A stretch of 64,000 nucleotides of DNA, taken from assembly GCF_003385185.1 (NCBI RefSeq), contig NZ_PQHZ01000005.1:1-64000 (forward strand), in the 5' to 3' direction. How positions within the stretch are numbered: the stretch's first letter is position 1; each line of letters starts with the position of its first letter. Made by a program: the position numbers and the translations under genes. The notes beneath the pieces are model-generated. The model saw only the letters and a list, made by a program, of their open reading frames with translations, made no database searches and was not told the DNA's origin. Below, piece after piece: positions 1 to 64,000 of the stretch. Source of the DNA: Amycolatopsis palatopharyngis (lineage in GTDB: Bacteria; Actinomycetota; Actinomycetes; Mycobacteriales; Pseudonocardiaceae).

Positions 1-633
1 GGGTGGGGTGGTTGTGCTGAGCGCGCGGGATGAGGCGTGCTGCTGGGCGAGCCTGCGCAGGGCGGCGAGCATCGCATCACCCAGCACCGTGCCAACGACG
101 GCGCTCTCGACCATCTCCTCCCGCGGCAGGTCCAGCACGGCGGCGAGATCGATCTCGGCAATCCGGTCGGCGACTTCCGCGTAGCCGTCGAGCCTGCTCA
201 GCAGGTCCTCGTGGCCCAGTTCCCGGAACCTGCAGAACACCGACACCAGCGCGGCGACCGGCGGCTTGTCCGGCTCGAACTCCCAGCCGCGGCCCTCGGC
301 AATGACACGCACGCGGTCCATCGCCCACTCCCTGGCCTCCTCGTCGGGCTGCTCCCTGGCCGGGGTGATTCCGCGCTGAGCGACGCCCAGCACGTGGTGC
401 GGGTCCGGATCCGGCTCGTCGAGCGCCTCGAGCACGTCCCTGACCTGGGTGAGGGACAGTCCACCTACGTCCATCAGCGCTCGCACCAGCCGCAGCCTGC
501 GCAGGTGGCCTTCGGTGTATCGCGCCTGGTTGGGACTGGTCCGTTCGCCCGGCGGAAGCAACCGCTCCCGCAGGTAGTACTTGATCGTCGCGACCGGCAC
601 CCCGGACTCGCCGCTCAACTCGGCCATCCGCAT
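1..633 (-). CDS. MerR-family transcriptional regulator (3' end outside window)
   Basis: The reverse strand is open from an ATG at 633 to the window edge, giving 211 residues with no stop, so the C-terminus is missing. The start is chosen because GGAGGT lies about five bases upstream. Residues 1-30 form a winged helix-turn-helix of the MerR type (MAELSGESGVPVATIKYYLRE), followed by the usual TEGHLRRLRLVRAL segment. The rest is an alpha-helical effector region resembling the C-terminal halves of TetR-like MerR proteins; no cysteine pair suggests metal sensing. It is divergent from the membrane-protein pair at 726-2185 and they share a dyad-rich promoter region, so it probably controls that pair and itself. 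The ligand is unknown. Confidence 0.85.
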   Translation of the reverse strand, partial: MRMAELSGESGVPVATIKYYLRERLLPPGERTSPNQARYTEGHLRRLRLVRALMDVGGLSLTQVRDVLEALDEPDPDPHHVLGVAQRGITPAREQPDEEAREWAMDRVRVIAEGRGWEFEPDKPPVAALVSVFCRFRELGHEDLLSRLDGYAEVADRIAEIDLAAVLDLPREEMVESAVVGTVLGDAMLAALRRLAQQHASSRALSTTTPP

Positions 634-667
634 GCGCCACCTCCGGCTCTTCCTGTGAATCTCTCAG

Positions 668-712
668 AATAGATAGTCTAGCTTTCCGTAATAGAAAGTC
701 TCACTATCTATT
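668..712. promoter_or_regulatory. Nested inverted repeats between divergent genes; candidate MerR operator
   Basis: AATAGATAGT (668-677) and ACTATCTATT (703-712) are perfect 10-bp inverted repeats, and CTTTC/GAAAG forms an inner dyad. The block fills the AT-rich gap between the divergent MerR gene and the membrane operon. Assignment to the adjacent regulator is inferred from position and symmetry. Confidence 0.55.
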
Positions 713-725
713 CATGGGGGTAGCC

Positions 726-1727
726 GTGACCGCAGCACTCGAACTCGGCAGGAGGGCCCTGCGCTGGCACGGCCCGCTGATGCTCTTCGCCGCGACGATG
801 GCCGCACTGACCGTGGTGGCAGCGGTGGGCCTGGTCGTGGACGACCGGATCATCGCGGGCGCACCGGCCTGGGCCAAACCACTCAAGTTCTCGATCTCCT
901 TCGTCCTCTACGCGGTCACCTGGGCCTGGATGCTCACCTTCCAGCGCCGCGCCCGCCGCTGGGGCTGGTGGGCCGGAACGGCGATCGCCGTCGCCGGGAT
1001 CGTGGAGATGGTCGCGATCGTCGGGCAGGTGGTCCGGGGCAGACGCAGCCACTTCAACGTGGAGACCACGTTCGACGACCTGGTCTACCAGCTGATGGGC
1101 GGGACGATCTCCGTGCTCCTGGTCGGCCATTTCGTCCTCGCCGCACTCCTGCTCGCCGGACGCTACGGCGATCGAGTCACGGCCTCGGCAGTACGACTCG
1201 GTATGGCGATCTCCGCCGTGGGACTCGGCCTCGGCGGACTGATGCTCTCTCCGACAGCCGAACAGATCGCCACTGGAGAGCGGGACGACGTAGTGCGCAC
1301 GACGATCGGCGCGCACAGCGTCGGAGTGCCCGACGGCGGCCAGGGAATCCTCTTCGTCAACTGGAGCACCGAAGGCGGCGACCTGCGCATCCCGCACTTC
1401 ATCGGCATGCACGCACTGCAGGTACTTCCGCTGGTGGCGATGGTGCTCGCGGCGCTGGCCGCCAGGTCTGCTCTGCTCCACGAGCCGGTGCGGCTCCGGC
1501 TGATCCGAATCGCCGCGACCGGTTACGCGGGCCTGGTCGCACTCGTGACCTGGCAGGCCCTGCGCGGCCAGCCGTTGATCCGCCCGGACGGCTGGACCCT
1601 GGCCGCGTTCGCGGCCCTGCTCGTCGCGATCGCGGCCGCCGCAGCGCTGGCCCTGCGCGGCTCCCCGACGAAATCCGCAGGCAACCCCGCCGAGGCGATC
1701 CCGACCGAGGAGGTCACCGCACGATGA
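726..1727 (+). CDS. Polytopic membrane protein of unknown function
   Basis: This is a 333-residue integral membrane protein with about eight predicted helices, the first near residues 14-35 and the last near 290-310. GTG 726 is preferred over an ATG at 714, because GGGGGT sits five bases before it and the ATG abuts the inverted repeat. A soluble-looking stretch around residues 165-215 separates the two helix bundles, and a histidine-containing segment (RIPHFIGMHALQ) precedes helix 6. I do not recognise a characterised family. The stop overlaps the next start (ATGA), so it is translationally coupled to the ABA4-like gene and probably under the divergent MerR regulator. Confidence 0.75.
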   Translation: MTAALELGRRALRWHGPLMLFAATMAALTVVAAVGLVVDDRIIAGAPAWAKPLKFSISFVLYAVTWAWMLTFQRRARRWGWWAGTAIAVAGIVEMVAIVGQVVRGRRSHFNVETTFDDLVYQLMGGTISVLLVGHFVLAALLLAGRYGDRVTASAVRLGMAISAVGLGLGGLMLSPTAEQIATGERDDVVRTTIGAHSVGVPDGGQGILFVNWSTEGGDLRIPHFIGMHALQVLPLVAMVLAALAARSALLHEPVRLRLIRIAATGYAGLVALVTWQALRGQPLIRPDGWTLAAFAALLVAIAAAAALALRGSPTKSAGNPAEAIPTEEVTAR

Positions 1728-2185
1728 GTACCGCATTCCTGTTCGGCATCACGTTCTATCTGGTCGTCCCGTTCTGGGCAGCGATGATCTTCGCACCCGG
1801 CTGGTCGTGGACGCGCAGGATCGTGGCCTCACCCTGGATCGCCGCCCTCCCCCTCGCGGTCTACGCGGTGCTGATGATCCCGGACATCGGTGACCTCTGG
1901 GCGGTGATGAGCCGCCCCGACCTCGAGACGCTGCGCGCGTTCCTCGGCACACCGGAGGGAGCAGCGGGGCTCTGGGCACACCTGGTCGGCTACGACCTGC
2001 TCGTCGGGCGCTGGATGTACGGCGACGCGAGGCAGCGTGGTGTCCCGCACCTGGTGCTCGCACCGATCCTGGTGGTCACGATCCTGCTGTCACCGTTCGG
2101 CATGCTCGCGTATCTGCTGGCCCGCTCGATCGCGGGACGCGGCGACCGCACGCCGTCGGACACGAGCGAGGCCGTGCACCCGTAG
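1724..2185 (+). CDS. ABA4-like family membrane protein
   Basis: The protein has 153 residues and four predicted membrane helices. The second half carries the family signature, a DLLVGRWMYGDARQRG segment followed by a LLSPFGMLAYLLAR helix, as in the DUF4281/ABA4-like family named after a plant carotenoid (neoxanthin) synthesis protein. Bacterial members have no settled function. Its ATG overlaps the stop of the preceding membrane gene by four bases, so the two are made together. A role in lipid or isoprenoid membrane chemistry is possible but unsupported here. Confidence 0.75.
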   Translation: MSTAFLFGITFYLVVPFWAAMIFAPGWSWTRRIVASPWIAALPLAVYAVLMIPDIGDLWAVMSRPDLETLRAFLGTPEGAAGLWAHLVGYDLLVGRWMYGDARQRGVPHLVLAPILVVTILLSPFGMLAYLLARSIAGRGDRTPSDTSEAVHP

Positions 2186-2197
2186 GCTGCCGCCGTG
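2183..2197 (+). promoter_or_regulatory. Leaderless promoter -10 of punA
   Basis: TAGGCT at 2183-2188, a six-base spacer and GTG at 2195 put the expected transcription start on the start codon. The same layout recurs before at least nine other genes here. Confidence 0.6.
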
Positions 2198-3001
2198 AGC
2201 GAACACGCTGAGAATCCCGACGAACTCGCCACCGCCGCGGCCGCCACCCTGGCCGAGCGGACCGGCTTTCCCACCCACGACGTCGCCGTCGTACTCGGCT
2301 CCGGCTGGCGCCCCGCCGCCGACATCATCGGCGAGGCCTCCGCCGAGGTCCCGCTGGGCGAGCTGCCCGGTTTCGAGACGCCGAGCGCGGTCGGCCACGG
2401 CGGCACCGTCCGCTCCGTCGACGTTGGTGGAAAACGAGCGCTGGTCCTGCTCGGCCGGACTCACCTCTACGAGGGCAAGGGTGTGGCCGGGGTCGTACAC
2501 GCGGTCCGCACCGCGGCCGCGGCCGGTGTGCGCTCGGTACTGCTGACCAACGCGGCGGGCGGCCTCAGGGAGGGCTTTCAGGTCGGCCAGCCGGTGATCG
2601 TCGCCGATCACCTGAACATGACCTCCACGTCGCCGATCACCGGCGCGAACTTCGTGGACCTCGTCGATCTGTACTCCGACAGGCTGCGCAGGATCGCGAA
2701 GGAGATCGACCCCTCACTCGCCGAGGGTGTGTACGCGGGACTGCCGGGGCCGCATTTCGAGACCCCTGCCGAGATTCGGATGCTGCGCACGCTCGGTGCG
2801 GATCTGGTCGGTATGTCGACCGTGCTGGAGGCCATCGCGGCCAGGGCCGCTGGCGTCGAGGTGTTCGGCCTGTCGCTGGTCACCAACCTCGCTGCGGGTA
2901 TGACCGGTGAGCCACTGAACCACGAAGAGGTCATCGAAGCCGGCAGGGCAGCCGCCGAACGGATGGGCACACTGTTGCGCGAACTCGTCACGCGCGCGTG
3001 A
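2195..3001 (+). CDS. punA: Purine-nucleoside phosphorylase
   Basis: A cytosolic enzyme that phosphorolyses (deoxy)inosine and guanosine to free base and pentose 1-phosphate. The 268-residue length suits the trimeric mammalian-type PNP family. Visible motifs are VVLGSGW near residues 31-37 (phosphate loop), [18 protein letters not shown], and [13 protein letters not shown] with [10 protein letters not shown] (base and ribose contacts). GTG is the start; TAGGCT ends six bases before it and no Shine-Dalgarno is seen, so the mRNA is probably leaderless. It is followed by a strong hairpin and then pmmB, the same order as Rv3307-Rv3308. Confidence 0.95.
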
Positions 3002-3003
3002 GT

Positions 3004-3037
3004 CGCTGTGGCCGGCGCGGACGCGCCGGCCACAGCG
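3004..3037. terminator. Bidirectional hairpin terminator after punA
   Basis: Two perfect 16-bp arms (3004-3019 and 3022-3037, starting CGCTGTGGCC) are separated by two bases. The hairpin begins three bases after the punA stop and ends nine bases before the stop of the opposing ORF at 3046-3399, so it can serve both. Confidence 0.75.
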
Positions 3038-3045
3038 GTTCCGGA

Positions 3046-3399
3046 TCAGCGAGCAGGACGGCCGACCGGCGAGGCCGGGACCGTCGAGGTGATCGGTACG
3101 TCGCTGATCTCCGGGCGCAACCAGATCCGGGTACCCAAGCGCGAATTTCGATTCATCTCGACCTCCGTGTCGAAGGGCCCGGTGGTTTCCCCAGATACCG
3201 AGGGCCTCAGAAAAGCGGAAACAGCATGGATCTGAAATGGCTCGCGACAGGGGACGCGCACCATTTCCGAATTGCGAACGAGCCACCTACCGGCCGGTAA
3301 GTACAAGGTCTCGAAATTGTCGGCCGACGACAATACCCCGTTCGGGTGCTCGACCCGAATCAAGAGCCGTGCGCACCGAAAGTGTGTTATCTGCCTCAC
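3046..3399 (-). CDS. Possible small protein of unknown function
   Basis: An open frame of 117 residues on the minus strand in a stretch clearly lower in GC than its surroundings; third positions are still GC-biased (about 70% by my count) but less than in neighbouring genes. The sequence is protein-like (LLIRVEHPNGVLSSADNFETLYLPAGRWLV) without membrane segments or a recognised family. Support for a real gene: its stop is nine bases from the shared hairpin terminator, and a TGACC-N4-GGTCA dyad lies just upstream of its ATG. The opposite strand has only short frames broken by stops. A decayed or recently acquired gene is equally possible. Confidence 0.4.
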   Translation of the reverse strand: MRQITHFRCARLLIRVEHPNGVLSSADNFETLYLPAGRWLVRNSEMVRVPCREPFQIHAVSAFLRPSVSGETTGPFDTEVEMNRNSRLGTRIWLRPEISDVPITSTVPASPVGRPAR

Positions 3400-3403
3400 A
3401 AAA

Positions 3404-3417
3404 TGACCACTCGGTCA
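3404..3417. promoter_or_regulatory. TGACC-N4-GGTCA inverted repeat
   Basis: TGACC at 3404-3408 and GGTCA at 3413-3417 form a perfect dyad five bases upstream of the minus-strand ATG at 3399. TetR-type regulators often bind such short, closely spaced dyads; the regulator is unknown. Confidence 0.4.
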
Positions 3418-3595
3418 GGGGCCATTTCCATGGACAGAAGCAAAGCTGGCGACCGAGAAATCGTGTCGAAAGTGCGCGTGCGGCCGCCGCGAAGTCATCG
3501 GCTGATCCGGGTTGTCAATTCCGTACAACGCCGACGCACAGAAGCCGTACGTGTATGACAGTGGCTGCACGCAGGCTGCACGTAGGCTGACCGGC
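3418..3595. other. Intergenic stretch before pmmB
   Basis: No gene is supported in this fairly AT-rich stretch. It would hold the promoter of the minus-strand ORF and, at 3583-3588, a TAGGCT hexamer seven bases before the pmmB GTG. Confidence 0.4.
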
Positions 3596-5263
3596 GTGAC
3601 GACTGCGGCCAGACTCACTCCCGAACTCCGTGACAGGACCTTCCGCTGGATGGCCGACGACGCCGATCCAGAAGCACGGACCGAACTGCAGTCAGTACTC
3701 GCCCGCGCGATGGGCGGCGAGGAAGCCGCGATCGCCGACCTCGCCGACCGCATGGCGGGACCGCTGGAGTTCGGTACCGCCGGTCTGCGGGGCCCGGTTC
3801 GCGCGGGATCCAACGGAATGAACCTCGCGGTCGTCATTCGCACCACCGCGGGCGTCGCCGCCTGGCTGGACCGGCACGGGCACGCCGGAGCGACCGTGGT
3901 GGTTGGGCGCGACGCCCGGTACGGCTCGGCAGCCTTCGCCGCGGCGGCAGCCGACGTGCTCACGGCGGCCGGGTTTGACGTCCGGGTGCTGCCCCGCCCC
4001 CTGCCGACCCCGGTACTGGCGTTCGCGGCCCCGCATCTGGAGGCAGCGGCGGCAATCCAGATCACCGCGTCACACAACCCGCCTGCCGACAACGGCTACA
4101 AATTGTACGACGAAACGGGCATCCAGATCGTGCCGCCCGCCGACGGCGAGATCGAGGCCGCCATCGCCGCGGCACCCGCCGCGGTGAGCGTGCCCCGCGC
4201 GCAGGGCGCCACCGTCCTCGGCGAGGACCTCGTGCGGACCTACCTGTCGCGGGTGTCCGCGCTCCCGCGCGGTCCGGAGCGTGGCCTGCGGATAGCCGCG
4301 ACCGCACTGCACGGCGTCGGCGCCGAAGTGCTGCGCGCGGCACTGCACGAGGCCGGATTCACCGACGTCCACCTGGTGGCCCAGCAGTCCGAGCCCGATC
4401 CGGACTTCCCCACCGTGTCCTTTCCCAATCCCGAGGAGCCGGGTGCGGCCGACCTGCTGCTGGCGCTGGCCGCCGAGGTGCGGGCCGATCTCGCGATCGC
4501 ACTGGACCCCGACGCGGACCGGTGCGCTCTCGGCGTCGCGGGACCCGGCGGCAGCTGGCGGATGCTGCGGGGCGACGAGGCGGGAGTGCTCCTCGGCGAG
4601 CACATCTTGTCCACTGTGGACCGTGCGGTCGTGCCCGACCCGCTCGTCGCCACCACCATCGTGTCCTCTTCGATGCTGGCGGACATCGCGACGGCCCACG
4701 GGTCACGGTTCGCGCAGACGCTGACCGGATTCAAGTGGCTCTCCCGCGCCGGGGAGGGCCTGGTCTTCGCCTACGAGGAAGCGCTGGGACTGTGCGTGAA
4801 CCCGGGCTTCGTGCGGGACAAGGACGGCATCGCCGCCGCCGTCCTCTCCTGCGATCTCGCCGCGACGCTGAAGGCGCGGGGCGAAACCCTGCTCGACGCG
4901 CTCGACACACTGGCCGTCCAGCACGGTGTGCACCTGACCGACCAGATCTCGCTCCGGGTCACCGACCTCGGCCGGATCGACAGGCTGATGGCCGATCTCC
5001 GCGGGAACCCGCCGGCGGAACTGGCAGGACGACCGGTCACCTCGGAGGACCTCCTGCCGGAGGCCGACGTCCTCCGGCTGAGCGGAACCGGAGCACGAGT
5101 GGTGATCCGGCCGTCGGGTACCGAGCCCAAGCTGAAGGCGTATCTCGAGGTCACCGAGCCGGTAGCGGACGAAACCGGACTCGCACCGGCACGCAGGCAC
5201 GCGAACGAGCGACTGACGACGCTGCGCGCCGAGGTGCACGCGCTGTTCGGCATGGGCGGTTAG
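3596..5263 (+). CDS. pmmB: Phosphomannomutase/phosphoglucomutase-family enzyme
   Basis: An alpha-D-phosphohexomutase of 555 residues, long for the family and typical of the PmmB/phosphopentomutase-like branch. The catalytic phosphoserine loop is TASHNPPADNGYK, the Mg-binding loop DPDADRC and the phosphate-binding C-terminal motif RPSGTEPKLKAY. GTG 3596 is preferred over an upstream ATG at 3512, because TAGGCT lies seven bases before it (leaderless pattern) and the 28 extra residues are not family-like. It sits next to punA as Rv3308 sits next to Rv3307. That suggests it interconverts pentose 1- and 5-phosphates from nucleoside breakdown, although hexose phosphates are also possible. Confidence 0.88.
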   Translation: MTTAARLTPELRDRTFRWMADDADPEARTELQSVLARAMGGEEAAIADLADRMAGPLEFGTAGLRGPVRAGSNGMNLAVVIRTTAGVAAWLDRHGHAGATVVVGRDARYGSAAFAAAAADVLTAAGFDVRVLPRPLPTPVLAFAAPHLEAAAAIQITASHNPPADNGYKLYDETGIQIVPPADGEIEAAIAAAPAAVSVPRAQGATVLGEDLVRTYLSRVSALPRGPERGLRIAATALHGVGAEVLRAALHEAGFTDVHLVAQQSEPDPDFPTVSFPNPEEPGAADLLLALAAEVRADLAIALDPDADRCALGVAGPGGSWRMLRGDEAGVLLGEHILSTVDRAVVPDPLVATTIVSSSMLADIATAHGSRFAQTLTGFKWLSRAGEGLVFAYEEALGLCVNPGFVRDKDGIAAAVLSCDLAATLKARGETLLDALDTLAVQHGVHLTDQISLRVTDLGRIDRLMADLRGNPPAELAGRPVTSEDLLPEADVLRLSGTGARVVIRPSGTEPKLKAYLEVTEPVADETGLAPARRHANERLTTLRAEVHALFGMGG

Positions 5264-5364
5264 GCGACGCGCCCACCAGAGCCCGCACGTCCGGCCGGGG
5301 CCGGGCCGTCGGATCGGCCCGCCCGGGTTGCCCCACAGGGCCGGGCACGGCAGGCTCGCCAGAC

Positions 5365-5817
5365 GTGTCCACCTTGCTCATCGTGCACCACACACCGTCG
5401 CCGAGCATGCAGGCGATGTTCGAGGCCGTCGTCTCCGGCGCGACCGACCCGGAGATCGAGGGCGTGCGGGTCATCCGGCGTGCGGCACTGGCCACGACGG
5501 TGCCGGACGTGCTGGAGGCCGACGGCTACCTCCTCGGCACCCCGGCCAACCTCGGTTACATGTCCGGAGCGCTGAAGCACTTCTTCGACCAGATCTACTA
5601 CCCCTGCCTCGACGCGACGAAGGGCAGGCCCTACGGCTTCTTCGTGCACGGCAACAGCGACGTGGCGGGCACCATCCGCGGTATCGAGGCCATCACCACC
5701 GGACTCGGCTGGGAACAGTCCGCGGCCGGAGTCACGATCACCGGCGATCCGAGCAAGGACGATCTGGCGGCCTGCTGGGAACTGGGTGCCACCATCGCCG
5801 CGGGCCTGATGGCCTGA
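5365..5817 (+). CDS. Flavodoxin-like / NAD(P)H-dependent oxidoreductase family protein
   Basis: A 150-residue protein with a flavodoxin fold. The N-terminal LLIVHHTPSPSMQAMFEAV occupies the FMN phosphate-binding loop position, GTPANLGYMSGALKHFFDQ is the second flavin loop with the dimer helix, and FFVHGNSD the third. It probably binds FMN and acts as a small cytosolic electron carrier or quinone-type reductase. The GTG start is chosen from homology; the upstream CAGGCT is eight bases away and there is no clear Shine-Dalgarno. It stands alone between pmmB and the M15 peptidase, and context gives no hint of partner or substrate. Confidence 0.75.
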   Translation: MSTLLIVHHTPSPSMQAMFEAVVSGATDPEIEGVRVIRRAALATTVPDVLEADGYLLGTPANLGYMSGALKHFFDQIYYPCLDATKGRPYGFFVHGNSDVAGTIRGIEAITTGLGWEQSAAGVTITGDPSKDDLAACWELGATIAAGLMA

Positions 5818-5926
5818 CCGCCCCTGTTCTAACGTTTTCCCAAACTGCCGAACGGCATTGCCACCAGGTCACCGGGGCAGCAAGCATCTGGTCAAGCGTT
5901 CACCTCGATCGGATGGGAGCCGAACC

Positions 5927-6709
5927 ATGCCGTCCCCCTCACCCCGCGACTCCGAGCGACCACCGGCAAGCCACGGCCGCCGGGCCTTCCTCCGCACGGC
6001 CGCGGTCGTGCCCGTCGCCGCCGGGCTCGGCCTGCTGACCGTGGGCACAGCGCACGCCTACAACTGGACCCGCACCCTGCGAGCCGGGGACAGCGGCGCC
6101 GACGTCACCGAACTCCAGATCCGGATCGCGGGCTGGGCAGCCGACTCCCCGCGCAAGACCTACGTCGCCGTGGACGGGCAGTTCGGGCCGGGCACCGAGG
6201 CGGCACTCAAGCGCTTCCAGCGTGCCTACGGCCTGACCGCCAACGGTGTCGCGGCGAGCAGCACCCACAGCAAGCTCAACGCGTTGGAGGACTCCGACGG
6301 CTCCACGGCGCATTTCAACTTCTCCGAGTTCTACTCCAAGGACGGCTCCGGCTTCTCCGGCGGCAAGGTGGGCGCGAGCACGGTGAAGGCCAACGTGCGC
6401 AGGCTCATGTACAAACTCGAGGCGGTACGCAAGAAGGTCGGCAACAAGCCGATGACCATCAACTCCGGATTCCGCTCGATCTCGCACAACTCCAACGTGG
6501 GCGGTGCGTCGAACAGCCAGCACCTCTACGGCATCGCCGCCGACTTCGTCTCCTCCGGCGTCTCCACCCGCACCTTCTACGTCGCCTGCGAGAGCTCCGG
6601 CTTCTCCGGCCTCGAGCGCTACACCGTGAGCTGGCAGCACGCCGACAGCCGCGTGGAATACCCCTACGGCAGCCAGTCCTGGTGGTGGGAAAGCGGCGTG
6701 GTGACCTGA
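5927..6709 (+). CDS. Tat-exported M15-family peptidase with peptidoglycan-binding domain
   Basis: A 260-residue secreted cell-wall enzyme. Residues 17-45 are a Tat signal (GRRAFLRTAA, then a hydrophobic stretch ending AHAY). Residues about 48-110 are a peptidoglycan-binding type 1 domain (LRAGDSGADVTELQIRI ... FGPGTEAALKRFQ). The C-terminal half is a peptidase M15A/VanY-like zinc domain with SGFRS, a SQHLYGIAADF motif (His and Asp zinc ligands) and a late WQHADS. It is expected to cut D-Ala-containing wall peptides outside the cell. The ATG at 5927 has GGGAG eight bases upstream. It is monocistronic. Confidence 0.87.
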   Translation: MPSPSPRDSERPPASHGRRAFLRTAAVVPVAAGLGLLTVGTAHAYNWTRTLRAGDSGADVTELQIRIAGWAADSPRKTYVAVDGQFGPGTEAALKRFQRAYGLTANGVAASSTHSKLNALEDSDGSTAHFNFSEFYSKDGSGFSGGKVGASTVKANVRRLMYKLEAVRKKVGNKPMTINSGFRSISHNSNVGGASNSQHLYGIAADFVSSGVSTRTFYVACESSGFSGLERYTVSWQHADSRVEYPYGSQSWWWESGVVT

Positions 6710-6747
6710 ACATCCGCGGCCGGCCCGCACAGCTCTACGATGCACTC

Positions 6748-7452
6748 ATGATCTCGCGCCGGATACTGCTCGGGGCGTTCGCGCTCGCCATCGCGGCCAC
6801 CGCAGGCTGCACCTCCGACGAGGCGCAGGACGGGCCGCTGCCCGATGCGCCCGGCCTGCTCGACCAGGCGGCCACCGCGACCGCGAACATCACCAGCGCG
6901 CACTTCGCGCTGCAGGTCAATGGCAGTGTGCCTGGCCTGAGCGTGCAGAACCTGGAGGGCGACCTCACCACGGAGGGCGGCCCATCGGGTGCGGCGCGGG
7001 GCACCGGCAAGGTGGCCCTCGGTGGCCAGCTCGTCGAGGTGGAGTTCGTGCTCGCGGAGGACAACCTGTACATCAAGGGACCGACCGGCGGCTTCCAGAA
7101 ACTGCCTGCCGCGCTCGGGGCAGGCGTGTACGACCCGTCCGCTGTCCTGGACCCCGAACGCGGCGTCTCCAAGGTCCTGCGCAGCGTGCAGAACCCGGTG
7201 ACCAAGGCCCAGGAAGAGGTGGACGGCGTCCAGACGTACAAGGTCACCGGCACGGTGAGCAAGGACGTGCTCGCCGGTCTGCTGCCCGGAGCACCCTCCG
7301 GCGGGGACATCACCTTCTGGTTGCGCACCGAGGGCGAGCACCTGCCGGTGAAGGCCTCGGTCGCACTGCCGGGTGAGGGCGGCGAGCCGGCCACTGTGGA
7401 CGTAGTGCTGTCCGATGTGGACAAGCCGGTAACCGTGACGCCACCGGCGTGA
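6748..7452 (+). CDS. lprG: LppX/LprAFG-family lipoprotein, LprG-like
   Basis: A 234-residue exported lipoprotein. The signal peptide [18 protein letters not shown] ends in a lipobox with the acylated cysteine near residue 21. The mature part fits the LppX_LprAFG fold, a half-barrel that carries acylated lipids, with [12 protein letters not shown] and LEGDLTTEG near its start and the typical KVTGTVSKD repeat later. The GTG of the following MFS gene overlaps its stop, the same coupling as lprG-Rv1410c in mycobacteria, where the pair moves triacylglycerides and glycolipids to the outer envelope. TACGAT lies six bases before the ATG, so the transcript is probably leaderless. Confidence 0.88.
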
Positions 7453-8960
7453 CGTTCACCGCGTCACGCCGGGGCCGCTCCGTCGCCATCGGGGCGGGCG
7501 GCCTCGCCGTCCTGCTCGGCGCGCTCGACACCTACGTGGTGATCGGACTGCTCCGGCAGATCATCGAAGACCTGCGGATCCCGGTGAACCGGCTCGAACA
7601 GGTCACCCCCATCGTCACCGGCTACCTGCTCGGGTACGTGGCCGCGATGCCGCTGCTCGGGCAGGCGTCCGACCGGTTCGGGCGCAAACTGCTGCTCCAG
7701 GTGTGCCTCGGCGGGTTCCTCGCCGGTTCGGTGATCACCGCGCTGTCCACGGATCTGCTGGTGCTGGTGACCGGCCGGGTGGTGCTCGGCGTGGCCAGCG
7801 GAGCGCTGCTGCCGGTGACGATGGCGCTGGTGGCCGACCTGTGGGCCGAACACCGCAGGGCCACCGTGCTCGGCGCCGTCGGCGCGGCGCAGGAACTCGG
7901 CAGCGTGCTCGGCCCGGTGTACGGCATCGCGCTCGCCGCTGTAGCGGGCTGGCGCGGAGTGTTCTGGATCAACGTGCCGCTGGCCGTACTCGCGATGATC
8001 GCCGTGTCCTGGGCGGTCCCTTCGGCCGGCCGGCGTGCGAGTGACCGGGGCAGAATCGACGTCGTCGGCGGCGGGTTGCTCGCGGTGGTGCTCGGCCTGG
8101 TCGTGATCGGGCTGTACAACCCCGACCCGCGCGGTCAGGTGCTGCCGTCGTGGGGACTGCCGCTGCTGGCCTGCGCGGTGATCGCGCTCGTCGCGTTCCT
8201 GCTCTGGGAACGAAGGGCACGGACGAAGCTGATCGACACCACCGGCGTCCGGATGACCCCCTTCCTGGCCGCACTGGGTGCCAGCGCCGCTGCGGGAGCG
8301 GCGCTCATGGTCACCCTGGTGGACGTCGACCTGTTCGCCCAGACCCTGCTCGGCCGGGACGACCGGGGCAGCGTGGCACTGCTGTTGCGGTTCCTGATCG
8401 CGCTGCCGGTCGGCGCGCTGCTGGGCGGGCTGCTCGCGTCGCGGATCGGCGAACGCTGGGTGGCCTTCGGCGGTCTGCTCGTCGCCGCCGCGGGTTACCT
8501 GCTCATGTCCGGCTGGCCGCTCGACGTGCTCGCGGCACGGCACGACCTCGGCGCGCTGTCACTGCCCCGGCTCGACACCGACCTCGCGATCGTGGGCATC
8601 GGCCTTGGCCTGGTGATCGCCCCGCTGTCGGCGGCCGTGCTCCGGGTCGTGCCCTCGGACCAGCACGGGATCGCCTCGGCCGGTGTGGTGGTCGCCAGGA
8701 TGACCGGGATGCTGGTCGGGGTCGCGGCGCTGTCGGCGTGGGGGCTGCACCGGTTCCACGACATGACCGCCGGCCTGCGGACCCCGCTGCCGATGCTCTA
8801 CCCGGACCAGGCGGCATTCGACGCGGCGCTGTCCGCTTACACGGAGGCGGTACGCGCGGCGCTGCTCACCCAGTACACCGAGATCTTCCTGATCACCGCC
8901 GTTGTCTGTGTGGTGGGCGCGCTGACCTCCCTGTTCATCCCCGCGAGGCGTGGCCGATAG
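7449..8960 (+). CDS. MFS transporter of the P55 (Rv1410c) type
   Basis: A 503-residue inner-membrane transporter of the 14-helix DHA2-like branch. The first helix carries [12 protein letters not shown], closely matching the P55 family, and the cytoplasmic motif A is [15 protein letters not shown]55 works with LprG in mycobacteria to export triacylglycerides and contributes to drug tolerance. The GTG start overlaps the lprG stop (GTGA), so the two proteins should be made in fixed ratio. Its last codons contain the TAGGCT hexamer that probably serves hisS downstream. Confidence 0.88.
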
Positions 8961-9012
8961 GCTGGACGGACCACGCTCGCCGCTCATCGAGGACCCAGAG
9001 GACCTACTCGCC

Positions 9013-10305
9013 GTGCCCGAATTTCTGCCGACAACGCCCTACCGGGGAACGCGGGACTTTCTGCCCCCGGAGATGTCCGTCCGCACCCAGGTGTTCGGCA
9101 CGCTCTACGAGGTGCTGGAACGCTACGGCTTCCAGCGCTACGACGGCCCGGTCCTGGAGTCCGCCGAGATCTACGAGGCCAAGTCCGGCCAGGAGATCGC
9201 CGACCAGCAGCTCTACACGCTGACCGACCGGGGCGGGCGCAGGCTGGCACTGCGCCCGGAGATGACCCCGTCGGTGGCACGGATGATCGCGGGCAACGCG
9301 GGCTCGCTGCAGTTCCCGGTGCGCTGGTACAGCCACCCGAACTGCCACCGCTACGAGCGGCCGCAGCGGGGCCGGGTGCGTGAGCACTGGCAGATCAACG
9401 CCGACATCTTCGGTTCGGAGAGCGCGAACTGCGAGATCGAGATCTTCGAACTCATCCACGACATGCTGCGCGGGCTCGGCGCGACGGAGGACATGTTCGT
9501 GGTGCGGGCAAACGACCGCACACTGTTGTCCTCCGCGCTTACCGACCTGGTGGGGGTGACCGGCGAGCAGCTGTCGCCGGTGTTCTCGCTGGTCGACCGG
9601 TGGGAGAAGCAGGACCGCGAGAAACTGGCCGAGACAGCCGAGGAGATCGGGCTGACCGGAAAGCAGTTCGACCGCCTCGCCGAGGTACTCGGCGCGGGGA
9701 CGGCCCTGCTGGACGAGCTGCCAGAGCCGGTCAAGGAGAGCTCCAACCTGGTCCGCATGCTGGCCAGCGGGTCCGGCGGGCTCGTGCGGTTCGACCCGCT
9801 GATCGTGCGTGGCCTCGCCTACTACACCTCGACGGTGTTCGAGGTCTTCGACACCTCGCCGGAGAACAACCGCGCGCTCTTCGGCGGCGGCCGCTACAGC
9901 GACCTCGCGGGGCTGTTCACCGCACAGCAGATCCCGGGTATCGGCTTCGGCATGGGTGATGTGACCCTGATCGACTTCCTGCAGACCCACGGCCTCGCGC
10001 CCGCACCGCGCGCCGAGGTGGACGTCGTGGTGATCCCGGTGTCCGAGGATCTCGAGGACGCGGCGCGGACGGTGGCGACGAAGCTGCGCGGCGCGGGCCT
10101 GCGTACCTCGGTGCCGCTGGAGCCGCGCAAACTCGGCAAGGAACTCGGCCGCGCCGACAAGGCGGGGGCGCGGGCCGTGGTGATCGTCGGGCAGGAGGAC
10201 TGGGAGCACGGCAACGTGACCGTGCGCAGCCTCGCCACCCGTGACCAGCAGCAGGTCTCCGTCGACGCCGCCGCGAGCGCCGTCGCCGACCTACTCGCCC
10301 CGTAG
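9013..10305 (+). CDS. hisS: Histidyl-tRNA synthetase
   Basis: A class II aminoacyl-tRNA synthetase charging tRNA-His, 430 residues from the GTG at 9013. Motif 2 is around RWYSHPNCHRYERPQRGR..EHWQ, the histidine-specific signature is RGLAYYTSTVFEVF, and motif 3 is GIGFGMGDVTL; a C-terminal anticodon-binding domain follows from about residue 340. The HisA signature has Ala where most bacterial enzymes have Asp (RGLDYYT), as I recall for archaeal-type enzymes. The GTG has GAGGA roughly ten bases upstream; an in-frame GTG at 8950 overlaps the MFS gene and is less likely. Confidence 0.92.
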   Translation: MPEFLPTTPYRGTRDFLPPEMSVRTQVFGTLYEVLERYGFQRYDGPVLESAEIYEAKSGQEIADQQLYTLTDRGGRRLALRPEMTPSVARMIAGNAGSLQFPVRWYSHPNCHRYERPQRGRVREHWQINADIFGSESANCEIEIFELIHDMLRGLGATEDMFVVRANDRTLLSSALTDLVGVTGEQLSPVFSLVDRWEKQDREKLAETAEEIGLTGKQFDRLAEVLGAGTALLDELPEPVKESSNLVRMLASGSGGLVRFDPLIVRGLAYYTSTVFEVFDTSPENNRALFGGGRYSDLAGLFTAQQIPGIGFGMGDVTLIDFLQTHGLAPAPRAEVDVVVIPVSEDLEDAARTVATKLRGAGLRTSVPLEPRKLGKELGRADKAGARAVVIVGQEDWEHGNVTVRSLATRDQQQVSVDAAASAVADLLAP

Positions 10306-10336
10306 GCCCAAGCGCGCCCCTCACCCACCCAGGCGT

Positions 10337-10401
10337 CGCGCTTTCCCGAGAAAGCGCGGTGGTTGCGCGCGCGGGGTATCGCGCTTTCCCGGGAAAGTGC
10401 G
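10337..10401. repeat. Bipartite palindromic element 1 (two 22-bp palindromes)
   Basis: Two 22-bp near-perfect palindromes sharing the core CTTTCCCGGGAAAG lie at 10337-10358 (one A for G in the core) and 10380-10401, separated by 21 bp. The element sits between the converging stops of hisS and the aldo/keto reductase, 11 bases from the latter. The whole 65-bp unit recurs inverted at 24132-24196. Position suggests a bidirectional terminator. Confidence 0.8.
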
Positions 10402-10411
10402 AGCCGGCGGG

Positions 10412-11413
10412 CTACCGGCCGACCAGCTTCATCGCCGCCTCGGGGTAGCGCGCACCCGCCACGACCTCGGCGGGTACCGCGGTCTCGATCTCGGCGAGTT
10501 CGGCCGCGGACAGTTCGACGCCGGTCGCCGCGACGTTCTCCTCCAGGTACTTGCGTCGCTTCGTGCCGGGGATCGGCACCACGTCGGCGCCCCGGTGCTG
10601 CACCCAGGCGAGTGCCAGCTGCCCTGCGGTGACGCCCTTGCGTCCGGCGAGTTCGCGCAGCGCCTCGACGATCGCCAGGTTGCGTTCCAGGTTGCCCTCG
10701 GCCATGCGCGGCTGGACCTCCTGCCGGTAGTCGCCGTCACCGAAGTCGGCGCGGGAGGTGAACCGGCCGGTGAGGAATCCGCGTCCGAGCGGGGAGTACG
10801 GCACCAGGCCGATCCCGAGTTCGCGGCAGGTGGGCACGACCTCGTCCTCGATTTCGCGTGACCACAGGGACCACTCGGTCTGCACGGCGGCGATCGGGTG
10901 CACGCTGCGCGCCTTGCGGATGGTCTCGGCGCCCGCCTCGGAGAGCCCGAGGTGGCGCACCTTGCCCTCGGCGACCAGCTCGGCCATCGCGCTGACCGTC
11001 TCCTCGATCGGGACGTCCGGATCCACCCGGTGCTGGTAGTAGAGGTCGATGTGGTCGACGCCAAGCCTGCGCAGGGACGCCTCGGCGGCCTGACGCACGT
11101 AGGCGGCGTCCCCCCGGACACAGCGTGCCGACGGGTCGTTCTCGTCTCGCACGATGCCGAACTTGGTGGCCAGTACCACCAGGTCCCTCCGGCCGGCGAT
11201 CGCGCGGCCGACCAGCTCCTCGTTACGCCCGAAGCCATACATGTCCGCCGTGTCCAGCAGCGTCACGCCGAGCTCCAGTGCACGGTGAATCGTGGCGGCG
11301 GATTCGGCGTCGTCGGTCTCGCCGTAGAACTCGCTCATCCCCATGCAGCCGAGGCCCTGTGCGCTGACCTCCAGCTCCCCGAGCCTGCGCGCCCGCACTT
11401 CCTGCTCGCCCAT
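10412..11413 (-). CDS. Aldo/keto reductase
   Basis: A 333-residue NADPH-dependent (beta/alpha)8-barrel oxidoreductase acting on an unidentified carbonyl compound. The catalytic tetrad is visible: Asp in LLDTADMYG, Tyr in the same motif, Lys in VLATKFG and His in LYYQHRVD. The NADP-binding end has [14 protein letters not shown]. The ATG at 11413 has GAGGGG upstream; longer readings run through the upstream regulator. It lies 20 bases behind a MerR regulator in the same operon, a common pairing in which the reductase is induced by the compound the regulator senses. Closest in sequence pattern to the YajO/IolS-type AKR group. Confidence 0.9.
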
Positions 11414-11433
11414 GCCTGTCCCCTCGTTGGCGC

Positions 11434-11838
11434 TCACGCCGACACCCCTTGCGGCTCGTTGCTGAGCACGTCGGCCATCGCGCATTCGATCTTCTCGTAG
11501 TTGTCGATCTTGTACTCCAGTACGTCCAAACAGGACCGGAGCTCGGCGATTCGTTCCAATACGGCGACCCGCTGTTCCTGCAGGATCGCCTTGCGCCTGC
11601 CCGCGCTGGCAGTGCCGAGCCTGCGCAGAGAGGCGTACTCGCGCATGCGCCGGATGGGCATGCCGGTAGTGCGCAGTTTCGTCAGGAACTCCAGCCACAC
11701 CAGGTCGGTGTCCGAGTAGGCCCTGCGGCCCGCGGCGTCCCGGTCGGGTGGCTCCAGCAACTGGATGCGTTCGTAGTACCGGAGAGTGTCGATCGACAGT
11801 CCGCTACGTCGCGCGGCTTCCGCTATCGAGTAGCTCAT
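11434..11838 (-). CDS. MerR-family regulator of the aldo/keto reductase operon
   Basis: A 134-residue regulator. Residues 1-70 are the winged helix ([26 protein letters not shown]) and residues 80-125 a dimerising coiled coil ([22 protein letters not shown]). The C-terminus is short, as in MerR proteins that pair with aldo/keto reductases. Its single cysteine in the coil does not make a metal site. The promoter just upstream has a 19-bp spacer with a central dyad, the arrangement MerR proteins activate by twisting DNA, so the gene is probably autoregulated together with the reductase. TACTGT ends six bases before the ATG, implying a leaderless mRNA. Confidence 0.9.
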
Positions 11839-11844
11839 GAACCG

Positions 11845-11875
11845 ACAGTACGACCTGGAGTGCGCTCCAGGTCAA
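11845..11875 (-). promoter_or_regulatory. MerR-type promoter with 19-bp spacer and central operator
   Basis: Read on the minus strand: -35 TTGACC (11875-11870), a 19-base spacer, and -10 TACTGT (11850-11845). The spacer region holds GACCTGGAG (11852-11860) and CTCCAGGTC (11865-11873), a perfect 9-bp dyad with a 4-base centre. A 19-bp spacer is the hallmark of MerR-activated promoters. The ATG of the regulator follows six bases after the -10. Confidence 0.8.
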
Positions 11876-11930
11876 ACGCGAACTTTTCGGGGTGATTCGT
11901 TCGGTAACAGCGTCGCGATACCCTGACCCG

Positions 11931-12524
11931 ATGGCCCGACCCAAGATTCACGACGAGGCGTTGCGACTGCGGCTGCTCGACCGTGCCGGGGAACTGCTCT
12001 CCGCCGAGGGCCCGAAGGCACTGAGCCTGCGGAAGCTGGCCGCGGACGTGGATACCTCCACCACCGCCGTGTACTCGCTGTTCGGCAGTAAGCCGGACCT
12101 GGTGAACGCACTCTTCCTGGAGGGGTTCCGGCGGTTCGCGGGCCGGATGTGCACGGTGGCCCGCACCGGCGACACCATCGAGGACCTGATCGAACTCGGC
12201 AAGGTCTATCGCATCAGCGCGAAGGCCGACCCGCACCTGTACTCGATCATGTTCACCAAGGCGGTTCCCGGCTTCGAGCCCAACGAGGAGGCGGGGAAGC
12301 TGGCCGCCTCGACCCTCGACCCCCTGCTGGAGATCGTCCGGGACGGCCTCGCGCGAGGCGTGCTCGCCGACCACCCCGCCGAGCTGATCGCCGTGAGCTG
12401 CTGGGGTTTCACGCACGGACTCGTCTCACTGGAACTCAACGGCAACCTGCCCCCGGAGTTCAGCGCGTCCGGTGCGTACGAAACGGCGCTGCGCGCCAAC
12501 GCCCGGGGCTGGCTGCGCGAGTGA
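11931..12524 (+). CDS. TetR-family transcriptional regulator
   Basis: A 197-residue repressor-type protein. Residues 10-55 are the TetR helix-turn-helix (LLDRAGELLSAEGPKALSL, then RKLAADVDTSTTAVYSLFG with KPDLVNALF). The C-terminal part resembles TetR_C domains with WHG-like motif (CWGFTHGLVSLEL). It diverges from the merR-AKR operon about 90 bases away and converges on upp with an 8-base gap; no target operator dyad is obvious apart from the MerR one. TACCCT lies six bases before the ATG (leaderless pattern). The regulated genes cannot be told from context. Confidence 0.88.
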   Translation: MARPKIHDEALRLRLLDRAGELLSAEGPKALSLRKLAADVDTSTTAVYSLFGSKPDLVNALFLEGFRRFAGRMCTVARTGDTIEDLIELGKVYRISAKADPHLYSIMFTKAVPGFEPNEEAGKLAASTLDPLLEIVRDGLARGVLADHPAELIAVSCWGFTHGLVSLELNGNLPPEFSASGAYETALRANARGWLRE

Positions 12525-12532
12525 CGGTGCCC

Positions 12533-13156
12533 CTAACGCGCGCCGTACTGGCGGTCGCCCGCGTCGCCGAGGCCGGGAACGATGAAGCCGGAGTCGTTGA
12601 GCCGCTCGTCGATGCTCGCGGTCACCACCCGCAGCGGCAGGCCGGACTCGCGCAGCAGCTCGATCCCCTCAGGGGCCGCGAGCGCGCACACCGCCGTGAC
12701 GTCGGTGGCACCGCGCTCCACCAGCAGCCGGATGGTGAACTCCATCGAGCCGCCGGTCGCCAGCATCGGGTCGAGGACCATCACCGGCTGGTCGGCGAGG
12801 CTGTCCGGCAGCGACTCCATGTAGGGCGTCGGCTGCAACGTCTCCTCGTCTCGGGCCAGGCCGACGAAGCCCATCCGAGCGTCCGGGATCAGCTTGTGCG
12901 CCTGGTCGGCCATACCGAGACCCGCCCGCAGCACCGGCACCAGCAGCGGCGGCGTCGCCAGCCGGTAGGCGTCGGTGAGTGCCACCGGCGTGTGGATGCG
13001 CTCGGTGCGTACCGGGAAGTCGCGGGTGGCTTCGTACACCAGCATCACGGTCAGCTCGTGCAGTGCCGCCCGGAAGGCCGCGCTGTCAGTCCGCGCATCG
13101 CGCATGGTGGAGAGCCTGGCCTTCGCCAGCGGGTGATCGACTACGTGCACATCCAT
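12533..13156 (-). CDS. upp: Uracil phosphoribosyltransferase
   Basis: A 207-residue cytosolic enzyme making UMP from uracil and PRPP. The PRPP-binding loop is [14 protein letters not shown] (about residues 127-140), the uracil-binding C-terminus is [16 protein letters not shown], and the N-terminal half has the typical PVLRAGLGM segment. It completes pyrimidine salvage with cdd and deoA further along. It corresponds to Rv3309c in the conserved mycobacterial order punA-pmmB-upp. TACGGT lies eight bases before the ATG, a slightly long version of the leaderless pattern. Confidence 0.95.
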
Positions 13157-13174
13157 AGCGGACCACCGTAGCCG

Positions 13175-13657
13175 TCACCCGCAGCCGTGTCCCACCGCGG
13201 TGAGCTGTTCTTCGAGAATGTCACCGTGCCCGGCGTGCCGGGCGAAATCCTCGATCAGGAGCAGGTAGATGAACCGCAGACTCACATCGCCGACGCGGGG
13301 GCGTGTCGTGATGTCGTCGAGGTCGAAGTCGGCGGCGATCACGCGGGAACGCTCACTGGCACGCTCGAACTCCGCGATCACGCCGGCCAGCGTTTCGTCG
13401 TCGGCGACGACGAAACTGCCGTTGTCAGCGATGGCGTATCCGTCGCATTCGGACTCGTTCAGGCCGCGCAAAGTGCGTTGGAACTAGATTCGCTCGGCGG
13501 TGGCGGCGTGTTTGATCAGCCCGATCGGCGTGGTCAGCGAGACGACCAGACGTCGCCGCGCGTCGGTTTCGGACAGTCCTCGCACGGTGTCGATGAGCGC
13601 CCGCCGATTGCGGTCGAGCATGCTCTCCAACATGAGACGTTCGGGTCCAGTGGTCAT
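13175..13657 (-). pseudogene. DinB/DUF664-family protein interrupted by an in-frame TAG
   Basis: One continuous reading frame encodes a DinB-like four-helix protein of about 160 residues, but codon 58 is TAG (top-strand CTA at 13484-13486). Upstream the protein reads MTTGPERLMLESML ... LIKHAATAERI; downstream it resumes at once as FQRTLRGLNESE and ends with a RHAGHGDILEEQL metal-ligand motif. Relatives usually have Trp at the interrupted position (ERxW), so TGG to TAG is the simplest explanation. The ATG at 13657 is chosen because family homology begins there. The family includes bacillithiol/mycothiol-dependent transferases and proteins of unknown role. Sequencing error or a recent null allele cannot be separated here. 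Confidence 0.8.
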
Positions 13658-13880
13658 TCCGGGAAACGTGTACACAGGTCGTCCAACCTTCTGAGTTGAG
13701 GCGAATTGACGGATCTGCACCGAGGGCATGAATTCGAGCCACTTCGGCTTTGACGGCAGGAGTCGCGGCAGCACGCCGCGGAAACGTTCCGGCCCGTGTC
13801 AGAGGATCCTCGGGGACAACATGTCCAGAGCCGAGGAGAACCGGGTCGATGACGACGATACCGCTCCCGATGGCCGCTCG

Positions 13881-14591
13881 CTAGCCGTCCCGGCCCTGCC
13901 AGGTCGTGACGCAGGCTTCGTTGCCCTCGGCGTCGGCCAGGATCCAGAACGCCGGAGCCGCCGCGCCGGACCTCAGCTCGCCTCCCGCCGCGAGTGCCTC
14001 AGCTATCCGCCGCCGCGCCTCGTCGTGCGGCACCGAGATGTCCACGTGGATCCGGTTGCGTTGCGGCCTCGGCTCGGTCATCTGCTGGAACCAGACGGCC
14101 GGGTGCTGCCCGGCCGGATCAACGAGTGCCCCCTCGGGGCCACCACCAGCTACCTCGTCCCGGTATCCGAGGACCGCCTTCCAGAACGGGCGGATCGACG
14201 GGATGTCGAGGGCGTCGATCGCGAGTTCGAGAACCTGTACCGCCCGTGTTCCGGTATCGGCACGGGCGTCGGTCCGCAACCCGAGTTCCGTGACGAGGGC
14301 GGAGATCCGGCCGGCGAGGTCGATGTCGTGCGCGGTCACCGACTCGGTCGCGGCCGACTGCAGCGTCAGGATCAGCCGGTCCTGGCGGAGGTCGGCGCTC
14401 AGGTGCTCGCCGAGGTCGTCGCCGGCACCAGCCACGACACGCGAGGCGACCTCGGCCGCCTCCGCCAGAGAGCTCACGCGGACATAGGTGTGCAGGCCCG
14501 TCAGTACGTACCGCCACCCCAGGTCGCTGACGGCATCGGAGATCTGCTCTCTGCTGAGTGACCGACCCGGGTGCCGGTTGTCGTCCTCCAT
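13881..14591 (-). CDS. PCD-like / VOC (glyoxalase-like) fusion protein
   Basis: A 236-residue two-domain protein. Residues about 10-105 resemble pterin-4a-carbinolamine dehydratase (LSREQISDAVSDLGWRYV, then the helical AEAAEVASRVV and TAHDIDLAGRISAL, where the HD of the catalytic region is kept). Residues 118-232 are a glyoxalase/VOC-like domain (VLELAIDALDIPSIRPFWKAV, then WFQQM, RIHVDISVP, WILADAEGNEACV). A pterin dehydratase or dimerisation role for the first half and a small-molecule binding role for the second are plausible. The fusion is known from actinobacterial genomes but its reaction is not established. The ATG at 14591 has GGCGGG close upstream. It is monocistronic. Confidence 0.8.
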   Translation of the reverse strand: MEDDNRHPGRSLSREQISDAVSDLGWRYVLTGLHTYVRVSSLAEAAEVASRVVAGAGDDLGEHLSADLRQDRLILTLQSAATESVTAHDIDLAGRISALVTELGLRTDARADTGTRAVQVLELAIDALDIPSIRPFWKAVLGYRDEVAGGGPEGALVDPAGQHPAVWFQQMTEPRPQRNRIHVDISVPHDEARRRIAEALAAGGELRSGAAAPAFWILADAEGNEACVTTWQGRDG

Positions 14592-14684
14592 CCCGCCATC
14601 ATCGCAGCACGACCACGGCGAGTTCGTGGTCGACGACCTGCGAAACGCCCACGACATGACGCACCCGCGCGCTACCCTCGCCTG

Positions 14685-15326
14685 GTGAGTGAGTTGTCCG
14701 GTATCCCCGATCGCAAGCAGTTCCGCGCCTCCGACACCGATCGTGAGCACGTCGCCCGGATCCTGCAGCAGGCGATGAGCGAGGGCCGCATCACGATGGT
14801 GGAGCTCGAGGAGCGGCTGAACAGCGTCTACTCTGCGAAAACGCTCGGCGAGCTGGAGCCGGTCACCGCCGATCTGCCCGATGCCAGCGCGCCGGGCGCC
14901 ACCGTGCAGCCCGCGTTCAGCCGATCCCCCGAGACCCGGGTCGGCGGCACCCCGGGATCGACGAGCTCGATCGCGGTGATGTCCGGCGCGACCCGCAAGG
15001 GCAGCTGGGTGGTCCCGCGCCAGCACAACAGCGTCGCCTTCTGGGGCGAGGTGAAGATCGATCTGCGCCAGGCCCGGTTCGCCGAGCAGCACGTCACCAT
15101 CACGGCGGTGGCGATCATGGCCGGTATCGACATCGTCGTCCCGGACGACGTCATCGTCGACGTCACCGGCATCGGTTTCATGGGCGCCTTCGAGACCAAG
15201 GAGAAGGGCGAGCTGACAGTCCCACCTGCCGATGCACCGGTCGTGACCGTAAACGGACTCGCCTTCTGGGGCGCGGTGACCGTCATCCGTAAGCCACGCA
15301 AGACGCCGAAGGAACTGGGCGGCTGA
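14685..15326 (+). CDS. DUF1707 domain protein with C-terminal cell-wall-stress-like domain
   Basis: A 213-residue actinobacterial protein. Residues 10-60 are a DUF1707 (SHOCT-like) domain (RASDTDREHVARILQQAMSEGRI, then EELEERL-type helix and YSAKTLGELEPVTADLP). A Pro/Ser/Thr-rich linker follows, and residues about 100-205 resemble the LiaF-like C-terminal beta domain (VAFWGEVKIDLRQARF ... AFWGAVTV). No membrane helix is visible, so it is probably cytoplasmic or membrane-attached through a partner. Function is unknown; such proteins are often linked to envelope stress. TACCCT lies six bases before the GTG (leaderless). deoC follows 21 bases later with its own promoter-like hexamer. Confidence 0.82.
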   Translation: MSELSGIPDRKQFRASDTDREHVARILQQAMSEGRITMVELEERLNSVYSAKTLGELEPVTADLPDASAPGATVQPAFSRSPETRVGGTPGSTSSIAVMSGATRKGSWVVPRQHNSVAFWGEVKIDLRQARFAEQHVTITAVAIMAGIDIVVPDDVIVDVTGIGFMGAFETKEKGELTVPPADAPVVTVNGLAFWGAVTVIRKPRKTPKELGG

Positions 15327-15347
15327 CCGGGCCGTTACGCTCGTCCC

Positions 15348-16301
15348 ATGGCAACAGCTACCCTGCCTGCCGAGCTCGCCGACGCCACCCGCGACGACGC
15401 GAGCCTGCGCAGGTTCCTGCACGGGCTGCCCGGTGTCGACCAGGTGGGCGTGGAACAACGCGCCGCAGGTCTGGGCACCCGCAGCATCAAGAAGGCCGCC
15501 AAGCGCTGGGCGATCGACACGGCCATCTCGATGGTCGACCTGACGACGCTGGAGGGCGCCGACACCCGCGGTAAGGTCCGTGCGCTGGCCGCGAAGGCCC
15601 GGCGTCCGGATCCGGACCACCCGGACACTCCCCGGGTCGCGGCCGTGTGCGTGTACCCGGATCTGGCGGCCGTCGCGGTCGAGGCGCTCGCCGGGACCGG
15701 CATCGGCGTCGCGAGCGTGGCCACCGCGTTCCCCTCCGGCCGGTCGTCGCAGCAGGTCAAGCTCACCGATGTCGCACTGGCCGTGGATGCGGGCGCGAGC
15801 GAGGTCGACATGGTGATCGACCGGGGTGCGTTCCTGGAGGGCCGTTACGGGCAGGTCTTCGACGAGATCCGGACCATCAAGGCTGCCTGCGGCGACGCGC
15901 ACCTGAAGGTCATCCTGGAGACCGGCGAACTCGCCACCTACGACAACGTGCGGCGCGCGTCCTGGCTCGCACTGCTGGCCGGGGGCGACTTCATCAAGAC
16001 CTCCACCGGCAAGGTCTCCCCCGCCGCCACCCTGCCGGTCACGCACGTGATGCTGCAGGCCGTGCACGACTGGCACACCAGCACCGGTGAGCTGCGCGGG
16101 GTCAAACCCGCGGGCGGCATCCGCACCACGAAGGACGCGATCCGCTACCTGGTCGCCGTGCACGAGGTTGCCGGTCCGCAGTGGCTCACCCCGGACCTGT
16201 TCCGGTTCGGCGCCTCCAGCCTGCTCAACGACCTGCTGTTGCAGCGCCGCACCCAAATCGACGGCCACTACAGCGGCCCCGACTACGTGACCCTGGACTG
16301 A
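15348..16301 (+). CDS. deoC: Deoxyribose-phosphate aldolase
   Basis: A 317-residue class I aldolase that splits 2-deoxyribose 5-phosphate into acetaldehyde and glyceraldehyde 3-phosphate. The Schiff-base lysine lies in FIKTSTGK, the second catalytic lysine in GVKPAGGIRT, and the central EVDMVIDRGAFLEGRY and KVILETGEL segments are typical. It is the long form common in actinobacteria. TACGCT lies six bases before the ATG (leaderless). Two aldehyde dehydrogenase genes follow directly, the first only one base after the stop, which suggests the acetaldehyde is oxidised on the spot. Confidence 0.95.
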   Translation: MATATLPAELADATRDDASLRRFLHGLPGVDQVGVEQRAAGLGTRSIKKAAKRWAIDTAISMVDLTTLEGADTRGKVRALAAKARRPDPDHPDTPRVAAVCVYPDLAAVAVEALAGTGIGVASVATAFPSGRSSQQVKLTDVALAVDAGASEVDMVIDRGAFLEGRYGQVFDEIRTIKAACGDAHLKVILETGELATYDNVRRASWLALLAGGDFIKTSTGKVSPAATLPVTHVMLQAVHDWHTSTGELRGVKPAGGIRTTKDAIRYLVAVHEVAGPQWLTPDLFRFGASSLLNDLLLQRRTQIDGHYSGPDYVTLD

Positions 16302-16302
16302 C

Positions 16303-17742
<1,440 letters not shown>

Positions 17743-17772
17743 CAGACAGCTCCAGGCGGAGTGTGAACTGCG

Positions 17773-18774
17773 ATGGCGACCACAGAACGCGCCCGGCGAA
17801 GCCCCACGGTCGTGGCGGCGGGGCGCCCGCGAAACGAAAGTTGGATTGGCGTGAGCAAGCCCGAGCCCCGGCGACGCGACCGTGTAGCGCGTTCAGAGAC
17901 AAGCACTGACAACAACAGGATCTCGGTCGCCAAGACCTACAAACTGTTCATCGGCGGAAAGTTCCCGCGCTCGGAGTCCGGCCGGGTGTACCCGGTGACC
18001 GACAGCAAGGGCGCATTCCTCGCCAACGCCGCGCACGCCTCGCGCAAGGACGCCCGCGACGCGGTCGTCGCCGCCCGCAAGGCGTTCCCCGGCTGGTCCG
18101 GCGCCACCGCGTACAACCGGGGCCAGGTGTTGTACCGGGTGGCCGAGATGCTGGAGGGCCGCAGGGAGCAGTTCATCGCCGAGGTCGCCGCTTCGGAGGG
18201 GCTGACCGACCGCAAGGCTCAGTCCGTTGTGGACACCGCTATCGACCGCTGGGTCTGGTACGCGGGCTGGACCGACAAGATCGCCGCCGTGCTGGGCTCG
18301 GCGAACCCGGTGGCCGGGCCGTACTTCTCGTTCACGGTGCCGGAGCCGACCGGAGTGGTCGCGATCCTCGCCCCGCAGCGGTCCTCGCTGCTCGGGCTGG
18401 TGAGCGTACTCGCTCCGGTGCTCGCGACCGGGTCGACGGCAGTCTTGGTCAGCAGCGCGCAGCGGCCACTGCCCGCGATCACCCTGTCCGAGGTGCTGGC
18501 CACATCGGACGTGCCCGGAGGGGTGGTGAACATCCTGACCGGCAGGGCCGCCGAGCTGGGATCGTGGCTGGCCTCGCACGGCGACGTCAACGCACTGGAC
18601 CCGACCGGCGCCGACATCGAGGCGCGGACCGACCTGGCCCGCGACGCGGCGGGCACGGTCAAGCGGGTGCTCGAGGTCCCGGCGGAGGAGCCCGACTGGA
18701 CACAACGGCCGGACATCGCCCGCCTACGCCGCTATCTGGAGTCGAAGACCGTCTGGCACCCCCTGGGCGTCTAG
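17773..18774 (+). CDS. Aldehyde dehydrogenase-like protein lacking the catalytic half
   Basis: A 333-residue homologue of the preceding ALDH that covers only the N-terminal cofactor-type domain. It keeps YKLFIGGKFPRSESGR, AFPGWSGATAYNRGQ and VPEPTGVVAILAP, but there is no ELGGK base and no catalytic cysteine, and the protein ends where that half should begin. The first 50 residues are an unusual Arg-rich stretch; a GTG at 17851 would shorten it by 26 residues, and homology begins only near residue 53. The frame is clean with strong GC bias, so it is not obviously decaying. A structural or regulatory partner of the active ALDH is a plausible role. Confidence 0.8.
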   Translation: MATTERARRSPTVVAAGRPRNESWIGVSKPEPRRRDRVARSETSTDNNRISVAKTYKLFIGGKFPRSESGRVYPVTDSKGAFLANAAHASRKDARDAVVAARKAFPGWSGATAYNRGQVLYRVAEMLEGRREQFIAEVAASEGLTDRKAQSVVDTAIDRWVWYAGWTDKIAAVLGSANPVAGPYFSFTVPEPTGVVAILAPQRSSLLGLVSVLAPVLATGSTAVLVSSAQRPLPAITLSEVLATSDVPGGVVNILTGRAAELGSWLASHGDVNALDPTGADIEARTDLARDAAGTVKRVLEVPAEEPDWTQRPDIARLRRYLESKTVWHPLGV

Positions 18775-18790
18775 GCCGGCGTGCCCGGCC
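18774..18790. terminator. Small bidirectional hairpin between convergent genes
   Basis: GGCCGG (18774-18779) pairs with CCGGCC (18785-18790) around a five-base loop in the 22-bp gap between the ALDH-like gene and the permease gene. Short, so only a possible terminator. Confidence 0.35.
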
Positions 18791-18796
18791 GGTCGC

Positions 18797-19666
18797 TCAC
18801 TTGACCGCGCCCATGGACAGGCCTCGGACCAGATGGTTCTGCGCGATCCAGCCGATGATCATCACCGGTAGCGACGCCATCAGCGCGGCAGCCGACAGCT
18901 GTGCCCAGTAGAGGCCCTCGCTGGTGATGAAGCCGACCAGGAACACCGGCACCGTCCCGGCCCGCGCGGCCGTGAGGTTGACCGCGTAGAAGAATTCGGT
19001 CCAGGAGAAGATCACACAAATCAGCGCCGTCGCGGCGATTCCGGGCGCGACCACGGGCAGGATCACCCTGCGCAGCAGGGTCGGCAGGTTGGCTCCGTCG
19101 ATCCGGCCCGCCTCGATCATCTCCTTGGGCACCTCGAGGAAGAACGAGCGCATCATCCAGATCGCCAATGGCAGGTTCATCGCGGTGTACAGCACGACCA
19201 GTGCCCACACGTTGTCCAGCAGTGCGAAGTTCTGCGAGATCACGTACAGCGGGATGATCGCGGCCACGACCGGCAGCATCTTCGTGGAGAGGAAGAAACC
19301 GAGCGCGTTGCTGGTGTTCTTCACCGGCGCCAGCGACAGGGCGTAAGCCGCGGGGATACCGAGCGCCAGCACGGCCAGGGTCGACAGCACGGTCACGAAC
19401 GCGGAGTTCCCCAGGTACGGCAGGAACCCGCGGTCGATGATGCCGGCGATCTGCTCCAGAGTCGGCGTGAAGAAGAGCTTCGGCGGATCGGTCGCCGCGT
19501 CGGCCTCCTGTTTGAAGGCCGTCAGTGCCATCCAGATCACCGGGAACACGAACAGGATCGCGATGACCCAGGTGGTCACGGTCAGCGCGGACTTGCCGAG
19601 CCGGTTGGGTGCCTTCCTGCGCGGGATCGCCACAATGCGATCCTCGCCCACGGTCTGGACGCTCAT
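18797..19666 (-). CDS. Sugar/polyol ABC transporter permease (MalG-type)
   Basis: An inner-membrane permease of 289 residues with six predicted helices and the EAA loop EAGRIDGANLPTLLRRVILP that contacts the ATPase. Carbohydrate uptake permeases of the MalG/SmoG type have this length and a late loop at this position. It is the last gene of the dehydrogenase-binding protein-permease-permease operon; its ATG lies two bases after the stop of the MalF-type gene. No ATPase gene is present, so a shared ATPase encoded elsewhere (as with MsiK in Streptomyces) is expected. Confidence 0.9.
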   Translation of the reverse strand: MSVQTVGEDRIVAIPRRKAPNRLGKSALTVTTWVIAILFVFPVIWMALTAFKQEADAATDPPKLFFTPTLEQIAGIIDRGFLPYLGNSAFVTVLSTLAVLALGIPAAYALSLAPVKNTSNALGFFLSTKMLPVVAAIIPLYVISQNFALLDNVWALVVLYTAMNLPLAIWMMRSFFLEVPKEMIEAGRIDGANLPTLLRRVILPVVAPGIAATALICVIFSWTEFFYAVNLTAARAGTVPVFLVGFITSEGLYWAQLSAAALMASLPVMIIGWIAQNHLVRGLSMGAVK

Positions 19667-19668
19667 CG

Positions 19669-20627
19669 TCACTTCACCCCTTCGTTGACCGAGAAGGCCC
19701 GGAACATCAGACGCAGCGCGAAGGTCGCCACGACCAGCGTCATGATCACCACGATGACGCCCATAGCCGACGACTGTCCGATGTCGAATCCCTGGAAGGC
19801 CCGCTGGTAGATGTAGAACGGCAGGTTGGTGCTCGCGGTCCCGGGCCCGCCCTGCGTCATCAGGAAGATCGCGTCGAAGCTGTTCACGATGTAGATCGCG
19901 CCGAGCAGCGCGGCCAGTTGCAGATACCGGCTCAGCTGCGGCAACGTGATCGAAGCGAAGGTACGCCAGGGGCCCGCCCCGTCGACCTGTGCCGCCTCCA
20001 GCACCTCCTTGGACTGCGACTGCAGGCCGGCCAGAATCAGCAGCATCATGAACGGCGTCCACTGCCAGACGATCTGGGTCATCACCGAAGCCAGCGGGAA
20101 CTGCGAGAGCCAGTCGGTGTTGCCGCCGAACACGAAGTTGAGCAACCCGTACACCGGATCGAACATGGTGGTCTTCCAGATCAGCGCGCCGGCCGCTGGC
20201 AGGATCAGGAACGGCGTGATGATCAGTGTCCGGACCACCCCCTGCCGAGAAACTTGCGATCCAGCAGCAAAGCCAGCCCCAGTCCGAGCCCCATGGCGAC
20301 GAACACGCATACGATGGTGAGCAGCACGGTGTTGAACAGGGCGCCGCGGAACTGGCTGTCCGCGAAGACGTCGACGTAGTTCTGGAACCCGACGAAGTGC
20401 TGCGAGCCGGGCCGGACCAGGTTCCAGGACTGGAACGAGTAGAAGACGGTCAGCAGGAACGGAATCTGGGTCACCGCGATCACGAAGATCAGTGCCGGCA
20501 GCAGGGGGGCCCTGCGCCGCCAGCCACCGGCGCGGCGGTCGCGATCCGCGCTACGAGGACGTGCTGTGGGTGGTGTGCCCGTGCTGGCCTTCGGAGGTTC
20601 TGCCGTGGCCGTGGAAGTCGAGGACAT
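19669..20627 (-). pseudogene. Sugar/polyol ABC permease (MalF-type), frameshifted
   Basis: The first 128 or so codons (from ATG 20627) encode a Pro/Arg-rich N-terminus and the first two helices, ending ALLLDRKFLGRG. The frame then runs into a stop, while the remaining helices continue one frame over as VVRTLIITPFLILPAAG. The switch lies at five consecutive C's (20238-20242, top strand); one more base restores a 319-residue permease, and the span is 3n+2 bases long, as expected for one missing base. The EAA loop EAAQVDGAGPWRTFASITLP is intact in the second part. Homopolymer context makes a sequencing slip likely, but a real null allele cannot be excluded. Confidence 0.85.
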
Positions 20628-21992
20628 CACTGTGCCTCCTGATAGGACTTGCCTACGGTTTCCGCGTACTCCTGCGACTGCTCCAACGCTTCCTCGACGG
20701 TGATCTGACCGGCGATCGCGGCGGACAGTTGCTGGCTCACCCAGGGTGCCAAGGTCCTGGAACTCGGGAATGCCGACGAACTGGATGCCCGGGTAAGGCA
20801 CCGGCTCGGTCATCGTTCGCTGCTGGTCTGCCTTTTTGATGGCATCCAGAGTGGGTTGCGCGTAGGCACTCGCCGCCTCGCGATACTCGGGAATCTCGTA
20901 GGTGGACAGCCGGCAGCCCGGTGGGACCGCGTTCCAGCCGAACTCCTCACCGATCATCCGCACGAAGTCCTTGTCGGTCATCCACCGCATGAAGTCCCAG
21001 GCGGCCTGCTTGTGCTCGGTGACCTTCGGCATCGCCAGCGACCAGGCGTAGAGCCAGCCACTGGACTCCGTCTCCATGACGGGCGCGGGCACATACCCGG
21101 ACTTGCCCACCACCCTGCTGTCCGACGGGCTCTCGTTGGTACCCGCCATTACGGTCGCGTCGTACCACATCGCCGCCTGCCCCTGCGCGTACCTGTTGCC
21201 GCACTCGGAGAACCCCGCACTGGAGGCACCGACCTCACCGTGCTCCCGGATCAGGTTGACGTAGAACTTCGCCGCGGCGGTGAACTCGGGCGAGGTCAGC
21301 TGCGCGTTCCAGTCCATGTCGAACCACCGGGCACCGAAGGTGTTCGCGACGGTGTTGAACGGGGCGAGGCTCTCGCCCCAGCCAGGCTTACCGCGCAGGC
21401 AGATCCCGGCGATTCCGGCCTGGTCGTCGTCGAGCACAGCGGCGAACTCGGCGATCTGCTCCCAGCTCGGGTTCGCGGGCATGGTCAGACCGGCCTGCTC
21501 GAACAGGTCCTTCCGGTAGGTGACGAACGAGGACTCGCCGTAGAACGGCACGGCGTACATCGAGTCCTCGTAGGACAACGACTCCCTGATGCTCGGGATG
21601 AAGTCATCCTGGTCGTACTCCGGGTTCGCGTCGATGTAGGGCTGCAGGTTCTCCAGCCAACCGTTCGCCGCCCACTGCGGCGCCTCGTAGTTGCTGATCA
21701 TCACCACGTCGAACTCGCCGCCTTCGGTCGCGGTGGAGGCGGTGATCTTCGCGCGGGCCTGGTTCTCCGGCAGGGACACGAACTTGAGACTGACACCCGG
21801 ATGCTCGGCCTCGAACCGATGGGAGAGCTCGATGGCGTCGTTCATCTGCGGGTTCGACACGATGGCCACCACGAGCGTCTGCCCGCCCGCGCCCAGCGCA
21901 CCCGCTCCGGCGCAGCCGCTCAGCGTGAGCACGGCCACCAGCAGGGCGGCCAGGCCCCGTCGGCGGCGAAATGCCCTGGCAGTCCTAAACAT
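20627..21992 (-). pseudogene. Extracellular solute-binding lipoprotein (sugar/polyol), frameshifted near C-terminus
   Basis: A family 1 solute-binding protein with signal peptide and lipobox (LTLSGC), then VVAIVSNPQMNDAIE and the VISNYEAPQWAANGWLENL segment. At GIPEFQDLGT the frame breaks: the expected WVSQQLSAAIAGQ and a TGA stop that overlaps the next ATG are in the neighbouring frame. One extra base in the GGG run at 20744-20746 (top strand) explains it, and the span is 3n+1 bases; removing it gives 454 residues. As read, the frame runs on into the permease gene, producing a false fusion. AGGAGG lies five bases before the ATG. Homology suggests polyol or sugar binding. Confidence 0.85.
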
Positions 21993-22989
21993 TGTCGCCT
22001 CCTGGCAGAACCTGCACCTTCAGTCCGGCACCGCTGCGCATCAGGTCCAGCGCCTCCGGGTACTGCTCCAGCGGCAGGGTGTGGGTGAGCAGCGGCGCCG
22101 TGTCGATCGCACCGGACGCGACGAGGTCCAGCGCCGGGCCGAAGCTGTGCAGTACGGCCATCGAGCCGACGACGGTGATCTCGTCGTTGTAGATCCGGAA
22201 CGGCGAGAGCGCGACGCGGGCCTGCTCGGGAGCCACGCCGAAGACGAGGAGCCTGCCGCCCCTGTGTAGTGAGTCGAAGGCGGCCTCGATCGCCGGGACG
22301 GCTCCACTGCAGTCGGCGGCCGCGTCGAACCGCTCACCGTCGAGCTCCGCGACGTCGCCGGCCACCGCGCGAGCGCCGAGTTCGGTGGCCCTGCCGAGGC
22401 GGGCGGTGTTGCGATCCACCACCGTCACCTCGGCACCGGCCCGCTGCAGCAACTGCTGCATGATCAAGCCCATCGTGCCCGCTCCGACCACGAGGAACCG
22501 TTCGCCGGCCTCCACGCCGACCCGGCGCACGCCGTGTACCGCGCAGGACACCGGTTCCACCAGAGCGCCCTGTTCCCAGGTCATCTCGTCCGGCATGCGA
22601 TAGCAGTTGGCCGCGGGGACCGCGACGTACTCGGCGAACGCACCGTCCACCGTGTCGCCGGTCGCGCCCCAGTTCGCGCAGAGGTTGCCGTGACCGGCCC
22701 GGCAGGGACCGCAGTACCCGCAGAACAACGAGGGGTCCACGGCGACGCGGTCACCCACCCGCCAGTCGCCGGGAACATCGGCACCGAGCTCGATGATCTC
22801 ACCGGCGAACTCGTGGCCAGGCACGATCGGGTAGGGCGTCGGCGGGAAGTGCCCGTCCGCGATGTGCAGATCGGTACCGCAGATGCCGCATGCCCCCACT
22901 TTCAGGACCACCTGGCGATCGCCGGGCTTCGGATCGGGTACGTCTCCTACCCGGATCGAGCCTGGTGTGTCGATGATCGCGGCGCGCAT
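21985..22989 (-). CDS. Zinc-dependent medium-chain alcohol/polyol dehydrogenase
   Basis: A 334-residue MDR-family dehydrogenase. The catalytic zinc ligands are in GICGTDLH and PGHEFAGEI, the structural zinc cysteines in CGYCGPCRAGHGNLC, and the NAD fold begins VVGAGTMGL. Sequence and context (ABC uptake genes directly downstream, overlapping by eight bases) suggest oxidation of an imported polyol such as sorbitol, mannitol or a threonine-like compound. ATG 22989 has GGAG five bases upstream; an alternative ATG at 23028 lies inside an operator-like palindrome and would add 13 residues. It leads the operon and faces the SorC-type regulator. Confidence 0.9.
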   Translation of the reverse strand: MRAAIIDTPGSIRVGDVPDPKPGDRQVVLKVGACGICGTDLHIADGHFPPTPYPIVPGHEFAGEIIELGADVPGDWRVGDRVAVDPSLFCGYCGPCRAGHGNLCANWGATGDTVDGAFAEYVAVPAANCYRMPDEMTWEQGALVEPVSCAVHGVRRVGVEAGERFLVVGAGTMGLIMQQLLQRAGAEVTVVDRNTARLGRATELGARAVAGDVAELDGERFDAAADCSGAVPAIEAAFDSLHRGGRLLVFGVAPEQARVALSPFRIYNDEITVVGSMAVLHSFGPALDLVASGAIDTAPLLTHTLPLEQYPEALDLMRSGAGLKVQVLPGGDNV

Positions 22990-23022
22990 GCCACTCCACC
23001 TCTCAGTTGGGTTCGCACTGTC

Positions 23023-23034
23023 GCTCATATGAGC
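23023..23034. promoter_or_regulatory. Operator-like palindrome GCTCATATGAGC, copy 1
   Basis: A perfect 12-bp palindrome in front of the polyol operon, 34 bases before the dehydrogenase start. An identical copy lies 106 bp away over the start of the divergent regulator gene. Each copy includes an ATGAGC reading outwards toward its gene. Likely bound by the adjacent SorC/DeoR-type protein. Confidence 0.7.
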
Positions 23035-23062
23035 ACCTTGAGATCGGATGCGCGTCAGCGCA

Positions 23063-23068
23063 TGTCAA
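23063..23068 (-). promoter_or_regulatory. Candidate -35 (TTGACA) of the polyol operon
   Basis: TGTCAA on the top strand reads TTGACA toward the dehydrogenase gene. Seventeen bases further is GATCTC, a poor -10, which would place transcription start within copy 1 of the palindrome, fitting repression. Confidence 0.4.
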
Positions 23069-23122
23069 GGCATTGAAGATCTCCTGCCGTAGTTACGTCA
23101 ACCTTTCGAGGGTTTTTCGTGC

Positions 23123-23140
23123 TATCTTGCTCATATGAGC
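23123..23140 (+). promoter_or_regulatory. Leaderless promoter and operator copy 2 of the SorC-type regulator
   Basis: TATCTT (23123-23128) lies six bases before ATG 23135. The 12-bp palindrome GCTCATATGAGC (23129-23140) spans the expected transcription start and the start codon, a position suited to autorepression. Confidence 0.7.
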
Positions 23141-24127
23141 GCCATACGTCTGGTAGACACCATCACCGGGCCGGACGCGGCGGTGCACGCCGCGTCCATC
23201 GCCCGGCGCTTCTACGTACAGGGCAGATCGAAGCTGGAGATCGCGGAGGAGTTCGGGATCAGCCGGTTCAAAGTCGCCCGAATACTTGACGCGGCACGGG
23301 AAGCGGGACTCGTGCGAGTCGAGTTCGACATTCCGGCTCCGGTCGAACTGACGTTGTCCGACGAGGTCAGGGTCGCGTACGGACTGCGCAGAGCGCTGGT
23401 GCTCGAACGAGCACAATCAAGCGAGACCAAACAGGAGCTTCGACGCCGGATCGGCGCGCTCGCGGCCGACCTGCTCACCGAGATCGTCACCCCCGATGAC
23501 GTCCTCGGCCTGTCGTGGGCACGGTCGGTCAACGTGATGGCCGATTTCGTCCGGTCACTGCCTCGTTGCCCGATCGTGCAGCTGTGCGGGGTTCAGGCGG
23601 GGATCGACTCTCGCGATCGGTCCGTGGAGACGGTGCGCCGGATCGCCGCGGTTTCCGGCGGCGATGCCTACCCGATCTTCGGGCCGCTGGTGCTACCCGA
23701 CCGGCGCACCACGGAGATCCTGCGCAGACAGCCGGGAATCGCGGAGACCTTCGCCCAGTTCGGCAAGCTGACCAAGGCCGTGGTGAGCATCGGTTCCTGG
23801 CAACCCGGCGAGTCCACTGTGTATGACGCGGTGGCCGACGCGGAGCGGGCGACGATCGAGAAGCGCGGCGCGAAGGCGGAGGTCGCGGCGCGGCTGTTCG
23901 ACGCCGACGGCAATCCGATGTCCACCGGGCTCGCCCACCACGTGCTGGCGATCAGCACCGAGGAGCTGCTCCGGGTCCCCGAGGTGATCGCCCTCGGCTA
24001 CAGCACACCGAAGGCCGAGGCCGTCGATGCCATGCTGCGCACCGGAATGGTGACCACCCTCATCACCGATGCCGACACGGCGGAGATCCTGCTCGACCTC
24101 GCCGCCAAACGCCCCCCAAAGCACTGA
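23135..24127 (+). CDS. SorC/DeoR-family sugar-responsive transcriptional regulator
   Basis: A 330-residue regulator. Residues 20-60 are a helix-turn-helix (ARRFYVQGRSKLEIAEEFG then SRFKVARILDAAREAGLV). Residues about 85-325 are the SorC sugar-phosphate-binding domain with ALVLERAQSS, DDVLGLSWARSVNVMAD, VQLCGVQAG and a late TSTPKAEAV-like end (YSTPKAEAVDAML). It is divergent from the polyol dehydrogenase/ABC operon and overlaps one of two identical palindromes, so it most likely controls that operon and itself in response to a phosphorylated polyol or sugar. Whether it represses, activates or both is not visible. Confidence 0.9.
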   Translation: MSAIRLVDTITGPDAAVHAASIARRFYVQGRSKLEIAEEFGISRFKVARILDAAREAGLVRVEFDIPAPVELTLSDEVRVAYGLRRALVLERAQSSETKQELRRRIGALAADLLTEIVTPDDVLGLSWARSVNVMADFVRSLPRCPIVQLCGVQAGIDSRDRSVETVRRIAAVSGGDAYPIFGPLVLPDRRTTEILRRQPGIAETFAQFGKLTKAVVSIGSWQPGESTVYDAVADAERATIEKRGAKAEVAARLFDADGNPMSTGLAHHVLAISTEELLRVPEVIALGYSTPKAEAVDAMLRTGMVTTLITDADTAEILLDLAAKRPPKH

Positions 24128-24131
24128 GACC

Positions 24132-24196
24132 CGCACTTTCCCGGGAAAGCGCGATACCCCGCGCATGCACCCACCGCACTTTCCCGGGAAAGTGCG
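24132..24196. repeat. Bipartite palindromic element 2
   Basis: Two 22-bp palindromes (24132-24153, 24175-24196) with the core CTTTCCCGGGAAAG are separated by 21 bp. Compared with the reverse complement of element 1, the spacer differs at only three of 21 positions. The element fills the gap between two converging genes, four bases from the regulator stop and three from the helicase stop. Confidence 0.8.
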
Positions 24197-24199
24197 GGA

Positions 24200-26734
24200 C
24201 TAGAGCTGGTCTACGCGGGTTACGCGGACGACGGCGGCGCCTGCTTCGTCGGAGGCGGCCAGGTCGACCTCGGCGCTGATGCCCCAGTCGTGGTCACCCG
24301 CCGGATCGTCGAAGATCTGCCGGACCCGCCATACCTCCGCCTCGCGTTCGATGAGCAACAACGCGGGGCCTCTTGCGTCCGGTCCGATGCCGATCTCGTC
24401 GTGCTGCTCGAAGTAGTCCTCGAGCGCGTCCGCCCATTCGTCGGCGTTCCAGCCCGAGGCGGCATCGAGTTCGCCGAGTTCCTCGTACGCACGCCGCGCC
24501 GCGAGCTCGACGCGCCGGAACAGCTGGTTGCGCACCAGCACACGGAACGCCCGCTCGTTGCGGGTCACCGGCGGCGGCCCCTCCGGCAGGGACGGACGCA
24601 CCTCGCCCTCGGTGTGCTCGTCGGGGTGGCGCAGCGCCTCCCACTCGTCGAGCAGGCTCGAGTCCACCTGGCGCACCAGTTCGCCCAGCCACTCGATGAG
24701 GTCCTGCAGCTGCTCGGACTTCGCCTCGTCGGGAACCGTGTGCCGCAACGCGTCGTAGGTGTTCGCGAGGTACCGCAACACCAGACCCTCTGAGCGAGCC
24801 AGGGAGTAGAAACCGACGAACTCCACGAAGTTCATCGCCCGCTCGTACATGTCCCGTACGACCGACTTCGGCGACAGTTCGTAGTCAGCGACCCACGGAT
24901 GGCCCTGCCGGTAGGTCTCGTACGCGGCGTGCAGCAGCTCCTCCAGCGGCTTCGGGTACGTGATGTTCTCGAGCAGCTCCATCCGCTCGTCGTACTCGAT
25001 GCCCTGGGTCTTCATCTCGGCCACTGCTTCCCCGCGCGCCTTGAACTGCTGCTGTGAGAGCACCGGGCGAGGGTCATCCACGGTTGACTCCACAATGGAG
25101 ACGACGTCCAGCGGATAACTCGGGGACTCCTTGTCCAGCAAGTCGATCGCGGCCAACGCGAACGGCGACAGCGGCTGGTTCAGGGCGAAGTCGAACTGCA
25201 GGTCGACGGTCAGCCGGACGTAGCGGCCCTGTTCGTCTGGTTCGGACAGTTGTTCGACGACACCCGCGGCCAGCAGTGCGCGGTAGATCGCGATCGCGCG
25301 CAGGATGTGCCTGCGCTGTGCGGGACGGGGCTCGTGGTTGTCCTCCAACAGGTGCTTCATCGACTCGTAGGCGTTGCCCGGCCGGGAGATGACGTTGAGC
25401 AGCATCGAGTGGCTGACCTGGAAGCTAGAGGTCAGCGGTTCCGGCTCGGCGCCGACGAGCCGGTCGAACGTGCTCTCCGTCCAGTTGACGAATCCCTCGG
25501 GCGCCTTCTTGCGCACGATCTTGCGCTTCTTCTTCGGGTCGTCGCCCGCCTTCTCCAGCGCCTTGGCGTTCTCCACCACGTGGTCGGGCGCCTGCACCAC
25601 TACGTAGCCGTCGGTGTCGTACCCCGCGCGCCCCGCCCGGCCCGCGATCTGGTGGAACTCACGCGCCTTGAGGTGGCGCTGGCGGACACCGTCGTATTTG
25701 GTCAGCGCGGAGAAGAGCACGGTGCGGATCGGGACGTTGATACCGACGCCGAGGGTGTCGGTGCCACAGATGACCTTCAGCAGCCCCGCCTGTGCGAGCT
25801 GTTCGATCAGCCTGCGGTACTTCGGCAACATGCCGGCGTGATGCACGCCGACACCGTGGCGGACCAGCCGGGAGAGGGTCTTGCCGAAACCCGCGGAGAA
25901 CCGGAAGTCACCGATGGCCTCGGCGATCGCGTCCTTGTCCGCCCTGCTGGACGGGTTGATGCTCATCAGTGCCTGCGCGCGCTCGATGGCGGCGGCCTGG
26001 GAGAAGTGCACGATGTAGATCGGCGCCTGCCCGCCGTGCAGCAGCTCGGAGATCGTCTCGTGCATCGGCGTCAGCGCGTAGCGGAAAGTCAGCGGGACAG
26101 GGCGCTGCGCCGAGGTCACCACCGCGGTCGAACGCTCGGTACGCCTGGTCAGGTCCTTCTCGAAAAACGAGACGTCGCCCAGCGTCGCGGACATCAGCAC
26201 GAACTGCGCGTGCGGCAGTTCCAGCAACGGCACTTGCCATGCCCAGCCGCGATCGGGCTCGGAGTAGAAGTGGAACTCGTCGGCCACGACCTGGCCGACG
26301 ACCTCCCTGCCCTCCTCGGGGCCGAACCGCAAGGCCATGTTCGCCAGGATCTCCGCGGTGCAGCAGATGATCGGCGCGTCGGCGTTGACGCTGGAGTCGC
26401 CGGTCATCATGCCGACGTTCTCGGCGCCGAAGATGTCGATCAGGGAGAAGAACTTCTCCGACACCAGCGCCTTGATCGGCGCCGTGTAGAAGCTCCGTCT
26501 GCCGTGGGCCAGCGCGGTGAAATGCGCGCCGACCGCGACGAGGCTCTTGCCAGAGCCGGTCGGGGTGGACAGAATGACGTTCGCTCCCGACACCACCTCG
26601 ATCAGCGCTTCCTCCTGCGCCGGGTACAGCTCGATGCCGCGCTCGGCGGCCCACGAGGAGAAGGCCTCGAACAGCGAGTCGGGGTCGGGGGTTGCGGGCA
26701 CGGCGTCGGCGAGACTGACGAGGTTGGGATCCAT
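24200..26734 (-). CDS. DEAD/DEAH-box helicase with DUF3516 domain (Ski2-like)
   Basis: An 844-residue SF2 ATPase. Motif I is STPTGSGKS (about residue 55), motif Ia YTAPIKALVSEKFF, motif II DEFH, motif III MSATLGD, motif V TLGVGINVP and motif VI QIAGRAGRAG, all typical of the Ski2/Mtr4/HelY group of RNA or DNA helicases. A basic KKKRKIVRKK segment follows the helicase core, and the last 400 residues are the DUF3516 region found in actinobacteria. The exact substrate is unknown. The ATG at 26734 has AGGG a few bases upstream. It is monocistronic, diverging from the acidic-protein gene. Confidence 0.92.
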   Translation of the reverse strand: MDPNLVSLADAVPATPDPDSLFEAFSSWAAERGIELYPAQEEALIEVVSGANVILSTPTGSGKSLVAVGAHFTALAHGRRSFYTAPIKALVSEKFFSLIDIFGAENVGMMTGDSSVNADAPIICCTAEILANMALRFGPEEGREVVGQVVADEFHFYSEPDRGWAWQVPLLELPHAQFVLMSATLGDVSFFEKDLTRRTERSTAVVTSAQRPVPLTFRYALTPMHETISELLHGGQAPIYIVHFSQAAAIERAQALMSINPSSRADKDAIAEAIGDFRFSAGFGKTLSRLVRHGVGVHHAGMLPKYRRLIEQLAQAGLLKVICGTDTLGVGINVPIRTVLFSALTKYDGVRQRHLKAREFHQIAGRAGRAGYDTDGYVVVQAPDHVVENAKALEKAGDDPKKKRKIVRKKAPEGFVNWTESTFDRLVGAEPEPLTSSFQVSHSMLLNVISRPGNAYESMKHLLEDNHEPRPAQRRHILRAIAIYRALLAAGVVEQLSEPDEQGRYVRLTVDLQFDFALNQPLSPFALAAIDLLDKESPSYPLDVVSIVESTVDDPRPVLSQQQFKARGEAVAEMKTQGIEYDERMELLENITYPKPLEELLHAAYETYRQGHPWVADYELSPKSVVRDMYERAMNFVEFVGFYSLARSEGLVLRYLANTYDALRHTVPDEAKSEQLQDLIEWLGELVRQVDSSLLDEWEALRHPDEHTEGEVRPSLPEGPPPVTRNERAFRVLVRNQLFRRVELAARRAYEELGELDAASGWNADEWADALEDYFEQHDEIGIGPDARGPALLLIEREAEVWRVRQIFDDPAGDHDWGISAEVDLAASDEAGAAVVRVTRVDQL

Positions 26735-26881
26735 GGTGCCCTAGATGGTGCCATCCCGGCCCGAGGGCACCAGGGGTGATCGCGGCTTCGGTCGGAAACC
26801 CGTAGGCTGCCCGCAGGCGCGCGCGGCCGGGGATGACACTCCTGCCCGCGTGCACACAGGCGGTTATTCCGGAGGGTCGTA

Positions 26882-28159
26882 ATGGCACAGGACATCATCC
26901 CGATCGAACTCGGGCTGCCACAGGGTGACCTGGTGACCCTGTGGGCCCCGCGCTGGCGGGAGGACGGCGAGGAATGGGAGGCGTTCCTCGGCGACGAGGA
27001 GGATCTGTACGCCTTCCCGGACGCCGCGCACCTTGCCGCGTTCGTACGCACCGCCGAGCAGCACGACCTCGTCGACCATCCGGCGTGGGAGATCGTTCCC
27101 GCGCTGAACGTGCCGGAGCTGATCCCGGACGACGACCACTCCTACGACCTGGTCGGCGTGCCGGAGATGGTCGCCGACGAGCCGGACTCCTGGACGATCG
27201 GCGAGCTCGCCGAGATCGTCGGCATCGTCCGCTCACTGGCGGACGTGTGCGAACTGGACGAGGTCCACGAGGTGCTCGACGCCTACGAGGGTTTCTCGCT
27301 GCTGGAGCAGGGGCGGTTGCCGTTCACCGGCCGGGAGGGCCAGCGGCTGTGGAACGACCTGTCCGCGGCGGTCTCGGAGAAGTGGGACAGCGTCCTGGAC
27401 GCCATCGACCAGCTGGTCACCGTTCCTTCGGTGGACGCGGCGACGCTGGAGGCGACTGCTGAGGAACTGGCCGCCTTCCACGAGGAGTCGGCCGAGGCCG
27501 AGGCAGGCGTGGACAGCGAGAACGACGACCTGGACACGGTCGACTCGGACGACGCCGAAGCCGCTGGGGCCACCGACTCCGACGACACCGACGACGAGCC
27601 GGTCGGTTTCTGGGGCGAGGTCGGCATCGACCCGATCAAGATCGTCACCAGCGACCAGGAGTACTACACCCTGCGCTGCTACCTCGACGACGAGCCGATC
27701 TTCCTCGGCTCCGACGGCGAGATCGACGTGTACACCTCGGAGCGGGCGCTGGCACGTGGCCTCGCCGACAGCTCGAAGTTCGGCGATACCGACCTCGCCG
27801 ACGTCTCCACCTGGAGCACGGTGCGTGACGCGGCGACCGCGGGCGAGTTGGAGGTCGAGGTCGACACCGACAACACCTACGTGCTGGCCGGCCTGGACGC
27901 GGACCTCGCCGAGGGCGTGGACGCGATCGACCCGACCCAGCTCGAGCTGGCGGTGGAGCTGCTGACCGACGCAGCCGACTGGGCGGGCGACGACAGTGTC
28001 GCCGCCGCGCTGACCAAGTCCGAGAGTCTCGGCTGGCTGGTGTCGTTCGTGCTGCGACCAGAACCGAACCGGCTCGCGCCGAGCGCTCCGTTCGACGCCG
28101 AGCAGAGCGCCTGGCGCAAGCTGGTCGAGTCCTTCGAGGACCGTCTGCGCAGCCACTGA
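26882..28159 (+). CDS. Acidic protein of unknown function, Rv3311-like
   Basis: A 425-residue, strongly acidic soluble protein without signal peptide or membrane helix. Residues 10-75 (VTLWAPRWREDGEEWEAFLGDEEDL) and about 240-300 (FWGEVGIDPIKIVTSDQEYYTLRCY) look like two copies of a related alpha/beta unit: each contains a DEEDLYAFPDAAHLAAFV- or GEIDVYTSERALARGL-like helix. They are separated by a Glu/Asp-rich linker at about 205-240. Some databases label relatives primosomal protein without evidence. Size and place between upp and add match Rv3311 of M. tuberculosis, also of unknown function. ATG is preceded by GGAGG at six bases. A protein-protein interaction role is possible. Confidence 0.8.
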   Translation: MAQDIIPIELGLPQGDLVTLWAPRWREDGEEWEAFLGDEEDLYAFPDAAHLAAFVRTAEQHDLVDHPAWEIVPALNVPELIPDDDHSYDLVGVPEMVADEPDSWTIGELAEIVGIVRSLADVCELDEVHEVLDAYEGFSLLEQGRLPFTGREGQRLWNDLSAAVSEKWDSVLDAIDQLVTVPSVDAATLEATAEELAAFHEESAEAEAGVDSENDDLDTVDSDDAEAAGATDSDDTDDEPVGFWGEVGIDPIKIVTSDQEYYTLRCYLDDEPIFLGSDGEIDVYTSERALARGLADSSKFGDTDLADVSTWSTVRDAATAGELEVEVDTDNTYVLAGLDADLAEGVDAIDPTQLELAVELLTDAADWAGDDSVAAALTKSESLGWLVSFVLRPEPNRLAPSAPFDAEQSAWRKLVESFEDRLRSH

Positions 28160-28160
28160 C

Positions 28161-29387
28161 TCACGGCTCGGCGCGCTCGGCACGTACTGGAACAAGGCCG
28201 ATCGCCAGCAGCGGGAAGATCGCGGTGACGGCGAAGGCCAGCGCGTAGCGGGAGTCGCCGATCAACAGGCCCAGCATCGGCGGCGTCAGTGAAGCCGCGA
28301 CGTTCTGCGCGGTGTTCTGTGCCCCCATCGCCCGGCCCGACCACGCGACGCCGGCCAACTCGGCCGATGCGGTGAACCCGAGCACGTTGTCGCTGACCGT
28401 GACCACGGCGGCGAGGACCAGCGCGAGCAGCACGAGCCAGGGCCAGCTCGCGTCGCCGATGGCGACCAGCAGCATCACCGCGGCGCTGGCGCCTGCCAGC
28501 AGGCGCATCGGCCGGAGCCTGCTGCCCACACGATCCGACCAGTGCCCCGCCACCAGCCTGCCCGCCGCGCCGAGTCCCTGCACCGCGGCCAAGAACCAGC
28601 CCGCGGCCAGTGGGCTCCAGTCGTGCATCGCCACGAGGTAGACCGGCGCGAAGGCCGAGACCGCGAACTGCGGCACCACCAGCAGGGCACTCGCACCGTG
28701 TACCCGCCACAGCGTGGACGTCCGGTACGGCGAGCTACCCCGCGCCGGCGCAGCGGCCGTCGGTCCCGGCCGCTGCGGCCGGGGTGGGTCCACCACCAGT
28801 AGCAGTACGAGAACCGCGGCGATGAGCGCGAACACGGCGGGAAACAGCATCGCCGCCCGGAAACCCCAGTGCTCGGCCAGTGGCGGGAGGGCGAGCGCGG
28901 CGATGCCGACGCCAAGCGGCTGCGCCGTCTGGCGGATCCCCATCGCCAGCCCCCGCTCGCGTTCGGCGAACCAGCCCATCACCACCCGCCCGCTCGCGGC
29001 GTTGACCGAGGCGGTGGCCGCGCCCGCGAGAAGGAACAGTACGAACAGCGTGCCGAGCGAATGCCCACCTGCGCCCGCGGAGAGCAGCAACGCTCCCGAG
29101 ACTCCCAGCCCCAGCGCCATGACCAGCCGCTCGCCGAAACGGTCCGCGGCCGCGCCCCAGGCGATCAGCGTGAAGAGCAGGCCGATGCTGGGAGCCGCGA
29201 CCACCGTGCCCGCCTGCGCCAGCGACAGTCCTTCCGCCGCCCGCATGTCCGGCACGAGGAACGGGATCCCGTACAGGAAGGTGCAGCTGGCCGTCTGTCC
29301 GGTCAGGCCGAGGCAGAGGATCAGCCAGCGACGCGGCGCCACCTTTAGATCCTGATGCTGCTCCTGCTGCGCACGTCGCACGGCCAC
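28161..29387 (-). CDS. MFS transporter
   Basis: A 408-residue inner-membrane protein with 12 predicted helices. Motif A-like AADRFGERLVMALGL follows helix 2, and a second copy SDRVGSRLRPMRLL lies in the second half. The N-terminal helix is unusually polar before it (QEQHQDLKVAPRRW). The family resembles CynX/NimT-like and oxalate/formate-type antiporters; the cargo is unknown. The GTG start is provisional. Upstream lie two adjoining palindromes and a 15-bp motif identical to one before the MFS gene at 54802-56136, which suggests a common regulator. It converges on the acidic-protein gene with a one-base gap. Confidence 0.87.
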   Translation of the reverse strand: MAVRRAQQEQHQDLKVAPRRWLILCLGLTGQTASCTFLYGIPFLVPDMRAAEGLSLAQAGTVVAAPSIGLLFTLIAWGAAADRFGERLVMALGLGVSGALLLSAGAGGHSLGTLFVLFLLAGAATASVNAASGRVVMGWFAERERGLAMGIRQTAQPLGVGIAALALPPLAEHWGFRAAMLFPAVFALIAAVLVLLLVVDPPRPQRPGPTAAAPARGSSPYRTSTLWRVHGASALLVVPQFAVSAFAPVYLVAMHDWSPLAAGWFLAAVQGLGAAGRLVAGHWSDRVGSRLRPMRLLAGASAAVMLLVAIGDASWPWLVLLALVLAAVVTVSDNVLGFTASAELAGVAWSGRAMGAQNTAQNVAASLTPPMLGLLIGDSRYALAFAVTAIFPLLAIGLVPVRAERAEP

Positions 29388-29406
29388 GGCTACCGTCCCA
29401 GTATTT

Positions 29407-29433
29407 AGGAAGGACTTCCTATATCCTGGATAT
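29407..29433. promoter_or_regulatory. Adjoining palindromes upstream of the MFS gene
   Basis: TAGGAAGGACTTCCTA (29407-29422, 7-bp arms around GA) is followed at once by TATCCTGGATA (29423-29433, 5-bp arms). Two abutting dyads just upstream of a start codon are a likely repressor site. Confidence 0.5.
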
Positions 29434-29436
29434 TAC

Positions 29437-29451
29437 TTCGCAACGCTAAGC
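29437..29451. promoter_or_regulatory. 15-bp motif CTTCGCAACGCTAAG shared with another MFS promoter
   Basis: The sequence is identical to 56149-56163. Its halves CTTCGC and GCTAAG form an imperfect dyad, the kind of site used by MarR-type regulators. It lies 50 bases before the MFS start. Confidence 0.55.
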
Positions 29452-29503
29452 AATGCAAGCGCGCAGGGTCACCGGCGCCACCTGTTCGATCGAGGGACGA
29501 GGG

Positions 29504-30595
29504 TCAGCCGAGTAACTCGGCGTAACCAGGCTTGATCACGTTGTTGATCAGGGCGAGGCGCTGGTCGAAATCGAGGAAGGCGGATTTCATCGCGTTGATC
29601 GTGAACCACTGGATGTCCGCCCAGTCGTATCCGAAAGCGTCCACCAGAGCCGCGAACTCCGAGGAGACGGTGCAGCCGCTCATCAGCCTGTTGTCGGTGT
29701 TCACGGTGACCCGGAAACGCAGCTTGGCGAGCAGGCCGATCGGATGCTCGGCAATGGACTTCGCGGCACCGGTCTGCACATTGGACGATGGGCACACCTC
29801 GAGCGGGATCCGGGTGTCGCGGATGTATGCCGCCAACCGTCCCAGGTGGAGACCGTCCGCTCGTTCCTCGATGTCATCCCTGATCCGGACACCATGCCCG
29901 AGCCGTTCGGCTCCACAATGCTGAATCGCCTCCCAGATGGAAGCGAGACCAAATGCCTCTCCGGCATGAATGGTGAAATGCGCATTACTGGTTCGAAGGT
30001 ATTCGAATGCGTCCAGATTACGGGTGGGCGGAAAGCCGGCTTCGGGACCGGCGATGTCGAAACCGCCGACACCGGAATCGCGATAGCGGACGGCGAGCTC
30101 GGCGATCTCGTGCGCGCGGGCGTGCTGACGCATCGCACAGAGCAGCGTGACCATACGGATCCGCCTACCTCGCTCGGCCGCCCGGCGTTCACCCTCGGCA
30201 AACCCCGCCTGCACAGCCTCGATCACCGCATCGAGTGACAAACCGCGCTCCACGAACAGTTCCGGCGCGTACCGCACCTCCGCGTAGACCACGCCGTCTT
30301 CTGCCAGATCCTCCGCACATTCCGCAGCTACCCTGACCAGCGCTTCCTCGGTCTGCATGACACCGCAGGTGTGGGCGAAGGTCTCCAGGTACGACTCGAG
30401 CGAGCCGGAATCGGCGGCCGCGGTGAACCAGCGGCCGAGTTCGTCGACGTCGGTGGTGGGAAGTCCCTGGTAGCCCGTGCTCTCGGCCAGTTCGACCAAG
30501 GTCCGGGGGCGCAGCCCCCCGTCCAGGTGGTCGTGTAGCAGCACCTTGGGAACTCGGCGAATGGATTCGAGCGTAGGAAGGTCAACGGCTGGCAT
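29504..30595 (-). CDS. add: Adenosine deaminase
   Basis: A 363-residue cytosolic zinc hydrolase converting (deoxy)adenosine to (deoxy)inosine, which then feeds PunA. Zinc and catalytic motifs are [12 protein letters not shown] (HxH), [14 protein letters not shown] and NTDNRLMSG with the paired Asp residues. The ATG at 30595 lies seven bases after TACTGT with no Shine-Dalgarno, so a leaderless transcript is likely; the frame extends further upstream but without family similarity. It corresponds to Rv3313c in the conserved salvage order. Confidence 0.95.
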
Positions 30596-30893
30596 ACTCC
30601 GCACAGTACCGCCGCTCCCGCGGTGCGGATCCGTCCATCGAACACGTCGAACACCCGGAGACAATCCGGTAAACGACCTGGACATGCTGGGCCGATCGGC
30701 GGTGCGTTATCACCTGCGCGGCGCAACTCTCAGCCTGAACTTAACCCTCAGCTCGTACGGACCCGGCTACCATTCGGCCAACGGAGTTGCGCACGTCATT
30801 CTCATTTTCGTGGGGGCGATACTCACAGCAATTCGACACTAGATAAGCTGCCGCCCACGTCCCATCCTTTCCCCGCCGATGAAGGACACCGCA
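30596..30893. other. Divergent promoter region between add and the coiled-coil gene
   Basis: No gene is supported. The add -10 (TACTGT, minus strand, 30608-30603) lies at the left. On the right, TAGATA at 30840-30845 is a possible -10 for the coiled-coil gene. No clear dyad was found. Confidence 0.35.
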
Positions 30894-31985
30894 GTGACCA
30901 CTGACAACCACCTTGCAGCCCCGTCCTTCGACCGGATGCGCAACATGCTGGTGCGCGCGGCCGAGGTCCGGGAGAGCGAGCAGCAGCAGATCTTCGACGC
31001 CCTCGACGACATCTACGCCCGGCTCTCGCCGGTCGACTCGCTCGGCGCGGTGCGCAAGCGGCTGTCCGAGTTGCCCGACCGCACCGAGGTCGGCGTCCTG
31101 GCCGAGCGCCTCGACGAGGCCATGTCCCGTCTTGAGGCACAGGACAACGCCATCGCGGCGGTCGCCCGTTCGGTGGAGGCCATCGTCGACAAGCTGGCGA
31201 AGCCGTTCGCCCAGCTCGACGGCAGGCTCGACGGAGTCGGCGCGCGCTTCGAGGGTGTCGCAGGCCGGATGGACGGCCTCGAGGACAAACTCCAGAACAT
31301 CCACCGCAGGCTCGACGAGCTGGGCGGTCACCTGGACAAGCAGGACGACAAGCTCGACGCGCTGCCCGCATCGGTGCACGGCCCGGTGCGCGAGCGCATC
31401 GAGAACTCCGAGGCCGCCCTGCGCGACCGGATCGACACCGTCGCCGACGCCACCAAGGACCGGATCGACGCACTCGACACCTCCACCCGCGAGCGGATCG
31501 AGGCCAACACCGAGGCGCTGCGCACCACGGTCACCGAGACCGGCGACATGGTGGACCCGTCGAGCCGGCTCGACGGCCTCGCCGAGCGGCTCGAGCAGGT
31601 CACCAACCGCCTCGACGAGCTGGGCGGCCGCCTCGACAAGGTCGAGGACGGCGTCACCACTCAGATCGGCGACCTGAACGGCTCGGTCAAGTCCGGCCTG
31701 TCCAAGGTGGAGACCACCATCTCCGCCCGGCCGGACACCGATTCGGTCACCTCCGTGGTGAAGAAGAGTGCCGAGGAGTCCGAGCGGCGCATCGGTGGCC
31801 AGCTCGACGAGGCGATGGCGACCTTCGCCGAACTGATGCTCGGCGGCGGCCCCGCTCCGCAGCCCGTCCCGGCACCGCCCGCACCGAGGCAGCCGCGCCG
31901 TGCGCGCAACGGCCGCTCGCCCAAGGCCGTCACGGACAAGGCGAAGAACGGCAGCGGAGACTCCACCGAGGAAAGCGAGAGCTGA
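30894..31985 (+). CDS. Long coiled-coil protein of unknown function
   Basis: A 363-residue, highly charged protein that is almost entirely predicted coiled coil from residue 20 to about 300. Heptad-rich repeats such as RLDELGGHLDKQDDKLD and RLDELGGRLDKVEDG recur, as do R-I-D/E-containing units (RERIENSEAALRDRIDTVADATKDRID). The C-terminal 60 residues are a Pro/Ala then basic tail (PAPPAPRQPRRARNG) typical of a flexible or nucleic-acid-binding end. GTG 30894 is chosen because AAGGA lies seven bases upstream; an ATG at 30879 has no ribosome site. No family with known function is recognised. A scaffolding or septum/polar role is speculative. Confidence 0.75.
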   Translation: MTTDNHLAAPSFDRMRNMLVRAAEVRESEQQQIFDALDDIYARLSPVDSLGAVRKRLSELPDRTEVGVLAERLDEAMSRLEAQDNAIAAVARSVEAIVDKLAKPFAQLDGRLDGVGARFEGVAGRMDGLEDKLQNIHRRLDELGGHLDKQDDKLDALPASVHGPVRERIENSEAALRDRIDTVADATKDRIDALDTSTRERIEANTEALRTTVTETGDMVDPSSRLDGLAERLEQVTNRLDELGGRLDKVEDGVTTQIGDLNGSVKSGLSKVETTISARPDTDSVTSVVKKSAEESERRIGGQLDEAMATFAELMLGGGPAPQPVPAPPAPRQPRRARNGRSPKAVTDKAKNGSGDSTEESES

Positions 31986-32010
31986 CCAACGGCGCGGCTG
32001 GCGGGACGCC

Positions 32011-33318
32011 TCAGCCGCGTACGGTCTCGAACACGATGCCCCCGCCCTGCGCGGGGGCATCGTTGTGTGCGCTGTTCGTCGGCTCGGCCACCACGACACC
32101 GCCGCGCAGCGACTCCAGTGCGGCGGGAACGGCGTCCGGGGTGTCGGTGTGCAACTCCAGCAGCGGCTGGCCTGCCTCCACCCGCGCCCCCGGCTTGACC
32201 AGGCAGCGCACGCCCGCCGCGAGTTGCACCGGGTCCTCCTTGCGCGTCCGGCCCGCACCGAGCCGCCAGGCGGCGACGCCGACCGCGTAGGCGTCCAGTG
32301 TGGCGAGCGTGCCCGCGTGTTCGGCCTCGACGACGTGCACGTGCTCCGGCTCGGGCAGTGGCGCGTCCGGGTCGCCGTCCTGTGCGCGGATCATCCGGCA
32401 CCAGGTCTCGTAGGCGCGGCCGTCAGCGAGCACGGCCGCTGGGTCGGTGTCGATGCCGGCCAGCGCGAGCATCTCCCTGGCCAGCGCGAGCGTCAGCTCC
32501 ACGACGTCGGCGGGTCCCCCGCCACGCAGCACCTCGACGGCCTCGGCCACCTCGACGGCGTTGCCGACGGCACTGCCCAGCGGGACGCTCATGTCGGTGA
32601 GCAGCGCCGTCGTGGCGACCCCGTGTGCCGTACCGATATCCACCAGGGTGCGGGCCAGTTCGCGGGCCTGCTCCCTGGACTTCATGAACGCCCCCGAACC
32701 GGCCTTGACGTCGAGCACGAGTCCGGCAGAACCCTCCGCGATCTTCTTGCTCATGATCGAACTGGCGATCAGCGGGATCGACTCCACGGTCGCGGTGACA
32801 TCGCGCAGGGCGTAGAGCTTGCGGTCCGCGGGCGCCAGCGACGGGGTCGCCGCGCAAACGACCGCGCCGACATCCTCCAATTGCCGGATGATCTCCTCGG
32901 TGCTGAGCGCGGCCCGCCAGCCCGGGATGGCCTCCAGCTTGTCCAGCGTGCCGCCGGTGTGCCCGAGCCCGCGGCCGGACAGCTGGGGCACCGCCGCACC
33001 GCAGGCCGCGACCAGTGGCGCGAGTGGCAGGGTGATCTTGTCGCCGACGCCGCCGGTGGAGTGCTTGTCCACGGTCGGCCTGGAGACCGCGAGCGAGAGA
33101 CGATCACCGGAGTCGATCATCGCTCCTGTCCACCTGGCGATCTCGGCGGCGTCCATGCCGCGAAGGAAGATCGCCATCGCGAGCGCGGACATCTGCTCCT
33201 CGGCGACCGCGCCCCGGGTGTAGGCATCGACGACCCAGCTGATCTGGGCCTCGCTGAGCCTGTCACCGTCGCGCTTGGTACGGATGACGTCCACCGCCGC
33301 GAAGGGCTCCTGAGCCAC
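32011..33318 (-). CDS. deoA: Thymidine phosphorylase
   Basis: A 435-residue enzyme that splits thymidine or deoxyuridine to base and deoxyribose 1-phosphate. The family signature runs through SGRGLGHTGGTLDKLE with the phosphate loop DKHSTGGVGDK just before it, and the C-terminal Gly-rich barrel-sandwich domain (RLGAGRTRKEDPVQLAAGV) is intact. GTG 33318 is chosen over 33333 for the AAGGAG five bases upstream. It is the last gene of the nucleoside operon, 30 bases after cdd, and matches Rv3314c. Its product would flow through a pentomutase to DeoC. Confidence 0.95.
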   Translation of the reverse strand: MAQEPFAAVDVIRTKRDGDRLSEAQISWVVDAYTRGAVAEEQMSALAMAIFLRGMDAAEIARWTGAMIDSGDRLSLAVSRPTVDKHSTGGVGDKITLPLAPLVAACGAAVPQLSGRGLGHTGGTLDKLEAIPGWRAALSTEEIIRQLEDVGAVVCAATPSLAPADRKLYALRDVTATVESIPLIASSIMSKKIAEGSAGLVLDVKAGSGAFMKSREQARELARTLVDIGTAHGVATTALLTDMSVPLGSAVGNAVEVAEAVEVLRGGGPADVVELTLALAREMLALAGIDTDPAAVLADGRAYETWCRMIRAQDGDPDAPLPEPEHVHVVEAEHAGTLATLDAYAVGVAAWRLGAGRTRKEDPVQLAAGVRCLVKPGARVEAGQPLLELHTDTPDAVPAALESLRGGVVVAEPTNSAHNDAPAQGGGIVFETVRG

Positions 33319-33348
33319 GCGTGCTCCTTCCACTCGCCTCGGTTGCGT

Positions 33349-33747
33349 TCAGCCGGGCAGATCCGCAGGGCCGAAGGCGTCGGGCAGGACCTCGGACATC
33401 GGCAGGACACCGCGCGGGGTGTCCACCAGGCAGGCGCCCCCGCCCAGCTCGAACAGGATCTGCCTGCACCGCCCGCACGGCATCAGCAGCTCATCGGCAC
33501 CGCTGCGGCAGGCTACGGCGACGAGCCGTCCCCCGCCGCTGAGCCGGGCCTGCCCGGCCATCGTGCACTCCGCGCACAGACCCAGCCCGTAGGAGGCGTT
33601 CTCCACGTTGCAGCCGAGCACCTCGCGACCGTCGTCCATGATCCCGGCGACGCCGACCAGCAGCCCCGAGTACGGCGCGTAGGCGAGCTGAGCGGCGCGG
33701 ACCGCACTGGCCCGCAACGCATCCCAGTCGACGACTGTGCCAGACAT
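33349..33747 (-). CDS. cdd: Cytidine deaminase
   Basis: A 132-residue zinc enzyme converting (deoxy)cytidine to (deoxy)uridine. The zinc and catalytic motifs are CAEC (with the general-base Glu) and PCGRCRQ, and the N-terminal YAPYSGLLVGVAG substrate loop is present (the usual Phe/Lys position differs slightly). The start lies two bases after the permease stop, so it is translationally linked to the transporter, followed by deoA. It matches Rv3315c. Confidence 0.95.
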   Translation of the reverse strand: MSGTVVDWDALRASAVRAAQLAYAPYSGLLVGVAGIMDDGREVLGCNVENASYGLGLCAECTMAGQARLSGGGRLVAVACRSGADELLMPCGRCRQILFELGGGACLVDTPRGVLPMSEVLPDAFGPADLPG

Positions 33748-33749
33748 GC

Positions 33750-35030
33750 CTAGTCCCCCTCACCGCGCCGATAACGCCGCCCGATCGACCGGGGCGGGCG
33801 GAGCTTCTGCGCCGACACCGCCAGCACGATCAGCGTGACGAAGTGCGGGGTGTAGGGGATCAGGTCACGCGGCAGCGCGTCGTTGGACCAGTAGATGTAG
33901 TACAGGATCCCGGCGCCCGCCGCGGACAGCAGCGCGGGGAACCACTGCTTGCGCACCAACTGGATCACCACGATCACCACCAGCAGGACCACCACGCCGT
34001 ACAGCAGCGAGAGCACCGCCTCGCCGCCACCGGAGAGCTGCAGGCCGTCGGCGTAACCGAACAGCGCCGCACCGCCGAGCAGACCACCGGGCCGCCAGTT
34101 ACCGAAGATCATCGCCGCGAGACCGATGAACCCCCTGCCGTTGGTCTGGTTCTCCAGGTAGTCCGCACCGCCGGGCAGCAGCACCAGCGAGGCACCACCC
34201 ATGCCTGCCAGCCCGCCGGAGATCGCCAGCGCGACGTACTTGTGCAGGTAGACGTTGACCCCGAGCGACTCCGCCGCCACCGGGTTCTCGCCGCAGGACC
34301 GCAGCCGCAGGCCGAACCGGGTGCGCCAGAGGATCAGGTAGCTCACCGGCACCAGCAGAAGTGCGAGCACAGCCAGCGGGGTGACCTGGGTGATCAGGCC
34401 ACGGATCAGGCCCGCGGCGTCGGAGATGAACACCCGCTGCATGGCCTCGATGTCCCCGAGCCAGTCGGAGAGGAAGGTGGCCGAGTAGGTGTCGTACTTC
34501 GGCACCACCGGTGACTGTCGCGGGTTACCGGAGATCGGCTCGAAGATCAGGTTCGCGAGGTACTTGGTGACCCCGAGCCCGAGCAGGTTGATCGCCACAC
34601 CGGAGACGATGTGGTTGACCCCGAAGGTCACCGTCGCGACCGCGTGCAGCAGCCCGCCGAGCCCGCCGAACAGGATCGCGGCGGCGAGTCCGGTCCAGAC
34701 ACTGCCACCGAAGTACGCGCCCCAGGCCGCACCCCAGGTGCCGAGGATCATCATGCCCTCGAGCCCGATGTTGATCACGCCGGAACGCTCGGCCCACAAC
34801 CCGCCGAGCCCCGCGAGCAGGATCGGCAACGCGAGGCGCAGCGCGGTGTTGGCGGTGTTGGACGACGTCAGCACGTCCATGCCGGTCGCGTACGAGGCCG
34901 TGGCGAGCACGGCGATCGCGGCGACGGCCCACATCAGGCCCCGAGCCCAGCCCGGAATCCGCCGCTTCGACAGTTCGCCTCCACGCGGCCCGCTGACCGG
35001 GCTCGGGGAGTTGATCACCGTGTTCGTCAC
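33750..35030 (-). CDS. Nucleoside ABC transporter permease (second subunit)
   Basis: A 426-residue inner-membrane permease of the BPD_transp_2/branched-chain type used by BMP-family importers (NupQ-like), with about ten helices. The conserved region NIGLEGMMILGTWGAAWGAY and the late ESLGVNVYLHKYVALAISGGLAGMGG loop are typical. The C-terminal ends in a basic RPPRSIGRRYRRG tail. GTG 35030 overlaps the preceding permease stop (GTGA) and has GGAGGT five bases upstream, which excludes the longer frame. Together with the other permease, ATPase and binding protein it should import nucleosides for Cdd and DeoA encoded directly after it. Confidence 0.9.
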   Translation of the reverse strand: MTNTVINSPSPVSGPRGGELSKRRIPGWARGLMWAVAAIAVLATASYATGMDVLTSSNTANTALRLALPILLAGLGGLWAERSGVINIGLEGMMILGTWGAAWGAYFGGSVWTGLAAAILFGGLGGLLHAVATVTFGVNHIVSGVAINLLGLGVTKYLANLIFEPISGNPRQSPVVPKYDTYSATFLSDWLGDIEAMQRVFISDAAGLIRGLITQVTPLAVLALLLVPVSYLILWRTRFGLRLRSCGENPVAAESLGVNVYLHKYVALAISGGLAGMGGASLVLLPGGADYLENQTNGRGFIGLAAMIFGNWRPGGLLGGAALFGYADGLQLSGGGEAVLSLLYGVVVLLVVIVVIQLVRKQWFPALLSAAGAGILYYIYWSNDALPRDLIPYTPHFVTLIVLAVSAQKLRPPRSIGRRYRRGEGD

Positions 35031-36127
35031 AGGGCACCTCCGTCTCGCACGCTCGCGGGTTTGCGCCCGTTCCCGGCCAGCGCCCTGCCGACGCGCCGCT
35101 GTTCGGCGGCGATGTCGGCACGCTTGACGATCTCGTAGGCCACCACGACCGAGAGCACGATCGTGCCCTGAATGATCGTCGCTATCTCCTTGGGCACCGC
35201 GATGGCCTCCAGCGAGACGGCGGACTTGTCCAAATAGGCCCACAGCAGCGCGCCGAACGCGATGCCCGCGGGATGGTTGCGCCCGAGCAGGGCCACCGCG
35301 ATGCCGGTGAAGCCGTACTGCTGAGTCGAGGTGATGCCGTAGCTGTAGTCGCGCCCCAGTAGTTCGGGCAGCGCCACCAGACCGGCGACCGCACCGGAGA
35401 GCAGCATCGCCGCGAGCACCATCTTCTTCGCGTCGACACCGCCTGCCGAGGCGGCGGTGGTGGACTCGCCACTGGCCTTGAGCTCGAAGCCGAACCGGGT
35501 GCGGTTCAGCATGAACCAGTAGGCGTAACCGACGGCGGCGGCGATGAACACGAACCCGAAGAGCGTGCCCGCGTTACCGAACGGAATGCCGGGAACCCAG
35601 CCGCTTTCCGGGATATCCCTGGTGCTGACGTTGTTTCCGGTCTGCACACCGAACTGGTCCGGGTTCACCAGGAACGCGATGATCCCGCCCGCGATGGCGT
35701 TCAGCATGATCGTGGAGATGACCTCGCTGACCCCGCGGGTGACCTTGAGGATCGCCGGGATCGCCGCGTAGGCCGCACCGGCCAGCGCCGCGACCATGAT
35801 GATCACGAAGGTATGCAGCACCGGCGGGAGTTGCAGCGCCCCGCCGACGATCGCGGCGACGATCGCGGCGAACCGGTACTGGCCCTCCACGCCGATGTTG
35901 AACAGGTTCATCTGGAAGCCGATGGCGACAGCCAGTCCGGCCAGGTAGTACACGGTGGCCAGATTGACCGTGTCGACCGCGATGGAGCCCTCGGTGAGCT
36001 GGCTCAGCATCGTGCCGTAGGCCAGCAAGGGGTCCGCACCGGAGATCAGCAGCGCGATCGAGGACAGCAGGAGCGCGAAGATGATCGCCAGCAGCGGCGG
36101 AAGCAGCGCCGTGCGCCAGGACTTCAT
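35027..36127 (-). CDS. Nucleoside ABC transporter permease (first subunit)
   Basis: A 366-residue permease of the same family (NupP-like), with roughly nine helices. Family landmarks are the NIGVEGQYRFAAIVAAIVGG segment, EVISTIMLNAIAGGII and the loop ASGGVDAKKMVLAAMLLSGAVAGL. Its ATG overlaps the ATPase stop (ATGA) and its stop overlaps the next GTG, so stoichiometric production is expected. The C-terminal tail is basic and probably cytoplasmic. Confidence 0.9.
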   Translation of the reverse strand: MKSWRTALLPPLLAIIFALLLSSIALLISGADPLLAYGTMLSQLTEGSIAVDTVNLATVYYLAGLAVAIGFQMNLFNIGVEGQYRFAAIVAAIVGGALQLPPVLHTFVIIMVAALAGAAYAAIPAILKVTRGVSEVISTIMLNAIAGGIIAFLVNPDQFGVQTGNNVSTRDIPESGWVPGIPFGNAGTLFGFVFIAAAVGYAYWFMLNRTRFGFELKASGESTTAASAGGVDAKKMVLAAMLLSGAVAGLVALPELLGRDYSYGITSTQQYGFTGIAVALLGRNHPAGIAFGALLWAYLDKSAVSLEAIAVPKEIATIIQGTIVLSVVVAYEIVKRADIAAEQRRVGRALAGNGRKPASVRDGGAL

Positions 36128-37716
36128 GAACCGTCACTCTCCCCCGTGCCGTCGGCCGGGTCGGCCGGATCGGACACTGTGGACGCTCCGGTCATCGCCG
36201 AACCGAGCTCCTGCGGGGTGACCGTGCGCGGGTCCGCCTCGGCCACGAGTCTGCCGCGCAGCATGACCCGGATGGTGTCGGACAAGCCGATCAGCTCGTC
36301 CAGGTCCGCCGAGATGAGCACCACGGCGAGGCCGTCCGCCCGTGCCGTGCGGATCTGCTCCCAGATCAGCGCCTGCGCGCCGACGTCCACACCCCGGGTC
36401 GGGTGCGAGGCGACGAGCAGCACGGGTTCTCCGGAGAGTTCCCTGCCGACCACGAGTTTCTGCTGGTTACCGCCGGAGAGCGCCCCGGCGAGCACCTCGA
36501 TGCCCGGTGTCCGCACGTCGAACTGCTCGACGATGCGGCTGGTGTCCTTGCGCGCGCCCGCGCGGTCGATCAACGGTCCTTTGGCGACAGGTCGGCGAGT
36601 CTGGTAGCCGAGCACCCGGTTGACCCACAACGGTTGGTTCAGCAGCAGTCCGTGCCGGGTGCGGTCCTCGGCGATGTAACCGATGCCCGCTTCCCGGCGG
36701 CCGAGCGTGCCCAGCTTCGTCAGGTTCCGGTCCCCTTCGTCGGTCACCAGCTCGACCGCGCCGGAGGTCGCCTTGCGCATGCCCATGATCGTCTCGACCA
36801 GTTCGGTCTGCCCGTTGCCCTCGACACCGGCGATGCCGAGGATCTCCCCGGCGTGCACGGTGAAGGAGATGTCGTCGAGCACCGCGCGTTCGCTGTCCTC
36901 GGCGGCGAGTCGCAGGTCCCGCACCCGCAGCACATCGCGATCGGTCACTGTGGACTCGCGGGTCTCCGGACTGGGGAGCTCGCTGCCGACCATCATCTCG
37001 GCGAGTTCGCGGGAACTGACCTGTTTGGGATCGGCGGTGCCGACCGTGGCGCCACGGCGGATCACGGTGACCGTGTCGGCGATCGCCCGCACCTCGTCGA
37101 GCTTGTGCGAGATGAACAGGAAGGTGAAGCCCTCCTCCTGCATGGCGCGCACGGTTTCGAACAGTGCGTCGACCTCCTGGGGAACGAGCACCGCGGTCGG
37201 CTCGTCGAGAATGATGATCCGCGCACCGCGGTAGAGCACCTTGACGATCTCGACCCGCTGCCTGTCGGCGACGCCGAGCCGTTCCACCAGCAGGTTCTGG
37301 TCGGCGCGCAGCCCGGTGCGATCCTCGAGTTCGGCGATCCGGCGCGAAGCGGCCTTGCCGATGCCGTACAGGTTCTCCGCGCCGAGCAGCACGTTCTCCC
37401 GCACGGTCAGGTTGTCGGCGAGCATGAAGTGCTGATGCACCATGCCGATCCCGGCACGGATGGCGTCCTGCGGGTTGCGCAGGCGCGCCTGTTCGCCGTT
37501 GATCGTGATGGTGCCCTCGTCCGGCTGCTGCATCCCGTAGAGGATCTTCATCAGCGTGGACTTGCCCGCACCGTTCTCGCCGCAGAGGGCGTGTACCTCC
37601 CCCGCGCGGACGGTGAGGTTGACGTCGGAGTTCGCCACGACGCCGGGGAAACGCTTGGTGATGCCGGCCAGTTCGACGACCGGTTCACCCCGCGGGACGG
37701 GGTCTGATGTGCTCAT
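36124..37716 (-). CDS. Nucleoside ABC transporter ATPase with two ABC domains
   Basis: A 530-residue ATPase with tandem ABC domains, as in NupO and RbsA. The N-terminal domain has a full Walker A (GENGAGKST, about residue 40) and Walker B (IIILDEPTAVL); its signature loop is VADRQRVEIVKVLYR, degenerate. The C-terminal domain has a degenerate Walker A (GVEGNGQTELVE) but a good signature LSGGNQQKLVVGREL and VDVGAQ. One canonical and one degenerate site are usual in this family. It lies behind bmp, from which it is separated by a strong hairpin, and is coupled to both permease genes. Confidence 0.93.
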   Translation of the reverse strand: MSTSDPVPRGEPVVELAGITKRFPGVVANSDVNLTVRAGEVHALCGENGAGKSTLMKILYGMQQPDEGTITINGEQARLRNPQDAIRAGIGMVHQHFMLADNLTVRENVLLGAENLYGIGKAASRRIAELEDRTGLRADQNLLVERLGVADRQRVEIVKVLYRGARIIILDEPTAVLVPQEVDALFETVRAMQEEGFTFLFISHKLDEVRAIADTVTVIRRGATVGTADPKQVSSRELAEMMVGSELPSPETRESTVTDRDVLRVRDLRLAAEDSERAVLDDISFTVHAGEILGIAGVEGNGQTELVETIMGMRKATSGAVELVTDEGDRNLTKLGTLGRREAGIGYIAEDRTRHGLLLNQPLWVNRVLGYQTRRPVAKGPLIDRAGARKDTSRIVEQFDVRTPGIEVLAGALSGGNQQKLVVGRELSGEPVLLVASHPTRGVDVGAQALIWEQIRTARADGLAVVLISADLDELIGLSDTIRVMLRGRLVAEADPRTVTPQELGSAMTGASTVSDPADPADGTGESDGS

Positions 37717-37739
37717 GTTCCTGCTGGGCTCCCCATGAA

Positions 37740-37791
37740 ATCACGGCGTGGGACCAGAAGAGGGTCACCCTTCTGGTCCCACGCCCGTGAT
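37740..37791. terminator. Strong intra-operon hairpin between bmp and the ATPase gene
   Basis: A 15-bp perfect stem (37746-37760 with 37770-37784, beginning GCGTGGGACCAGAAG) extends by another seven base pairs (ATCACGG/CCGTGAT) with a one-base bulge. It lies seven bases after the bmp stop. It could partially terminate or protect the upstream mRNA so the binding protein is made in excess over the transporter. Confidence 0.7.
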
Positions 37792-37797
37792 CTGCGG

Positions 37798-38946
37798 TCA
37801 GTTCTCCGGTTTGTCCGAAACCTTGATCGTGCCGTCCACGATCTGCTGCTTGTAGCCCTCGAGGACCGGCGTGATGTCGTCGATCATGCCGCCGGAGGTG
37901 GAGTAGCCGACCCCGTCCACCTCGAGGTTGAAACGCTCGGGCAGCGTCGAGAGGTCATCTTCGGCGACCGCGGCGATGTAGTCGTAGACCGCGACGTCCA
38001 CCCGCTTGATCATCGAGGTGATGATGACGTCGTTGACCGAAGCCAGCGTCTTCTGGTTGTACTGGTCGGAGTCCACACCGATGGCCTTCGCCCCGCCGGA
38101 CTTGGCCGCCTCGAAGACGCCCTTACCCGAGGCGCCTGCGGCGTGGTAGAGCACGTCAGCGCCCTTGGAGACCTGGGCGCTGGCGACCACGTTGCCCTTG
38201 CCAGGGTCCTGGAAACCGGAGATGTCCCCGGCCGGGGTGAGGTAGTCCCGTTCGATCGTGACCTTGTCCGAGACTGCCTCGGCGCCCTGCACGAAACCTG
38301 CCTCGAACTTGTGGATCAGCGGGGTGTCCACGCCACCGACGAAACCGACGTGGCAGTTCTCGCTCTTGTAGACGGCTGCGACACCGGCGAGGAAGGAACC
38401 CTCCTCCTCGGCGAACACCAGCGGGGTCACGTTCTCGGCCTCGACGGAGTTGTCGTCCACGATGGCGAACTGGGTGTCCGGGAACTTCGGTGCGACCGCC
38501 TTCAGTGCCTCGGCGTAGGCGAACCCGACCGCGACGATCGGGTTGAAGCCCTCGTTGGCCATCTGGCTCAGCCGCTGCTGCTTGGAGGCCTCGTCCTCGG
38601 TGGCGGACGCGGTGCTCTCGGTGGTGTCCGCAACGCCCATCTGTTCCACCGCACGGTCCACACCGGCCGCTGCGGCGTCGTTGAACGAGGCGTCACCCCG
38701 GCCGCCGACGTCGTAGGCGAGACCGACCTTGAGCTTGCTCGCGTCGACGTCCGCTCCCGCGGCGCTCTCACTAGCGGATTCCGCGGGCGGAGCGGGCGGG
38801 GCCTGCGCGGTCACGCACTCGCCCGCATTGCCCCCCTCGTTACCCGAGGCGTTGTCATTGTTGCCGGAGTCCTTGGCGCAACCTGCCAAGGCCAGCACAC
38901 CAGCCGCGGCGATCGCCACGATCCGGCCACCACGCATTGAACGCAC
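37798..38946 (-). CDS. BMP-family nucleoside-binding lipoprotein
   Basis: A 382-residue exported lipoprotein. The lipobox is LALAGC at about residues 18-23, followed by an Asn/Gly-rich linker and then the BMP/PnrA-like domain (KVGLAYDVGGRGDASFND ... GFAYAEALKAVAPKFPDTQFAIVDD ... GVDTPLIHKFEAGF). This family binds purine or pyrimidine nucleosides and delivers them to the two-permease, double-ATPase importer encoded next. A GTG at 38946 has a purine-rich GAGGGAG site upstream; an in-frame ATG lies nine bases later. Confidence 0.92.
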   Translation of the reverse strand: MRSMRGGRIVAIAAAGVLALAGCAKDSGNNDNASGNEGGNAGECVTAQAPPAPPAESASESAAGADVDASKLKVGLAYDVGGRGDASFNDAAAAGVDRAVEQMGVADTTESTASATEDEASKQQRLSQMANEGFNPIVAVGFAYAEALKAVAPKFPDTQFAIVDDNSVEAENVTPLVFAEEEGSFLAGVAAVYKSENCHVGFVGGVDTPLIHKFEAGFVQGAEAVSDKVTIERDYLTPAGDISGFQDPGKGNVVASAQVSKGADVLYHAAGASGKGVFEAAKSGGAKAIGVDSDQYNQKTLASVNDVIITSMIKRVDVAVYDYIAAVAEDDLSTLPERFNLEVDGVGYSTSGGMIDDITPVLEGYKQQIVDGTIKVSDKPEN

Positions 38947-39396
38947 GGTGTATCTCCCTCCCCGCTGTTCCAGCGGACAAACCGAGAACGGCCCGGACTC
39001 TGCGATGCCGGGCCGACTGGCGAACGGTACCGGTCAGTGAGAAGGCCGCCAACGGCGAATACACCCTACGTAATCTAAATGTTCACTCAGCCCCGCGCAT
39101 GGCGACGACTCGATCACGTTACGTGTTCAACGCCATCGGGGGCGGATTCCCCTGATTCCCGTACAACCGTCCTCAGGGAGACGTGTACCACACGTCCTGT
39201 GTCTGGTCCATCACACAGAACAACCCGAGGTTGGGCGGGTGTGAAGGGGCGGGTCTAGCATCCCTTGCATCCACGCTCGATGACCATGACCCCGGCACCG
39301 TCGCCGAACCGTCCCAGGTGGACGCGCCTCACGATGGCAACCGGAGTTCTGATCAAGCGGGCTCAGTCCAGCCACGACGTTGGAGGCCTTTCACCG
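38947..39396. other. Divergent regulatory region between bmp operon and sdhCDAB
   Basis: No gene is supported. Two hairpins lie near the sdh side: GACGTGT-N3-ACACGTC (39180-39196) and CTGTGT-N10-ACACAG (39197-39218), directly adjoining. TAGCAT at 39256-39261 is a plausible sdh -10, which would give a long leader of about 130 bases. An AT-rich patch near 39068-39090 probably holds the bmp promoter. Confidence 0.45.
39180..39218. promoter_or_regulatory. Tandem inverted repeats upstream of sdhC
   Basis: A 17-bp dyad (GACGTGT, 3-base centre, ACACGTC) is followed without a gap by CTGTGT-N10-ACACAG. They sit some 40-75 bases before the putative sdh -10, in an activator or repressor position. Confidence 0.5.
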
Positions 39397-39843
39397 ATGT
39401 CCACCACGGCTAGCACCGCCGCAGCGGCGGAGGCGAGCGATCGGGCGGGTGCCTCGCGCCGGAACGGAACGTTCTACCGCGGCGACCCCGGAATGTGGTC
39501 CTGGGTGCTGCACCGCATCACCGGCGTGCTCACGTTCTTCTTCCTGTTCGTTCACGTGCTCGACACAGCACTCGTCCGGGTGTCCCCGAACGTCTACGAC
39601 GAGGTCATCGAGACCTACAAGTCGCCACTGGTCAACCTCCTCGAGGTCGGCCTCGTCGGCGCGGTCCTGTTCCACGCGCTCAATGGCATTCGCGTGATGC
39701 TGATCGACTTCTGGGAGCCGGGCCCGCGTTACCAGCGGCCCATGCTGTGGACGATCATCGGCATCTGGATCCTGGTGATGGTCCCGGGCACTTACTACAT
39801 GCTCGAGCGGACCGTCTCCGACCTGCTCGGAGGGGCGAACTGA
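39397..39843 (+). CDS. sdhC: Succinate dehydrogenase cytochrome b subunit
   Basis: A 148-residue membrane anchor with three predicted helices. WSWVLHRITGVLTFFFLFVHVLD carries the conserved HR..G motif and His residues likely to bind heme b or quinone; a second HALNGIRVM follows helix 2. ATG 39397 has GGAGG ten bases upstream; in-frame upstream ATGs add a long tail unlike the family. The stop overlaps the sdhD start (TGATG). It matches Rv3316. Confidence 0.92.
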   Translation: MSTTASTAAAAEASDRAGASRRNGTFYRGDPGMWSWVLHRITGVLTFFFLFVHVLDTALVRVSPNVYDEVIETYKSPLVNLLEVGLVGAVLFHALNGIRVMLIDFWEPGPRYQRPMLWTIIGIWILVMVPGTYYMLERTVSDLLGGAN

Positions 39844-40262
39844 TGACCAACGAATCCCTCACCCTGGACAAGCCCCGCTCGCCACGCAGGCCGGCCGCCC
39901 GCCGCAGCAACTTCGAGCTGTACAGCTGGCTGTTCATGCGCCTGTCCGGCCTCGCGCTGGTGGTCCTCGTGCTCGGCCACCTGTTCATCATGAACATCCT
40001 TGACGGCGGCGTGCACCGGATCAACTTCGCCTTCGTCGCGGGCCGCTGGTCCTCCCCGTTCTGGCAGTTCTGGGACCTGTCGATGCTCTGGCTCGCCCAG
40101 CTGCACGGCGGTAACGGCCTGCGCACGATCATCGACGACTACGCCCGCAGGGACAGCACCCGCTTCTGGCTGAAGATGGTGCTCTACGTCTCGATGTTCG
40201 TCATTCTCGTCGTCGGCACGCTGGTGATCTTCACCTTCGACCCCGACATCGCGGCCAGCTGA
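39843..40262 (+). CDS. sdhD: Succinate dehydrogenase membrane anchor subunit
   Basis: A 139-residue anchor with three helices. FMRLSGLALVVLVLGHLFIM gives the R-S-G and heme/quinone-side His, and LHGGNGLRTIIDDYARR the second conserved loop. Its ATG overlaps the sdhC stop. It corresponds to Rv3317. Confidence 0.92.
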   Translation: MTNESLTLDKPRSPRRPAARRSNFELYSWLFMRLSGLALVVLVLGHLFIMNILDGGVHRINFAFVAGRWSSPFWQFWDLSMLWLAQLHGGNGLRTIIDDYARRDSTRFWLKMVLYVSMFVILVVGTLVIFTFDPDIAAS

Positions 40263-40285
40263 CCCCCACCAGGAGAGTTCTTCTC

Positions 40286-42076
<1,791 letters not shown>

Positions 42077-42113
42077 TGCCTTCCGAAGTACTACCTCCCG
42101 CTGAGGAAGTGAA

Positions 42114-42908
42114 ATGACTGCTATCGCCGAGCCCACCACCGGCTCCCACGACACCTCGGAGATCCCCGCGCCGGAGGGCTCCGTCACCATCACGGTGAAG
42201 ATTCTGCGGTTCAACCCGGAGCTGGACTCCGAGCCGCACTGGGAGTCCTACGACGTCCCGGCGCTGCCCACCGACCGGGTGCTCAACCTGCTCACCAACA
42301 TCAAGAGCTATGTGGACGGCACGCTGTCGTTCCGCCGGTCCTGCGCCCACGGCATCTGCGGCTCCGACGCCATGCAGATCAATGGGATCAACCGGCTGGC
42401 CTGCAAGGTGCTGGTGAAGGACCTGCTTGGGAAGAAGGACACCGCAGGCAAACCCTCTGTTGTCACCGTGGCGCCGATCAAGGGCCTGCAGACGATGAAG
42501 GATCTCTATGTCGACATGGAGCCCTTCTTCGAGGCCTTCAAGGCGGTCAAGCCTTACCTGATCGCCTACGGCAACGAGCCGACCCGTGAGCGGATCCAGT
42601 CGCAGGCGGACCGGGAGCGCTTCGACGACACCACCAAGTGCATCCTCTGTGCCTGCTGCACCTCGGCCTGCCCGGTGTACTGGAGCGACGGCTCGTTCTT
42701 CGGACCGGCGTCGATCGTCAACGCCCACCGGTTCATCTTCGACTCGCGCGACGAGGGTTCCGAGGAGCGGCTGGACATCCTCAACGACACCGAGGGCGTG
42801 TGGCGCTGCCGCACGACGTTCAACTGCACCGACGCCTGCCCCCGTGGCATCCAGATCACCAAGGCGATCCAGGAAGTGAAGCGCGCGCTGCTGTTCCGCC
42901 GCGTCTGA
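42114..42908 (+). CDS. sdhB: Succinate dehydrogenase iron-sulfur subunit
   Basis: A 264-residue subunit carrying three Fe-S clusters. The [2Fe-2S] cysteines are in RSCAHGICGSDAM and LACKVL, the [4Fe-4S] in CILCACCTSACP and the [3Fe-4S]/[4Fe-4S] C-terminal set in CRTTFNCTDACPRG. AGGAAG lies four bases before the ATG. It follows sdhA by 37 bases and is closed by a clear terminator. Confidence 0.97.
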   Translation: MTAIAEPTTGSHDTSEIPAPEGSVTITVKILRFNPELDSEPHWESYDVPALPTDRVLNLLTNIKSYVDGTLSFRRSCAHGICGSDAMQINGINRLACKVLVKDLLGKKDTAGKPSVVTVAPIKGLQTMKDLYVDMEPFFEAFKAVKPYLIAYGNEPTRERIQSQADRERFDDTTKCILCACCTSACPVYWSDGSFFGPASIVNAHRFIFDSRDEGSEERLDILNDTEGVWRCRTTFNCTDACPRGIQITKAIQEVKRALLFRRV

Positions 42909-42922
42909 GCTGTCACGCCGTC

Positions 42923-42963
42923 AGGGCCATCTCGCGTTCATCGGACGCGGGGTGGCCCTTTTG
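42923..42963 (+). terminator. Rho-independent terminator of sdhCDAB
   Basis: AGGGCCA (42923-42929) pairs with TGGCCCT (42953-42959) with an internal CGCG/CGCG segment, and is followed by TTTT. It begins 15 bases after the sdhB stop. Confidence 0.75.
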
Positions 42964-43085
42964 GCGTTCGGACCAGAATTTCGTCGAAAAATTCGGGAGG
43001 CGGTGTCGGATCAGGGCGGAGTCGTTCGTAGAAGGGGTGAGAGGCCGCCCACGAGGGGCGGCGGCGACCCGGAGGAGCTCAGATC

Positions 43086-43703
43086 ATGAAGCTGACGACC
43101 ATCACGCACGTCACTGTGGACGGAGTGATGCAGGGACTCGGCGGGCCGGAGGAGGACCGCGGCGACGGATTCGAGCGCGGCGGATGGGCCCTGCCGCTGT
43201 TCGAGAACGAGGCCGAGACGTGGCTCGGCCAGGTCTTCCAGCGCGCCGACGCGTTCCTGTTCGGCCGCCGGACCTACGAGATCTTCGCCGACTCCTGGGG
43301 AACCGGCTCCTGGGGGACGGATCAGGGCGACAACCCGATCTCGGTGGCGTTGAACAAGCGGCCCAAGTACGTGGCATCGACCAAACTCGCCGATCCGCAG
43401 TGGGCGGACACGACTGTCCTCGCCGGAGACGTCGCGGCCGCCATCGGGGAGCTGAAGGCCAAGCCCGGCGGCGAGCTGCAGGTGCACGGCAGCGGCGACC
43501 TGGTTCGCTGGCTCGTCCGCAACAATCTGGTCGACGAGATCACCTTGGTCACCTATCCCCTGATCGTCGGCCAGGGCACGCGGCTGTTCCCTGCCAACGG
43601 CCCGGACACGGCACTCGAGCTGGTCGACTCGCGAGCCATCCCCAACGGGGTGACGATCCAGATCTACCGGCCCGGCGGGCGCCCGCGGTATGCCACAGCC
43701 TGA
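43086..43703 (+). CDS. Dihydrofolate reductase / RibD C-terminal family protein
   Basis: A 205-residue oxidoreductase-like protein with the RibD_C/DHFR fold: ITHVTVDGVMQG at the N-terminus, FLFGRRTYEIF (NADPH-site glycines), VHGSGDLVRWLV and LVTYPLIVGQGTRLF. The substrate is unknown; proteins of this subgroup often accompany ECF42 sigma factors. GGAG lies eight to nine bases before the ATG. It precedes the DGPF gene by about 50 bases, probably in one operon with the sigma factor. Confidence 0.88.
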   Translation: MKLTTITHVTVDGVMQGLGGPEEDRGDGFERGGWALPLFENEAETWLGQVFQRADAFLFGRRTYEIFADSWGTGSWGTDQGDNPISVALNKRPKYVASTKLADPQWADTTVLAGDVAAAIGELKAKPGGELQVHGSGDLVRWLVRNNLVDEITLVTYPLIVGQGTRLFPANGPDTALELVDSRAIPNGVTIQIYRPGGRPRYATA

Positions 43704-43754
43704 AGCCCCTGACCACCGAACCACGCTGACTTGAAGCAAAGGAGAGGACCCGAG

Positions 43755-44078
43755 ATGCAGTACCTGATTTCCGTCATCGATGACAAGACCAATCCCGGCA
43801 GCACGGACAGGCGGCCCGCCATCAGCGCGTTCAACGAACGGCTGATCGCCGACGGCCACTGGGTTTTCGCCGGCGGACTCGCGGACACCGACGCTGCCAC
43901 GGTCGTCGACAACCGTGGCGAGCAGGCGGTGTTCAGCGACGGACCTTTCGTGGAGTCGAAGGAGTACCTCGCCGGCGTCTGGGTGTGGGAGGCCCCCGAT
44001 CTGGATGTGGCGCTCAAGCTCGCCGCCGAGGCGTCGAAGGTCTGCGACCGGAAGATCGAGGTGCGGCCGTTCCAGTGA
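43755..44078 (+). CDS. DGPF/YCII-related protein
   Basis: A 107-residue protein of the YCII/DGPF family. The name-giving motif appears as FSDGPFVESKEYLAG at residues about 59-73, where the fold has a conserved acid and aromatic pocket. Catalytic activity is unproven. AGGAGAGGA lies upstream of the ATG. Its last bases overlap the sigma-factor GTG (GTGA), and these two families are well known to co-occur. Confidence 0.9.
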   Translation: MQYLISVIDDKTNPGSTDRRPAISAFNERLIADGHWVFAGGLADTDAATVVDNRGEQAVFSDGPFVESKEYLAGVWVWEAPDLDVALKLAAEASKVCDRKIEVRPFQ

Positions 44079-45304
44079 ACGACGTCGAGAAGGCGATCAC
44101 CCGGGCCCACCAGGAGGAGTGGGCACGGGTGGTCGCCTACCTGGCCAGACGGTTCGGTGACCTCGACATCGCCGAGGAGGCGGCCGCCGAGGCGTTCGCG
44201 ACCGCCGTCGAGCGGTGGCCCACCGACGGCGTACCCCCCAATCCCGGCGCCTGGCTGACCACCACCGCCAACCGCAAGGCCATCGATCGGATCCGGCGGG
44301 AGAACAAGCGCGACGACAAGCAGAAGGAGGCTCGGACCTTGTGGGACGATCCGACTGTGCCGTCCGAGCCGCTCGGCGCCCTTGACGACGAGCGGCTCCG
44401 GCTGATCTTCACCTGCTGTCATCCCGCGCTCGCGATGCAAACCCGGGTGGCGCTGACGCTGCGCCTGGTCGGCGGCCTGACCGTGCCCGAGATCGCCCGC
44501 GCCTTCCTGGCGCAGGAGAACACCACGGGACAGCGGATAACCCGCGCGAAGGCCAAGATCAAGGCGGCTCGCATCCCCTATCGGGTACCCGCGGCGGAGG
44601 ATCTTCCGGCACGCGTCGCCGGCGTACTCGCCGTCCTGTATCTCGTCTTCAACGAGGGCTATCTGGCGACCGGCCCCGACACCGATCCCGTACGTCACGA
44701 CCTGACCACCGAGGCGATCCGGCTCACCCGCCTGATCCGTGCCCTCATGCCGGACGACGGTGAGGTGGCCGGGCTACTGGCGCTGATGCTGCTCACCGAG
44801 GCCCGCCGCTGCGCCAGGGTCTCGGGCGGCGAACTGGTCACCCTCGACGAGCAGGACCGTGGAGCCTGGGACGCGGCGCTGATCGCCGAGGGCCATCGGC
44901 TGGTGCGCGAGCGCCTGGCCACCGGTGTGGCCCCGGGCCGCTACCAGATCCTCGCGGCGATCAACGCCGTGCACACCTCCGCCCGCGACATACGGGACAC
45001 CGACTGGTCGCAGGTCGTCGCCCTCTACGACCAGCTCGTCCGCCTCGACCCCTCGCCGATCATCGCCCTCAACCGGGCCATCGCGGTCGCCGAGCTCGAC
45101 GGCCCGGAGGTGGCGCTGGCGGCCGTCGACCGTCTTGCGGACCAACTGGCCGGATATCACGCCTACCATGCGAGCCGCGCCGACCTGCTGCGCAGACTGG
45201 GCCGCGGCCAGGATTCGCGCGCGGCATACGACAGAGCGATCGAACTGGCGGGCAACACCGCCGAGATCGCCTACCTGACCCGCCGCCGCGACCAGCTGCG
45301 ATAG
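44075..45304 (+). CDS. ECF42-type RNA polymerase sigma factor
   Basis: A 409-residue sigma factor. Residues 5-75 are region 2 (EEWARVVAYLARRFGDLDIAEE ... NPGAWLTTTANRKAIDRIR), and residues about 110-170 region 4 (TLRLVGGLTVPEIARAFLAQENT). The remaining 230 residues are a tetratricopeptide-like helical extension (YNQ-like VALYDQLVRLDPSPIIALNRAIAVAELDGPEVAL), diagnostic of the ECF42 group. These lack classical anti-sigma factors and the extension is thought to control them. Coupling to a DGPF gene is the group hallmark. Targets here are probably the RibD_C and DGPF genes, inferred from context. Confidence 0.92.
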   Translation: MNDVEKAITRAHQEEWARVVAYLARRFGDLDIAEEAAAEAFATAVERWPTDGVPPNPGAWLTTTANRKAIDRIRRENKRDDKQKEARTLWDDPTVPSEPLGALDDERLRLIFTCCHPALAMQTRVALTLRLVGGLTVPEIARAFLAQENTTGQRITRAKAKIKAARIPYRVPAAEDLPARVAGVLAVLYLVFNEGYLATGPDTDPVRHDLTTEAIRLTRLIRALMPDDGEVAGLLALMLLTEARRCARVSGGELVTLDEQDRGAWDAALIAEGHRLVRERLATGVAPGRYQILAAINAVHTSARDIRDTDWSQVVALYDQLVRLDPSPIIALNRAIAVAELDGPEVALAAVDRLADQLAGYHAYHASRADLLRRLGRGQDSRAAYDRAIELAGNTAEIAYLTRRRDQLR

Positions 45305-45305
45305 C

Positions 45306-45494
45306 TCAAACGAGGTGCGCGGTGAAGGCGCGCCACGCGGCGGTGGGGAACTGGAGCGTGCCGCCGTCGCGGTCCTTGGTGTCGCGGACGGCGGTGACGC
45401 GGGGCAGCGGCGCGACCTCGACGCACTCGCCTTCGGTTCCGCTGTAGCTGGACGTGCGCCATGCGGCGTCCCGCACCCCTTCGGAACGCTCCAT
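45306..45494 (-). CDS. DUF397 domain protein
   Basis: A 62-residue cytoplasmic protein with the family signature WRTSSYSGTEGECVEVAPL and RDTKDRDGGTLQFP, ending WRAFTAHL. It lies six bases behind an XRE-type regulator, the usual arrangement in actinomycetes, where these small proteins probably interact with or counter the regulator. Precise function is unknown. It converges with the sigma-factor gene with a one-base gap. Confidence 0.92.
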   Translation of the reverse strand: MERSEGVRDAAWRTSSYSGTEGECVEVAPLPRVTAVRDTKDRDGGTLQFPTAAWRAFTAHLV

Positions 45495-45500
45495 CGCGTT

Positions 45501-46349
45501 TCACCCTTCGCTGTATCCATCAGCCACTGAAGCGACGAACTCCAGTGATTCACCCGATCCGAGGGCCGTACTGAGCAGGGTATCTGTCGTTTGGTGAAAC
45601 GCACGAACCTCGTCCGGGTCGTCCACGAACAGCGACGACCGCTTGTGTTCGAGGTAGACGATCGAGCGAGCCTTGGCGAAATCCATCACGACGAACGTGC
45701 CGTCCACGCCCGCGTGCTCACCTCGCGCAAAGGGGATCACGCGCACATCGATGTTCGGCCTGCGCGCCGAATTCACAACATGCCTCAACTGCTCCGCCAT
45801 GAGCTGACCGCCACCGACAGGCCTCCGCAGGACTGCCTCGTCGAGAATCACCAGGTACTGGGGAGGGCTGGGCTTTGTGAGCACCGACTGACGGCCAAGT
45901 CGCGCAGCCACCCGCGTCTCCACCTCGGGTGCGGCGACCCCGCTGGTCGACATCACTTCACGGATGTAGTCAGCGGTCTGCAGCAGCCCTGGAACGCGCA
46001 ACATCGACACGTGGACGATGGCCGTCGCCTCCGACTCGAAGCTGATCAGCGCTGGCAGATGTTTCGGCAGCGGCCGGTCCCCCGTCTCCCACCAGCCTGG
46101 AAGGTTCGCCTCTCGGGACAGTTGCAGCAGGCGCTCGCGTTCGACGCCGGTCACGCCGTAGACCACCAGCAGCGCCGAGACGTCCTCCGGCTCGACGGCC
46201 TTGCCGCCGTTCTCCAGGCGGTTCAGTGTGGACGCGGACATGCCCACGCGTTTGGCCGCCTCCCGGGTGCTCAGGCCTGCCTTGTCGCGCAGGTCTCGCA
46301 GTTCGGTCGCGATGCTGCGAATGCGCGCGGTGCCGTGTCTGGTCGGCAT
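45501..46349 (-). CDS. XRE-family regulator with DUF5753 domain
   Basis: A 282-residue protein. Residues about 10-65 are an XRE helix-turn-helix (ELRDLRDKAGLSTREAAKRVG then SASTLNRLENG), followed from residue 80 by the DUF5753 region (LPALISFESEATAIVHVSMLRVPGLLQTADYIRE ... GEHAGVDGTFVVMDF). In Streptomyces such pairs (BldB/AbaA-like neighbours) affect development. ATG 46349 has GGGGAG five bases upstream; an earlier ATG at 46379 adds ten residues. It leads the operon with the DUF397 gene. Confidence 0.9.
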   Translation of the reverse strand: MPTRHGTARIRSIATELRDLRDKAGLSTREAAKRVGMSASTLNRLENGGKAVEPEDVSALLVVYGVTGVERERLLQLSREANLPGWWETGDRPLPKHLPALISFESEATAIVHVSMLRVPGLLQTADYIREVMSTSGVAAPEVETRVAARLGRQSVLTKPSPPQYLVILDEAVLRRPVGGGQLMAEQLRHVVNSARRPNIDVRVIPFARGEHAGVDGTFVVMDFAKARSIVYLEHKRSSLFVDDPDEVRAFHQTTDTLLSTALGSGESLEFVASVADGYSEG

Positions 46350-46469
46350 CTGGCTCCCCTCTCCCGTGCTCGTCTCCATCCCATCGCTCGCTCGGCACGG
46401 GCGCGATCACACGATCGGACCCGCTGTTTCAACTACTGGGACAGTCCGCCGTAGTGCAACGCTGTCTCC

Positions 46470-46751
46470 ATGACTCCCGAGTTGCCCCGGACGCGAGACG
46501 AGCTGCGTGCCCTGCTGAGGTCGTGGGCGCTCGCCAATCCACCCCGGCGGTTCGCGCTGTACGAATCCACAGAGGACGATGCGGGTTTTGACGGTCAGGT
46601 TTTCGCCTGGGGACTGGGGTTCGAGGACCACTTGGTGGTTCGGTCCATGGACGAAACCGTGCACGGGCGTTTCACGTCCGAGGAGAGCATGCTGCGCGTC
46701 CTCGGCCAGCGGTGCGACGTAGGCCTGCTCTGGGTCGACATCGAGCGATGA
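46470..46751 (+). CDS. Conserved small hypothetical protein
   Basis: A 93-residue protein with strong GC third-position bias, so probably real. It reads MTPELPRTRDELRALLRSW, then RRFALYESTEDD, ending LLWVDIER; one alpha-helix and a beta-rich remainder are predicted. No family recognised. It overlaps 157 bp with the 3' end of the opposite HNH gene and diverges from the XRE gene. AACGCT lies six bases before the ATG, a weak leaderless-type hexamer. Confidence 0.65.
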   Translation: MTPELPRTRDELRALLRSWALANPPRRFALYESTEDDAGFDGQVFAWGLGFEDHLVVRSMDETVHGRFTSEESMLRVLGQRCDVGLLWVDIER

Positions 46752-47965
46752 CGCCGTCGGCCGGGTGGATCGTGTGCGGTGTTGCGGAGTGGCTGTTGCT
46801 CCGGATCGAGCCATTCCGGTGGGGTGAATTCCGGGGTGCCGTGGCGGATGCGAACCGACCAGCCAGTGTGGTGCAATTCCCGGTGGTGTTTGGCGCAGAG
46901 GAGGATCATGTTGTCCAAATCGGACAGTCCATCGTCGATCCACGAGATCACGTGATGAACTTGGCACCACTTGGGGCCGCGTGTGCAGCCCGGCCGGGTG
47001 CAGCCCCGGTCCCGGATCGCCAGGGCCCGGCGCTGTGCCGGGGTGGCGAGACGCTGGGCGCGGCCGAGGTCGAGGACCTCGCCCTGGGTACCGAGCACGG
47101 CGGGCAGCACCTTCGCTTCGCAGCACCACCGGCGCAGCTGGCTGATGCTGGTGTAGCCGCTCGCGTTCAGCATCGCGGTCTCGGCGCGCTGCTCCAGTTC
47201 GGCCAGCGAAATGGTCACGGTCACCACGGCGCGTTCGCCGCCGGTGGTCGGGAGGTCGTCGGCGCGGGCGGTGCGGCTGATGATCTCCGCGAGAGCGTCA
47301 CCTTGTCGTTGCGCGTGGCTGCGACGATCCGGGGTGCCGTCGGCATCCGCCGGGTCGGGCTTGGCCAGCGGATGCATGACGCCTTCCAGCTCCCCGGCGG
47401 ATTCCGGGTCCAGCTGGCCGGAGAACACGTACTGCCCATCACGGCGGTAGCGGCCGTGGAACTCCCGATACGGGCCCGCCGGTTGTTCGCGGTCCTTCGG
47501 CGGGGCATTCTCGACATCCCAGTGCCCCAGGATCCGCTGCCCCACCTTGGCGACCTGGGTAGCGTTGGCCTGGCAGCCCAGTTCGACCAGCGTGTTCTCG
47601 GTGGCGAGCCGTTCGGCCTCGGGCAGGGCATCCGGTGCCTGGGCGAGGACCTTCTGGATCTGTGCCACCTGGCCCAGTCCAATCTCCCCCGCCCGCAGAG
47701 CCTCCTCCACCAGCGGCATCGGAGTGGCCGCCTGCGCCACGCGGGCCTTGGCCTCAGCGCGGGTCAGGTGCAGCGCCATCATCAACAGCGACACCGTGCC
47801 CGCATACCCCTGCGCCGAGGCCGCACCCCGCTTCTCGGTCTCAGCGACAAGTTCCAGCATTCGCCCGTACTGCCGACGCAAGACCTTTTCGGACTCGAGC
47901 AGCCCACCGAGCAGCTCCCCCTCGGAGAGCTGCCACGCGGGTATCACCTGCTCGTCAACGTCCAC
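46595..47965 (-). CDS. DUF222 / HNH endonuclease domain protein (13E12 type)
   Basis: A 456-residue protein of the 13E12-repeat group. Residues 1-300 are DUF222 (LLESEKVLRRQYGRMLELVAE ... YVFSGQLDPESAGELEGVM). Residues about 310-380 are an HNH nuclease motif with the cysteines of GCTRPGCTRGPKWCQ, HH in VHHVISW, and NMILLCAKHHRELHH. The last 50 residues lie antisense to the 46470-46751 gene and are low-complexity (Arg/Ser/Thr), so the ancestral protein probably ended near NTAH. GTG 47965 is preceded at six bases by TAGCGT (leaderless). Members are numerous in actinobacteria; a nuclease or former mobile-element role is possible. Confidence 0.82.
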   Translation of the reverse strand: MDVDEQVIPAWQLSEGELLGGLLESEKVLRRQYGRMLELVAETEKRGAASAQGYAGTVSLLMMALHLTRAEAKARVAQAATPMPLVEEALRAGEIGLGQVAQIQKVLAQAPDALPEAERLATENTLVELGCQANATQVAKVGQRILGHWDVENAPPKDREQPAGPYREFHGRYRRDGQYVFSGQLDPESAGELEGVMHPLAKPDPADADGTPDRRSHAQRQGDALAEIISRTARADDLPTTGGERAVVTVTISLAELEQRAETAMLNASGYTSISQLRRWCCEAKVLPAVLGTQGEVLDLGRAQRLATPAQRRALAIRDRGCTRPGCTRGPKWCQVHHVISWIDDGLSDLDNMILLCAKHHRELHHTGWSVRIRHGTPEFTPPEWLDPEQQPLRNTAHDPPGRRRHRSMSTQSRPTSHRWPRTRSMLSSDVKRPCTVSSMDRTTKWSSNPSPQAKT

Positions 47966-48058
47966 ACCACCACGCTACTCGAACACACGTTCTACCAGGA
48001 CTGTCTATCGACCAACGGTCAACCCAACCCGACGAGCGGCACCCCCACCACCACCCGT

Positions 48059-48113
48059 CGCACTTTCCCGGGAAAGTGCGCCCATCCCCCTCGCGCTTTC
48101 CCGGGAAAGTGCG
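48059..48113. repeat. Bipartite palindromic element 3
   Basis: Two 22-bp palindromes with core CTTTCCCGGGAAAG (48059-48080, 48092-48113) are separated by 11 bp instead of 21. The element lies three bases downstream of the peptidase stop (minus strand) and upstream of the HNH gene. Confidence 0.78.
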
Positions 48114-48116
48114 AGA

Positions 48117-49103
<987 letters not shown>

Positions 49104-49145
49104 TCAGCGTGTGCGCACGGCGAAGGGGTAAACAACCGTGGAACC

Positions 49146-49165
49146 AATAGGTACGAACACCTATT
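49146..49165. promoter_or_regulatory. AATAGGT-N6-ACCTATT inverted repeat
   Basis: The 7-bp arms (49146-49152 and 49159-49165) lie in the 136-bp gap before the M28 peptidase gene. They may be its operator or, with the adjoining T-run on the plus strand, part of a terminator. No regulator is evident. Confidence 0.4.
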
Positions 49166-49203
49166 TTTCCGCGCGGTTCAGGAACGCGGAACGCAAACCC
49201 GCG

Positions 49204-51504
49204 TCAGCAGGGGTTTTCCATCCCGCACTGGCGGTAGTTCGCCTGGTACTCGGTGGGGCCCGAGGGTGCGGTGATGTTGTGGGTCCTGGCTCCGCCGTCA
49301 GACCAGCCGGTGAAAGCGTGCCTGGTGTTGAACACGCCGAGCCGTTGCGGGCTGGCCGCACTGATCGAGTTGTTGGATCCGACGATCACCGTGCGGGAGA
49401 ACGGTGTCCGCTGCTGGCTGCCCGCCACCGAGAGCATCGCTCCGCTCGGCTTGGAGGTGAAGTTCAACCGCGTCGTCTGCGGATGCAGCTCCAGTGTCCG
49501 GCTGCCCGTACGACCTGCGGAGTCCCTCGCGGTGAGGGTCAGCTCCAGATGCGAGGGGTACTCGTGGTCCGGCGCGATGAACGACCCCGAGCCGACGCCG
49601 GTGAAGTTCTGCACGTCGTGGGTGTGACAGCTCCCATTCGTCGCACAATGCCGGATGGCGAGCCGCCAGGACAGTGCCGACGCGGGGAGCAGTGCGTCGT
49701 TGCGCGGGTCGACCGCCTTTCCGGCGAACGGCACCGACTGCCCGGCACTCCAGTTGAGCTGCCCTGTCGGCTGCTCGATGGCCGGAACCGGACCATCTCC
49801 ACGCGGGCTTCCCACGGTCACCGACACCGTGGTGGTCGCGCTGACACCGTGCGAGTCCATCACCCGCAGCCCGACCTCCACCGCCGTGGTGTCCCGGTAG
49901 GTCCGCGTTGGCCTCGGCCCGGTCGCGTCGTCGTAGGCGCCGTCACCGTCGAGATCCCAGGCGTAGGTCAGCGTGTCCCCGGAATCCGGGTCGCTGGAGC
50001 CGGTCCCGTCGAATTGCACCGCCAGCGGTGCGGGACCGGACGAGGGGCTGGCCGTCGCCGCGGCGGCCGGTGGACGGTTGTCGCCGTTGCGGTAGGACAC
50101 CCTGCGCAGCTCGCCCGCGCCGAGCGCGACGTAGAACAGATCGCCACCGGGACCGGTGAGTAGCTGCACCGGGATGTTCGCGTCGGTCACGAACGGCACG
50201 ATCCGCGAAGGACTCGGCCGCCCGGTAAGGCTCGTGCGCATTGCCCAGATGCAGCCTCGGGAGGAATCGGCGAAGAACAACGCGCCGTCGTAAGCCGACG
50301 GATAGCTGCTGCCGGACTCGAAGGCGATGCCACTGATCGACGAACCGCCGGTGGCGCAACCATCGCCTGGCACGACTTTGCCGCTGTGGCTGTATGCGAA
50401 ATACGGGCCGGTTTGCCCAGGCCCGGAGTACAGCGACTCGCACCGCTGCAGGTTCGCGTACCCGGACTGCCGGTCGTTGCCCTCGTAGCAGGGCCAGCCG
50501 AAGTTCTCCGCCACCGAGTCGGTCGCGTCCGCGACGCGGTTGATCTCCTCCCATTCGTGCCAGCCGACGTCACCGGTCCACAGTTCCTTGGTACCTGGCC
50601 GGAAGGTGAACCGGAACTGATTGCGCATGCCGTAGGCGATGATCCGCTTCGCGTTGGTATCCCCGCTGCCGGCGAACGGGTTGCCGGCCACACCCGCACC
50701 GGTGTCCGGATCGATCCGCAGAATGGCACCGTTGAGCAACACCGGCTGCCCCGCCGGTCGCTGGGGCGACTGCGAGCGCAGCGCCCCACCTTCGGCGTTC
50801 GGCGCTACGAGGTCGGTGCCCTGCGCGCCGGGCGGATCCGCGCAGGGATTGCCGGCTTGACCGTGGTCGGCGAAGTTGAAGCTGGCACCGTCCCCACCGC
50901 CGACGTACAGGTTGCCGTCCGGGCCGAATGTCACGGTGCCGATCGTGTGGCTCGGGTACTGCTGGCACCAGCCGGTGAGCAACGGCTGCTCCCCCGTCGA
51001 CGTCCCACCTGGCCCCATCGTCAGCTTCGAAACCCGTGCGGTAACCACACAACCCTTGTCGGTCGGGCCAGGCGGGGTCGGGCACGCGTCTCCCCAACGA
51101 GGCGCCTTCCCGCCGGGTTCGGCGTCGTAGGTGTAGGACACATACACAAAGGGGCGAACCGGGAACTGCGGATCCACCGTCAACCCGAGCAAGCCGCGAT
51201 CCCAGAAGTCCTGAGTCTGCCTGCGCAGATCGGCGAACACCGTCGCACTCGGATCGGCCAGCGAGTCGAAGACCTTGACGATGCCACTCTTCTCCGCCAC
51301 GAACACCCGGCCATCAGGAGCGAACGCAGCGGCCGTCGGCGCAGTGAGCCCACCCAACGCGGCAGTGTCACTGAATCCCGCGGGCACCGCGGCCACAGCC
51401 GCCGACGGAACCACAGCGAGCCCGGCAGTCGCCAGAACCGTCGCCATCGAGGCTGCCAGCAGTCGGCGGAACCGAATACGGAACGGCAGCGTGGGTACAC
51501 CCAT
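49204..51504 (-). CDS. Secreted PQQ-dependent sugar-dehydrogenase-like protein with PKD domain
   Basis: A 766-residue exported protein. Signal peptide to about residue 39 (ATVLATAGLAVVPSAAVA). Residues about 45-480 form a six-bladed soluble-GDH-like propeller (LGGLTAPTAAAFAPDGRVFV ... FGPDGNLYVGGGDGASF ... AKRIIAYGMRNQFRFTF ... WGDACPTP). Residues about 490-580 are a PKD domain (PAPLAVQFDGTGSSDPDSGDTLTYAWDLDGDG). The rest is a beta-sandwich with paired cysteines ending YRQCGMENPC. PQQ or heme dependence cannot be judged from sequence alone. GGAG lies six bases before the ATG. It is likely extracellular or wall-attached and polysaccharide-linked. Confidence 0.85.
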   Translation of the reverse strand: MGVPTLPFRIRFRRLLAASMATVLATAGLAVVPSAAVAAVPAGFSDTAALGGLTAPTAAAFAPDGRVFVAEKSGIVKVFDSLADPSATVFADLRRQTQDFWDRGLLGLTVDPQFPVRPFVYVSYTYDAEPGGKAPRWGDACPTPPGPTDKGCVVTARVSKLTMGPGGTSTGEQPLLTGWCQQYPSHTIGTVTFGPDGNLYVGGGDGASFNFADHGQAGNPCADPPGAQGTDLVAPNAEGGALRSQSPQRPAGQPVLLNGAILRIDPDTGAGVAGNPFAGSGDTNAKRIIAYGMRNQFRFTFRPGTKELWTGDVGWHEWEEINRVADATDSVAENFGWPCYEGNDRQSGYANLQRCESLYSGPGQTGPYFAYSHSGKVVPGDGCATGGSSISGIAFESGSSYPSAYDGALFFADSSRGCIWAMRTSLTGRPSPSRIVPFVTDANIPVQLLTGPGGDLFYVALGAGELRRVSYRNGDNRPPAAAATASPSSGPAPLAVQFDGTGSSDPDSGDTLTYAWDLDGDGAYDDATGPRPTRTYRDTTAVEVGLRVMDSHGVSATTTVSVTVGSPRGDGPVPAIEQPTGQLNWSAGQSVPFAGKAVDPRNDALLPASALSWRLAIRHCATNGSCHTHDVQNFTGVGSGSFIAPDHEYPSHLELTLTARDSAGRTGSRTLELHPQTTRLNFTSKPSGAMLSVAGSQQRTPFSRTVIVGSNNSISAASPQRLGVFNTRHAFTGWSDGGARTHNITAPSGPTEYQANYRQCGMENPC

Positions 51505-51614
51505 GCCGGACTCCAGTCACTGTAGAACAAGCGGCAAACTCTCCTCTTGTTACAGCAATTTCCGCCCAGAAGTGCGTTCCGTAACCCGAAAGGGGAACCG
51601 CCGGTGTCCTCGGC

Positions 51615-51659
51615 GCGATCAGGGCCACCTCGCGAATGACACGGGGTGGCCCTGATCGC
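51615..51659. terminator. Hairpin terminator after the S8 protease gene
   Basis: Perfect 15-bp arms 51615-51629 and 51645-51659 (GCGATCAGGGCCACC) enclose 15 bases. It begins 17 bases downstream of the protease stop (minus strand) and is palindromic enough for either direction. Confidence 0.7.
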
Positions 51660-51675
51660 CTGTCGGAGGTGGCGG

Positions 51676-53112
51676 CTAGCGCACCGCGCGCAGCGCGTTG
51701 ACCAGACCACGTCCGTAGAAGGAGTTGTTTCGCGGGGAACCGCTGCACTCCTCGGCCCCGTCACACGCCACCGGATCGGCCTTGGCCTGCAGTAGCGCGT
51801 TCAACGCCTGCGGGGGCGCGTTCCGGTACCGGCTGGCGAACAGCGCGGCGACACCGGCCGCATGCGGCGCTGCCATCGACGTGCCGCATTTGGTGCCGTA
51901 CTTCCCGTCGAAGACGGTCGACAGCGGGCAGCCCGCACCTTCGCCCTCCGGTGGCGACTGGGTCCGGTCCCCACCGGGGGCCGTCACCTCGATCTCGCCC
52001 GTGCCGTAGTTGCTGTAGTAGGACCTGGTGCCCTCGTAACCGATGGCCGAAACGGTCACGACGCCGTCGATCCCCTTCGGCAGAATCGCGCAACTGGAGT
52101 CGACCGGGTGCGGCCGGTTCGGGTCGCTGGTCGGGTTGGCCAGGTCCAGATCGCTGTTCCCGGCGGCGGCGACGTTCAGCACACCACGGCGCTGGGAGTA
52201 CTCCACGGCACGGCGAACGGCCTCGTACGCGGCCGCGTCACCGGGCTGCTCCGGGCAGTAGAACATGCCGGGATCGATGTAGTAGCTGTTGTTGGTCACC
52301 TCGAACCCGTGCTGACCTGCCCACATGAAGCCACAGACCGCGGCTTCGGGAAAGATCAGCCCCTGGTCGCTGACGACCTTGACCGAGGCGAGGCGCACAT
52401 TCGGCGCCACGCCGGTGAAGCCGGCCTCGGTGTCCTTACCCGCGATGGTCCCGGCCACGTGTGTGCCGTGGTCGGAGGTCGTCGGCGCCCATGCGCTCGG
52501 GCTGGTGTCAGGGGCGCCGGTGAGGCAGCCCGCCGAGGTGGCGGGATCGATCGCGTGCCGCAGGCCGGGGTGCGTGGCCTCGATACCTGAGTCGATCACG
52601 CCGACGGTCACCGAACGGCTGCCGGGGTTGATCGCGTTGGCCTCCGGCGCGTTGATCGCGCGCATGTCCCACTGCTGAGCACTGAGGTCGGCTGCCACGC
52701 TGACCTCGGTGGTTCGCTCCAGATCGGTCTCTTCGACGGCCGCCGCCCGAGCGGCGGACCGGGCCGCCGCCGCGGTGGTGGCCGATGGCTCGGCCATCTC
52801 GCGCTCCGCCGAGTAGGCGCGGAACACGCCGATGCGCTCGGCGAAGTCGGAATTGCGCGAACTGGCTACCGTCACACCGATCTGCGGGTAGTAGGCGACC
52901 CGCTTACCGCATTCCGCGGCCAGCTCGGAGTCCACATCGGACTGAGGGGTGGCCTTCTGGTACAGCACCACGTAGCTGTACTGCGGGCTGGTCGTATCGC
53001 AGACAGCCGCTTCGGACGGCGTCGCGGCGGCGGTAGGAGCCAGCAGCACGCCGCTCGCCCCCATTGCCAGGGCCGCGGCCGCGGGCAACAGCCTCGTTCG
53101 GATCCGGGACAT
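51676..53112 (-). CDS. Secreted subtilisin-like (S8) serine protease
   Basis: A 478-residue exported protease. Signal peptide at residues 1-31. A propeptide follows (about 40-140, with YSYVVLYQKATPQSDVDSE). The catalytic triad is Asp174 in GVIDSGIEATH, His215 in SDHGTHVAGTIAG and Ser413 in GTSMAAPHAAG; the oxyanion Asn lies in AAAGNSDLD. GGAGGTGGA precedes the ATG. Extracellular protein degradation is likely, with the M28 aminopeptidase encoded two genes downstream. Confidence 0.95.
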   Translation of the reverse strand: MSRIRTRLLPAAAALAMGASGVLLAPTAAATPSEAAVCDTTSPQYSYVVLYQKATPQSDVDSELAAECGKRVAYYPQIGVTVASSRNSDFAERIGVFRAYSAEREMAEPSATTAAAARSAARAAAVEETDLERTTEVSVAADLSAQQWDMRAINAPEANAINPGSRSVTVGVIDSGIEATHPGLRHAIDPATSAGCLTGAPDTSPSAWAPTTSDHGTHVAGTIAGKDTEAGFTGVAPNVRLASVKVVSDQGLIFPEAAVCGFMWAGQHGFEVTNNSYYIDPGMFYCPEQPGDAAAYEAVRRAVEYSQRRGVLNVAAAGNSDLDLANPTSDPNRPHPVDSSCAILPKGIDGVVTVSAIGYEGTRSYYSNYGTGEIEVTAPGGDRTQSPPEGEGAGCPLSTVFDGKYGTKCGTSMAAPHAAGVAALFASRYRNAPPQALNALLQAKADPVACDGAEECSGSPRNNSFYGRGLVNALRAVR

Positions 53113-53242
53113 TCCACCTCCAGATGCGGGCAGCAGGCCGGAGGCGGTCAGCCTCGCGGGGATCTGCCCGGAGTCGGGTCAACGCGCAGAACGTTAGGTA
53201 GCGAAACTACAACGCGCTGCCCGCCATTCGGAGCAATCGCCC

Positions 53243-53491
53243 CTATTGGGTCGAAGACGCGGTCCTTCGCGACGCCCGCCAGCCGCGCCAGCCGATCACT
53301 CCGATGATCGTGCCGAGCGTGAACGAGACCACGGCCAGTACCAGGTGCACGACGAAGAACGGGGTCGGCGAACCGTCCGCCGACCAGGCGTTGTCACTCG
53401 CCCACAGGTTCTTGACGAAGGTGATCCAGATGACCCAGGACCACACGCCGAACATCAGCAGAAAGAGGGAGGTGCGACGAGACATGCGCAT
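53243..53491 (-). CDS. Small membrane protein (SCO4848 family)
   Basis: An 82-residue protein with two predicted helices (SLFLLMFGVWSWVIWITF near residues 8-25 and FFVVHLVLAVVSFTLGTIIGVIGWRG near 45-70), a short polar loop containing NLWASDNAWS between them, and a basic C-terminus. Homologues in streptomycetes are known only as membrane proteins. ATG 53491 lies seven bases after CATACT on the minus strand; longer frames have no family likeness. It shares a symmetrical promoter with the divergent carboxypeptidase gene, so a cell-wall role is possible. Confidence 0.8.
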   Translation of the reverse strand: MRMSRRTSLFLLMFGVWSWVIWITFVKNLWASDNAWSADGSPTPFFVVHLVLAVVSFTLGTIIGVIGWRGWRASRRTASSTQ

Positions 53492-53497
53492 GGGGTG

Positions 53498-53527
53498 CAG
53501 TATGACCGCGCGGCCGTCGTCATACTG
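53498..53527. promoter_or_regulatory. Symmetrical divergent leaderless promoters
   Basis: CAGTATGAC (53498-53506) and GTCATACTG (53519-53527) are perfect 9-bp inverted repeats. Each carries CATACT reading outwards, ending seven bases before ATG 53491 (minus) and six bases before GTG 53533 (plus). One dyad thus contains both -10 elements. Confidence 0.6.
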
Positions 53528-53532
53528 CTCGG

Positions 53533-54780
53533 GTGCGCAGCGTTTGTGATCGGTCGCTCCGGGTCCTGCTGGTCGCCGTGCTCTCCGGCGTCCTCGCCGT
53601 GACGGCACTGCCGGCGGCAGCCCAGGACGGGGCCGGCGATACCTCCAGCGAGTCCTGCTCGAACCGTCGGCTACCGCCGCCTCCGGTGGACACCTCCGAG
53701 CAGCCGCCGCCGGGGGTGGCCTCTCCCGAGCCCCTCCCTGTCCCCCAGGAGCCGGTGGGCGGTGAGCGGATGGGCGAGTGCGGGCTGGTGCTGCCTCAGG
53801 GCGCGCCCGCGCCCCCCGAGGGTCTCACCGCGGGCTCCTGGATGGTGCAGGACCTGGACAGCGGCGCCGTGCTGGCGGCGAAGAACCCGCACGGACGGTA
53901 TCGTCCTGCCTCGCTGGTCAAGATACTGCTGGCCCTGGTGACGATCCAGGAGTTCGAGCCAGACGACATCATCACCCCTACCGAGTTGGACGCGAACCAG
54001 GAGTGCACCTGTGTCGGCATTGTCGCGGGTGGACAGTACAAAGTAGACGACATGCTGCACGGCCTGCTGCTGCGTTCGGGGAACGATGTCGCGCACGCGT
54101 TCGCCACGGCCCTCGGCGGAATGCCGGTCGCACTGGGGAAGATGAACGAGCTCGCCGCTCGCATCGGGGCGACGGACACGCGCGCCGCATCGGCTTCCGG
54201 CCTGGACGGGCCGGGGATGATGACCTCGGCGTATGACATGAGCCTGGTCTACAACTACGCGATGCACGAACCGGAGTTCGCGTCGGCGGTGGGCACCCAG
54301 CACATCGACTTCCCCGGCTGGGGTGGCGCCCCGGACATCCCGATCTACAACGACAACCGCCTGCTCGACGACTACCCGGGTTTCCTCGGCGGGAAGACCG
54401 GCTTCACCGACGACGCGCGGCATACCTACGCGGGTGGTGCCGAGCGCGACGGCAGGCGCATCGGCGTGGTGCTGCTGCGCGGCGAGCAGCGTCCGACACG
54501 CCTCTCGGCACAGGCGGCGGAGCTGCTCGACTACGGCTTCGAGCTGGCCGCGACCGGCCCCGAACCCGTCGGGCAGCTGCACTTCTCCCCGGACAAGCTC
54601 ACGGTGCCCGAGGAGACGGAGCAGCAGGATCAGGATCAGGTCGCCGAGGCGGGCACGGCGATACTGCCCTCCGACAAGGATCCGTTCGGCGTCACAGGAT
54701 GGATCATCACCCTGATCGCGGCAATCGTCTCGATCGGCGGCGTGATCTTCGTGCACCGTCGTCGCCAGGCCGAACAGTAG
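53533..54780 (+). CDS. dacA: D-alanyl-D-alanine carboxypeptidase (S11, DacA-type)
   Basis: A 415-residue penicillin-binding carboxypeptidase acting on wall precursors outside the membrane. Signal peptide at residues 8-30, then a Pro-rich linker. The active-site motifs are SLVK (127-130, nucleophile Ser127), SGN (182-184) and KTG (288-290). A C-terminal helix (ITLIAAIVSIGGVIFVH) followed by RRRQAEQ anchors it to the membrane, as in PBP5 relatives with a stop-transfer end. The GTG lies six bases after CATACT. Confidence 0.93.
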   Translation: MRSVCDRSLRVLLVAVLSGVLAVTALPAAAQDGAGDTSSESCSNRRLPPPPVDTSEQPPPGVASPEPLPVPQEPVGGERMGECGLVLPQGAPAPPEGLTAGSWMVQDLDSGAVLAAKNPHGRYRPASLVKILLALVTIQEFEPDDIITPTELDANQECTCVGIVAGGQYKVDDMLHGLLLRSGNDVAHAFATALGGMPVALGKMNELAARIGATDTRAASASGLDGPGMMTSAYDMSLVYNYAMHEPEFASAVGTQHIDFPGWGGAPDIPIYNDNRLLDDYPGFLGGKTGFTDDARHTYAGGAERDGRRIGVVLLRGEQRPTRLSAQAAELLDYGFELAATGPEPVGQLHFSPDKLTVPEETEQQDQDQVAEAGTAILPSDKDPFGVTGWIITLIAAIVSIGGVIFVHRRRQAEQ

Positions 54781-54801
54781 CGGGGCCTGGCGAGTGGGTG
54801 G

Positions 54802-56136
54802 CTAGCGTCGACGAGTGCTGTCGAGGTCACAGCACTCGGACACCGCATCCTGGGCGGTGTGCTCGGGTTCGCCGCGCTCCTGTTCGTCGTCCGCGGCAGC
54901 ATCCCGGGCGGGCAGGGTCTCGCGTGCCGGGATCCAGACCAGCAGGGCCAGCGCCGAGATTCCGCCGGTGACGGCGAAGGCGGCCCCGTAGGACCAGGAG
55001 TCCGCGATCGCTCCCGCCACCAGCGGACCGAGGACCGCGCCGACGTCGGCCGACATCTGGAACCCGGCGAGCACGCCGCCGCCCCTTGCCTTCCGGCCCA
55101 GTACGTCGGCCACGGCCGCGTTCTGCGCCGGGTTCAGCGCACCAGAGCCGAATCCGGCGACGAGTGAGGCCACCAGGAACAGCCACGGCTCCTGCGCCTG
55201 GCCGAGCAGGACCGTGCCGATCGCGAGCAGTGCGAGGCCGACCAACGCCGGCGGCTTCCGTCCGCGGGTATCGGCGAAGCGTCCGGACACCAGCAGCACC
55301 GCCGCGTTCGCGGCGGCGAACACCGCGAGGGCGAAGCCGGTGAACTCCTCGCCTCTGGCCAGCACGGCCGTGACGAACAGCGGAATCAGCGACATTCGCA
55401 CCCCGAAGACCACCCAGCCGTTGGCGAAGTTCGAGGCCAGCGCCGCCCGGTAGGTCCGGTCGCGCAGTGCCTGCCGGAACGTGAGGACCGGCTCCCCGTC
55501 CTCGTCGGCGCGCGAGGCGAGCGTCGAGTTGCGCAACTGCCACCAGACCAGGCCCGTCGTCAACAACAGGGCGAGCCCGTAGACCAGGAACGGGGCCCGT
55601 AGCGAAACCACGACCAGGCCACTGCCGACGATCGGTCCCGCGATGCCGCCGAGCAGGAAACTGGTGCCCCAGAGACCGGAGGCCCTGCCACGCAGGTGCG
55701 GGGGCGAGATCCGGATCAGCAGCCCCACGGCGGAGACGGTGAACATCGTCGAGCCGATCCCGCTCAATGAGCGGAACAACAACAGCTGCCAGTACTCGAC
55801 GGCGAAAGCGCTGGCCAAGCTGCCCGCGGCGACAATGGTCAGGCCCCAGAGGTAGATCGGGCGTTCGCCGAACCGCGTCACCAGCCGGCCGCTGGCCGGC
55901 GCGAACGTCAGCCGCACGAACGCGAACGCGCTCACCACGACCGCGGCCGCGGTGACCCCGACGTCGAAGCTGACCGCGAAGTTGGGCAGCGCAGGCGCGA
56001 TGAGGCCGTAGCCGATCGCGATCAGGAAGCTGGCACCGACCAGCACCCAGATCTCGCGAGGCAGCCGTGTTGTCGCGGCGGTCTCCCGCGCGTCCGTGTC
56101 CGTCACCGTCACCCTTTCCTGGTCGTCCGCGAGCAT
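54802..56136 (-). CDS. MFS transporter (DHA1-like)
   Basis: A 444-residue transporter with 12 predicted helices; the motif A equivalent is ASGRLVTRFGERPIYLWGL after helix 2, and a second copy is SGRFADTRGRKPPALVGL. The C-terminus is a long acidic tail (AADDEQERGEPEHTAQD). Cargo unknown; drug or metabolite export fits the family. The start may be ATG 56136 (GGGAG nearby) or a GTG ten or twelve codons later. The ATG lies inside the palindrome GAGCATATGCTC, and a 15-bp motif shared with the MFS gene at 28161-29387 follows 13 bases upstream. Confidence 0.87.
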   Translation of the reverse strand: MLADDQERVTVTDTDARETAATTRLPREIWVLVGASFLIAIGYGLIAPALPNFAVSFDVGVTAAAVVVSAFAFVRLTFAPASGRLVTRFGERPIYLWGLTIVAAGSLASAFAVEYWQLLLFRSLSGIGSTMFTVSAVGLLIRISPPHLRGRASGLWGTSFLLGGIAGPIVGSGLVVVSLRAPFLVYGLALLLTTGLVWWQLRNSTLASRADEDGEPVLTFRQALRDRTYRAALASNFANGWVVFGVRMSLIPLFVTAVLARGEEFTGFALAVFAAANAAVLLVSGRFADTRGRKPPALVGLALLAIGTVLLGQAQEPWLFLVASLVAGFGSGALNPAQNAAVADVLGRKARGGGVLAGFQMSADVGAVLGPLVAGAIADSWSYGAAFAVTGGISALALLVWIPARETLPARDAAADDEQERGEPEHTAQDAVSECCDLDSTRRR

Positions 56137-56142
56137 ATGCTC
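56131..56142. promoter_or_regulatory. Palindrome GAGCATATGCTC over an MFS start codon
   Basis: A perfect 12-bp palindrome contains the ATG at 56136-56134. It is the arm-swapped counterpart of the GCTCATATGAGC operator near 23030, but not the same sequence, so a different protein is expected. Confidence 0.45.
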
Positions 56143-56148
56143 CCGGTC

Positions 56149-56163
56149 CTTCGCAACGCTAAG
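56149..56163. promoter_or_regulatory. 15-bp motif CTTCGCAACGCTAAG shared with another MFS promoter
   Basis: Identical to 29437-29451; it lies 13 bases upstream of this MFS start. Two identical 15-mers before two transporter genes of the same superfamily suggest one regulator. Confidence 0.55.
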
Positions 56164-56271
56164 GGATTAGCCGGCATTCCATCGCGGCTGTCGGCAACCT
56201 GCGCACGCCGCCACTCACCGTTATCGTCGAAGTGATCACGGTCAGGAAGGATCCGAACCGGGAGCCGCACC

Positions 56272-56607
56272 ATGAGCCATCACCCCGAGGTCACGTCGAT
56301 CCACGCCCTGTCCGCCGAGTTGCTCGAGCAGGCCCGCGCCCACCACGCGGGCCGCGCCGCCCGAACGATCGTCTCCAGTACCTCCCAGCGGGTCACGATC
56401 ATCGCGCTTGCCGAGGACATGGAACTCGCCGAGCACGATTCGCCCCCTGCCGCCACCGTGCAGGTCCTCGACGGCCGAGTGCGGCTGCGCACGGCCGAAC
56501 GCGACCTGCTGCTGAGCAGCGGCGAGTTGGCTCCCGTTCCGCCCGAACGGCACGCCGTCCAGGCCATCGGCGAGGCCGCCGTCCTGCTGACCGTCGCGCT
56601 CCGCTAA
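56272..56607 (+). CDS. Small cupin-domain protein
   Basis: A 111-residue single-domain cupin. The beta-barrel motifs are ALAEDMELAEHDSPPAATVQVLDGRV (first motif, with His in EHDS) and SGELAPVPPERHAVQAI (second motif with His). Metal binding and function are unknown; relatives often bind small ligands or accompany stress genes. GGGAG lies six bases before the ATG. It appears monocistronic. Confidence 0.82.
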   Translation: MSHHPEVTSIHALSAELLEQARAHHAGRAARTIVSSTSQRVTIIALAEDMELAEHDSPPAATVQVLDGRVRLRTAERDLLLSSGELAPVPPERHAVQAIGEAAVLLTVALR

Positions 56608-57065
56608 GGCGGGGATGTCCCCACCAGCCGCGCCCGGTGTTACTTGGAGTTTTGCCAGGTAGACGTAATCTACTGGCAGCATTTTCTGACGAGGTGTGGT
56701 GGTTACGAGCCCAATACGCAGGGCTGGGCTCGTAACCATTCACACGGAAGCAGAGTGTGGACGGCCCGAGCGGGCTTCGCGGAGCATGGTGAAGAGGTAC
56801 TGGTAACCAAGAGCTGACAACACCCCTGCAGGTTCGGATCGTGTTACGGTCGCCAGGTGACTGCCGGGTCGGCCCAGAGCCAACAGCGCGGAAGGTACCC
56901 GGCCAGAGCGTGACGTCCAGGCGGGCTCGAGGCCCGCCTTATCCGCTCGGCCAGACCGCACCGCACCGCCTCTATCGCGCCGTCTTGCCACAAGGCCGCG
57001 CTCTTCTTTGTCGATCATCATTTTCTCGCGTGCCGCCGCACCGACCCTGGAGTAAACGACACAGC
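56608..57065. other. Non-coding region with several hairpins
   Basis: No gene is supported; open frames crossing it lack third-position bias. It contains TGCCAG-TAGA/TCTA-CTGGCA (56653-56678), a 12-bp perfect stem GGTTACGAGCCC/GGGCTCGTAACC (56701-56712, 56726-56737), and GGCGGGC-TCGAG-GCCCGCC (56920-56938) followed by TTAT. The last looks like a terminator although no gene ends near it. An unannotated small RNA or a remnant insertion is possible. Confidence 0.45.
56920..56938 (+). terminator. Orphan terminator-like hairpin
   Basis: GGCGGGC and GCCCGCC form a 7-bp stem around TCGAG, followed by TTAT. It lies over 300 bases after the cupin stop, so a transcript beginning in between may end here. 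Confidence 0.45.
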
Positions 57066-57908
57066 ATGTCCAACGACTTCGACCACCAGACCATCGACGA
57101 GTTCCGCGCCAATCACGGAAGACTCAGCGGCCTGCTCGGCGAACGCCGCATCATCCTGCTGACCACCACCACCGCGACCGGAGCAACCCGAACCACTCCC
57201 GTCGAATTCCTGCACGACGAGCGCCCCGACGGCGGCCCTCGCATGCTGCTCATCGCGGTAGGCGACGCCGACGACCACCCCGCCTGGTACCACGACCTCG
57301 AAACACATTCCCAGGTCACCGCCGAGACCGGGGTGTTCACCTTGGAGGCCGAAGCCGAGTCCCTCCCGGACGACGAGCGCGACAAGCTATTTGCGCGCGC
57401 TGCCGAAGCGGATCCCACCTGGGCCGACCGCCAAGCCGCCAGCAAACTAAAGATCCCCGTTGTCACGCTCCACCCGGTCGGTGGCGGCCCCAACACCGAC
57501 CGGGAAGGCGACTTCCTCCTACAGATCCACGACGCCTTCCGTCATGAGCTTGCGCTCATCCACAAGGAGGTCGCCACTTCCGGGCCCGGCCTTGGCGCAC
57601 AACTGCGGATCAACTGCCTCAGCCTCTGCCAGGGCCTACAGCACCACCACAACAGCGAAGACGACCAGATGTACCCCGTGGTCGACGAGAAGCACCCCGA
57701 ACTCGCCCCTACGCTGACCCGCCTCCGCCAGGAACACCAGCAGATCGCGGTCCTGCTCGAACAACTGCAGGAGGCCGTCTCGGCGACGGACGCCGATCGG
57801 AGCACCGTGATCGCCGAGGTCGAAAGGCTCACCATCGAACTCGAAGCCCACCTCGACTACGAAGAGCAAGAACTCATTCCGGTCCTCAACCGGATGTCAC
57901 TGACGTAG
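57066..57908 (+). CDS. Nitroreductase (Ddn/DUF385-like) - hemerythrin fusion protein
   Basis: A 280-residue fusion. Residues 1-140 match the F420-dependent Ddn/DUF385 family (FDHQTIDEFRANHGRLSG, RRIILLTTTTATG, HPAWYHDLETHSQVTAE, IPVVTLHPV). Residues about 155-275 are a hemerythrin HHE domain with the iron-ligand pattern AFRHELALIHKE, LQHHHNSEDDQMYPV, RQEHQQIAVLL and LEAHLDYEEQELIPVL. That combines a flavin/F420-type redox domain with a di-iron oxygen- or NO-binding domain. The ATG at 57066 is the first residue with family likeness. The neighbour on the other strand is another hemerythrin. Confidence 0.85.
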   Translation: MSNDFDHQTIDEFRANHGRLSGLLGERRIILLTTTTATGATRTTPVEFLHDERPDGGPRMLLIAVGDADDHPAWYHDLETHSQVTAETGVFTLEAEAESLPDDERDKLFARAAEADPTWADRQAASKLKIPVVTLHPVGGGPNTDREGDFLLQIHDAFRHELALIHKEVATSGPGLGAQLRINCLSLCQGLQHHHNSEDDQMYPVVDEKHPELAPTLTRLRQEHQQIAVLLEQLQEAVSATDADRSTVIAEVERLTIELEAHLDYEEQELIPVLNRMSLT

Positions 57909-58035
57909 GTGGCATGTGCCGCCCGAGAGATCGAGACGGCACATTCGAACCGCGGATCGTGGGGAAACGCCATCGGCGAGTTGGCGATGCCGGCTTCACG
58001 GCGTTGTTGCACGTCAAGGCCTGGTGGCCCCGCTG

Positions 58036-58551
58036 TCAGTCCTCGTCGTCGGCCATCAGGAAGCTGGGCCGGTTCTCCCGCCACTCGGGCACGTCCATGG
58101 AGTTGAGCACGGAGATGAGCTTCTTCTCCTCGTAGATGAAGTGTGTCTGCATGATGGCCGACACCGCGTTCACCTCTTCACGCACCTTCGACGCGGTAGC
58201 CGGGTCCGGGGTCTCCGGAAGGGAACTCAGCAGCTTCCGCAGGTTGCCCAGCAGCCATTCCAGCTGGTTGTGGTCAGTACGGAGGTCCGCGAGCACCTTG
58301 CGCAGTTCGGGGTACTCCTCGGCAATCGCCGGGAACGCAGTCTTGTCCTCGCCGGTGTGGTGCCGGGTCAGTGCCGTGCAGAACGAAAGACAGTGGGCTC
58401 GCAGGTCCCGAGGCGGAACCCCCTTGCCATCGACGTAGTCGTCAATGCTGTCCTGGAGGTCTTCCAGCACCTCGCGGAGCCAGACATGCACTTCGATCAA
58501 CTGCGTGCCGAAGGCGGTGAGGCGATCGCTCGCCTCGGAACGTGCGTCCAT
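58036..58551 (-). CDS. Hemerythrin-domain protein
   Basis: A 171-residue four-helix hemerythrin. Iron-ligand positions are visible in LIEVHVWLREVLEDL, LTRHHTGEDKTAFPAI, RTDHNQLEWLL and QTHFIYEEKKLISVL; the HHxxED core matches that of the fusion gene's C-terminal domain. It probably senses or buffers oxygen, NO or iron in the cytosol. It converges on the fusion gene (gap about 130 bases). The ATG follows a weak purine-rich site. Confidence 0.88.
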   Translation of the reverse strand: MDARSEASDRLTAFGTQLIEVHVWLREVLEDLQDSIDDYVDGKGVPPRDLRAHCLSFCTALTRHHTGEDKTAFPAIAEEYPELRKVLADLRTDHNQLEWLLGNLRKLLSSLPETPDPATASKVREEVNAVSAIMQTHFIYEEKKLISVLNSMDVPEWRENRPSFLMADDED

Positions 58552-58707
58552 TCTGTTCCTCTGGGTCGGGGGTGGTCCGACCAGTATCGTCAGCCGTGGC
58601 GGAACGCACAGCGAATCCGGTGGATCTGCAGCGGTACTCCACCAGATGTGTAGTCGCCCGAGGTCTGCTGGACGTCCGAGGCACGACTGGCAGAAGGGCT
58701 GGACTCA

Positions 58708-59880
58708 GTGAGTGAACTCCCGCACGGCGGTTCGGCGGAGGAGGCGTTCGCCGGGGTCGCCGAGGCGTTCCGGGAAAACTTCGCTGTCGGCGCCGAAGTC
58801 GGAGCGGCAGTGTGTGTTTACCACCGCGGCAAGTCTGTTGTGGACCTGTGGGGCGGGTACGCCGATGCGGCTCGAACCGACCCGTGGCGCCCGAACACCC
58901 TCGCGGTGCTGGCATCTCCCACCAAGGCGCTGGTCACCGGTGCCGCGTTGATGCTGGTCGACCGCGGGGTGCTCGAGCTTGACACCCCGATCGCCGAGTA
59001 CTGGCCCGAGTTCGCGGCCGAGGGCAAATCGAAGATCAACCTGCGCATGGTGCTGGCACAGCGCTCCGGTGTCGTGTGCCTCGACCACGACCCGATCACC
59101 TACGAGTACCTGGTCGAGCATGTGCCCATCGCGAACGCGCTGGCCGCGGCCAAGCCGGAATGGGAACCGGACACAGCGCATGGCTACCACGCCACGACCT
59201 TCGGGCACCTGGTGAGCGAGTTGGTCCTCCGTACCACCGGGCGGACCGTAGGACAGTTCATCGCCAGAGAGATCGCGGAACCACTCGGGCTCGACTGCTA
59301 CATCGGCCTGCCCGACCCGGAGTCGGCGCACCTAGCGACCATGCTGGAGTCCAAGGCCGAGGAGTTGATGGCGGGAGCCGAACCCGGAGATGAACTGGCC
59401 ATGCTGGTCGCGCTCGGTGACCCCAGTTCGCTGACCTTCCGCGCGGCGCTCGGCAGCATGGCGCTGACCGGTGCGGCCGACCCGAAGGTGGAAAACCCGT
59501 CCTACGACGGGCTGTCCAGTGCGCAGTCGCTCGCCCGGTTCTACGCCGCGCTCATCGGCGAGGTGGACGGTTTTCGTATGCTCACCCCGGAAACCGTCGA
59601 CGAGCTGCGCAAGCCACACTCGAGCGGCATCTGCAAGGTCACGCTGCTGCCGCGCTCCTGGGGCCTGGGCTTCAATTTGCCGAACGGGCCGGTTTTCCCG
59701 CCATCAGTCGGCTTGGACAGCGCATTCGGACTCGCCGGCGCGAACGGCAACTTCACCTTCGCCGATCCTGAGCACGAACTGGGTTTCGCGTATGTCCAGA
59801 ACAGCGGGGCGCGAGGTATCGGCCACATAGAAGACCGGGCGCGGCGACTGACCGAAGCGGTGTACTCCGCGTTGCGTTGA
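58708..59880 (+). CDS. Class C beta-lactamase-like serine hydrolase (EstB/family VIII type)
   Basis: A 390-residue hydrolase. The nucleophile motif SPTK (about residues 71-74) provides the S-x-x-K, and the YxN-equivalent tyrosine lies in GYHATTFGHLV. Family members are carboxylesterases or lipases (EstB-like) rather than true beta-lactamases. AAGGG lies nine bases before the GTG. The gene converges on the polyketide genes; a strong hairpin lies between. Tailoring of the polyketide is possible but equally it may be unrelated. Confidence 0.88.
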   Translation: MSELPHGGSAEEAFAGVAEAFRENFAVGAEVGAAVCVYHRGKSVVDLWGGYADAARTDPWRPNTLAVLASPTKALVTGAALMLVDRGVLELDTPIAEYWPEFAAEGKSKINLRMVLAQRSGVVCLDHDPITYEYLVEHVPIANALAAAKPEWEPDTAHGYHATTFGHLVSELVLRTTGRTVGQFIAREIAEPLGLDCYIGLPDPESAHLATMLESKAEELMAGAEPGDELAMLVALGDPSSLTFRAALGSMALTGAADPKVENPSYDGLSSAQSLARFYAALIGEVDGFRMLTPETVDELRKPHSSGICKVTLLPRSWGLGFNLPNGPVFPPSVGLDSAFGLAGANGNFTFADPEHELGFAYVQNSGARGIGHIEDRARRLTEAVYSALR

Positions 59881-59893
59881 CAACGATCAGCTC

Positions 59894-59934
59894 GATGTGG
59901 GGCCTGCGGCGCACACCCTTGCAGGCCCCACATC
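59894..59934. terminator. Bidirectional terminator between the serine hydrolase and polyketide genes
   Basis: A perfect 14-bp stem (59894-59907 GATGTGGGGCCTGC with 59921-59934) encloses 13 bases. It is 13 bases after the hydrolase stop and eight bases from the ketosynthase stop (minus strand). Confidence 0.75.
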
Positions 59935-59941
59935 TCCGCGA

Positions 59942-61630
59942 TCAGGAATAGCTGACCGGGGCAGGCGGTTGCTTGTCGAACCAGTGCGAGCGGCGACGGA
60001 AAGGGGACCCGGGCAGGTTCGCACGCGCAGGTCGGGTGTCCCACGATGACGTCCAATCCACGGAATCGCCACGTAACCACGCCTGCACGAGTGGAGAGTC
60101 GACAGTGGACGGCGACTTCCCGGACGCGACCTCGTCCAGCAACTGCCGGAGTTCCGCGAGGTCGTCGACGACCAGCACAGACCGCGACGCGTGCGCATGC
60201 CGGCTGGTCTGCAGGGTCCACGCCAGCGAAGGCAGGCTCGGCGGCGCGCCGCCATCCAACTCGGCCAACAGATTCGCCGCCAGCCGCGCCAAGCATTCCT
60301 CGTCCTGCGCCGAGAGCGGTACAACGTACCGGCCCTGCTCGGGATCCACTGTGGATTCAGGTGCTTCCTCGAGCAGCACGTGCGAGATCCCGCCACCAAG
60401 GCCGAAGGAGTTCACCCCGGCCATCCGCGCGACCTCGCCGCGCGGCCACGGTACTTCTTCCACCGAAATCGCTACATCGGTGCCCTCGATCGGCAGCTTG
60501 TGATCGGCCTCGGTCAGTCCCGCGATCCGCGGGATCCTCCCGTACTTGAGCACCAGTACGGCCTTGACCACACCCATCAGTCCGGATGCTGCCTCGAGGT
60601 GGCCGATGTTGGCCTTGATCGAGCCGACCCACACCTTGCCGCCCGGTCCCGCAGGCGCGGTCGAACCTGCCAGCGCCTCGGCGAGGGCCGCGACTTCGAC
60701 GGCGTCACCGCTCGGGGTGCCGGAACCATGCGCTTCCAGGTACCCAAGCGCACCGACCGCACATCCCGCGGCCGCGGCGGTCTTGCGCATGAGCAGCACC
60801 TGCGAATCACTGTCGGTACCGGTGAGTCCACCACCCCTGGCGTTGTGTGCCGACTCCGCACCACGAATGACCGCGTGCACCGGATCACCGTCCGCCAGCG
60901 CGCGGTCCAACCGCTTGAGCAGCACGCACGCGCCGCCCTCGCCGCGGATGTAGCCATCTCGGTCCGGGCCGAACGGTACCGACTCACCGGTCGGTGACAG
61001 CGCTCCGCCACGGAATGCGGTGTTCGCGTAGAACCCGTTGCTGATCACGCTCGGAGTCCCGACCAGCGCCATCGGGTATTCGTCCCTTCGGAGCCCTTGC
61101 ACTGCGATGCCGAGCGCCGACAGACTCGACGAGCAGGCCGAGTCGATCACCATACTCGGCCCGGTCCAGCCGAACTGGTACGAGACGCGGTTCGCGCTGA
61201 ACGCCGTCATCGCGCCGGGAAATGCCGCGCTGTCGGCCCGTCCCTTCGCATTGATCCGCTCCCGGTAGTCAGACATGAACGAGCCGACGAACACCCCGAC
61301 CTGGGCCCCGTCGAGCTGGTCCGGATCGAGCCCGGCGTTCTCCACCGCGTGGTAAGCCAACTCGAGCATGATCCGGTGCTGCGGGTCCATCCAGGCCGCC
61401 ATTCGCGGCGAGATGCCGAAGAAGCGAGCGTCGAACATGTCGATTCGCTCGAGCAGCGACGCCGTGGGCGGGTTCTCCGGTCCGGTTCCCGGGTCGAGAC
61501 CGTACCAGCGATCCTCGGGTACCGAGGTGAACCGACGCTCGGCTCGGCTCAGCAGATCCCACAGCTCGGCCAACGTCTCCACACCTGCCGCGCGCACGGA
61601 CATGCCGATGATGGCGATCGGCTCGTTCAT
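59942..61630 (-). CDS. Stand-alone ketosynthase of a trans-AT polyketide synthase
   Basis: A 562-residue protein. Residues 1-440 are a complete beta-ketoacyl synthase with Cys166 in DSACSSSLS, His301 in EAHGSGT and His344 in IKANIGHLE. Residues about 445-560 are the post-KS linker ending LPGSPFRRRSHWF, the usual trans-AT module boundary motif. No AT, ACP, KR or docking domain follows, so it works with carrier proteins encoded elsewhere. The active Cys is kept, unlike the decarboxylating KS of beta-branching cassettes, where it is usually Ser. It is the last of four coupled genes (ATGA overlap with the AT gene). Confidence 0.9.
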   Translation of the reverse strand: MNEPIAIIGMSVRAAGVETLAELWDLLSRAERRFTSVPEDRWYGLDPGTGPENPPTASLLERIDMFDARFFGISPRMAAWMDPQHRIMLELAYHAVENAGLDPDQLDGAQVGVFVGSFMSDYRERINAKGRADSAAFPGAMTAFSANRVSYQFGWTGPSMVIDSACSSSLSALGIAVQGLRRDEYPMALVGTPSVISNGFYANTAFRGGALSPTGESVPFGPDRDGYIRGEGGACVLLKRLDRALADGDPVHAVIRGAESAHNARGGGLTGTDSDSQVLLMRKTAAAAGCAVGALGYLEAHGSGTPSGDAVEVAALAEALAGSTAPAGPGGKVWVGSIKANIGHLEAASGLMGVVKAVLVLKYGRIPRIAGLTEADHKLPIEGTDVAISVEEVPWPRGEVARMAGVNSFGLGGGISHVLLEEAPESTVDPEQGRYVVPLSAQDEECLARLAANLLAELDGGAPPSLPSLAWTLQTSRHAHASRSVLVVDDLAELRQLLDEVASGKSPSTVDSPLVQAWLRGDSVDWTSSWDTRPARANLPGSPFRRRSHWFDKQPPAPVSYS

Positions 61631-62481
61631 CGAAGGCCTCCGATCCGGGAATGGTGCCGCTGGATCTGTCTGGTGAGTGTCGTGAGGGTCGCGCCATATG
61701 CCTCGTGAAAGTGCACCCCCGAACCAAGCAGGCCCTCGATCGACTGGCTCCAGAGCACGGGATGGGTGATCTGCTCGGTCAGGTCCACGACGAGGCTCTC
61801 CGACTCGTGGGGCCGCGCATGGCGGTTGGCGATCACGGGGATGCGCGGAGCATGCAGCCGGGCAGAGGCGCGCCGCAGGAGTTCACCGAAGGCCTTCGCC
61901 GCGCCCGCCATATGCCTCGTGTGAAACGGACCGCTGATCAGCAGTGGCCGGACTCTCAGTGCGCCTGCGCCCCACATCGCCGCGACGACATCGCCCCCAT
62001 CACCTGGCGCGGCAACAACCACGTTCGCAGGTCCGTTGAATGCGGCGATACTTGCTTGAAGGTCGTCCCTGGCATTCAGCACGTCCTCGACCGCCTCCGC
62101 GGACAAGCCCATCACCACAGTCATCGAACCTTCGACGGCATCCGTCAGCCGGGCCCGTTCCCGCACCAGTTCCAACCCGGTTGCGAAATCGAAGACACCC
62201 GCCGCCTCGAGCGCGTTGTATTCGCCAAGACTGTGCCCCAAGTAAACATCCGCAGGGCCGTCCATCGCGCGCCTGGCGAGTGCGTTGACGACGTAGATCG
62301 CGGGCTGGGAGAACCGGGTCCGACCCAGTCGCCCGCCCGGATCGCCGACGCAGAGCTCACGGATCGAATAGCCCAAGATCTCGTCCGCCTGTTCCACCAG
62401 CTCCGGGAAACGGTCGAACAGCTCGGCGCCCATCCCCGTACGTTGAGTACCCTGCCCGGCGAAGAGAACCACCCGCGTCAT
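61627..62481 (-). CDS. Discrete malonyl-type acyltransferase (trans-AT)
   Basis: A 284-residue free-standing acyltransferase. The entry motif is FAGQGTQRTGMG, then ILGYSIRELC, typical of trans-acting ATs; the nucleophile Ser84 is in GHSLGEYNALEAAG followed by FDFATG, and the second catalytic residue His187 lies in PFHTRHM. It would load malonyl units onto carrier domains in trans. Its ATG overlaps the ECH2 stop and its stop overlaps the ketosynthase ATG. Confidence 0.92.
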   Translation of the reverse strand: MTRVVLFAGQGTQRTGMGAELFDRFPELVEQADEILGYSIRELCVGDPGGRLGRTRFSQPAIYVVNALARRAMDGPADVYLGHSLGEYNALEAAGVFDFATGLELVRERARLTDAVEGSMTVVMGLSAEAVEDVLNARDDLQASIAAFNGPANVVVAAPGDGGDVVAAMWGAGALRVRPLLISGPFHTRHMAGAAKAFGELLRRASARLHAPRIPVIANRHARPHESESLVVDLTEQITHPVLWSQSIEGLLGSGVHFHEAYGATLTTLTRQIQRHHSRIGGLR

Positions 62482-63233
62482 GACCCCACCACCGGCCGGT
62501 CGGCGTACAGCGCCTGGATCCGCCGTCTGGCCTCGGCACTGGAGATCGTCGCCTGATGGTCCGGAATCTCCCGCGCGTGCGCGGCCTGGGCCTGCCCGCC
62601 CACCTGTTCGCGCAGCTGCGCCTTGAGCCGCTCGACGGCCTCACGCGGGGCCTGCGCGATGCGCAACGCGGTCCGCTGCGTCTGGGCGACAACGTTGCCG
62701 TCCGCGGTCACCCGGACACCCGCGCCACGATCGGCGAGCTCGCGTCCGAGATAGCTGCGGCCCGAGTACAGCAGCTCTGTGCCCAGTGCCATGCCCAGCT
62801 TGGCAGGCAGCAGGTACGTGGCTCCCAGCGCGGGCGTGAACCCGTAGGTGAGGAAGTTGGCGGCGTAGCGGGAGCTCTCGCTGAGCACGGTCACGTCGCA
62901 GTAGAGCGCGAGGAGGAACCCGCCGCCAAGCGCATGTCCCTGTGCGGCGGCGAGCACCGGCACCGGGCAGCCGAGCACGGCGTTCAGAAACTCCCACACC
63001 CCGTCGACCCGGTGCTCTCGTGAGCCGAGCATCTGCTCGGCCGATCCTCCCGCACAGAAGATCTCGGGGAGTCCTTCCAGTACCACGGCTCGTACGTCCG
63101 GCGCGCCACCCGCCTGTTCCAGAGCCGCGATGGTCCCTGCACGCAGTTCGGGTGATAGCCGGTTCTGCCCGGTGGCGTCGTCCATCCGGACGGTCGCGAC
63201 GGGAGCGGCCATATCGAGCGTAACCACACTCAC
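62478..63233 (-). CDS. Enoyl-CoA hydratase-family protein, PksI/ECH2-like (decarboxylase role expected)
   Basis: A 251-residue crotonase-fold protein. The oxyanion motif LPEIFCAGGSAEQM and the second loop GHALGGGFLLALYCDVTVL, then YGFTPALGATYLLP, resemble the ECH2 (PksI/CurF-type) proteins that decarboxylate 3-methylglutaconyl-ACP in beta-branching. GTG 63233 overlaps the neighbour's stop (GTGA); the longer frame upstream is the shadow of the other hydratase. The last 60 residues are Gln/Arg-rich helices. Assignment is by fold and neighbours, not by a tested motif. Confidence 0.82.
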   Translation of the reverse strand: MSVVTLDMAAPVATVRMDDATGQNRLSPELRAGTIAALEQAGGAPDVRAVVLEGLPEIFCAGGSAEQMLGSREHRVDGVWEFLNAVLGCPVPVLAAAQGHALGGGFLLALYCDVTVLSESSRYAANFLTYGFTPALGATYLLPAKLGMALGTELLYSGRSYLGRELADRGAGVRVTADGNVVAQTQRTALRIAQAPREAVERLKAQLREQVGGQAQAAHAREIPDHQATISSAEARRRIQALYADRPVVGS

Positions 63234-63967
63234 GCGATCAACCCCTGTTTCCGCAAACCGGACAGCCGCTCGTGAACCGCCTGGTCCGCCAGTCGTCTTC
63301 CGAGAACCTCCATGATCAGTTCGTCGCGCCGCACCGGAGGAGCCAGTTCGGCGTAGTACTCCTTGAGTGCGAGCAGCGCGGACGGATCGGCAGCTCGCAG
63401 CTTGCGCAGGATGCGCCGCAGCTCCGCCTCGTCGCCGTATACGTCGGCGAGGCCCATCGACACCGCTTCCGCGCCGGACAGCTCGCGCGCGGTCAGCGCC
63501 AGCCCGAACGCCGAGTGGTGGCCGGTCCGCCGCGCCAGCACGGGCAGGACCGCGGCGGGCACGAGGCCAAGCAGGACCTCGGTCATCCGGAACGTGGCCC
63601 GTTCCCCGGCAACCACCTGATCGCACGCCGCCAACAGGCCGACTCCGCCACCGAGTGCAGCCCCTTCCACGAGCGCGATCGTCACCAGGCGCGACGTGGC
63701 GATCCGATGAAGCAGATCACCGAGCGCAACGATCAGCCGGCGCCACGTGGTCTCGATCGCGTCCAGCTCCATCCCCGCGCAGAATGTGTCACCTCCGGCC
63801 GCGAGCACGAGTACCTGTACGGCGGCGGTGGACTCGGCATCGGCAAGCGCGTCGCCCAGTTCGGTGAGCATCTCCTCGGAGAGCCGATTGTGCGTATCCG
63901 GGCAGGACAACGTCAAACGCGCGACCGGCGGTCGCGTAATGTCCAGTTCCACTCGCTTCATCGCCAC
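63230..63967 (-). CDS. Enoyl-CoA hydratase-family protein, PksH/ECH1-like (dehydratase role expected)
   Basis: A 245-residue crotonase-fold protein. DTFCAGMELDAIETTW and VEGAALGGGVGLLAACDQVVA form the oxyanion hole, and LLGLVPAAVLPVLARRTG is the following loop; similar segments occur in ECH1 (PksH/CurE-type) dehydratases of HMG-ACP. It is the first gene of the coupled set visible here; an HMG synthase homologue and ACP would be expected just beyond the right edge. Only 33 bases remain after its start. Confidence 0.82.
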   Translation of the reverse strand: MAMKRVELDITRPPVARLTLSCPDTHNRLSEEMLTELGDALADAESTAAVQVLVLAAGGDTFCAGMELDAIETTWRRLIVALGDLLHRIATSRLVTIALVEGAALGGGVGLLAACDQVVAGERATFRMTEVLLGLVPAAVLPVLARRTGHHSAFGLALTARELSGAEAVSMGLADVYGDEAELRRILRKLRAADPSALLALKEYYAELAPPVRRDELIMEVLGRRLADQAVHERLSGLRKQGLIA

Positions 63968-64000
63968 TCGTAACCCCGATGGAATTTCTCGACTCCGGTC

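Follow-up and report, generated by a model that had tools for sequence, protein, structure and literature searches.

An aromatic type II polyketide operon of Amycolatopsis palatopharyngis with an HMG-synthase cassette that may make a branched primer

Described cassettes and primer systems

The PksG-PksH-PksI, CurD-CurF and VirC-VirD-VirE systems comprise HMG-synthase (HMGS), ECH1 and ECH2 proteins of the same families as those described here. These systems draw acetyl from a decarboxylating ketosynthase (KS) and act on ACPs of modular PKSs (PMC10006238); no KS of that kind was seen on the A. palatopharyngis contig analyzed here (C77). Modular PKSs are the setting in which HMGS beta-branching has been described, and NaPDoS2 ties the KSs of HMGS cassettes to trans-AT PKSs (PMC9582728). 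The leinamycin and largimycin genes LnmK-LnmL-LnmM (LrgK-LrgL-LrgM1) place an LnmK-type enzyme, a donor ACP and an HMGS in the same order as here, and serve an AT-less modular PKS-NRPS as outlined in PMC9396626. Their HMGSs fall on the same side of our tree as the present one. In contrast to them, this locus carries a type II PKS, whose operon also encodes ECH1, a PksI-like ECH2, a lone KS and a discrete ACP.

Two primer systems bear on the aromatic side of the comparison. Hedamycin offers a precedent: its cluster encodes a DpsC-like HedS (PMC12664062), and its primer is built on the type I PKS proteins HedT/HedU (PMC9570651). The logic is alike, with a type I-like KS yielding a non-acetate primer and a DpsC-like enzyme passing it to KS/CLF. 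The hedamycin primer, however, is a hexadienoyl unit from multidomain type I PKSs, whereas their place is taken here by an HMGS cassette together with a lone KS, and a branched primer would therefore be expected. Comparison with DpsC/DpsD priming of daunorubicin reveals that the KSIII here is closest to DpsC and keeps its Ser, and that AT2 is a discrete PKS-type AT. To our knowledge, the daunorubicin system has no HMGS cassette. Its primer is plain propionyl (PMC12664062). No description of HMGS or LnmK joined to a type II or aromatic PKS was found in the open-access literature (most subscription papers fell outside the search), and the term 'HMG' does not occur in a 2025 type II PKS review (PMC12664062). 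The union of branching enzymes and an aromatic PKS in one operon points to an unrecorded route to branched ring compounds.

The operon and its cassette

The window, that is, the whole 64,000-nucleotide stretch analyzed, ends within the HMGS gene (Table 1). The preliminary description had claimed four coupled genes for two different crotonases, a discrete AT and a KS with a module-type linker, belonging to an HMGS beta-branching cassette on the border of a trans-AT polyketide cluster. Inspection of the four minus-strand frames for KSmod, AT1, ECH2 and ECH1 bears out the coupling: all are intact open reading frames, with overlaps of exactly 4 bases at all three junctions. ECH1 may start at GTG 63967 or ATG 63961; the latter, from which the gene overlaps its neighbor by 4 bases, is likelier. 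ECH2 excludes the long open frame upstream of 63233.

Table 1. Features at the right-hand end of the window.
Feature	Position	Strand	Remarks
Beta-lactamase-family (LovD/esterase-like) protein	58708..59880	+	adjoins KSmod; SxxK motif; probable cluster member
KSmod, stand-alone modular-type ketosynthase	59942..61630	-	complete Cys-His-His motifs; carries linker and post-AT tail
AT1, discrete acyltransferase, trans-AT/FabD kind	61627..62481	-	no match in sister clusters L008 and L009
ECH2, PksI/CurF-like decarboxylase	62478..63233	-	His230 equivalent kept
ECH1, dehydratase-like crotonase	63230..63967	-	retains Glu137 equivalent; Glu in place of Asp68
HMG synthase gene, 3' end	63958..64000	-	cut by window edge; whole gene C77:63958-65190

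The products of these genes match their families well beyond chance, and the two crotonases are different enzymes. KSmod matches the ketosynthase profile (E 2.6e-64) and the modular KS linker PF22336 at 39.3 bits (cut-off 27), and AT1 matches Acyl_transf_1 (E 3.5e-19) and stands at 41-46% to the ATs of HMGS loci L015-L017. Outside its orthologues, the relative of highest identity to KSmod (44%) is an N. panacis KS that adjoins an HMGS and is preceded by lipoyl, 2-oxoacid-dehydrogenase acyltransferase and ACP domains in a loading-like layout, a point in favor of a branched starter. In a tree of 37 of the 40 rows gathered (three weak ones were dropped), KSmod and its two orthologues form their own branch, with cis-AT and trans-AT placement not separated. 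Both crotonases match the ECH_1 profile (E 2.3e-44 and 1.3e-35). ECH2 matches NCBIfam PRK07110 at 226 bits (cut-off 215), has the PksI and CurF structures 4q1k, 4q1g and 2q2x as solved relatives, and keeps the conserved decarboxylase His of PksI. The other crotonase is ECH1-like: its best solved relative is 8ahq, a structure cited in the part on ACP5b and the ECH1 VirD of a virginiamycin M beta-methylation paper (PMC10006238). The loss of Asp68 relative to PksH, which extends to both sister clusters (Ala in each), counts against a branched starter, though PksH-D68A retained some activity (PMC7501309).

To the right of the window, the expected HMG-CoA synthase-like gene and donor ACP are both present, which bears out the beta-branching reading. 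The nearest solved relatives of the HMGS are 8s81, CurD and PksG, and its 250 bits against the primary-metabolism model TIGR01835 fall short of the 360 that this model requires. It contains the motifs SESGV, KQACY and HTPF, which we take to hold the catalytic Glu, Cys and His. The adjoining ACPd (C77:65190-65450) is a free-standing, donor-type PF00550 match, 44-54% to the HMGS-adjoining ACP of LnmK loci L010-L014. Where the preliminary description looked for a KS-decarboxylase, C77 carries an LnmK-type acyltransferase/decarboxylase instead. This protein has the double hot-dog LnmK fold (PF18238, E 5.6e-76), matches TIGR04098 (265.7 bits, curated cut-off 100), is the sole LnmK match in the genome, and its Tyr aligns with that of LnmK, presumably the catalytic Tyr62. 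A decarboxylating KS as donor maker was rejected for C77, on which the check covered five of the genome's 20 KS matches: no KS there lacks its Cys apart from two Gln-type CLFs. The LnmK-type enzyme is the most likely maker of the donor. In the tree of HMGS sequences, a branch with support of 99/98 separates the 18 rows whose loci contain LnmK from the five whose loci do not. Because 10 of the 18 were fetched via LnmK, the share of that label arises by construction; the split itself does not. Given this grouping with LnmK-adjoining HMGSs, propionyl-ACP is the probable donor; should ECH2 decarboxylate, the branch would probably be ethyl.

The cassette belongs to an operon of twelve minus-strand genes in the order KSIII-ACPb-KS-alpha-CLF-ACPa-LnmK-ACPd-HMGS-ECH1-ECH2-AT1-KSmod. 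Its 11 junctions comprise seven 4-base overlaps, two 1-base overlaps and two gaps of 18 and 20 bases. KS-alpha1 matches the actinorhodin KS at 642 bits (next best 317), and the actinorhodin CLF is the only match to CLF1 at E up to 1e-60. Aromatic type II parts are thus present as a KS-alpha with Cys, a CLF with Gln, a discrete ACP, a ketoreductase and an aromatase/cyclase. The surroundings contain a second KS/CLF pair, an aromatase/cyclase, glycosyltransferases, aminosugar genes, and TylF, SnoaL and SARP genes. The idea of two unrelated neighboring clusters was rejected because the gene overlaps and the order hold in two other species. Comparison with the product names pluramycins, anthracyclines and trioxacarcins gave no match.

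The trans-AT edge claim fared less well. HMGS, discrete AT, and a KS with modular linker and post-AT tail do speak for it. Of the remaining genes that it placed past position 64,000, and whose absence within about 60 kb was named as grounds for refutation, the HMGS and ACP are there and the modular PKS is not. The contig (232,050 bases) continues 168 kb beyond the window edge and holds five of the genome's 20 ketosynthase matches, all in frames of 431-646 aa, none long enough for a module; the long PKS frames of the genome survey lie on contigs C50, C48 and C64. The five KS frames include no multidomain AT-less module in the cluster, frames beyond about 95 kb resemble housekeeping genes as judged by eye, and the operon's own PKS is an aromatic type II system. 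A modular trans-AT cluster is scarcely credible here and, as stated, refuted on the reading of these frames and KS sizes, which leave no module.

Proposed pathway and fate of the branched unit

Sequence establishes which enzymes are present, that most of the checked catalytic residues are kept, that the genes are coupled in a single operon and that two further species carry this operon. Our main reading, at a probability of roughly 0.5, is that this aromatic type II cluster has a built-in HMGS beta-alkylation cassette that makes a branched primer. LnmK would load methylmalonyl and decarboxylate it to propionyl on ACPd, while KSmod, with AT1 or another AT, would join a short starter and malonyl on ACPa into a beta-ketoacyl-ACP. 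HMGS would add the propionyl carbanion to the beta-ketone, and dehydration by ECH1 followed by decarboxylation by ECH2 would give a short acyl chain that is alpha,beta-unsaturated and bears a beta-ethyl branch. Together with AT2, the DpsC-like KSIII may then transfer this primer to KS-alpha/CLF for extension to an aromatic skeleton, which would be tailored by reduction, cyclization, oxidation, O-methylation and glycosylation with a dimethylamino-deoxysugar. ACPa as acceptor is a guess from operon position and from the ACP beside the HMGS cassette of a relative (G034). Its missing Trp flag counts against it; the acceptor ACPs of leinamycin and virginiamycin likewise lack the flag (for virginiamycin, PMC10006238). 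It is about an even bet that this LnmK/propionyl-type cassette, lone KS and discrete ACP supply an aromatic type II PKS with beta-ethyl primers, defining a branched aminosugar aromatic polyketide family that extends to Saccharopolyspora and Streptomyces. Against a branched starter stand the sugar ketoreductase gene, broken in frame in this genome, and the second KS/CLF pair, which is absent in S. solincola and to which no role is assigned.

The main rival, to which we give a modest chance, is that KSmod, ACPa and HMGS make a short beta-branched acyl group that serves as an ester side chain instead of a primer. Its attachment to sugar or aglycone would fall to the LovD-like proteins of the beta-lactamase family or to KSIII, used in the manner of CerJ/ChlB3. 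Two such proteins with SxxK and GYH motif occur in the cluster; the gene of one directly adjoins KSmod here and in S. shandongensis (L008) and lies one gene away in S. solincola (L009), and no match occurs in 60 kb around L050, a locus itself without HMGS and KSmod. Serine hydrolases of this kind are common, however, and may be unrelated, and the HMGS genes sit in the minimal PKS operon, apart from the sugar genes and those for the beta-lactamase-family proteins. Matches of KSIII include the acyltransferases CerJ and ChlB3, but KSIII is nearer the primer enzyme DpsC (332 bits vs 234 for CerJ). Its Ser aligns with DpsC Ser118, as do the His and Asp of a GHLG-GD stretch, which we read as the His297 and Asp302 equivalents. 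DpsC has a Ser-His-Asp triad in a KASIII fold (PMC12664062).

HMGS might instead target a beta-keto group formed after the starter stage, on a chain that is still growing or already full-length and is carried by ACPb or ACPc, which we consider distinctly unlikely. The type II chain is carried by these two ACPs, and operon coupling links HMGS equally to KS-alpha and KSmod; yet no role would be left for KSmod, ACPa and AT1, and a poly-keto chain is normally kept shielded by KS-alpha/CLF until it is released.

If the branched-primer reading is true, beta-branching by HMGS cassettes is not confined to modular PKSs, and its conserved natural union with an aromatic type II PKS would be a new route to primer diversity. 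It would also offer a small discrete-protein system for direct tests of which acceptor ACP HMGS selects, and a handle by which genome mining could look for aromatic products with branches.

Sister operons, distribution and selection

Two other species carry the hybrid operon, namely Saccharopolyspora shandongensis (L008, L033, L034) and Streptomyces solincola T5 (L009, L035-L037; no open-access paper on this species was found). The order KSIII-ACPb-KS-alpha-CLF-ACPa-LnmK-ACPd-HMGS-ECH1-ECH2-KSmod is common to both, with identities of 80% and 73% for HMGS and 75% and 73% for KSmod, respectively, and both clusters also contain sugar genes. Neither L008 nor L009 has an AT1 match, which counts against the branched starter, as does the missing AT2 match in S. 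shandongensis, whose stretches read also gave no TylF or first SnoaL match. Those read from S. solincola contain a single KS/CLF pair and lack matches to TylF and SARP.

A scan of 84,980 species genomes with short exact patterns, which reach close relatives only, returned 12 loci, two of them with the hybrid operon. With the own genome included in each count, LnmK occurs in 17 of 398 relatives (two weak). Of the same 398, 25 contain HMGS (E up to 1e-60), as do five of 394 genomes drawn from the class, and 159 contain aromatic-type KS-alpha (E up to 1e-150). Among the matches listed, which give no place for KS-alpha in G112, G219, G276, G322 and G383, the other 24 HMGS genomes have no KS-alpha within 250 kb of HMGS; 20-kb stretches around LnmK in G219 and G322 contain no close KS-alpha. 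HMGS is present in 10 of 14 relatives' stretches (L038-L051).

A single one of these 14, L050 (G172), has LnmK beside a type II KS/CLF and no HMGS; LnmK there may therefore only supply propionyl, which counts against the branched starter. By extension, LnmK-derived propionyl could be a plain primer here too, with the HMGS/ECH part inactive or yielding a minor side product, a reading that fits the lost Asp68 of ECH1 and the priming of daunorubicin with propionate by DpsC (as summarized in PMC12664062). We give it a low probability. Values of dN/dS are 0.12-0.25 in seven of eight genes compared, and those of HMGS, ECH2, LnmK and KSmod against S. shandongensis are 0.15-0.25. The values of these four genes argue against an idle cassette, as do their retention in both sister operons and the residues kept, where checked, in HMGS and ECH2.

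A branching cassette within an aromatic operon

The preliminary description had read the last genes of the window as a ketosynthase with a modular-type linker, a discrete acyltransferase and two different crotonases. All four frames are intact with mutual overlaps of 4 bases, and these family assignments hold; the genes are named here KSmod (the ketosynthase), AT1 (the acyltransferase), ECH1 (the dehydratase-like crotonase) and ECH2 (a PksI/CurF-like decarboxylase). The contig (C77, NZ_PQHZ01000005.1; 232,050 bases of a 7.0 Mb draft genome in 131 contigs) was examined up to base 164,000; its first 64,000 bases are the window, and coordinates beyond that point carry on in the same numbering. 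Inspection of the minus strand reveals the transcription order KSIII (a DpsC-like KASIII-fold enzyme), ACPb, the type II pair KS-alpha1 and CLF1, ACPa, LnmK (an acyltransferase/decarboxylase), the donor carrier protein ACPd, the HMG synthase (HMGS), ECH1, ECH2, AT1 and KSmod. Adjacent genes overlap by 4 bases at seven of the 11 junctions and by 1 base at two, with gaps of 18 and 20 bases at the other two. Since the junctions from KSIII to KSmod mostly overlap, the branching cassette appears to form a single translationally coupled unit with the minimal aromatic PKS. The component families are already known, and the novelty is in how the parts are wired; no HMGS cassette within an aromatic type II PKS was found in the part of the open-access literature searched.

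Genes of the hybrid operon and the remainder of the cluster (contig numbering)
Gene	Position	Strand	Identity
KSmod	59942-61630	-	
AT1	61627-62481	-	
ECH2	62478-63233	-	
ECH1	63230-63961	-	
HMGS	63958-65190	-	
ACPd	65190-65450	-	
LnmK	65450-66394	-	
ACPa	66391-66651	-	
CLF1	66670-67875	-	
KS-alpha1	67872-69140	-	
ACPb	69137-69424	-	
KSIII	69445-70524	-	
AT2 (discrete acyltransferase)	70640-71638	+	
Ketoreductase	71599-72372	+	
Luciferase-like oxidoreductase	72407-73441	+	
SnoaL-like (first)	73583-74125	-	
Two-domain aromatase/cyclase	74081-75034	+	
TylF-type methyltransferase	75221-76027	-	
SDR	76062-76844	-	
ACPc	76871-77158	-	
CLF2	77148-78353	-	62% to CLF1
KS-alpha2	78350-79681	-	71% to KS-alpha1
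Glycosyltransferase	79810-80943	+	
Glycosyltransferase	87156-88472	+	

Catalytic residues and the donor unit

Cys-His-His motifs are intact in KSmod, KS-alpha1 and KS-alpha2, and both CLFs carry the chain-length-factor Gln. Against the actinorhodin KS, KS-alpha1 scores 642 bits (next match, 317), and CLF1 has no match other than the actinorhodin CLF at E up to 1e-60. The product of such a type II system is presumably aromatic. HMGS contains Glu, Cys and His motifs. LnmK scores 266 bits against a cut-off of 100, and its alignment pairs a Tyr with that of known LnmK, which we take to be the catalytic one. KSIII has DpsC as its best match and retains that enzyme's Ser; the His and Asp within the GHLG-GD stretch are conserved as well. 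ECH1 retains the equivalent of Glu137, essential in PksH, but the Asp68 position is not conserved: ECH1 has Glu there, the two sister clusters (Saccharopolyspora shandongensis and Streptomyces solincola T5) have Ala, and a congener, G034, has Ser. ECH2 retains the His equivalent to an important PksI residue (PMC7501309).

An HMGS tree of 23 rows places the 18 with LnmK at the locus, 10 of them fetched via LnmK, and the 5 without it on opposite sides of one branch (support 99/98), with the A. palatopharyngis HMGS on the LnmK side. The largimycin work credits LnmK-type enzymes with producing propionyl-ACP for this HMGS (PMC9396626). Decarboxylation by ECH2 would then leave an ethyl branch.

Elsewhere in the family (G172, L050:8907-15025), LnmK with an ACP adjoins a type II KS-alpha (69% to KS-alpha2), CLF, ACP and AT; HMGS, ECH, KSmod and KSIII had no match in the 60 kb examined. 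An LnmK gene beside a type II PKS therefore does not by itself mean branching, and that of G172 may supply a propionyl primer. G034 carries a second non-modular HMGS cassette (L043:865-10509). It comprises LnmK, ACP, HMGS, ECH1 and ECH2 together with an ACPa-like ACP, and its neighbours are genes for two FabF-like ketosynthases that have a Cys motif, an enzyme of class I/II aminotransferase fold, a catechol dioxygenase and an Fe-alcohol dehydrogenase. LnmK occurs without HMGS in G070 (L038:4965-13055) and G020 (L039), with neighbours named by eye as aldolase- and dehydrogenase-like and, in G070, additionally as ACP and NRPS-like.

Starter unit or ester side chain

Beyond orthologues, the nearest relative of KSmod (44%) is from Nocardia panacis, where lipoyl, 2-oxoacid-dehydrogenase acyltransferase and ACP domains precede the KS in one protein near HMGS (L019:5468-8521) that looks like a loading device. 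PMC12664062 describes DpsC-like enzymes as able to transfer primers to the ACP of KS/CLF and lists a DpsC-like HedS for hedamycin, and PMC9570651 has type I PKS proteins building the hedamycin primer. The loading-like relative, the priming by DpsC-like enzymes, the hedamycin precedent and the discrete ACPa favour, by analogy, a branched primer as the probable cassette output. The strongest rival has the beta-branched acyl group as an ester side chain and not a primer.

Relatives and the remainder of the cluster

An HMGS scan of 84,980 species genomes yielded 12 loci. The operon order is the same, AT1 excepted, in S. shandongensis (HMGS 80%) and S. solincola (73%); AT1 is absent from both and is thus dispensable in general. 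Further S. shandongensis stretches contain a second KS/CLF/ACP set, sugar genes and a SARP, but neither AT2 nor TylF nor the first SnoaL-like protein had a match in those examined. In S. solincola the SDR and glycosyltransferase genes that flank this region enclose no second KS/CLF pair. Because the KS-alpha tree dates the two-pair split before the divergence of both species from A. palatopharyngis, S. solincola may have lost one pair. By a simple counting method (dS 0.6-1.0), dN/dS against S. shandongensis was 0.12-0.25 in seven genes and 0.44 in ECH1. Five LnmK loci (L010-L014) gave no match to ECH1 or ECH2 within the stretch examined, and five others (L015-L019) have HMGS and lack LnmK.

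Between the two glycosyltransferases lie an NAD-epimerase-family gene, a 3,5-epimerase, a methyltransferase, a DegT aminotransferase and an NDP-hexose 2,3-dehydratase; we take the sugar to be a 3-(dimethylamino)-deoxyhexose. The first of these, a sugar ketoreductase outside the window (C77:80929-81908; L007:5829-6808), is split over two frames, and its halves share one frame in three relatives (L033, L037, L066). Either the draft assembly is in error here or the cluster is partly non-functional. The sugar genes are followed by a second beta-lactamase-family protein, hemerythrin, an F420H2-quinone reductase, a second SnoaL-like protein, a metallo-beta-lactamase fold, a SARP-type regulator and an acyl-CoA-dehydrogenase-like protein. 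Hemerythrin and F420H2-quinone-reductase domains flank the cluster at both borders (window 56841-58551 and C77:88542-89583), and at the left border they are fused in one frame (56841-57908).
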